From a virus, in the IMG/VR virus record IMGVR_UViG_3300042466_001218, positions 1-22,781 of that record: a stretch of DNA of 22,781 nt; one strand, given 5' to 3'. Made by a program: the position numbers and the translations under genes. Position 1 is the stretch's first letter, and every line of letters begins with the position of its first letter. Below are positions 1 to 22,781 of the stretch, in pieces. Below the pieces are notes generated by a model. The model did not search any database. It had not been told where the DNA came from and saw only the letters and a program-made list of their open reading frames with translations.

Positions 1-272
1 AAAAAGGTCTCCGCTGCCATCAGTCTGGCGCGGGGTAGTTCCACAGTCACCCCCTCGGCGAAATCGCCCGCGATGTAGGCAATCCACTTCTGCCGGACAA
101 AAGCCCTCCGGCATTCATTTTCGATCCGATCCCGTGCCGCCGTGATGCAAAGCGCAATCAGCGAATCCTCATCGCTGCCATCCACCCGTAAGTGCTCCTT
201 CGCTTGGGCCAAGGTAATCGGCTCAATCGCAGGTGCAGTCACCAACTGGGAGATGGCAGCAGAAGGAATCAT
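1..272 (-). CDS. gp6-like head-tail connector protein, partial (C-terminus outside window)
   Basis: The first 90 residues are visible; the gene runs off the left edge. The N-terminus reads IEPITLAQAKEHLRVD, then acidic DGSDED, then LIALCITAARDRIENECRRA. This is the classic opening of the phage gp6-like head-tail connector/adaptor family, which forms a ring under the portal. The ATG overlaps the stop of the upstream 61-aa gene by 4 bp (ATGA), so translation is probably coupled. It lies directly downstream of the capsid gene, the usual position for this family in HK97-type phages. Family assignment is by recognised motif and synteny. Tail genes are expected further left. Confidence 0.8.
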   Translation of the reverse strand, partial: MIPSAAISQLVTAPAIEPITLAQAKEHLRVDGSDEDSLIALCITAARDRIENECRRAFVRQKWIAYIAGDFAEGVTVELPRARLMAAETF

Positions 273-454
273 TTTTTCGTAGGCTTGGCTGCTTTGGCAG
301 ACTCTTCGATTGGCGCGGCGTAATCCTCAGGAACCACCCGACCGCGGTTTGCCAGCATCAGCTCCACGGCTACGTCATCGGCCACGGTCACCACAGTGCC
401 CTCGGCGATATGCTGACCACCAATCAGGCAGTCAGAGTTGATCAGGAATTTCAT
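269..454 (-). CDS. Small hypothetical phage protein (61 aa) between capsid and connector
   Basis: The 61-aa protein has a mixed beta-like N-terminus (MKFLINSDCLIGG, then EGTVVTVADDVAVELMLANRG) and a lysine/alanine-rich tail ending AKAAKPTKK. I do not recognise a named family. Small proteins of this size and position occur between capsid and connector genes in many siphoviruses. The start is 18 bp downstream of a strong hairpin that follows the capsid gene. The 4-bp overlap with the connector gene supports it being a real coding unit. A head-completion or decoration role is possible but not shown. Confidence 0.65.
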   Translation of the reverse strand: MKFLINSDCLIGGQHIAEGTVVTVADDVAVELMLANRGRVVPEDYAAPIEESAKAAKPTKK

Positions 455-471
455 AACAAAGAAAGAGAAGC

Positions 472-501
472 GCCGGGGCGGTGACGTATCCCCGCCCCGG
501 C
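472..501 (-). terminator. Hairpin terminator or attenuator after the capsid gene
   Basis: A perfect 10-bp inverted repeat (GCCGGGGCGG / CCGCCCCGGC) with a 10-nt loop lies in the gap between the capsid stop and the next start. On the minus strand it is followed by a pyrimidine/T-rich stretch (GCTTCTCTTTCTTTG). It looks like an intrinsic terminator, or a partial one that gives more capsid than connector transcript. The U-tract is interrupted, so efficiency is uncertain. Confidence 0.7.
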
Positions 502-524
502 TTTATCATATGGCACCAACAAAA

Positions 525-1928
525 TCAGGCAGTCAGCGCATCGAGCATCGCCGCGAACGATCCAGCCCGGAGCACCGCGTTATCACCAAAGGCGGCCGCA
601 GTGATGCGGACCAGTCCGGTGGTGTCGAGGCTGTAGGGATTGACCTGAACGTCAAGACCACCCCACTGAGCGATAACCAAGTCAGCAAAGTTGCCGAAGA
701 TGATCGCAGAGCAAACCCCGGAGGAGCTGCCCTTGGTCAGGGTGGAAGAGACACAGTTGGAGACCCCGGTCACGTAGCCGTTGAGCGGGAGTTCAGGAGT
801 GGTGCGGCTCCAGATTTTCTCGGCATTGGTGCTGGCCTCGATGCTGATCTTCTTCAGGGAGCCGCGCACCTTGGAGTTGGTCAGGTAAGCCAGGTTTCCG
901 GTAGCCGCATCAGCGTTGGCCAGTGCGGTTTCGAGGTCCACGATGTTCGCCCAGGTTGGAGCCAGACCATTAGTGCCACCAGCCACAGAGCCGATGCCGG
1001 CCGTGGCCACGATCCCGGTAGGCTGACTGCCAGAGCCGGTGCCGTGAATGACCGCCTTTTCCCAGATGATGGCGATTTCCTGCAGGAGGTTATTCCGCAC
1101 CCAGGCCTCAATGCTCGGGTCAGTCTGCAGAAGCAGCTGCTTGGAAAGCTCAACATGGGCAGGGATGCGCTTAGGGCTGAGGGTGATCAGGCTGCTGGTT
1201 GGGGTCAGTTCGGTGGAGGCACCATTCTCGGCAGCAAACGCTGGCTTGGTGCTATCCCGTCCCATCTTGGGGAATGGGATATTGCCCTGCAGACCGCTGA
1301 GGAACTGAGCGCCCAGGGTGCGGGTCACCATGGCCTCATAAAAAGGATCAACGATCCCGCGCAAAGGCTCACGAGTCAGGGTTTCCAAGCCAGTGCCAGT
1401 GCCGCCAGCGGTCAGGTCGTTACGGAAACGATTGGCGAACATGGTGGCAAGCACGGCGCGGGGAACATGGCTCCCTTGGCTGGCCAGCTGCACTGCGTCC
1501 TTGGCACCCTGCTGCACCATCTCAGCCTCAGCACCGGAGAGCTTGCCGCCAGCCAGCTGACCCACGATCAAGCGGCGGAAGGAAAAGCGCTCCGCGTCAG
1601 AGGCATCTTGATTGGAAAGGCCAGAGGCATCAAGGATCACCTTGCGCTTCTCGCTGTCAGGCACGCTATCAAGGTAGGCACCAAGCTGGCTCTGGGTCTC
1701 AAGGGCTTTGGCGGTAGCCTTGAGGCCATCCACCATCCCATGGTATTCCTTAACCTTGGCCAGGTCAGACTCGCTCAGGCCATCTTTGGCTCCGGCCAGG
1801 ATTTTGTCGGCATCAGCGGCCACGGCCTTGATCTTGGCATGGACGGCATCCAGCGGGCTGGCATCCATGGTCAGGAAGGTGAGGGAGAATGCCAAGACTG
1901 GCAGGACGATCAACGGTTTTTTATTCAT
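525..1928 (-). CDS. Major capsid protein, HK97 fold
   Basis: The 467-aa protein resembles HK97-type major capsid proteins. A charged, coiled-coil-like scaffold (delta) region covers about residues 25-110. The capsid domain begins near residue 150 and includes FRNDLTAGGTGTG, then PLRGIVDPFYEAMVTRTLGA. A central LSPKRIPAHVELSKQLL segment is followed by a WEKAVIHGTGSGSQPTGI stretch typical of the family. The ClpP-like protease gene just upstream would remove the delta region during maturation. Oddly, the N-terminus (MNKKPLIVLPVLAFSLTFL) looks like a signal peptide; an alternative ATG at 1868 would omit most of it. The 1928 start has an A/C-rich leader like other starts in this window, so it is preferred. 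Confidence 0.93.
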   Translation of the reverse strand: MNKKPLIVLPVLAFSLTFLTMDASPLDAVHAKIKAVAADADKILAGAKDGLSESDLAKVKEYHGMVDGLKATAKALETQSQLGAYLDSVPDSEKRKVILDASGLSNQDASDAERFSFRRLIVGQLAGGKLSGAEAEMVQQGAKDAVQLASQGSHVPRAVLATMFANRFRNDLTAGGTGTGLETLTREPLRGIVDPFYEAMVTRTLGAQFLSGLQGNIPFPKMGRDSTKPAFAAENGASTELTPTSSLITLSPKRIPAHVELSKQLLLQTDPSIEAWVRNNLLQEIAIIWEKAVIHGTGSGSQPTGIVATAGIGSVAGGTNGLAPTWANIVDLETALANADAATGNLAYLTNSKVRGSLKKISIEASTNAEKIWSRTTPELPLNGYVTGVSNCVSSTLTKGSSSGVCSAIIFGNFADLVIAQWGGLDVQVNPYSLDTTGLVRITAAAFGDNAVLRAGSFAAMLDALTA

Positions 1929-1949
1929 GTTATTAGGTGTTTGTTGTTA

Positions 1950-2714
1950 TCAGTTTGCGGCGTGTGCGGTGACTGTCGGACGGCCCATCTGAGCCACCAG
2001 CAGCCGGGCGGCTGCCAGACGCGCCACGGATTGGTCTTCCAGGTATTCCGGGTCTTTCGGCTCCGGCTTCCCCTTCAAAGTTTCAGATTCGTCAGCGAAT
2101 CCACGTTCCACGGATTCCGCTGCGGTCATGTAAGTCTCAGCATCCAGCCATCCCTTCAGGTCTTCCGGCTTCTGCCTGGTCCTGGCCTCGTAAGTATCTA
2201 CGATGAGCTTGTCGATGCTGTCGAGAGTCGCGGCGGTGCTCAGGTGGTCAGCGGCATTCCCCATCGTAATGGTCGAGGCCCGATGAATCATCATCATCGC
2301 ATTCCCCCCGATCACGATCTCATCTCCAGCCATCGCAATCACCGAAGCAATCGATGCCGCCAGTGCATCAATCCTGACCGTGATCTTGCGGCCATCCTGC
2401 TCCCGCTGCCATGCCACCAAAGCGTTGTAGATGCCGACGCCTTCAAAGACATCACCGCCCGGAGAGTTGATCCGCACCGTGATCGCAGAATTGCTCGGCT
2501 CCAATCCAGCCAGCCAGTCGGTTACGGATTGATGAGTGATCCCGCCGCCGGTAAAGTAGTCAGCGCCGATCCGGTCATAAATCAGAAGCTCATGGGAAAG
2601 GGCCTGCGGTTTCTGAATCTTGGCAGCATTTTCCCACACCGTCTTCAGCCGCGCCGGGCCTTCGGTGCGGGTGCTGTCAGTCAGATTAGTGATCTCGTTG
2701 CGCTTCTGTTTCAT
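1950..2714 (-). CDS. ClpP-like prohead maturation protease (S14 type)
   Basis: The 254-aa protein has the ClpP/crotonase fold signature. RINSPGGDVFEG is at about residues 81-92. The nucleophile is in ALAASIASVIAMAGDE (Ser121 of the AAS triplet). The general base is in MMIHRAS (His144), with acidic residues after TAATLDSID. Phage members of this family cleave the scaffold part of the capsid and sometimes supply the scaffold themselves. It lies between portal and capsid, the standard order. Its ATG overlaps the portal stop by 4 bp. The C-terminal 60 residues are charged and poorly conserved, which could be a scaffold-like tail (inference). Confidence 0.95.
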   Translation of the reverse strand: MKQKRNEITNLTDSTRTEGPARLKTVWENAAKIQKPQALSHELLIYDRIGADYFTGGGITHQSVTDWLAGLEPSNSAITVRINSPGGDVFEGVGIYNALVAWQREQDGRKITVRIDALAASIASVIAMAGDEIVIGGNAMMMIHRASTITMGNAADHLSTAATLDSIDKLIVDTYEARTRQKPEDLKGWLDAETYMTAAESVERGFADESETLKGKPEPKDPEYLEDQSVARLAAARLLVAQMGRPTVTAHAAN

Positions 2715-3985
2715 ACTGCCGGTTCCATTGTTGCCGGTGCGGCGGCGGTTGCTAAAATGTCAGCCATATTCAGCTGGCGAACGTGCGTGTCGCCGCCTTC
2801 GATCGGGTCGAGGTCTTCGTAGCCCCGCACCTCATTGATGCTGTAGATGCCGTTTTGCAGGCCCGTGCTGTAGGCAGAGAATCTGGCAGCAGCATCGCCG
2901 CGCAGCAGGCCGTTGAGATTGTGTTTCCAGTAGTGGTTATCCAGCTCACCCGGCAGCAGCAGAGCGCCCGCGAAAGCCTCCTCCCACCGTTTGCACCAAG
3001 GCAGGAACAAGTCCTGCACCGCCTGAATCTGCTGCTGCTCAATGTTGGAAAAGGTCGCGTTGTCCAGAATCCCCACCTTGTGCGGAGGCACCCCGAACAC
3101 TTGGCAGATTTGCTGGTGCGTCCGCTTGGCGATCTCATCGAACTGGCTGCTATCATTTGCCGTCCGCGTCATCTCCATCTTACCGCCACCTTCCAAGACC
3201 ATCGTGCGGAAAAAGTTATCCACCCCCTGATAAGCAGAGTTAAGCTGATCCTTCAGTGCATTCCGCTGCTGCTCCGTCAGGTTGACGCCAGGGGCGGCGG
3301 TATAGACCATCCCCGGCCGCGATCCGTTGGAGAAAAACCGGCTGGCATTCTCCTCCAGCGCCTGCGCCAATCCAATCAGATTGGCAGAAAGACTGATCGG
3401 CCCCTGACCCTTCAATCCATCCGGCGACATCCCGCGTAGGTGCAGCATCTTATCAAAGCCAATCACCTTGCTGCCGCTATCACTGGTGACGGTGTAGCGC
3501 GGGAAATTCCCCACCATATCCATCGACACATTCCTCGTCCGCAGCGGGTAAATCTCCGCGATCCGGCCCGACCGATCGAAGACCAGCTGGGCATAAGCGT
3601 TATGATGCAGCGCCTGATTGAAGGCCAGCGCATACCGCACATCACTGCTCACCATGATCGGGTTCGGCCGCGTCCGCATCACCCGCCGGGCAGGATGCCC
3701 CACGGCCGGCGTCCGGCTGTCCCCATTCTGCACATACAGTTCCAGCGGCAGCGTGCTGACGATCTGGGCTATGTAGTGGACGCAGGCATAGACCGTCGAG
3801 ACCCCCAGCGCCGTCAGCTCATTCACCTTCGCCCCCAGCGGCCCCGTGCTGCCCATCAGAGCCGCCAGAAATTCACTCCCCGGATTCGTCAGCGGGCTTT
3901 CATTCCGCATCGGCGCAAAGCGGGGGCGTATCCCAGTCTGGGAAACGCCTGCCTCACGCAGAGTCATGAATGTTCGGTCGCTCAT
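2711..3985 (-). CDS. Portal protein, HK97/lambda type
   Basis: The 424-aa protein is of usual length for HK97-type portals. Recognisable segments are the N-terminal AGVSQTGIRPRFAP region, LTALGVSTVYACVHYIAQIVSTLPLELY, and LAFNQALHHNAYAQLVFDRSG. These are followed by FDKMLHLRGMSPDGLKGQGP, GVPPHKVGILDNATFSNIEQ and the stem-helix region before LNGLLRGDAAARFSAYSTGL. The dodecameric portal forms the DNA channel at the capsid vertex and docks terminase. The ATG at 3985 overlaps the upstream gene by 4 bp; an internal Met at residue 7 is an alternative start. Unusually, the neighbour upstream is a lysis-type gene rather than large terminase. Confidence 0.95.
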   Translation of the reverse strand: MSDRTFMTLREAGVSQTGIRPRFAPMRNESPLTNPGSEFLAALMGSTGPLGAKVNELTALGVSTVYACVHYIAQIVSTLPLELYVQNGDSRTPAVGHPARRVMRTRPNPIMVSSDVRYALAFNQALHHNAYAQLVFDRSGRIAEIYPLRTRNVSMDMVGNFPRYTVTSDSGSKVIGFDKMLHLRGMSPDGLKGQGPISLSANLIGLAQALEENASRFFSNGSRPGMVYTAAPGVNLTEQQRNALKDQLNSAYQGVDNFFRTMVLEGGGKMEMTRTANDSSQFDEIAKRTHQQICQVFGVPPHKVGILDNATFSNIEQQQIQAVQDLFLPWCKRWEEAFAGALLLPGELDNHYWKHNLNGLLRGDAAARFSAYSTGLQNGIYSINEVRGYEDLDPIEGGDTHVRQLNMADILATAAAPATMEPAV

Positions 3986-4266
3986 TGATTCAGTTTCTGG
4001 TCGATCCGGTCGAGTATTTTCAAAATGTTAGCCAGCTTCTCGTTGTTGGCGCTCTCCCTCAGCTCCAGCTCCCGGATGCGCGGCTGCACTGCCGCAGTCG
4101 TCCGGGTGTTTTCGTTGACGGCGATCTGGATCGCCGCCACCCACACCCCCATGGCAAAGGCCCCTGCCAAAAGCGCCCAGCCCAGCTTCACCACGATGTC
4201 TAGGCTTTTGAGCCGATTGGATAGGTCGGTCGTTTGTTGACTGCTCATGGTAGGGGTTGCGGTCAT
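3982..4266 (-). CDS. Single-TM protein with coiled-coil tail; candidate inner-membrane spanin (i-spanin)
   Basis: The 94-aa protein has a polar N-terminus and one membrane segment at about residues 27-50 (VVKLGWALLAGAFAMGVWVA). A charged helix rich in Glu, Asn and Lys ends in ILKILDRIDQKLNQ and is likely a coiled coil. That topology, with a short cytoplasmic end and a long periplasmic helix, matches Rz-type i-spanins and also small holin-associated proteins. It sits directly after the endolysin with 4-bp overlaps on both sides, and a lipoprotein candidate lies in the same operon. The function is inferred from topology and context. An internal Met at residue 7 could be the true start. Confidence 0.55.
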   Translation of the reverse strand: MTATPTMSSQQTTDLSNRLKSLDIVVKLGWALLAGAFAMGVWVAAIQIAVNENTRTTAAVQPRIRELELRESANNEKLANILKILDRIDQKLNQ

Positions 4267-4784
4267 GGCGGCAGCAGTCGGATGAATTTCCGGGACTCTT
4301 TGAAGCTGCGGTTCTTATCCCACACTCCGTCCCCCTCACGGCCACCACCGGCCCCAGTGTTTCCCTCGATACTTTTAATAACTCCTCTAGCATCATCAGC
4401 GACAAGGCCCGTATGGCTCATGTCAAAAGTCACGATGTCCCCCGTCCGCAGCGATGGAATATCATCAGCGAACAAAACCTGCAGCCCACGTTTTTTCGCC
4501 CAGTCTTCCAGGCCAAACGCCGCCGCCGTCTTCGGTCTCCATTTCTCAAATCCGGCCGGCGTCAGCTTCAGTGCTGCCAACACCTCCTTGTCCTGACCCC
4601 ATTGCTGGATGCACCAGCAGACAAAAGCCGCACACCATGGCCACCCAGTCGGTTGGTCCTTAGCCAGATCACAAGCCGCCTGATATTCCCTCACCCTCTT
4701 CCCGCTATTCCGCCCCACTTCACGCACCCCCACCTCGCGGCGGGCGATCTCGATCAGCTTCTGGCGGACGGGGAGAGTGCTCAT
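4263..4784 (-). CDS. Endolysin, CHAP/NlpC-P60-like peptidoglycan hydrolase
   Basis: The 173-aa protein begins with a helix, RQKLIEIARREVGVREVG, typical of CHAP amidase/peptidase domains. The catalytic cysteine is in PWCAAFVCWCIQQ (Cys51). The catalytic histidine is in DMSHTGLVADD (His124). The third polar residue is in SIEGNTGAGGGREGDGV (Glu140/Asn142). The role is cleavage of cell-wall peptide bonds at lysis. No signal peptide is seen, so it needs a holin to reach the wall. It is coupled by 4-bp overlaps to the 75-aa gene upstream and the membrane coiled-coil gene downstream. Confidence 0.85.
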   Translation of the reverse strand: MSTLPVRQKLIEIARREVGVREVGRNSGKRVREYQAACDLAKDQPTGWPWCAAFVCWCIQQWGQDKEVLAALKLTPAGFEKWRPKTAAAFGLEDWAKKRGLQVLFADDIPSLRTGDIVTFDMSHTGLVADDARGVIKSIEGNTGAGGGREGDGVWDKNRSFKESRKFIRLLPP

Positions 4785-5008
4785 GATTTGCGAACCCAGG
4801 CCAGCAAAAGGTGAATGATAGTATCGACCATCCAGCCCGCCTTCCCGGTCAGGTAGGACAAAGCCGCCACGCGCACGAACTGGAATTTCTCCGGTCCCTT
4901 TTCAAAGCGGTTATCCGCCGACTTGATCGCCGACACGATCAGGTTGATCACATCCTTGTTATTATCCGCCAACCAAGTGGCAAGGTATTTCAGCAGATAG
5001 GTTTTCAT
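4781..5008 (-). CDS. Hypothetical protein (75 aa) of the lysis cassette
   Basis: I do not recognise this 75-aa protein. It starts MKTYLLKYLATWLADNNKD, has a basic middle (NRFEKGPEKF), and ends in an amphipathic or hydrophobic helix (WMVDTIIHLLLAWVRKS) that could lie on or in the membrane. It sits between the Rz1-like lipoprotein and the endolysin with ATGA overlaps on both sides, so it is translated with the lysis genes. A small holin or antiholin role is possible but the sequence does not show it. Confidence 0.6.
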   Translation of the reverse strand: MKTYLLKYLATWLADNNKDVINLIVSAIKSADNRFEKGPEKFQFVRVAALSYLTGKAGWMVDTIIHLLLAWVRKS

Positions 5009-5289
5009 GGATTAAAGCGCAGGCTTTTCAGGAGTTGCAGGGCGGTATCTTCTTCAGCAGCTTGTCGTTCCAGCTCCGTCTCAGTGCGGGGGATCAGCGG
5101 AGTGTATTGGAGCGGTTCAGGTTGGATCGGTCTGGCCGGGGTTTGGATTGGATAGGCTTTGATGATTTGCGCTGCTTCCCGATGTCCCGCGCAGCTAGTC
5201 AGACTCACCGAAAAGATTAACGCTGCCCTTAGTAACCATCCGCAGCCCGACCTGCAGAATCCCTGCAGCCATGAGAACCAAGTCCGCAT
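5005..5289 (-). CDS. Rz1-like outer-membrane lipoprotein (o-spanin candidate), nested in the holin-like gene
   Basis: The 94-aa protein starts at the ATG at 5289, inside the preceding gene. A hydrophobic signal (WLLRAALIFSVSLTSC) ends in the lipobox LTSC with Cys33. The mature part is proline-rich (IQTPARPIQPEPLQYTPLIP) and ends in a charged helix. A short proline-rich lipoprotein overlapping another lysis gene is the hallmark of Rz1-type o-spanins, which fuse outer and inner membranes in the last lysis step. The reading frame stays open 40 codons further upstream, but that part is out of frame with the holin-like coding sequence and looks like shadow. It is coupled to the next gene by ATGA. 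Confidence 0.6.
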   Translation of the reverse strand: MRTWFSWLQGFCRSGCGWLLRAALIFSVSLTSCAGHREAAQIIKAYPIQTPARPIQPEPLQYTPLIPRTETELERQAAEEDTALQLLKSLRFNP

Positions 5290-5428
5290 GAGCCGCGATC
5301 CACGGCGCGAGACCGGGAGCAAAGGAACCAACCGCACCGGCCACGGTAACCAAGACCCCAGCGAAAGCGGTCTTGGATTTGAAGATGGATTTTGAGCTGC
5401 TGATTTCATTCATGACAGGAAAGTTCAT
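5195..5428 (-). CDS. Holin-like small membrane protein
   Basis: The 77-aa protein has two probable membrane segments. The first is about residues 20-38 (TAFAGVLVTVAGAVGSFAP) and the second about 48-63 (ADLVLMAAGILQVGLRM). A short polar tail (TKGSVNLFGESD) follows. This matches a common class of two-TM phage proteins found next to endolysins and often called holin. A holin would make the inner-membrane lesions that release the cytoplasmic endolysin. The ATG overlaps the stop of the upstream lipoprotein by 4 bp; Met6 is an alternative start. Its last 95 bp also encode the N-terminus of the Rz1-like lipoprotein. Confidence 0.6.
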   Translation of the reverse strand: MNFPVMNEISSSKSIFKSKTAFAGVLVTVAGAVGSFAPGLAPWIAAHADLVLMAAGILQVGLRMVTKGSVNLFGESD

Positions 5429-5823
5429 GGGGTCACCGGCACAGCCTCTTCGACGGGGTTAAGAATCTTCAGCTTCTCCACATCTGCGGCGGATGTGGTA
5501 GCGGCCCGGCTCGTCTCCTCCTTGGCCAGAATGCGGGTCGTGCTTTCCGAAGTGCGGAACATCGAAGTAGCCGCCTCCGTCACCGCCTTCACCCCATAGT
5601 AATTTGCAATCTTCCCAGGGATCACCGTCTCATCCTTGCCAGTGTCCGAATAACTAAGCGTCCCCAGCGGCCCGGAATAACTGGCAGTCTCCCCGGCAGA
5701 CTTCGTAAAGATCGATCCACCCAGAGAAACCACCGAATCGCCAGAGCTGATCAGAGGCCGCACCGTGCAAGCTGCACACGCCAGCGCCGTGAAGGCGGAT
5801 AGGGCGGCGATTGCTCGGAGCAT
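5425..5823 (-). CDS. Putative lipoprotein, first gene of the lysis-head operon
   Basis: The 132-aa protein starts at 5823 with MLRAIAALSAFTALACAAC, a lipoprotein-type signal peptide with Cys16 or Cys19 as candidate acylation site. The rest is rich in Ser, Thr and Ala, with GDSVVSLGGSIFTKSAGETA and a region around AVTEAATSMFRTSESTTR. I do not recognise a family. An open frame continues upstream to 6090 through the 9-bp repeat, but the signal-peptide start argues for 5823. A second o-spanin or a superinfection-exclusion lipoprotein are both possible. It is the promoter-proximal gene of the minus-strand operon. Confidence 0.6.
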   Translation of the reverse strand: MLRAIAALSAFTALACAACTVRPLISSGDSVVSLGGSIFTKSAGETASYSGPLGTLSYSDTGKDETVIPGKIANYYGVKAVTEAATSMFRTSESTTRILAKEETSRAATTSAADVEKLKILNPVEEAVPVTP

Positions 5824-5887
5824 GGCGGACCTATCGCTTGTTGTGATCCTTCCCACAAGACTGGATTTCTGTCGGATCAGAAATAAA

Positions 5888-5941
5888 GGAACATTCGGAA
5901 CATTAGGCACACTAAGAACTTGCGGCACATTGGGAACCTCA
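5888..5941. repeat. Degenerate 9-bp tandem repeat (six units) in the divergent start region
   Basis: Six consecutive 9-mers read GGAACATTC, GGAACATTA, GGCACACTA, AGAACTTGC, GGCACATTG and GGAACCTCA. They fill most of the 130-bp gap between the divergently read lipoprotein gene (start 5823) and HTH gene (start 5954). A multi-site binding array for a regulator is a plausible reading. The repeat length is a multiple of 3, so a coding explanation (VPN-type peptide) cannot be excluded by period alone. No clear sigma-70 promoter was found here. Confidence 0.7.
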
Positions 5942-5953
5942 TACTTTTCACCC

Positions 5954-6109
5954 ATGGCAAAACTCAGCACCTCCCAAGCTGCCAAGAAACTCAACATCAG
6001 CCGCCAGCACGTCGTCCGGCTATGCAAGGCCGGGGTGCTCGCCGGCTCCCGGCTCCACGATAAAAGCTGGTGGCAAGTCGAGCTGCCCAAAAAGGAGGCC
6101 GACCCATGA
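5954..6109 (+). CDS. Small helix-turn-helix DNA-binding protein (excisionase/MerR-like HTH_17 type)
   Basis: The 51-aa protein reads LSTSQAAKKLNISRQHVVRL followed by CKAGVLAGSRLHDKSWWQVE. This is the compact winged HTH used by excisionases and small phage regulators (a helix-turn-helix then a strand placing Lys/Trp residues). The ATG at 5954 is chosen because the domain starts there; the open frame upstream only translates the 9-bp repeat. It is the first gene of the plus-strand packaging operon and overlaps the next gene by ATGA. It may regulate the divergent start region (inference), or act in packaging. Confidence 0.65.
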   Translation: MAKLSTSQAAKKLNISRQHVVRLCKAGVLAGSRLHDKSWWQVELPKKEADP

Positions 6110-6258
6110 GACTGCTCAACGCCCTGATCAACCTCGGCCTCCAGAGCATCGCCGCCATCCTCGCTATCCTCGCCATCCCGCCTGCCATCATCGCCTCCGT
6201 CCTGCTCTTACTAGCCACCACCATCTCCCATCATGCAGACCCCATCGAAAGAATTTGA
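6106..6258 (+). CDS. Very small membrane protein (50 aa)
   Basis: The ATG at 6106 overlaps the previous stop by 4 bp and is preceded by a clear Shine-Dalgarno (AAAGGAGGCC), which supports translation. The protein is nearly all hydrophobic: MRLLNALINLGLQSIAAILA followed by ILAIPPAIIASVLLLLATT, i.e. one long or two short membrane segments, and a short polar end. It overlaps the small terminase start by 26 bp. The function is unknown; a second holin-like or pinholin-type protein is possible, and it is not in the main lysis cluster. Confidence 0.5.
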   Translation: MRLLNALINLGLQSIAAILAILAIPPAIIASVLLLLATTISHHADPIERI

Positions 6259-6712
6259 TAGCCTCGGGCGCGTTCGGCGCACTTCACAAGGAGGCGCTGG
6301 CCCAAAGCATCTTCCCAGCAAAGATGCTCCTAAGGCAGGAGGATTTGACCCAGTTCCACCAGACGACCTCGGCGATCACGGTGCGGCGTTTTGGGATGAA
6401 GCGGTATCAAATCTGCTGGAGATGGGTTTTATTGACAAGGCAGACAGAATGTATTTGATCAGAACTGCGCGGTGTTTCCAAAAGTTATGCGCTTACGATC
6501 GGCGAGTTGCACTTGATGGCGAGGTAGTCTGCGACCAACACGGAAACGAAAAGGTTCATCCGCTCATGAATACCGTCATGAAACTTGAACACGTTTTTGA
6601 TACCAGAATGTCCAGCCTCGGACTCAGCCCATCCGCCCGCGCCAAGTTCGGTGGCAACGTCAAGGAAGATGACCCCTTCGCCGAACTCCTCAAAGCCCAG
6701 CGGGGTAACTGA
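6233..6712 (+). CDS. Terminase small subunit, P27 family
   Basis: The 159-aa protein has the P27-type order. A basic N-terminus is followed by PVPPDDLGDHGAAFWDEAVS and NLLEMGFIDKADRMYLIRTA. A basic helix with Cys/Tyr (RCFQKLCAYDRRVA) and GEVVCDQHGNEKVHPLMNTV come next. The diagnostic C-terminal box is MSSLGLSPSARAKFGG. TerS recognises the phage packaging site and recruits TerL to the portal. The next gene begins immediately after its stop codon (TGAATG). The first 26 bp overlap the small membrane-protein gene. Confidence 0.9.
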   Translation: MQTPSKEFDSLGRVRRTSQGGAGPKHLPSKDAPKAGGFDPVPPDDLGDHGAAFWDEAVSNLLEMGFIDKADRMYLIRTARCFQKLCAYDRRVALDGEVVCDQHGNEKVHPLMNTVMKLEHVFDTRMSSLGLSPSARAKFGGNVKEDDPFAELLKAQRGN

Positions 6713-7057
6713 ATGCCCACCAAACCGCCCCAGCACAGCCTGCCCAAGTTCACCGCGCCATCCCACTCCCGGCAGGTTTATGACAGGCAAACCCGGCGGA
6801 TGACCAGCGGCCTTCGGATCGCCTCCGACCTGAGAAACTCCAGCTTCTGGAAGCGCGTCCGCCTGACTTACATCTCAAGGAATCCCATCTGCGAAAACCC
6901 CCACGGCTGGCACGGAGAGTTCCCCCCACCCGCGCAGGAGGTCCACCACAAGCAAAGCCTCCAGACCGCCCCGCACCTCGCCTACACCCACTCCAATCTG
7001 ATGGCCCTCTGCGTCAAGTGTCACGCCAAATACAGCCAAGAGGAACGAAATGCGTGA
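6713..7057 (+). CDS. HNH endonuclease next to terminase
   Basis: The 114-aa protein has a C-terminal HNH module. The sequence SSFWKRVRLTYISRNPICEN is followed by AQEVHHKQSL (catalytic His pair). An Asn in HSNLMALCVKCHAKYSQEE and the final His follow; CxxC-type cysteines bind the structural zinc. HNH proteins beside terminase genes assist cos cleavage and packaging in several siphoviruses. The ATG follows the TerS stop directly, and the 3' end overlaps the methyltransferase start by 8 bp. A restriction-type partnership with the adjacent methyltransferase is an alternative reading. Confidence 0.85.
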   Translation: MPTKPPQHSLPKFTAPSHSRQVYDRQTRRMTSGLRIASDLRNSSFWKRVRLTYISRNPICENPHGWHGEFPPPAQEVHHKQSLQTAPHLAYTHSNLMALCVKCHAKYSQEERNA

Positions 7058-7787
7058 GCTTGCTTTATTCGCAGGCACTGGTGGCGGCATCCTCGGTGGC
7101 CACCTCCTCGGTTGGCAGTGCGTCTGCGCCGTGGAGAAAGACCCCTTCGCCAGATTACTCCTCAACCAAAGGCAGATCGATGGACACCTGCCACCATTCC
7201 CAATCCATGAAGACGTTACCACATTCGACGGAAACCAATGGCGTGGAAAAGTGGACATTATCAGCGGAGGATTTCCCTGCCAAGACATCAGTGAGGCGGG
7301 GCAAATCAACGGGAAACGGGAAGGGATCGACGGCATCCGCTCCGGCCTTGTGCGGGAAATGCTACGCATCATCGGCGAAGTCAGGCCGCACTACGTCATC
7401 GCAGAAAACTCCAAACGACTGCGGAAGCGTGGCCTTGCTTTTATCCTCTCAGAACTTGCCGGAATGGGGTATGATGCGAGGTGGGGAGTTATCGCCGCTT
7501 CCGACGCCGGAGGGAATCACAACCGGCCGCGTATGTGGATTGTGGCCAACGATCCTGGCCAGCGATCACCGCTACCGCAGGAAGTCAGCGAACTGGCGCG
7601 GCGGGGACATCGTCAGCCGGATGAATGCAGGCCGCGACCGGTTCGGCCTGACTGGTGGAGTGCCGAACCCGGACTGGCTAGAATGGATGATGGGTCTGCC
7701 CATCGGGTGGACCGCACCCGGTGCATTGGCAACGGACAGGTTCCAGGCGTGGTGCCGCTTGCATGGCATCACCTCGGCCCTCACTGA
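7050..7787 (+). CDS. DNA (cytosine-5-)methyltransferase, compact phage type
   Basis: The 245-aa protein carries C5-methyltransferase motifs in order. The SAM-binding motif I is LFAGTGGG (residues 6-13). Motif IV is GGFPCQDIS with catalytic Cys77. Motif VI is present as AENS instead of the usual ENV (residues 118-121). Motif VIII is HNRPRMWIVA and motif IX/X is IGNGQVPGV. It is short, with little room for a target-recognition domain (about residues 170-220). The start at 7050 has an AGAGGA ribosome site. It probably protects phage DNA from host restriction. A 257-codon frame reading the other way of the same DNA (7018-7791) is considered shadow. Confidence 0.9.
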   Translation: MRELALFAGTGGGILGGHLLGWQCVCAVEKDPFARLLLNQRQIDGHLPPFPIHEDVTTFDGNQWRGKVDIISGGFPCQDISEAGQINGKREGIDGIRSGLVREMLRIIGEVRPHYVIAENSKRLRKRGLAFILSELAGMGYDARWGVIAASDAGGNHNRPRMWIVANDPGQRSPLPQEVSELARRGHRQPDECRPRPVRPDWWSAEPGLARMDDGSAHRVDRTRCIGNGQVPGVVPLAWHHLGPH

Positions 7788-7795
7788 TTGACCCC

Positions 7796-9508
7796 ATGCC
7801 AGCCAAGCGCCACACCTCCCCGGCAGAAGACCCCGCCACCGCCTATGCGCGATCCGTCCTATCCGGTGACACTCCCGCCGGGAAGCTGGTCAAGCTAGCC
7901 TGCCAGCGGCACTTGAATGATCTGGACCGGCAGGGCACCGCCGATTTCCCCTACCTCTGGGAGCCTGACCGTGGCGGAAACCTTGATGCCTTCTGCCTCC
8001 TCCTGCGCCAATACACCGGCGAGTGGGCAGGCCAGCCCCTCAGCCTCGCGCCCTTCCAGAAGTTCGTCGCCTATTCCATTTTCTCCTGGGTGTATGCTGA
8101 CAGCGGGATGCGCCGATTCAAGACCGCCGTCATGAGAGTGCCCCGGAAGAACGGCAAAACCTGTTTCGCCGCCGCCATCGCCCTTTACCTGCTGGCCCTC
8201 GATGATGAGCCGGGTGCCCAAATCTTCGCCGCCGCCACCAAGCGGGATCAGGCCCGGCTAGTCTTCCGGGATTCCTGCACCATGCTGCGGAAGGCCCACC
8301 CGAAAGTCCGCGCCCGGTTCGTGGAAAAGGTCAGCGTCTTGGAGTTCCCGTCCACCAATTCCCGTTTTGAACCCCTCTCTGCCGACTCCGATAAACTTGA
8401 TGGCCTCAACCCCCACGCCGCCATCTGCGATGAAACCCACGCTTGGCCCTCCCGTGATCTGTGGGACGTCCTCCAGTCCGGCATGGGTGCCCGCCGCCAG
8501 CCCCTCATGCTAGACATCTCCACCGCCGGGAATAACACCCACTCCTTCGCTTACGAAACCCACAAGCGTGCGGAGGATGTCCTAAACGGAACGCTGCACG
8601 ACGAAGCATTCTTCGCCTACATCGCCATGGCCGACCCCGAAGACATCGATCACTGGGACGATCCGGCAGTCTGGCAAAAAGCAAACCCCGGCTACCTGAC
8701 GATCAAGCCCAAGCACTATTTCGAGACAGAGGTTTCCAAAGTCCGCGCCACCCCTTCCGCCCTCCCAGACTTCTTGACAAAACAGCTCAACATCTGGGCG
8801 AACGTGGCAGAGCGGTGGCTCGATCCTGACGACTGGAAAAAGGGCGGCTGCGAAGGCTTGGCCGAAAAGCTCAAAGGCCGGAAATGCCACGGTGCCCTCG
8901 ATCTCGCCAAGGTCAGCGACCTTTCCGCCTTCGCCCTCGTCTTCCGGCCTGACGAGGTCTTCCGCGCCATCGGCGTCCGCAAGCACGCATTGCTCGTCTG
9001 GCACTGGTGCCCCGGTGATGACATCGCCACCCGCACCCGCGAGCACAGAGTGCCCTACGAAAGTTGGAAAAAGGAAGGCTGGATCAATGCCACCGCTGGC
9101 AACACCACCGACTTCGTGGCTCTGCGGCATGGCATCCAACGGATCTGCGCTGACTACGAAGTCACCGACGTAGCCTTCGACAGATGGGGATCGCTCGAAA
9201 CCGTCCAGCACCTTCAAGAAGACGGGATGCAGGTCTTCGAGTTCGGCCAGGGCTACAAATCCATGGGTGCCCCCACCTCAGAATTTGAGCGCCTCGTCAA
9301 AGGCGGCCACCTCCTCCACGATGGCAGCCCCCTCCTCGCTTGGGAGGCCGGCAACGTAACCTGCGAGATGGACCCCAGCGGCGCCATCAAGCCCAACAAA
9401 AAGCGCAGCCGCGAAAAGATCGACGGCATCGTCGCCGCCGTCATGGCCCTCGGCCGCTGCATGGCCCAAGAGGAAGTAGTCGCCGCCCCCGCCGTCTGGG
9501 TCGCCTAG
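7796..9508 (+). CDS. Terminase large subunit (Terminase_1 family)
   Basis: The 570-aa protein includes the ATPase Walker A-type motif RVPRKNGKT (about residues 114-122). Walker B/catalytic Glu is AAICDETHAW (about 208-217), followed by the coupling motif ISTAGNN. The RNase H-like nuclease has acidic sites in ALDLAKVSDLSAF, VAFDRWG and SREKIDGIVAAVMALG. The enzyme pumps DNA through the portal and cuts it. The frame is open from 7721, but the ATG at 7796, just after the methyltransferase stop, begins the conserved region. Its stop is 1 bp from the stop of the convergent HTH gene. Confidence 0.96.
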   Translation: MPAKRHTSPAEDPATAYARSVLSGDTPAGKLVKLACQRHLNDLDRQGTADFPYLWEPDRGGNLDAFCLLLRQYTGEWAGQPLSLAPFQKFVAYSIFSWVYADSGMRRFKTAVMRVPRKNGKTCFAAAIALYLLALDDEPGAQIFAAATKRDQARLVFRDSCTMLRKAHPKVRARFVEKVSVLEFPSTNSRFEPLSADSDKLDGLNPHAAICDETHAWPSRDLWDVLQSGMGARRQPLMLDISTAGNNTHSFAYETHKRAEDVLNGTLHDEAFFAYIAMADPEDIDHWDDPAVWQKANPGYLTIKPKHYFETEVSKVRATPSALPDFLTKQLNIWANVAERWLDPDDWKKGGCEGLAEKLKGRKCHGALDLAKVSDLSAFALVFRPDEVFRAIGVRKHALLVWHWCPGDDIATRTREHRVPYESWKKEGWINATAGNTTDFVALRHGIQRICADYEVTDVAFDRWGSLETVQHLQEDGMQVFEFGQGYKSMGAPTSEFERLVKGGHLLHDGSPLLAWEAGNVTCEMDPSGAIKPNKKRSREKIDGIVAAVMALGRCMAQEEVVAAPAVWVA

Positions 9509-9509
9509 A

Positions 9510-9698
9510 TCAAGTCCCCACCCGGTGCGCCTTCTCAAACCGGGCAATCGCCCCCTCCTGCATCAACATCTTCGGCACCTTAGTCCCAGTCTCCCATTTC
9601 TCCAGCGCCGACTTGCTGATCCCCAGCAGCTCCGCAGCTTTAGCTTGGGTCAGGTTTAATAGTTGCCGCTGGGCGACGAGATGTTCAGAGAATGTCAT
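9510..9698 (-). CDS. Cro/C1-type HTH (XRE) regulator
   Basis: The 62-aa protein is a single HTH_3 domain: RQLLNLTQAKAAELLGISKS followed by ALEKWETGTKVP. The short tail ends EKAHRVGT. The ATG at 9698 overlaps the upstream stop by 4 bp and begins at the domain. It lies last in the minus-strand early region, convergent with large terminase. Size and type suit a Cro-like repressor or antirepressor; its targets may include the twin palindromes at 10195-10244 (inference only). Confidence 0.85.
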   Translation of the reverse strand: MTFSEHLVAQRQLLNLTQAKAAELLGISKSALEKWETGTKVPKMLMQEGAIARFEKAHRVGT

Positions 9699-9898
9699 TT
9701 GCCGGTTGCGGTTTGGTGGATCACAACGGCATGAGGGGCGACGCCGACAGCGGTCTCCATGACTTCGCAATAGGCTCCTCCGGCTTTGTGTTCCTCTGCC
9801 GTCTTGATGGCTTCGCGGCGGGAGGAGAACGGAGCCGCTACCTCGGTGCGGCTTCCGTCATGGATGTTGATCTGTCGGACGGTGTAGATTGATTTCAT
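9695..9898 (-). CDS. Hypothetical protein (67 aa)
   Basis: The 67-aa protein is not recognised. It begins MKSIYTVRQINIHDGSRTEV, has SRREAIKTAEEHKAGG in the middle and ends with VAPHAVVIHQTATGK. It is predicted beta-alpha-beta by eye. The ATG at 9898 has no Shine-Dalgarno; instead an A/C-rich leader (AACCAGAACCAATCCA) precedes it. The 3' end overlaps the HTH gene by ATGA, so the two are probably co-translated. Confidence 0.55.
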   Translation of the reverse strand: MKSIYTVRQINIHDGSRTEVAAPFSSRREAIKTAEEHKAGGAYCEVMETAVGVAPHAVVIHQTATGK

Positions 9899-9938
9899 TG
9901 GATTGGTTCTGGTTGGTGGTTTTTGGGGGAAGGTCATT

Positions 9939-10142
9939 TTAGCCAATGGCGAGCAAATCACTAAGGGTGTTAGAGTCGCAATCGGGGTGCCCGGCGTGAA
10001 GGCCGTGGCACACTGTGGCGTATTCCTCGCCGACCCTGTTTTTTGGCCATTCTCCAGCTGCCTCCAGGACTTTGACCTGCTTGGGGGTAAGGTTGATGCT
10101 GCTGCCGTTGCTTGTCTGGTAGGTGATGACTTTTGCTTTCAT
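9939..10142 (-). CDS. Hypothetical protein (67 aa) downstream of twin palindromes
   Basis: The protein starting at 10142 reads MKAKVITYQTSNGSSINLTP, then KQVKVLEAAGEWPKNRVGEE. I know no family. The frame is open further up, with an alternative ATG at 10229, but that start lies inside one of the palindromic operator-like sites. A GAAGGA stretch is 22 bp upstream of the 10142 start, so the site is not well marked. This gene is the first downstream of the two 17-bp palindromes and would be the direct target of regulation. Confidence 0.5.
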   Translation of the reverse strand: MKAKVITYQTSNGSSINLTPKQVKVLEAAGEWPKNRVGEEYATVCHGLHAGHPDCDSNTLSDLLAIG

Positions 10143-10194
10143 GATCTTGATTTGGTATTGTTCCTTCGGGCTGATTCCCTCCGGTGTTTGCACT

Positions 10195-10211
10195 GTCGCA
10201 CCTTTTACGAC
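10195..10211. promoter_or_regulatory. Operator-like palindrome 1 (17 bp)
   Basis: The plus-strand sequence GTCGCACCTTTTACGAC has GTCG/CGAC arms around a 9-bp centre. The centre matches that of the second site at 10228-10244 in 8 of 9 positions. It lies upstream of the 67-aa gene starting at 10142. Confidence 0.6.
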
Positions 10212-10227
10212 ACAGTCAACACTTATC

Positions 10228-10244
10228 ATCGCACTTTTTACGAT
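10228..10244. promoter_or_regulatory. Operator-like palindrome 2 (17 bp)
   Basis: The plus-strand sequence ATCGCACTTTTTACGAT has ATCG/CGAT arms and the same centre as site 1. The arm change G-C to A-T is symmetrical, so palindrome symmetry is kept. The two sites are 33 bp apart, about three helical turns, which suggests paired repressor binding. No convincing sigma-70 boxes were found around them. Confidence 0.6.
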
Positions 10245-10255
10245 TTCTTTTTCGA

Positions 10256-10429
10256 TCAATGATCCAGCATCCGCCGCACCATCTCCACCATCTCCCACCG
10301 ATTACAGGTCGTCCGCCCCTCCAGCCTGACAATAATCTGGGCAATCAACCGCAGCAGGCCCGCGTCCGTCATCCCGGCAGCGTGCGCGGCCCGGATCGTT
10401 TTCTCGGCGTTGGCTTGGAGGGTGGTCAT
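10256..10429 (-). CDS. Small hypothetical protein (57 aa)
   Basis: The 57-aa protein reads MTTLQANAEKTIRAAHAAGM, then TDAGLLRLIAQIIVRLEGRT, and ends CNRWEMVEMVRRMLDH. It is helical and amphipathic. I do not recognise it. The ATG overlaps the stop of the upstream gene (ATGA), and the 3' end lies just before the operator-like pair. The coupling and clean codon usage support a real gene. The family is unknown. Confidence 0.6.
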   Translation of the reverse strand: MTTLQANAEKTIRAAHAAGMTDAGLLRLIAQIIVRLEGRTTCNRWEMVEMVRRMLDH

Positions 10430-10662
10430 CCGGCAATTTGAGTTGCTGTCTTTTGCTCATCTGTAAGTTCATTCCACTCATCAACGGCCCGAAAGAATTT
10501 CACCCCTTGCCTGGCGGCTGGGTCGCCTTTTTTTTTAATCTTGCATGGCCCCCCGAAAAAGGGATGGAACTCAAAGGTGAATCCCTTGTATCGGTAGACG
10601 TTGGCCACACTCACAATCGTATGGCATCGCCCAGTATCGTCTCTTAAAAAATGGTCGCTCAT
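10426..10662 (-). CDS. Hypothetical protein (78 aa) with lysine-rich patch
   Basis: The protein starts MSDHFLRDDTGRCHTIVSVA and continues YRYKGFTFEFHPFFGGPCKI, with a KKK patch, then RQGVKFFRAVDEWNELTDEQ. Family unknown. Two starts compete: 10683 overlaps the DnaC-like stop by 4 bp, while 10662 is directly preceded by ACCAACCAAAACC, the leader type seen at many starts here. I prefer 10662. The 3' end overlaps the 57-aa gene by ATGA. Confidence 0.6.
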   Translation of the reverse strand: MSDHFLRDDTGRCHTIVSVANVYRYKGFTFEFHPFFGGPCKIKKKGDPAARQGVKFFRAVDEWNELTDEQKTATQIAG

Positions 10663-10679
10663 GGTTTTGGTTGGTGGGT

Positions 10680-11375
10680 TCATCCCTCAAAAATAACGGA
10701 GTGCTGCACCAGCCGCCGCTCGATGGCGTCAGCCGTCCCCTGATCCACCCCCTTCCCCGCCGCGATCTTCGCCGCCAATCTCCCCGGCCCATGCTGCGCC
10801 GTCCAGCAGGTCAAATGCAGGGATGTATTCCGGTGCTCCAGCAGCTCAAAAAGTTTCTCCGCGAAGGCCTCCGTGAACTTCACCTCAGCCAGATCATCGA
10901 TCACCAGCAGCGGCACATTCCGCAGACTGGCCAGAGTTTTCCGCGCATCATCCCGGTCTGCCCCATCCAGCATGGCCGCATTGAGCGCCAGAGCGCGCAG
11001 GGCGGCTCCGGTGAGCCATCTGAAGGGGATTGCCGCAGACAGCACCATCAACGCCATACAGTGCGTTTTCCCGCAGCCAGACGGCCCATGGATTCCTAGT
11101 CCCGTTTGCCCCACTTTCGGTAGCCAGACAGCGGCTTGCCGGAGCCGGATCGAAACGGATTCGATTTGGGCGGCTTGGTAGGCTGGCGGGACGATCTTTT
11201 CCCAGGCGTCCCGAAAGCTCCGCGCGGCCTTCGCAGTCGCCTCCTCAAGTGCACGTTTATCGTCGCAGGCCTGGCACAGGCAGGCAAGGCCCGCTAGCAG
11301 CTCACGGCCCAGAAAGATCACCGCCTCGCGGGTCACGGCAACGCCGCAGATCGGACAGGGTGCGGTGCGGGTCAT
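10680..11375 (-). CDS. DnaC/IstB-like AAA+ ATPase, helicase loader
   Basis: The 231-aa protein (start 11375) has an N-terminal zinc-finger-like CPIC...CLCQAC (residues 7-37). The P-loop is GIHGPSGCGKTHC (Walker A at about 97-104). Walker B is LLVIDDLAEVKF, and there are sensor/arginine-finger regions in LTCWTAQ and DAIERRL. DnaC-type loaders deliver replicative helicase to an origin. It lies directly downstream of the replication initiator and overlaps it by ATGA. A start at 11390 (METQS) is also open. The zinc-finger N-terminus resembles that of phage DnaC-like proteins. Confidence 0.85.
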   Translation of the reverse strand: MTRTAPCPICGVAVTREAVIFLGRELLAGLACLCQACDDKRALEEATAKAARSFRDAWEKIVPPAYQAAQIESVSIRLRQAAVWLPKVGQTGLGIHGPSGCGKTHCMALMVLSAAIPFRWLTGAALRALALNAAMLDGADRDDARKTLASLRNVPLLVIDDLAEVKFTEAFAEKLFELLEHRNTSLHLTCWTAQHGPGRLAAKIAAGKGVDQGTADAIERRLVQHSVIFEG

Positions 11376-12106
11376 GCTTTGAGTTTCCATTTATCGGGTT
11401 GGAGTGGTCCGTATTGATTTTCGATGGATGCGGCAGTGGCCGGCTTGGTGAATGGCGCATACCCCAGCGTATGCCAGGAGCGCACTGTGGCTTTCCAGTC
11501 CTTGATGGTCTTGCCCGCGTTCTGCCAGCCGTTGCCCTGCCACTTCCAGAAAGCCGCGGTGCCCTGCGATGGAGCGCATCCGATGGAGATGGCGAATGCC
11601 TCCACCTCCTCCGGCGTGGATGCCTTGGCGATGTGGGTTGGTGGGGTGGCATCGCCACACTCCTTCCCTTCCATGTTCCCTTCCTTTCCATGTTCCTTTC
11701 CTTTCCTTTCCTTATGGCACGCGTGGTCATCGCGTGGGTCACGCGTGGGGCACGCGTTGGAATCCTTATCCAGTATAGGCTCCGGCAGTTCTGAGGCCCT
11801 CTCCTTGTTATTTACGATTTGATGCCGGGAGAACCCCGGAATCCACCCAAATTCACCCGTCTCTGTCGCGTATTTCATAACAAAACCACGCGTGGCCAAC
11901 GCGTGGAGCACGCGTGAAAAGTCCAGTTTATCGTAGGGCAGAATCTGCACCCCAAGGCGGCGAGGCTCCCACTTAAAGCGGCCCTCCCGGTCAGCCGCAC
12001 ACCATAGCCCAGCAAAGGCAATACGCAGTGGCAGCTTGTGTTCCACCTCGGCCTCAAAGAGCCGGTCATGAGTAAAAAACTCAGGCTTGATGGTTCGGAT
12101 TCTCAT
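11372..12106 (-). CDS. Replication initiator/organizer-like protein with embedded iterons
   Basis: The 244-aa protein begins MRIRTIKPEFFTHDRLFEAE, then LPLRIAFAGLWCAADREGRF, and WEPRRLGVQILPYD. This is an N-terminal winged-helix domain seen in many phage replication proteins. A charged, low-complexity Lys/Glu linker (around ERKGKEHGKEGNMEGKE) covers about residues 133-150. The C-terminus (FWKWQGNGWQNAGKTIKDWK) resembles DnaT/DnaD-type tails. Two clusters of 11-bp repeats lie inside its coding DNA, as with the lambda O gene, and the DnaC-like loader follows. It probably binds the repeats to start phage replication. Confidence 0.75.
   Translation of the reverse strand: MRIRTIKPEFFTHDRLFEAEVEHKLPLRIAFAGLWCAADREGRFKWEPRRLGVQILPYDKLDFSRVLHALATRGFVMKYATETGEFGWIPGFSRHQIVNNKERASELPEPILDKDSNACPTRDPRDDHACHKERKGKEHGKEGNMEGKECGDATPPTHIAKASTPEEVEAFAISIGCAPSQGTAAFWKWQGNGWQNAGKTIKDWKATVRSWHTLGYAPFTKPATAASIENQYGPLQPDKWKLKA
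11660..11713. repeat. Polypyrimidine/polypurine tract in the initiator gene
   Basis: About 54 bp of nearly pure pyrimidine on the plus strand, with CCATGTTCC repeated and then TTCCTTTCC repeats, abut the first iteron cluster. In the protein it encodes the Lys/Glu linker. A duplex-unwinding or strand-asymmetric element is possible. Confidence 0.5.
11718..11761. repeat. Iteron cluster 1, four 11-bp direct repeats
   Basis: The 11-mers are CACGCGTGGTC, ATCGCGTGGGT, CACGCGTGGGG and CACGCGTTGGA. CGCGT recurs exactly every 11 bp at 11720, 11731, 11742 and 11753. Because 11 is not a multiple of 3, the repeat falls in shifting frames and gives no repeated peptide, so selection on DNA is the likely cause. 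Confidence 0.85.
11887..11919. repeat. Iteron cluster 2, three 11-bp direct repeats
   Basis: The units are CACGCGTGGCC, AACGCGTGGAG and CACGCGTGAAA, in the same orientation and the same 11-bp period as cluster 1 (CGCGTG at 11889, 11900, 11911). Together with cluster 1 and the pyrimidine tract this forms a candidate origin at 11660-11919. Confidence 0.82.
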
Positions 12107-14304
12107 AGCAGCAAAAGCTGGGATGTGGCATTGGCCAAGTTCTGGCTAGCCTGGTTGAAATAGGACTCCTTCAGCTCCGACCCCACAAAGCGCCGCCCCA
12201 TCTGCAGGCTCTTGTATCCCTCCGATCCGATCCCCGTGAACGGGCTGTAAACCAGCTCCCCGGGATTCGACCACAGCGCCACCGCCCGCTCGATCACATC
12301 GAGCTGCAGCGGGCAGATGTGCCGCTCATCGTTGTTATCCCGCGCCCCGTCCCGGTTCAGCACATTACCTTGGTCCACCGTCATCCACACCGGGCTGGCC
12401 GCTTCCTGCCACCAGTCGATCGGGTAGCTGGATTTATCCTTCGTCACCGGCACCGGATTATCCCCCGGCGTCTTAAAGATCAGCAGGTAGTCCGCGCACC
12501 CCACCCGGCTATTCGTGCTGTCAGAGCACAGCGTCTTGTAGAGCAGGCCATGCGCCTTCGTCCGCTGCATCTCCGTCACCGGGCTTTTCCAGATACAGAT
12601 CCGGCTGTGGAACAGGAAGCCATGCCGCCAAAAGGCCCGGATCAGCTCCCCGCTGAAGTCCTGAAACTCAATCCGCCCCGTCTTCCACTTCGTGCTCAGG
12701 AGGTCCACACAATGAACCGCCACCTCCCGCCCCGGCATCATGATCCGCTTCATCTCCGCGATCAGGATTTCAAAGTGCCTCGTAAACTCTGACAAGTCCG
12801 CGCAGTTCCCCATATCCTGCAGGTCATCCGAATAGGTAAACAAGTCAGCAAACGGCGGCGAGAACACTGAAAAGTGGATCGATCCATCCGGGATCGTCTT
12901 GGCCACCCGCACACAGTCCCCGTGGTGCACCGTCCAGCCCTCGCCCGTCTTGGTTTCGATTTCCGTTTTCATCGTCAGCTTTTTGGTAGTGTTTTCCTTG
13001 AAGGCTTTGGCCGCTTGTTTCATGCTGGTTTGCATCTCTTGGTGTTGAGTGATTTTGCGTTGGATGGATTGGAGGATCGCTCCCTCCGTCGAGGCCTGCA
13101 CGATCAGCGCCCGCACCGGGTGCACCTGCCCGAAGCGGTAGCACCGCCGCAGCGCCTGATAGAAGTCCTCGAAAGAATAGGACAGCCCCACAAAAGCGAC
13201 ATTCCGGCAGTGCTGGAAATTCAGGCCATAGCCAAAGATGCCCGCCTTGCTGATCAGCACCCGCGTCCCTCCGCTGATAAAGTCCAGCGGAGCGCGTTCC
13301 TTGTGGCGCGGGTTATCGCTCCCCTTCACCTCCACCGCGTCAGGGATCGCCAGTTTCAGCTCCTCGCTCTCCTCGTTCGTATTGCACCACACCATCCACT
13401 GGTCCGTGCTCCCGTTCACCGCATCCGCCAGTGCCGCCACCCGCTCCGTCATCGTCATCCGCAGCTCCCGGTGCATCGTCGTAGCCGACAGCGTAGCGTG
13501 CCGGAATAGCTGATCCTCCTCCGCCCCCTCCGCCTCATCCACCTCCACGATCCGCGTCTCCAGATTCAGCCCCGGCAGATCATATCCCGCATCCTCAAAG
13601 CCAATATCCGAAGGCTTGGAAATGCACGCCGCCCAGCTCGCCAGCCACTTCCAGAACTCCCCCTCCGCGTGCTTCTTCAGCCGCCAGTCCCCCGTGTTGA
13701 AGGTGTCATTGATAAAGTAAGTAGCCAGCATCTGCATCGGTGAGCAAATCCCCAGAAAGTCCGCGTGCTGCCCCAGCTCCGTGTAGTCATTCGGTGATGG
13801 CGTAGCCGTGCAGCACAGCCGGTAAGGCGTATCCTTGAATCGCTCCGTCAGCGCCTTCCGCGTCTTCCCCTGAAAGGACTTCAGGATACTGCTCTCATCC
13901 AGCACCACGCCCGCAAACTCGATCCCCTCGAAGTGCTCCAGCTTCTCGTAGTTCGTGATAAACACCCCGGCCCGATCCACATCATCCCCACTGCCCACCA
14001 CCTCCGCCGCAATGCCGAACTTCCGCGCCTCCGCCTCCGTCTGCCTCGCCACCGAAAGCGGCGTCAGGATCAGCACGCATCCCCCGGTATGCTGTGCCAC
14101 CTGATGCGCCCACTCCAGCTGCTGGATAGTCTTCCCCAGCCCGCAGTCCTCAAAGAGCGCCGCCCTCCCCTGCCGGATCGCCCAGCCGATCACGTGTTCC
14201 TGCCATGGAAAAAGCGGCGCAGTAAACGCCCGCGGTTCAAACCCGCACTCCGCCAAAAGGCGTGATTTTGATTGAATAAATTCGTCGTAGTTCAGGTGTT
14301 TCAT
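12103..14304 (-). CDS. Helicase-methyltransferase fusion (SNF2-like SF2 helicase plus N4/N6 DNA methylase)
   Basis: The 733-aa protein has two parts. The N-terminal SF2 helicase has Walker A EDCGLGKT (about 52-59), DESS as the DEAx box (136-139), TATP (166-169) and motif VI RRCYRFGQ (386-393). The C-terminal amino-methyltransferase has motif IV FSPPF (481-485) and motif I FTGIGSEG (689-696), an order typical of beta-class enzymes. The ATG at 14304 has an A/C-rich leader. Phage proteins of this type modify DNA against restriction; no nuclease domain is seen. It overlaps the initiator gene by ATGA. Confidence 0.88.
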   Translation of the reverse strand: MKHLNYDEFIQSKSRLLAECGFEPRAFTAPLFPWQEHVIGWAIRQGRAALFEDCGLGKTIQQLEWAHQVAQHTGGCVLILTPLSVARQTEAEARKFGIAAEVVGSGDDVDRAGVFITNYEKLEHFEGIEFAGVVLDESSILKSFQGKTRKALTERFKDTPYRLCCTATPSPNDYTELGQHADFLGICSPMQMLATYFINDTFNTGDWRLKKHAEGEFWKWLASWAACISKPSDIGFEDAGYDLPGLNLETRIVEVDEAEGAEEDQLFRHATLSATTMHRELRMTMTERVAALADAVNGSTDQWMVWCNTNEESEELKLAIPDAVEVKGSDNPRHKERAPLDFISGGTRVLISKAGIFGYGLNFQHCRNVAFVGLSYSFEDFYQALRRCYRFGQVHPVRALIVQASTEGAILQSIQRKITQHQEMQTSMKQAAKAFKENTTKKLTMKTEIETKTGEGWTVHHGDCVRVAKTIPDGSIHFSVFSPPFADLFTYSDDLQDMGNCADLSEFTRHFEILIAEMKRIMMPGREVAVHCVDLLSTKWKTGRIEFQDFSGELIRAFWRHGFLFHSRICIWKSPVTEMQRTKAHGLLYKTLCSDSTNSRVGCADYLLIFKTPGDNPVPVTKDKSSYPIDWWQEAASPVWMTVDQGNVLNRDGARDNNDERHICPLQLDVIERAVALWSNPGELVYSPFTGIGSEGYKSLQMGRRFVGSELKESYFNQASQNLANATSQLLLL

Positions 14305-14339
14305 TGTTGTGTTGGTGGTGTGATAAGTCAGAAAATAAA

Positions 14340-14368
14340 CCTGCTCCGTGGATAGGAACCGACGCAGG
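14340..14368 (-). terminator. Weak hairpin in the 117-bp gap upstream of the helicase fusion
   Basis: On the minus strand CCTGC pairs with GCAGG around a mismatch and a short inner stem, followed by TTTATTTTC. It may be a weak terminator or a leader structure. The rest of the gap 14305-14421 shows no gene. Confidence 0.35.
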
Positions 14369-14421
14369 TGGATCGGCATTCAGAGGGCCAGTGTCCTCAC
14401 CCTTCCCATCGCTCTCACGGT

Positions 14422-14754
14422 TTACGAAGTTGGTTCATGCGTCAGGCTCAATGCAGCCCGGATCGCATTAATGGTTGCCAGCTTGCAGCAGTCCCTCGGC
14501 TGGCACCGCAGCACCCGCCAGCCTTGGGTTGCGGCCGCGTTCTCCTTTTCCCAGCTTTTCAACATCTCGCGTGCCCTCGTATGCCGACCCCCGCACCAGA
14601 TGCCGCCATCCACTTCCAGGAATACCTTGTTGTCAGGCCATGCGAAGTCCATGCGCCACTTACGGATCGGATGAAATTTGAACTCAGCAACCGGCGCAGG
14701 AATCCCAGCTTGAGCCAGAGCGGCCAAAAAGATACGGTCTTGGATTGGTGTCAT
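14422..14754 (-). CDS. PD-(D/E)XK endonuclease-like protein (Vsr/DUF559-type)
   Basis: The 110-aa protein has WRMDFAWPDNKVFLEVDGG, the DF...(x)n...EVDGG active site of the PD-(D/E)XK fold. It is followed by a GGRHTRAREM motif, WEKENAAATQGWRVLRCQP and a short tail. This arrangement is common in small phage nucleases, which act on branched or unmodified DNA. The start overlaps the previous gene by ATGA, so nuclease and zinc protein are probably translated together. Holliday-junction resolution or host-DNA degradation are both possible roles. Confidence 0.8.
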   Translation of the reverse strand: MTPIQDRIFLAALAQAGIPAPVAEFKFHPIRKWRMDFAWPDNKVFLEVDGGIWCGGRHTRAREMLKSWEKENAAATQGWRVLRCQPRDCCKLATINAIRAALSLTHEPTS

Positions 14755-15182
14755 TGTTGGAATGCTTCTATTTCGTCCCGTGTCAGGCCGGTGACCTCAA
14801 AGACCTCGGCCCACTTTGCAAAAGTCTTTCGCATGGCTAGTGCTGTCTTCATCGCGGGACTAATATCGACAGGCTCCGGGGCGGGTGGCTTGGGCGCTAC
14901 CGGCTCTGCAATCTCCCGATGCCGCCTTGGTCCTGATGCAATCCGGGTCAGCGGGTTGAGTCGGGTAATAGCCTTCAAGCTGATCGTATCCCCAGCACTG
15001 CACCCGCAGGATTTGGAGCGCCCAGAATGGAGATTCGCCGCCTTGCATAACTTGATGGTCCCGCAGACGCACTGCACCTGCCAATGGTTGTTACCGCCGA
15101 TGGGGATTGGGCCGACGCCGGTCGTGACATAGAAACCAAACCGGGTGCCTTTTGGGGTGTATTTTACTGGTCTTCCGCCCAT
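14751..15182 (-). CDS. Zinc-binding protein with CxC...SCGC module (143 aa)
   Basis: The N-terminus has a small module: GTRFGFYVTTGVGPIPIGG, HWQVQCVCGTIKLCKAAN, then LHSGRSKSCGC. The Cys pattern CxC-x(n)-CGC is seen at the N-terminus of many phage HNH/AP2-associated proteins and is likely zinc-binding. A proline-rich linker follows (APKPPAPEPV), then a helical C-terminus (MRKTFAKWAEVFEVTGLTRD). No HNH catalytic core is seen. The start has AAACCATG and overlaps the upstream gene by 19 bp. It is coupled to the endonuclease by ATGA. Function unknown. Confidence 0.6.
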   Translation of the reverse strand: MGGRPVKYTPKGTRFGFYVTTGVGPIPIGGNNHWQVQCVCGTIKLCKAANLHSGRSKSCGCSAGDTISLKAITRLNPLTRIASGPRRHREIAEPVAPKPPAPEPVDISPAMKTALAMRKTFAKWAEVFEVTGLTRDEIEAFQQ

Positions 15183-15520
15183 GGTTTTGCTTGTTCAGTT
15201 TCCCACTCGCTTAGTCGGTCGCAAATGCCTTGGATTAGTGCGCTGTCTTCAAACTCGTCGCCATACTGTAGATGGTCTTGATATTGCTCCATCAAATCGC
15301 GCACATCCTTGCGTGCCTCGTCCCGTTCGCGCCTCAGAGTGCAGATCGGCTTAGCGCAGGCGTTATGGCATGAGTGGATTTCGCGTGCCCACTCGGTATC
15401 ACGGGCGTCGTTGCGCTCGCGCTCAAACTTGCGGCAGAGATTGAGCAATTTGACTATGTCTACGCCACACTGCGTGCCCTCTCCCTCGAGAAGACTGTCT
15501 GTTTCTGGGGTGTCGCTCAT
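15164..15520 (-). CDS. TPETDS-type small protein A (118 aa)
   Basis: The 118-aa protein begins MSDTPETDSLLEGEG, an N-terminal motif shared with three other genes nearby. The rest is a charged coiled-coil-like region (CRKFERERNDARDTEWAREI, RRERDEARKDVRDLMEQYQD) and an acidic C-terminus. The first codons and leader match those of gene C (16284) over 33 bp of identical DNA. Its start follows the 38-aa gene by an ATGA overlap. The function is unknown; the coiled coil suggests oligomerisation. Confidence 0.7.
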   Translation of the reverse strand: MSDTPETDSLLEGEGTQCGVDIVKLLNLCRKFERERNDARDTEWAREIHSCHNACAKPICTLRRERDEARKDVRDLMEQYQDHLQYGDEFEDSALIQGICDRLSEWETEQAKPWAEDQ

Positions 15521-15527
15521 GGTTTTG
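15495..15527. repeat. Direct repeat copy A at TPETDS start
   Basis: This 33-bp stretch spans the start of gene A and is identical to 16259-16291, which spans the start of gene C. It encodes MSDTPETDS and includes the CAAAACC leader. Confidence 0.85.
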
Positions 15528-15633
15528 GCTGGTTGTTTGACGGGCGGAGAAACAGTCGCTTTAATAACATGTCAATGAACATGCGGCGACGGTAACGGCG
15601 GAATTTCCTGATGGCGCGAAGGCGGGGATGCAT
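15517..15633 (-). CDS. Arginine-rich microprotein (38 aa)
   Basis: The 38-aa reading frame MHPRLRAIRKFRRYRRRMFI, DMLLKRLFLRPSNNQPKP is strongly basic in its first half. Its ATG is preceded by AACCAAATAACCAAACC, the same leader type as other starts. Its stop overlaps the ATG of protein A (ATGA). These two signs together support translation. The function is unknown; nucleic acid binding or membrane association are possible. Confidence 0.55.
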   Translation of the reverse strand: MHPRLRAIRKFRRYRRRMFIDMLLKRLFLRPSNNQPKP

Positions 15634-15640
15634 GGTTTGG

Positions 15641-15940
15641 TTATTTGGTTTCGTTGTTCGCCCCATCCCAGTTCGCGCATGTCACATGCCATCCGCACCG
15701 GCGGAGTACTTCGGTGGAGTGCTTGTGGTTCAGCCCGTAGAACGTGTGCGTTGATAGGTAGTGCCCAAAGGCATCGGGATTTCCTTTTTCCTTTATCCAC
15801 CCACAGCCTCCGCTGGGGTCCATCTCAATTCGGTGTGTTTCTGATTCTGAAAGCCGCGCAAGCTCAGGCCAGCCAAGGATGTATTGCGGTGGAGTCGCAG
15901 AACAAAGCTGTGGCAGGCTGTCTGTTTCTGGGGTGCTCAT
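15641..15940 (-). CDS. TPETDS-type small protein B (99 aa)
   Basis: The 99-aa protein starts MSTPETDSLPQLCSATPPQY, one residue shorter than gene C's MSDTPETDSLPQ. The remainder (EMDPSGGCGWIKEKGNPDAF, FYGLNHKHSTEVLRRCGWHV) is not known to me but is rich in Cys, His and Trp. The start overlaps gene C's stop by ATGA. An open frame extends upstream to 16246, but that region belongs to gene C in another frame. Sharing the first residues with C but not the rest suggests duplication of the 5' end or domain exchange. Confidence 0.68.
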   Translation of the reverse strand: MSTPETDSLPQLCSATPPQYILGWPELARLSESETHRIEMDPSGGCGWIKEKGNPDAFGHYLSTHTFYGLNHKHSTEVLRRCGWHVTCANWDGANNETK

Positions 15941-15942
15941 GG
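15912..15942. repeat. Direct repeat copy B at TPETDS start
   Basis: The first 24 bp (15912-15935) are identical to 16253-16276 in copy C. Copy B then lacks 3 bp (one codon) before CTCATGG. Confidence 0.8.
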
Positions 15943-16284
15943 GTGTTTGGGTGTCACGCTGTTCGGCCAGACAATAGTGCAGTCCCCCAGGACGGCAGCT
16001 TGGTAGAGCCTCACGGCCTGCCGGATGATATTTTTCTGGGACATTTCCTTGGCTTGCGCGAGTTCCAATATCGCATCCATCTCCGCGTCCGTCCATTCGG
16101 GGTGGAATCGCTCCATTCGTCGGGGGCGGTGTTCGTCGCCTTTCGGGCAGTCGCAGGGGTGCCATTCGTGGCGGGCGTTCTTGCGGCCCGGTCCCTCGTC
16201 GCCGACAATGCCGGTGTCGTGGCATTCCTGACAACGGGCCGGACAAGGCTGCGGCAGGCTGTCTGTTTCTGGGGTGTCGCTCAT
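15937..16284 (-). CDS. TPETDS-type small protein C, Cys-rich (115 aa)
   Basis: The protein starts MSDTPETDSLPQPCPARCQE. A CPARCQECHDTGIVGDEGPG stretch followed by HEWHPCDCPKGDEHRPRR gives a zinc-binding cysteine set like a DnaJ-type or rubredoxin-like knuckle. A C-terminal helix (EMDAILELAQAKEMSQKNII) follows. The leader CAACAACCACAAAACC precedes the ATG. It is coupled upstream and downstream by ATGA overlaps. Family unknown beyond the shared N-terminal motif. Confidence 0.7.
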   Translation of the reverse strand: MSDTPETDSLPQPCPARCQECHDTGIVGDEGPGRKNARHEWHPCDCPKGDEHRPRRMERFHPEWTDAEMDAILELAQAKEMSQKNIIRQAVRLYQAAVLGDCTIVWPNSVTPKHP

Positions 16285-16291
16285 GGTTTTG
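16259..16291. repeat. Direct repeat copy C at TPETDS start
   Basis: This is identical over 33 bp to copy A (15495-15527) and shares 24 bp with copy B. It covers the leader, start codon and first codons. Confidence 0.85.
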
Positions 16292-16550
16292 TGGTTGTTG
16301 TTTTATCGGAATATCTTGCCCAATACTGGTTAACGCCCTCGCCGATCCCCCCTCCGCTCGGGTCTTGGTCGTCTAGGACGGCTCGCCAGTAGCTGTATGC
16401 GAGGTCGGACAAGACGATTTCCGCGTGGCCAAGTCGCTCCGTGGTTTCGTTAAGCTCGCGCTCAAGCTGGCGGCAAAAACTGAAAGCCCACTTGTCGTGC
16501 AGGCCCTCGGACCTTGCCTCACGTTCGTCTGTTCTTGGAGTGTTGGTCAT
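16281..16550 (-). CDS. TPRTD-type small protein D (89 aa)
   Basis: It starts MTNTPRTDEREARSEGLHDK at 16550 and is the most divergent of the four sharing a T-P-x-T-D N-terminus. A coiled-coil-like segment (FCRQLERELNETTERLGHAE) is followed by SYWRAVLDDQDPSGGG. The frame is open to 16616, but the ATG at 16550 has AAACCATG and overlaps the upstream stop by ATGA. The function is unknown. The helix is similar in style to the coiled coil of protein A. Confidence 0.68.
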   Translation of the reverse strand: MTNTPRTDEREARSEGLHDKWAFSFCRQLERELNETTERLGHAEIVLSDLAYSYWRAVLDDQDPSGGGIGEGVNQYWARYSDKTTTTKP

Positions 16551-16747
16551 GGTTTGGGGCAGTGCCTTTGTTGGTCCTCGGTGGCAACGTAACAGTCGAA
16601 GCGGTAGGTCATCCATGCTGCAAGCCTTTGCCCGTCCGGCGTAAACCAGACAAAAGAAGAATCGGGCGACTCAAACAGCGTTATGGTCCCGGTCATGCCG
16701 TACCGCAGGAGTCCAGTATCGTTTCCGACGTAGATGGCTCGTTTCAT
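16547..16747 (-). CDS. Hypothetical beta-rich small protein (66 aa)
   Basis: The protein MKRAIYVGNDTGLLRYGMTG, TITLFESPDSSFVWFTPDGQ is a series of short strands that resembles an SH3/KOW-like barrel by eye; I do not recognise a named family. An internal ribosome site (GGAGGAGCCGAA) precedes the ATG. It is coupled by ATGA on both sides. Confidence 0.6.
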   Translation of the reverse strand: MKRAIYVGNDTGLLRYGMTGTITLFESPDSSFVWFTPDGQRLAAWMTYRFDCYVATEDQQRHCPKP

Positions 16748-16950
16748 TTCGGCTCCTCCAGTTGATCGACCAAGTCATCAAAATGACCCTGACCCGTTAA
16801 GGTCTTCCGGTTCAGGTCCGCATATTGTGAGGCGTTAAGCAGACGCAATTTCTCGTATCTGAGGTATCCAAGCGCCAGCACCTTGATGTCGAGAATTGAA
16901 ACCACTCGGTGGATGTCAGCCCTTAGTTTTGCTTTTTGTTCCGGGGTCAT
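16744..16950 (-). CDS. Hypothetical protein (68 aa), helical
   Basis: The protein MTPEQKAKLRADIHRVVSIL, IKVLALGYLRYEKLRLLNAS is helical and basic. A GGAGG ribosome site lies 9 bp before the ATG, one of the few clear ones in this array. It is coupled by ATGA to neighbours on both sides. Family unknown. Confidence 0.6.
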   Translation of the reverse strand: MTPEQKAKLRADIHRVVSILDIKVLALGYLRYEKLRLLNASQYADLNRKTLTGQGHFDDLVDQLEEPK

Positions 16951-17294
16951 TTTGCAGCCTCCGATTTAAGCTGATGGCATTCTTTGTCATGCCAGCAAAC
17001 TCCGCAAAATTCATCGTCCCCAAAGTACTCGGGGCAGATAGGTGGAATCTCCCGGTGCCGAAAATCCCCTGCATCACATTGGCATTTCTGGTCCGCTTTC
17101 CACGCCTTGAGGACTTTGCCGGATGCTTGGAATATGGCTTCAGCGATGGTTGCTTCCCTTTCCGCCTTTTCCGATCCCCAGCAGCTCCAGCAGTTCGGTT
17201 CTTGGCATCCCTCCTCTCCGCAGTTGATTACTCTGGTGACGACGTAGCCCAAGATGTTATCCAAGGCTTGCGCCAGTTCGGTTGCGGTGATCAT
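16947..17294 (-). CDS. Cysteine-rich zinc-binding protein (115 aa)
   Basis: Starting at 17294 the protein reads MITATELAQALDNILGYVVT, then several cysteine clusters: CGEEGCQEPNCWSCW, KCQCDAG and PPICPEYFGDDEFCGVCWHD. These could bind two or more zinc ions. I do not recognise a family. The frame is open further upstream to 17420, but the shorter start matches the 4-bp gap to the preceding gene. The 3' end overlaps the next gene by ATGA. Confidence 0.6.
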   Translation of the reverse strand: MITATELAQALDNILGYVVTRVINCGEEGCQEPNCWSCWGSEKAEREATIAEAIFQASGKVLKAWKADQKCQCDAGDFRHREIPPICPEYFGDDEFCGVCWHDKECHQLKSEAAK

Positions 17295-17298
17295 ATGG

Positions 17299-17529
17299 TT
17301 ATGCTTTTTGATTGTTGGCGATGCACCAAAGTTTATGCCTTGCCTTATCCTCGGCGGATTCGTCCCATACCTCCCTGACGGATTCCACAGGCTCCCATCC
17401 AGACTGCTTGTGGGTGCCAAGTTCCTGCTTCCCTTCCTTGGTCCCGATCACCCGGTTGATTGTGTGGTTGCGGCGTTTGTGTTTTTTTGGCGCGGCAGGC
17501 TTGGGCTTGGAGAATTTCGGAGGGGTCAT
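17299..17529 (-). CDS. Hypothetical basic protein (76 aa)
   Basis: The N-terminus is lysine- and proline-rich (MTPPKFSKPKPAAPKKHKRR), likely to contact nucleic acid. The middle reads NRVIGTKEGKQELGTHKQ and the end EDKARHKLWCIANNQKA. The ATG at 17529 overlaps the previous stop by ATGA and has the leader AACAAACGCAAGCC. Family unknown. Confidence 0.6.
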   Translation of the reverse strand: MTPPKFSKPKPAAPKKHKRRNHTINRVIGTKEGKQELGTHKQSGWEPVESVREVWDESAEDKARHKLWCIANNQKA

Positions 17530-17744
17530 GGCTTGCGTTTGTTTGTAACGGTTTTCCACCCAGCCAGTGCGGCTGCATATTCAGCGTCCGGCACGGTATA
17601 ACTCAGGTGGCAGTTCCGGCATTGGATCGTGGTCGATCCGGGTTGATACCAGGCATAGGCCCCGACCGTCCCGCACTTGCAGGTCTTGTAGTCCAGCTTT
17701 AGCTGCAGGACGGTCAGGGCGCGTTCTTCCATTGTTATCGGCAT
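17526..17744 (-). CDS. Small zinc-ribbon protein, Lar-like (72 aa)
   Basis: The protein has TCKCGTVGAYAWYQPGST, then QCRNCHLSYTVPDAEYAAAL with a final Trp. This CxC...CxxC arrangement followed by an acidic-helix end resembles the Lar/zinc-ribbon small phage proteins linked to restriction alleviation. The assignment is by pattern only. The ATG at 17744 follows the SSB-like stop by 3 bp; Met5 is an alternative start. Confidence 0.55.
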   Translation of the reverse strand: MPITMEERALTVLQLKLDYKTCKCGTVGAYAWYQPGSTTIQCRNCHLSYTVPDAEYAAALAGWKTVTNKRKP

Positions 17745-17747
17745 GGG

Positions 17748-18203
17748 CTAAAAGGGAATCTCGTCGTCGCTGGCCAAAGCCGCGGCATTGACTGCGATCC
17801 TTGTAGCAGGAGCACCGGCCACGGTCCCCTCCGGTTTCGGGCAGTAGTAGTTGACCACGTTCCTCGGATCGTAGCCATCCTTGCCCGCCTGAGTCTTGAT
17901 GCAGACCCATCCCTCGCGGCCCACACAGTCGGATTCCTCAAGTTTGCCGCTGGCATAAAGCGCCTCCAGTCCGGTGAAGCGGCAGAACTGTTCAAGCTGG
18001 GCAGGCTTGTTTTCCATCAGGTAATCAAAGACCGTGACCTGCCCGCCGTTCGGAGCATAGACTGTCAGCTGCAGTGCCAGCATCGGATTGCCGCTGGCCT
18101 TGCTGGTTTTCTCCTCTGCCTTGATGACAGAGAAAGGATATTTGCCAGCCGGGAGCAGGCCATCCATTGCGAGTTCTTCTTTGGATTTCGGGGTGAAGTT
18201 CAT
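17748..18203 (-). CDS. SSB-like single-stranded DNA-binding protein (DUF669-type)
   Basis: The 151-aa protein starts MNFTPKSKEELAMDGLLPAG and has the beta-rich core KYPFSVIKAEEKTSKASGNP. It ends in ASDDEIPF, the acidic tip that marks SSB proteins for partner binding. The region between covers single-strand binding in other phages of this type. It lies directly after the RecA-like ATPase gene with a 4-bp gap, a pairing known for Sak4-type recombination systems. An open frame extends upstream but the start at 18203 opens the domain. Confidence 0.8.
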   Translation of the reverse strand: MNFTPKSKEELAMDGLLPAGKYPFSVIKAEEKTSKASGNPMLALQLTVYAPNGGQVTVFDYLMENKPAQLEQFCRFTGLEALYASGKLEESDCVGREGWVCIKTQAGKDGYDPRNVVNYYCPKPEGTVAGAPATRIAVNAAALASDDEIPF

Positions 18204-18207
18204 AGTG

Positions 18208-19095
18208 TTATTTGGTTGGGGTTGGGAGTTTTTTCCGCAGCGCGGTGATGATGGCGTTGGCTTGGGTTTCGTTGACTTCAGGCAGGGTTTCGGCGGAGAA
18301 TTTCTTGAGGCATTTGTCGATGAAGTCCTCATCCACCCTGACTGTTTCCAGCAGGTTGGCGATCTCCGCCAGTTGCTCGGCAGTGGCCAGACTGATGGGC
18401 TTGGCTTCGGCCTCGATGAAGTCCTTTCCGTAGCGGCCGGCGAAGTCGGCAAACTCCAGGCTGAATGACTCCCCCTCAGGGAATCCAGTCAGGCGGGACT
18501 TCCGCACCACGGCCACCCGCTGCGGCCCTCGCTTCTGACAGTGCAGGCCCAGGTCGATCTCATACATCAGCTTGTCCCAGACATCCGGTCCCTTGCCGGT
18601 CTCAGCCCGCTGGCCATTCACCAGACCCCATTCAGAAGCCTCATGAGCGATCAGGACCACATTCATGTCGAGCTTGTCGATCCAAGCCACCAGCCGCCGC
18701 ATATAGGCAATGGCTGGCTTCTTGCTGGCCCCGAAAGCATCCTTGTCCCCCAGCTTCTCCGCTTCGTTGGAAATGGCCGTCTGGTAAAGCTTCGTGATGC
18801 TGTCGATGATCAGCGTCTTGTAGGGATGCGTTTCCGTGGCCAGCGTTTGGATTTCGGAAAGGACAGTCTGGAAATCCAAGGTGCCGTCACTTGGCCCCAT
18901 GTAGGCGCCACCGGCTTCCTTTAGTCGGGCTTGATAGTGCTTCAAATCAGCGCCGCCTTCCGTGTCCATGTAATACGGCTTCGGAAAAGACAATCCGAAC
19001 CAAGTCTTCCCGACCCCAGAAGGGCCGAAGATGATCATTTTGCTATGGCCGGGTTGAACCTCTTCAGGCTCACGGGCTTTGAGTTTGCTGGGCAT
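18208..19095 (-). CDS. RecA-like/Sak4-type ATPase
   Basis: The 295-aa protein begins MPSKLKAREPEEVQPGHSKM. Walker A is IIFGPSGVGKT (about 21-31). Walker B is KTLIIDSITKLY (acidic residue Asp98). It has a GHTx-type sensor region (VVLIAHEASEWGLVNG) and a RKSRLTGFPEGESF segment. This is the core of AAA_24/Sak4-like phage recombinases, which anneal or load strands with SSB. The ATG at 19095 has an A/C-rich leader (CACACAACAAA) and no Shine-Dalgarno. A longer frame to 19221 overlaps the upstream gene and is less likely. Confidence 0.85.
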   Translation of the reverse strand: MPSKLKAREPEEVQPGHSKMIIFGPSGVGKTWFGLSFPKPYYMDTEGGADLKHYQARLKEAGGAYMGPSDGTLDFQTVLSEIQTLATETHPYKTLIIDSITKLYQTAISNEAEKLGDKDAFGASKKPAIAYMRRLVAWIDKLDMNVVLIAHEASEWGLVNGQRAETGKGPDVWDKLMYEIDLGLHCQKRGPQRVAVVRKSRLTGFPEGESFSLEFADFAGRYGKDFIEAEAKPISLATAEQLAEIANLLETVRVDEDFIDKCLKKFSAETLPEVNETQANAIITALRKKLPTPTK

Positions 19096-19132
19096 TTTGT
19101 TGTGTGTGGTGTGTGTTGGGTCTGACCTCTTT

Positions 19133-19345
19133 TCAGACTGCCTCAATCCGGCGGGAGTTCTTGAACGCCTCGACAGCGGACCACTCAAAACGGACGGACC
19201 GGCCAATCTGCACGAAAGCAATTTTATTGGTCCGCTTGAGGTTATCGACGGTGCGCTCGCAGATGTTGAGTTCTCTGGCGACGTCGCGTTTCCTGATGAG
19301 GTTCTGATGAATAGTGGCAGATTGTGGATTTTCGTTGGTTGTCAT
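19133..19345 (-). CDS. HTH_17/excisionase-type DNA-binding protein (70 aa)
   Basis: The domain IRKRDVARELNICERTVDNL, KRTNKIAFVQIGRSVRFEWS is a MerR/excisionase-like winged helix, typical of AlpA and Xis proteins. The ATG at 19345 has the leader ACCCAAACCATA. It precedes the RecA-like ATPase by 37 bp with no terminator. It may regulate its own operon or the control sites nearby (inference). Confidence 0.7.
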   Translation of the reverse strand: MTTNENPQSATIHQNLIRKRDVARELNICERTVDNLKRTNKIAFVQIGRSVRFEWSAVEAFKNSRRIEAV

Positions 19346-19530
19346 TATGGTTTGGGTATTCAGTTAAGAAAGCTGTGCCTCCCGCCTCCGTTAGATTTCT
19401 CCGTTAAGAGCGGAGCCGGAAGGCATTCCGCCAGAAACATTCTGGACAGAAAGGTGATCCTTCCAGCCGCCTGACCCCGCCCTCCTCCAAGGGTTTGTTA
19501 ATTTAAGCCAGGCGACTGGTTGGAAATTGT
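19346..19530. other. 185-bp gap with operator-like palindrome
   Basis: No convincing gene was found here. The only structure is the 15-bp palindrome CCAGAAACATTCTGG at 19431-19445 (arms CCAGAA/TTCTGG around ACA) and a short CTCCG/CGGAG hairpin near 19400. A minus-strand 26-codon frame crossing the palindrome has no ribosome site nearby. Confidence 0.45.
19431..19445. promoter_or_regulatory. Perfect 15-bp palindrome CCAGAAACATTCTGG
   Basis: The 6-bp arms and 3-bp centre are typical of a dimeric repressor site. It lies upstream of the HTH gene at 19345 and downstream of the ABA-type gene. Confidence 0.45.
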
Positions 19531-19872
19531 TCAGACCGCAACGTGGGTCGAGAGTTTGTCCGGCTCCTGCCACTTGCCGATCGTCCGAAGAAAGGCCTCA
19601 GCCTTCTGCGCGGCGGTAGCAAATACCGGCGCTTCGCATTCGGGATTCATGAACAGCAGATTCCGATACTGCCCCCGCTGATCCCAAATCAGGACAGTCT
19701 CTGCGTGATGCATCCAATCTAGATTGGCATGGAACTGAGGCACCGCCGCCTTGCGGTAATCTTGGCCGGCCGAATTAGGACGGTTGCCCCAAATCCTCGC
19801 CCCTTCACCGACCCGGATGTCAGACCATCCAAGGTGCTCCGCTATTGCGATGTCGATTTGCTCAAGGGTCAT
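19531..19872 (-). CDS. ABA-sandwich-like hypothetical phage protein (113 aa)
   Basis: The protein starts MTLEQIDIAIAEHLGWSDIR, then WGNRPNSAGQDYRKAAVPQF. The pattern of an N-terminal helix ending in IAEHLGW followed by a Trp/Pro-rich region resembles the phage ABA sandwich domain proteins common in small early gene arrays. The assignment is a recollection, not a search. The end (FLRTIGKWQEPDKL) is helical. The ATG shares one base with the upstream stop (TGATG). Confidence 0.55.
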   Translation of the reverse strand: MTLEQIDIAIAEHLGWSDIRVGEGARIWGNRPNSAGQDYRKAAVPQFHANLDWMHHAETVLIWDQRGQYRNLLFMNPECEAPVFATAAQKAEAFLRTIGKWQEPDKLSTHVAV

Positions 19873-20069
19873 CAGTTGTTCCCCCTCAGGTTAAGCTTGC
19901 GCCACTCGCGGCGGATCTGCTGGCGGTTCTGCTTTTCAAGCTGGCGGCGGGTGTGGCTGATGTGCCAGATGCAGAGCAGGCCCAGACTGCCAAGCACGAC
20001 GTAAAGAGCGCCAAGGACCATGTCCACTTCGGCCATCTCGCGGATCAGTTGGATTTGATGGATGGTCAT
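19872..20069 (-). CDS. Small single-TM protein (65 aa)
   Basis: The protein MTIHQIQLIREMAEVDMVLG has one membrane segment, VLGALYVVLGSLGLLCIWHI, and a basic tail (RRQLEKQNRQQIRREWRKLN). The tail is likely cytoplasmic. The start overlaps the upstream stop by one base (TAATG). Family unknown; an inner-membrane regulator or exclusion factor is possible. Confidence 0.55.
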   Translation of the reverse strand: MTIHQIQLIREMAEVDMVLGALYVVLGSLGLLCIWHISHTRRQLEKQNRQQIRREWRKLNLRGNN

Positions 20070-20272
20070 TAGTTGCCCCTCCGTTCCATGATTGCCGTTA
20101 CGTCCTCGCCCTTGTCCACGTGCATAGTGAGGACTCCGGGCCTTGAATGGTAAAAGATTGTTGAGCAAAGGTAGATGCCGAAGGAAAGTCCGACCTCCGT
20201 GCATGGCGGGAATTGCATGAATCTGAGGACTTCATCGGTCCAGATAGTGTGTGCTTTGATATTTGTGTGCAT
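20069..20272 (-). CDS. Hypothetical protein (67 aa)
   Basis: The sequence MHTNIKAHTIWTDEVLRFMQ, FPPCTEVGLSFGIYLCSTIF, YHSRPGVLTMHVDKGEDVTA is not a family I recognise. It has a possible short hydrophobic stretch in the middle. The overlap TAATG with the next gene suggests coupling. A perfect 15-bp palindrome lies 28 bp upstream of its start. Confidence 0.5.
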   Translation of the reverse strand: MHTNIKAHTIWTDEVLRFMQFPPCTEVGLSFGIYLCSTIFYHSRPGVLTMHVDKGEDVTAIMERRGN

Positions 20273-20299
20273 GACTCTGACTAATGTAAGGGTTGTGTT

Positions 20300-20314
20300 G
20301 ACCCGATCCGGGTC
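20300..20314. promoter_or_regulatory. Perfect 15-bp palindrome GACCCGATCCGGGTC
   Basis: Arms GACCCG/CGGGTC surround ATC in the 49-bp gap between genes starting at 20272 and ending at 20322. It looks like a repressor site. No U-tract follows on either strand, so it is not a terminator. Confidence 0.5.
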
Positions 20315-20321
20315 GCTTAAC

Positions 20322-20531
20322 TCATCGGCTGATCAGGCGCTTTCTGGCCTGCATCACTCCGATAAACTTTGCGGCGAGTTGCCCGTTGATCCTGACTCCA
20401 ACGCCGCTCATTTTCTCAGTGGCTTTGTTAAGGCGGCAAGTCCCGGCGCGGATGTGACGGTCGATCTGTGAGACGCTGATCCCGCAGGTCTCTGCCAGGG
20501 TGTGGCGGGAGTAGTATTCGCGGACGTTCAT
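20322..20531 (-). CDS. Small HTH DNA-binding protein (69 aa)
   Basis: The protein MNVREYYSRHTLAETCGISV, SQIDRHIRAGTCRLNKATEK shows an N-terminal helix-turn-helix (TLAETCGISVSQIDRHIRAG). A basic C-terminus (FIGVMQARKRLISR) follows. A regulator or excisionase-like role is plausible. The leader is CATAACCCACC before ATG. It lies 6 bp from the ParB-like gene, so they are co-transcribed. Confidence 0.65.
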   Translation of the reverse strand: MNVREYYSRHTLAETCGISVSQIDRHIRAGTCRLNKATEKMSGVGVRINGQLAAKFIGVMQARKRLISR

Positions 20532-20537
20532 GGTGGG

Positions 20538-21311
20538 TTATGCTGCGGAGCGGTTCTTGGCTACTTCATCAGCCATGAATGACAGGGGAATCTGCTTGGC
20601 GGTTTTGTAGTTATAAACCCGCTCGATGACCCCCGAAAATTCCTTGATCGTGCTTCGGTTTTCCAGCAGCGCGGGATTGATCTTGATCTTGCGGATCATG
20701 GAATTGAAATCAAACTCCGGCACGAACAGGCAGCGGGACAGGGCCTTGATGAAGTTGCAGTTTCTGATGACCGGATGGTTCGGGAAGGACTCAATGACAG
20801 CCATCAGCTTATCTGCATGGTCTGTAGTTATTACCTTGAAGATGCCCTTTTTGACGCGCTCCAAGTGATTGGTGGAGTTTGCGCTTTGGCCAGACAGCAC
20901 CGATGACGCAGCCGCCACCGACATACCCCGGTCAACGTAGCTCTTCAGTATCATGTAGTCAGGGTTCCCGGTGCGGACTTCGCGCTTCAGAGTTTCCAGC
21001 ACCTTCCATGTGCTCCAGTTCTCCTCCTGAATCAGCGGGATACTGGCCTCGATGGTAAGGTCTGTAGCCTCCTGCCCCCATGCGGCGATCCCCAGAGACA
21101 CAGCAGCCTCGCGGCGATGGTGTCCCCAGATGATCATCTTCTTCCCTTGGTGGCTGAACCAGACGATGGGGTGGGACTTCCAGAACCCGTGCTTCTGCAT
21201 GGATTGGATGTAGTTCCGCACCTTCTTAGGAGTGATGGCCTGCTGGTATTCATGCGTTACCAGTGCCCGCAATTCAGCCTGCGTCAGTTGTTTGACATTC
21301 TGCAATTTCAT
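20538..21311 (-). CDS. ParB-like N-terminal domain protein 1 (257 aa)
   Basis: The protein has a ParB/sulfiredoxin-type segment near the N-terminus: KSHPIVWFSHQGKKMIIWGH followed by HRREAAVSLGIAAWG. The GHHRREA motif is the nucleotide-binding/active site of the fold. A helical middle region and a basic C-terminus (IRKIKINPALLENRSTIKEF) follow. Phage ParB-like proteins act as partition factors, nucleases or transcription regulators. It has AAACCATG before the start. No ParA is present in the window. Confidence 0.7.
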   Translation of the reverse strand: MKLQNVKQLTQAELRALVTHEYQQAITPKKVRNYIQSMQKHGFWKSHPIVWFSHQGKKMIIWGHHRREAAVSLGIAAWGQEATDLTIEASIPLIQEENWSTWKVLETLKREVRTGNPDYMILKSYVDRGMSVAAASSVLSGQSANSTNHLERVKKGIFKVITTDHADKLMAVIESFPNHPVIRNCNFIKALSRCLFVPEFDFNSMIRKIKINPALLENRSTIKEFSGVIERVYNYKTAKQIPLSFMADEVAKNRSAA

Positions 21312-21340
21312 GGTTTGTTTTCCGTGTAGTGGTTATGTTG

Positions 21341-22156
21341 TTATTTCCGCTGCCGAGCCAGCCTCTTATTGCAATGGTCGATCATTGCCTGATAGGCTGG
21401 CTCAAATTGTTTATCGGTATCACCGATCGTCTCCATAGCCGCGATGGCGCGGGCCACGATCTCCATCCCAAGCGCAGGCCGGTAGCTGACGCGGGGAGGC
21501 TTGGCCTCCTTCTCCGGCGGAGCCACGTATTCAAAGTCAGGCTTCGGGCATGGGGCAGGCTTCCTTGCGTCCTTGATGACAGACGCTGCCTTGTGGACCG
21601 AAACCTCACCGGCCCTGACTTGCTCCAGTAGTTCCTTGGGGGCTTCCCCGGAGGCTACGGCATTGAGGATTACTTTGCCCTCATCGTATTTGGTTTGGCC
21701 GACTCCGGCTTCTTTGGCAGCTTCCTTGCGGGTCAGGATTGGGGCCGGAACGCTTATGTCGATTTCGACAGAAGCGTTTGATTTACCCGGTGCGGTTTGA
21801 CCGTGCGCCTGCCGCTCCTTGGCTTGAGCCGCAATAATCGCCTCCTTCTTTGTCGCAATGCTGATCTTATCAATGTCAGCCAGGTTCCGCCGCCCGCCTT
21901 GGTTGTCGAGCATCCAGAGCATGACGGCGTTCCGGTCTGGATAGTCAGCCGTGACGATGTGGTTGATCTGATACCCGATCTTGTTCCGGGTGCAGATGTC
22001 GAAACGGTTGTGACCGTCTGCGATCAATCCCTGCCACAGGATGATCGGCGAGGTGCATCCGTCCTTGAGGATTAGGGCTTCCAGTTTGGCGAACTCATCA
22101 GCAGCCAGAGGTGGCAGCAGGTCGCGGAATTCAGGGTCGATGATCGGGATGGACAT
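21341..22156 (-). CDS. ParB-like N-terminal domain protein 2 (271 aa)
   Basis: The protein has the opening IIDPEFRDLLPPLAADEFAK, then ILWQGLIADGHNRFDICTRN with the DGHNRF motif of the ParB N-terminal domain. A helical linker (ATKKEAIIAAQAKERQAHGQ) and a proline/lysine-rich C-terminus follow. The start at 22156 is preceded by ACAAACCACACC and by a sigma-70-like promoter at 22169-22196 that contains a control-site copy. It resembles the first ParB-like gene in fold but not closely in sequence. Function could be partition or DNA binding. Confidence 0.72.
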   Translation of the reverse strand: MSIPIIDPEFRDLLPPLAADEFAKLEALILKDGCTSPIILWQGLIADGHNRFDICTRNKIGYQINHIVTADYPDRNAVMLWMLDNQGGRRNLADIDKISIATKKEAIIAAQAKERQAHGQTAPGKSNASVEIDISVPAPILTRKEAAKEAGVGQTKYDEGKVILNAVASGEAPKELLEQVRAGEVSVHKAASVIKDARKPAPCPKPDFEYVAPPEKEAKPPRVSYRPALGMEIVARAIAAMETIGDTDKQFEPAYQAMIDHCNKRLARQRK

Positions 22157-22168
22157 GGTGTGGTTTGT

Positions 22169-22196
22169 GTAATACGGCGTAGTAAATGAAAGTAAA
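22169..22196 (-). promoter_or_regulatory. Candidate promoter of the ParB-like gene 2
   Basis: On the minus strand TTTACT (-35), 16 bp, TATTAC (-10). The spacer contains nearly the whole control-site copy at 22173-22187, so binding there would block the promoter. The -35 lies 6 bp from the RHH gene's stop. Confidence 0.5.
22173..22187. promoter_or_regulatory. Control-site copy 1 (ATTTACTACGCCGTA on minus strand)
   Basis: It differs from the copy at 22458-22472 only at the central base (C for G). TACG/CGTA forms an inner inverted repeat. Confidence 0.65.
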
Positions 22197-22199
22197 GGC

Positions 22200-22406
22200 T
22201 TAGTTGCCTGAATTTGTGCGGCGGCGGCGGGCAATCTCCTTGCAGAGGATTTTCTGGAGGACTTGGGACTTGTTCATGCCGTCCTCAGCGGCAAGGCGAT
22301 CCAGTTCCCGATCCATTCCGGGCCGCATACTAGCGCTGATGCGGATGCGTCCGGTTCCGTTTCGTTTTACGTTTGGGTTGGGGTTTTGCTTAGGTGCTTC
22401 AGGCAT
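22200..22406 (-). CDS. Ribbon-helix-helix protein 1, CopG/Arc-like (68 aa)
   Basis: A basic N-terminus (PKQNPNPNVKRNGTG) is followed by the RHH domain: RIRISASMRPGMDRELDRLA, then EDGMNKSQVLQKILCKEIAR. The strand RIRISASM contacts DNA and the helices dimerise. The C-terminus is arginine-rich. It lies opposite a second RHH gene (22504, plus strand) across the control region. These pairs commonly run phage or plasmid switches. It has no Shine-Dalgarno, only an AT-rich leader. Confidence 0.8.
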   Translation of the reverse strand: MPEAPKQNPNPNVKRNGTGRIRISASMRPGMDRELDRLAAEDGMNKSQVLQKILCKEIARRRRTNSGN

Positions 22407-22410
22407 ATTG

Positions 22411-22425
22411 GATTACTACGGGTTA
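22411..22425. promoter_or_regulatory. Control-site copy 3, degenerate (GATTACTACGGGTTA)
   Basis: It matches the consensus at 22458-22472 in 11 of 15 positions and lies close to the start of RHH gene 1. Confidence 0.45.
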
Positions 22426-22431
22426 TTAATT

Positions 22432-22459
22432 TTGGAATCAAGGATTATTTGCATAAAAT
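22432..22459 (+). promoter_or_regulatory. Candidate promoter of the plus-strand RHH gene
   Basis: TTGGAA (-35), 16 bp, TAAAAT (-10). The control-site copy 22458-22472 covers the end of the -10 and the expected +1, an arrangement of direct repression. On the opposite strand TTGATT with a 17-bp spacer to TAGTAA is a weak candidate for RHH gene 1. Confidence 0.6.
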
Positions 22460-22472
22460 TTACTACGGCGTA
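22458..22472. promoter_or_regulatory. Control-site copy 2 (ATTTACTACGGCGTA)
   Basis: It is the best match to the site family, overlapping the plus-strand promoter's -10 and start region. Confidence 0.65.
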
Positions 22473-22503
22473 CGCTGCACCAGACGTAACACCAGAGCAC
22501 ACC

Positions 22504-22740
22504 ATGAAAAACACAACCAACCCAGCCATGACCACCAAGCCCCGCCGCAAGGATCGAGACCCCGAAAACATGGTGACCTCATTCTCCGTTCCCCGGAAAC
22601 TACTTGAGGAAGCCAAGCTGATCGCCGCCGCCGAAAACCGACCATTGAGCAACTGGATTCAAGTGCTTTTTGAGCGCGAGATTCTGGAGCGCAAGCGCCT
22701 GAGGGAACTGAATAAGGACGCATCCAGTCCGCAAGCCTAA
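22504..22740 (+). CDS. Ribbon-helix-helix protein 2, Arc-like (78 aa)
   Basis: The protein has MTTKPRRKDRDPENMVTSFS, then VPRKLLEEAKLIAAAENRPL and SNWIQVLFEREILERKRLRE. The strand VTSFSVP and the two helices fit an RHH domain with basic N-terminus. The ATG at 22504 has the A/C-rich leader GAGCACACC, and the frame is open far upstream but without domain content. Divergent to RHH gene 1, it may be the counterpart in a switch. After its stop there are 41 bp to the window end with nothing clear. Confidence 0.75.
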   Translation: MKNTTNPAMTTKPRRKDRDPENMVTSFSVPRKLLEEAKLIAAAENRPLSNWIQVLFEREILERKRLRELNKDASSPQA

Positions 22741-22781
22741 GGCCCCGGAATTCAAACAATCCTCTCCTTCCCCTGTTTTCC

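Follow-up and report, generated by a model that had tools for sequence, protein, structure and literature searches.

The window, by which we mean the whole stretch of DNA that was analysed, comprises one IMG/VR record in full (22,781 bp) and contains HK97-type phage genes. Its minus strand carries a gene for a 244-residue protein, and residues 1–115 of this protein match the PHROG 16167 'replication initiation protein' profile (E 6.2e-37). The next gene encodes a DnaC/IstB-like helicase loader and overlaps the 3' end of the initiator gene, in agreement with the earlier note on this DNA, which had recognized a replication-type gene upstream of a DnaC-like loader. A loader or DnaB helicase gene also follows the initiator homologue in HK639, Mx8, F10, Louie and P27. 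Elsewhere on the minus strand, two adjacent ParB-like ORFs lie at 20538–21311 and 21341–22234, with weak PHROG matches. The main features are listed here.

10680–11390, minus strand: DnaC/IstB-like helicase loader gene (PF01695, 2e-6; PHROG 50 DnaC-like helicase loader, 7e-11)
11372–12106, minus strand: initiator gene, 244 aa (PHROG 16167)
11660–11713, minus strand: GGAA-repeat, nearly pure purine tract, the proposed unwinding/strand-capture element (from sequence, family codon selection and stability)
11719–11757, minus strand: array 2, four iterons in 11-bp steps, in linker codons (from sequence; lag-11 test, p about 0.001)
11888–11915, minus strand: array 1, three ACGCGT (11910, 11899, 11888) in 11-bp steps, codons 64–73 (from sequence; codons frozen in 40 homologues)
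11891–11920, minus strand: predicted recognition helix, codons 63–72, overlapping array 1 (from the secondary structure of the AlphaFold2 N-domain model)

The coding strand of the initiator gene passes through array 1, then array 2 and then the GGAA tract, and about 150 bp separate the two arrays. Array 2 reads ACGCGT, ACGCGT, ACGCGA and ACGCGT, at 11752, 11741, 11730 and 11719, respectively, the third member being TCGCGT on the plus strand. The 11-bp period of both arrays places the iterons in helical phase, a property shared with the iteron plasmids of the Rep_3 type. The seven CGCGT[G/T] cores that the earlier note had described, spaced by 11 bp in two clusters of the same orientation, are all recovered (starts at 11720, 11731, 11742 and 11753, and at 11889, 11900 and 11911), while the ACGCGT core that it had assigned to them fits six of the seven and fails in the TCGCGT copy at 11730. 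ACGCGT occurs six times in the whole record, and all six copies lie within the two arrays. The GGAA tract, which sits beside the four-copy cluster, was not in that note.

Selection on the DNA of the arrays

The seven copies occupy all three codon phases and therefore do not create a peptide repeat, as had been supposed from their period. The further supposition, that the DNA itself is selected, is supported by recoding and by comparison of homologues. When the initiator peptide was recoded with synonymous codons according to the phage codon usage, the five observed 11-bp pairs were reached in 0 of 20,000 trials (null mean 0.02), and the same 20,000 recodings never attained the six observed ACGCGT (null mean 0.43). 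Among 40 non-redundant array-bearing homologues from IMG/VR, the codons TCA, CGC, GCG, ACG and CGT at positions 64, 65, 69, 72 and 73 are each kept in 39–40, with Ser TCA and Thr ACG present in all 40. At the invariant N-domain positions outside the arrays, identical amino acids of the same homologues use most of their synonyms. Codons that are frozen within the arrays and variable elsewhere indicate selection on DNA; the comparison that the earlier note had proposed, of repeat conservation against codon conservation in homologous genes, was thus carried out and came out strongly in favor of the repeats. The arrays of the window are under selection at the DNA level.

One of the peptide patterns used to collect the IMG/VR homologues overlaps array 2, and this set could be biased for that reason. 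A separate scan of genome contigs employed only peptide patterns outside the arrays. By our own count, 38 of its 80 loci have at least two ACGCGT within the gene, and these 38 belong to Alpha-, Beta- and Gammaproteobacteria, Acidobacteria and Planctomycetes. Outside the arrays, the homologue loci contain almost none of the array words, and ACGCGT is rare there.

A purine tract in register with changing iteron words

The tract adjoins the last iteron of array 2 and begins about one iteron length past it, with purines on the coding strand and pyrimidines on the plus strand. It is strand-asymmetric and not AT-rich, at about 51% GC. No AT-rich unwinding element stands out near the arrays; the most AT-rich 50-mers of 11–13 kb reach 60% AT and are located at about 12.07 and 12.95 kb. 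By nearest-neighbour energy, the tract is a local minimum of stability; only 4.4% of the 50-mers of the record are less stable than the window tract, and the median tract of the family is less stable than 88% of the windows in its own gene.

The family survey covered 382 genes from several phyla, 223 of them non-redundant by k-mer content. With a tract defined by at least 34 purines per 40-nt linker window, a value above the maximum of 33 found anywhere in the N-domain, 184 of the 223 homologues possess one. The tract codons favor purine synonyms across the family (Arg AGG, 0.84 versus 0.10; Gly GGA/GGG, 0.96 in the tract versus 0.45; Glu GAA, 0.88 versus 0.47), and the bias is also seen in the non-ACGCG classes. 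The median number of GGAA is 7 per 62 nt in the tract versus 0.31 in the N-domain, mostly with one every 5 nt. The low-complexity linker of the KEGKGREGN type, which occupies residues of about 130–157 in the window protein and is found in many initiators of phages, is apparently imposed by the sequence of the DNA tract, and protein similarity in this region should therefore not be taken as evidence of functional peptide conservation.

The form of the tract varies. In actinophages the unit is GGGGAACA, arranged as (GGGGAACA)n, or CAGGGAA, and AT-richer forms such as (GGAAAA)n also occur. HK639, Louie and IFTN1 carry a GGAATCAG repeat on the opposite strand, after the 11-bp array. The CTGATTCC repeats of HK639, Louie, Acinetobacter and Vibrio 36E38 phages were considered as a second, unrelated iteron type, which was rejected since in HK639, Louie and IFTN1 they are GGAATCAG on the other strand. 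Three loci of HK639-type phages (L084, L091 and L089) have GGAA repeats on the strand opposite to that of the window tract, after an 11-bp array.

Immediately before the tract, lag-11 periodicity is significant gene by gene (p<0.01) in 132 of the 184 tract-bearing genes, as compared with 2–4 in control stretches and 3 at lag 12. Over the 60 nt that precede the tract, the lag-11 self-match amounts to 0.49 for the ACGCGT class and 0.47 for the other genes, whereas controls lie at about 0.25; an echo is seen at lag 22. The iterons are in register with the tract; in the CTCA class, 98 of 110 occurrences fall in a single register modulo 11. The words themselves vary by clade, namely ACGCGT, CTCAnTGA (in enterobacterial and some actinobacterial prophages), CGACGA/CGTCGA, GGGAAGCA and TCGCGA. 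These class labels derive from simple word patterns, and 33 of the 184 tract-bearing genes have no assigned word, although 14 of these still show lag 11.

The two arrays share their words. Exact array 2 words were observed 474 times in the array 1 region, versus 15.7 expected from the words of other classes, and 60 times versus 5.4 when the ACGCG class was left out. Array 1 is individually significant in just 56 of the 184 tract-bearing genes, and is absent in some members. On a tree calculated without the array 1 columns, the iteron class changes 29 times, versus 92 times with shuffled labels; the word is therefore inherited, yet has been switched several times, with support limited by the short alignment. 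In one locus (L290, 3001–3900), both ACGCG arrays are present together with a GCATGTGCATGCACGTG array adjoining the tract, and it is possible that this locus is an intermediate in such a switch.

Homologues that lack the repeats, which the earlier note had named as evidence that would refute its proposal, do exist insofar as L007–L009 contain no ACGCGT. These genes nevertheless retain the purine tract, and L007 has a 10-bp GTGCATGCAC array at the array site, of which L009 has a degenerate version by inspection.

We combined these properties into a composite signature, in which a purine window contains four or more GGAA and is preceded by a lag-11 self-match of at least 0.42, and scanned both strands of all loci. 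The 155 kb of initiator genes gave 119 matches and the 2,525 kb of remaining sequence gave none; without the lag condition, the matches were 174 and 2, respectively. The sole match in the window record is at 11711, and the scan found no second tract with an array there.

The initiator protein and comparable systems

The initiator is composed of an N-domain (residues 1 to about 100), a linker (about 110–157) and a C-terminal helical domain (165–214). An AlphaFold2 model of the whole protein, calculated with 26 close relatives, was poor overall (pLDDT 63); its C-terminal helical domain was predicted with confidence, and the linker came out disordered. As its PDB search was uninformative, it was replaced by a model of the N-domain with 64 diverse N-domains, which is a confident winged helix (pLDDT 95.3, pTM 0.87). 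From the winged helix-turn-helix topology of this model, we infer that helix 63–72 is the recognition helix. That it contacts the iterons is likewise an inference, without binding data.

A Foldseek search of the PDB with the N-domain had among its top hits MarR/ArsR regulators and the RepA-type initiators 4pt7, 5kbj and 4pql, at E values of 0.01–0.1 and none below 0.001. At the sequence level, the N-domain profile matched no PDB chain. Models of phage proteins named 'replisome organizer' and 'replication protein' match the N-domain at 1e-13 to 1e-4. The initiator has no match in Pfam-A at E<=0.01, and thus none to an O-protein model, RepA_N (PF06970) or Rep_3 (PF01051). The C-terminal parts are interchangeable among the homologues; L157, for example, ends in a DnaT domain (PF17948, 5e-14). 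In alignments, close relatives differ in the C-terminal domain after the tract and keep the N-domain, the arrays and the tract, as if the tract marked the junction for C-terminal domain exchange.

In-gene origins with iterons are already known, and the design proposed here would be a variant of them. The lambda origin lies inside O and combines iterons with a purine-asymmetric, AT-rich region (PMC7466680, PMC5043065). The resemblance to lambda O that the earlier note had pointed out holds for the layout: like O/ori-lambda and the O genes of Stx phages, the window has a putative mid-gene origin with at least four iterons, then a region with purines on one strand, and an adjacent loader gene. 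It does not extend to sequence membership, the window initiator having no match to any Pfam O-protein model. The lambda iterons measure about 18–20 bp, unlike the 11-bp, one-turn iterons of the window; moreover, the asymmetric region of the window consists of GGAA repeats with a GC content of about 51%, whereas that of lambda is AT-rich, and only the window has a second array, in the codons of the DNA-binding domain.

The Rep protein of pSK41, a plasmid initiator of the RepA_N type, has a winged-helix N-domain of ~120 residues, a linker encoded by the origin with its four boxes, and a host-specific C-terminal domain that contacts the primosome; the Rep boxes lie in the part of rep that encodes this dispensable linker (PMC5703833). 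The window initiator likewise has a predicted winged-helix N-domain, a linker encoded by proposed origin DNA with four boxes, and C-terminal domains that differ within its family. It nevertheless has no sequence match to RepA_N and only a weak fold match (4pt7, 5kbj and 4pql, E 0.02–0.1, among MarR/ArsR hits), and the boxes are AT-rich in pSK41, in contrast to the 11-bp, GC-containing iterons and GGAA tract of the window. In SPP1, direct repeats within the initiator gene gp38 (oriL) lie beside an unwinding element, and the phage supplies loader and helicase (PMC6316719). The window shares the direct repeats within the initiator gene, next to a proposed unwinding element, and the phage loader; on the other hand, the unwinding element of SPP1 is AT-rich, and SPP1 has oriR as a further origin, while the window record has no second array with tract. 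Finally, the RepA proteins of the mycobacteriophages Miko, Rachaly and Jeeves are necessary and sufficient for autonomous replication, with the origin inferred in or next to repA and no repeats found outside repA (Wetzel 2020; PMC7157519). The location of the inferred origin is alike, and the mycobacteriophage members of the present family are annotated as 'RepA-like replication initiator', but the membership of those RepA proteins in the family is not established.

A proposed origin within the initiator gene

We consider it very likely that the arrays and the GGAA tract make up a replication origin contained in the initiator gene itself, although there are no binding, melting or replication data, and we found no such experiments for this phage or its family. 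By analogy with lambda O, SPP1 gp38 and pSK41 Rep, the winged-helix N-domain would bind the 11-bp iterons; with a single iteron per helical turn, all bound units would face the same side of the DNA. The core would be array 2, located in the linker, whereas array 1, located where the predicted recognition helix is encoded, would be an additional binding array and would probably assist in wrapping or looping. Initiator molecules packed together would strain the adjoining GGAA tract, which may then open to allow the capture of one strand, and the interchangeable C-terminal domain and the DnaC-like loader would then bring in the replicative helicase. The cumulative GC skew of the whole record has its minimum near 15.2 kb and not at the initiator gene, and is uninformative about the origin because skew in such a contig follows gene strand.

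Another possibility would be that the arrays are operators, through which the initiator binds within its own gene, blocks transcription and thereby controls its abundance or incompatibility; the true origin would then lie at another site. Plasmid iteron arrays also serve control by handcuffing and autoregulation, and a similar role here would suit array 1, which is apart from the tract and missing in some members. However, the arrays are at least 190 bp inside the gene, away from the promoter; array 2 is phase-locked to a DNA-selected GGAA tract that an operator does not need; and the flanking DNA has no second tract with an array. We regard this explanation as unlikely.

The origin reading could also hold with a different role for the tract, which might recruit a factor via a non-B structure, a G-quadruplex or triplex, rather than simply unwind. 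A canonical four-run G3 motif is present in 62 of 184 tracts and a G2 motif in 175 of 184, and the (GGGGAACA)n tracts of actinophages would be in line with this idea. Four G3 runs are, however, missing from the window tract and two thirds of the others, and the existence of forms such as (GGAAAA)n leaves GGAA, and not a G run, as the constant unit, which makes a non-B role quite unlikely.

ACGCGT is a palindrome and the MluI site, and a 758-aa ORF directly upstream of the initiator gene (12103–14379, minus strand) combines an SNF2/helicase part with an N4/N6 DNA methyltransferase part; the repeats might thus be methyltransferase or nuclease sites, for instance of this neighboring enzyme. We consider this very improbable, given that the word shifts by clade to CTCAnTGA, CGACGA and GGGAAGCA, mostly non-palindromic, while spacing and place stay, and that ACGCGT is rare elsewhere in the loci. 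Finally, array 1 encodes part of a conserved helix, DFSRVLxAL, with conserved S, R, A, T and R, but the view that these residues are required in the protein, the repeats being merely incidental, is hardly tenable, being refuted for codon choice by array codons frozen in 39–40 of 40 homologues with all synonyms used elsewhere, by synonymous shuffles that never reproduce the array, and by L007/L009, whose peptide differs at the array site.

Returning to the in-gene origin, we lean slightly toward the broader view that a single ancient design is common to phages of Proteobacteria, Actinobacteria, Acidobacteria, Planctomycetes and others. It would comprise two one-turn arrays, read by a recognition helix whose own codons contain one of them, phase-locked to a GGAA tract that replaces the AT-rich element. 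The iteron word and the protein would drift together, so that the binding protein would be tied to its own coding sequence, and the purine tract, not AT content, would be the constant opening signal. Our search of the open literature, which did not extend to subscription papers, found nothing on the 11-bp design, the iteron-word switch, the array in recognition-helix codons or the GGAA tract, and nothing on ACGCGT iterons or polypurine origin tracts.

The DNA encoding the recognition helix appears to be the target of that same helix, and in this family the pairing of iteron words with binding domains constitutes a natural code. We know of no reason for the purine strand asymmetry of lambda. 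Its opening region has almost all purines on one strand (PMC5043065), and the conservation of such asymmetry without AT-richness over hundreds of phages makes the question testable. The composite signature, in turn, locates a candidate origin in a very large set of uncultured phages. Among the survey records, a small E. coli 'plasmid' (6.2 kb) with a homologue turned out to be a linear fragment of an assembly. Two homologues of Pseudonocardia oceani KRD185 (L153 and L154), on the chromosome and on plasmid pPoc2, have equal match statistics.
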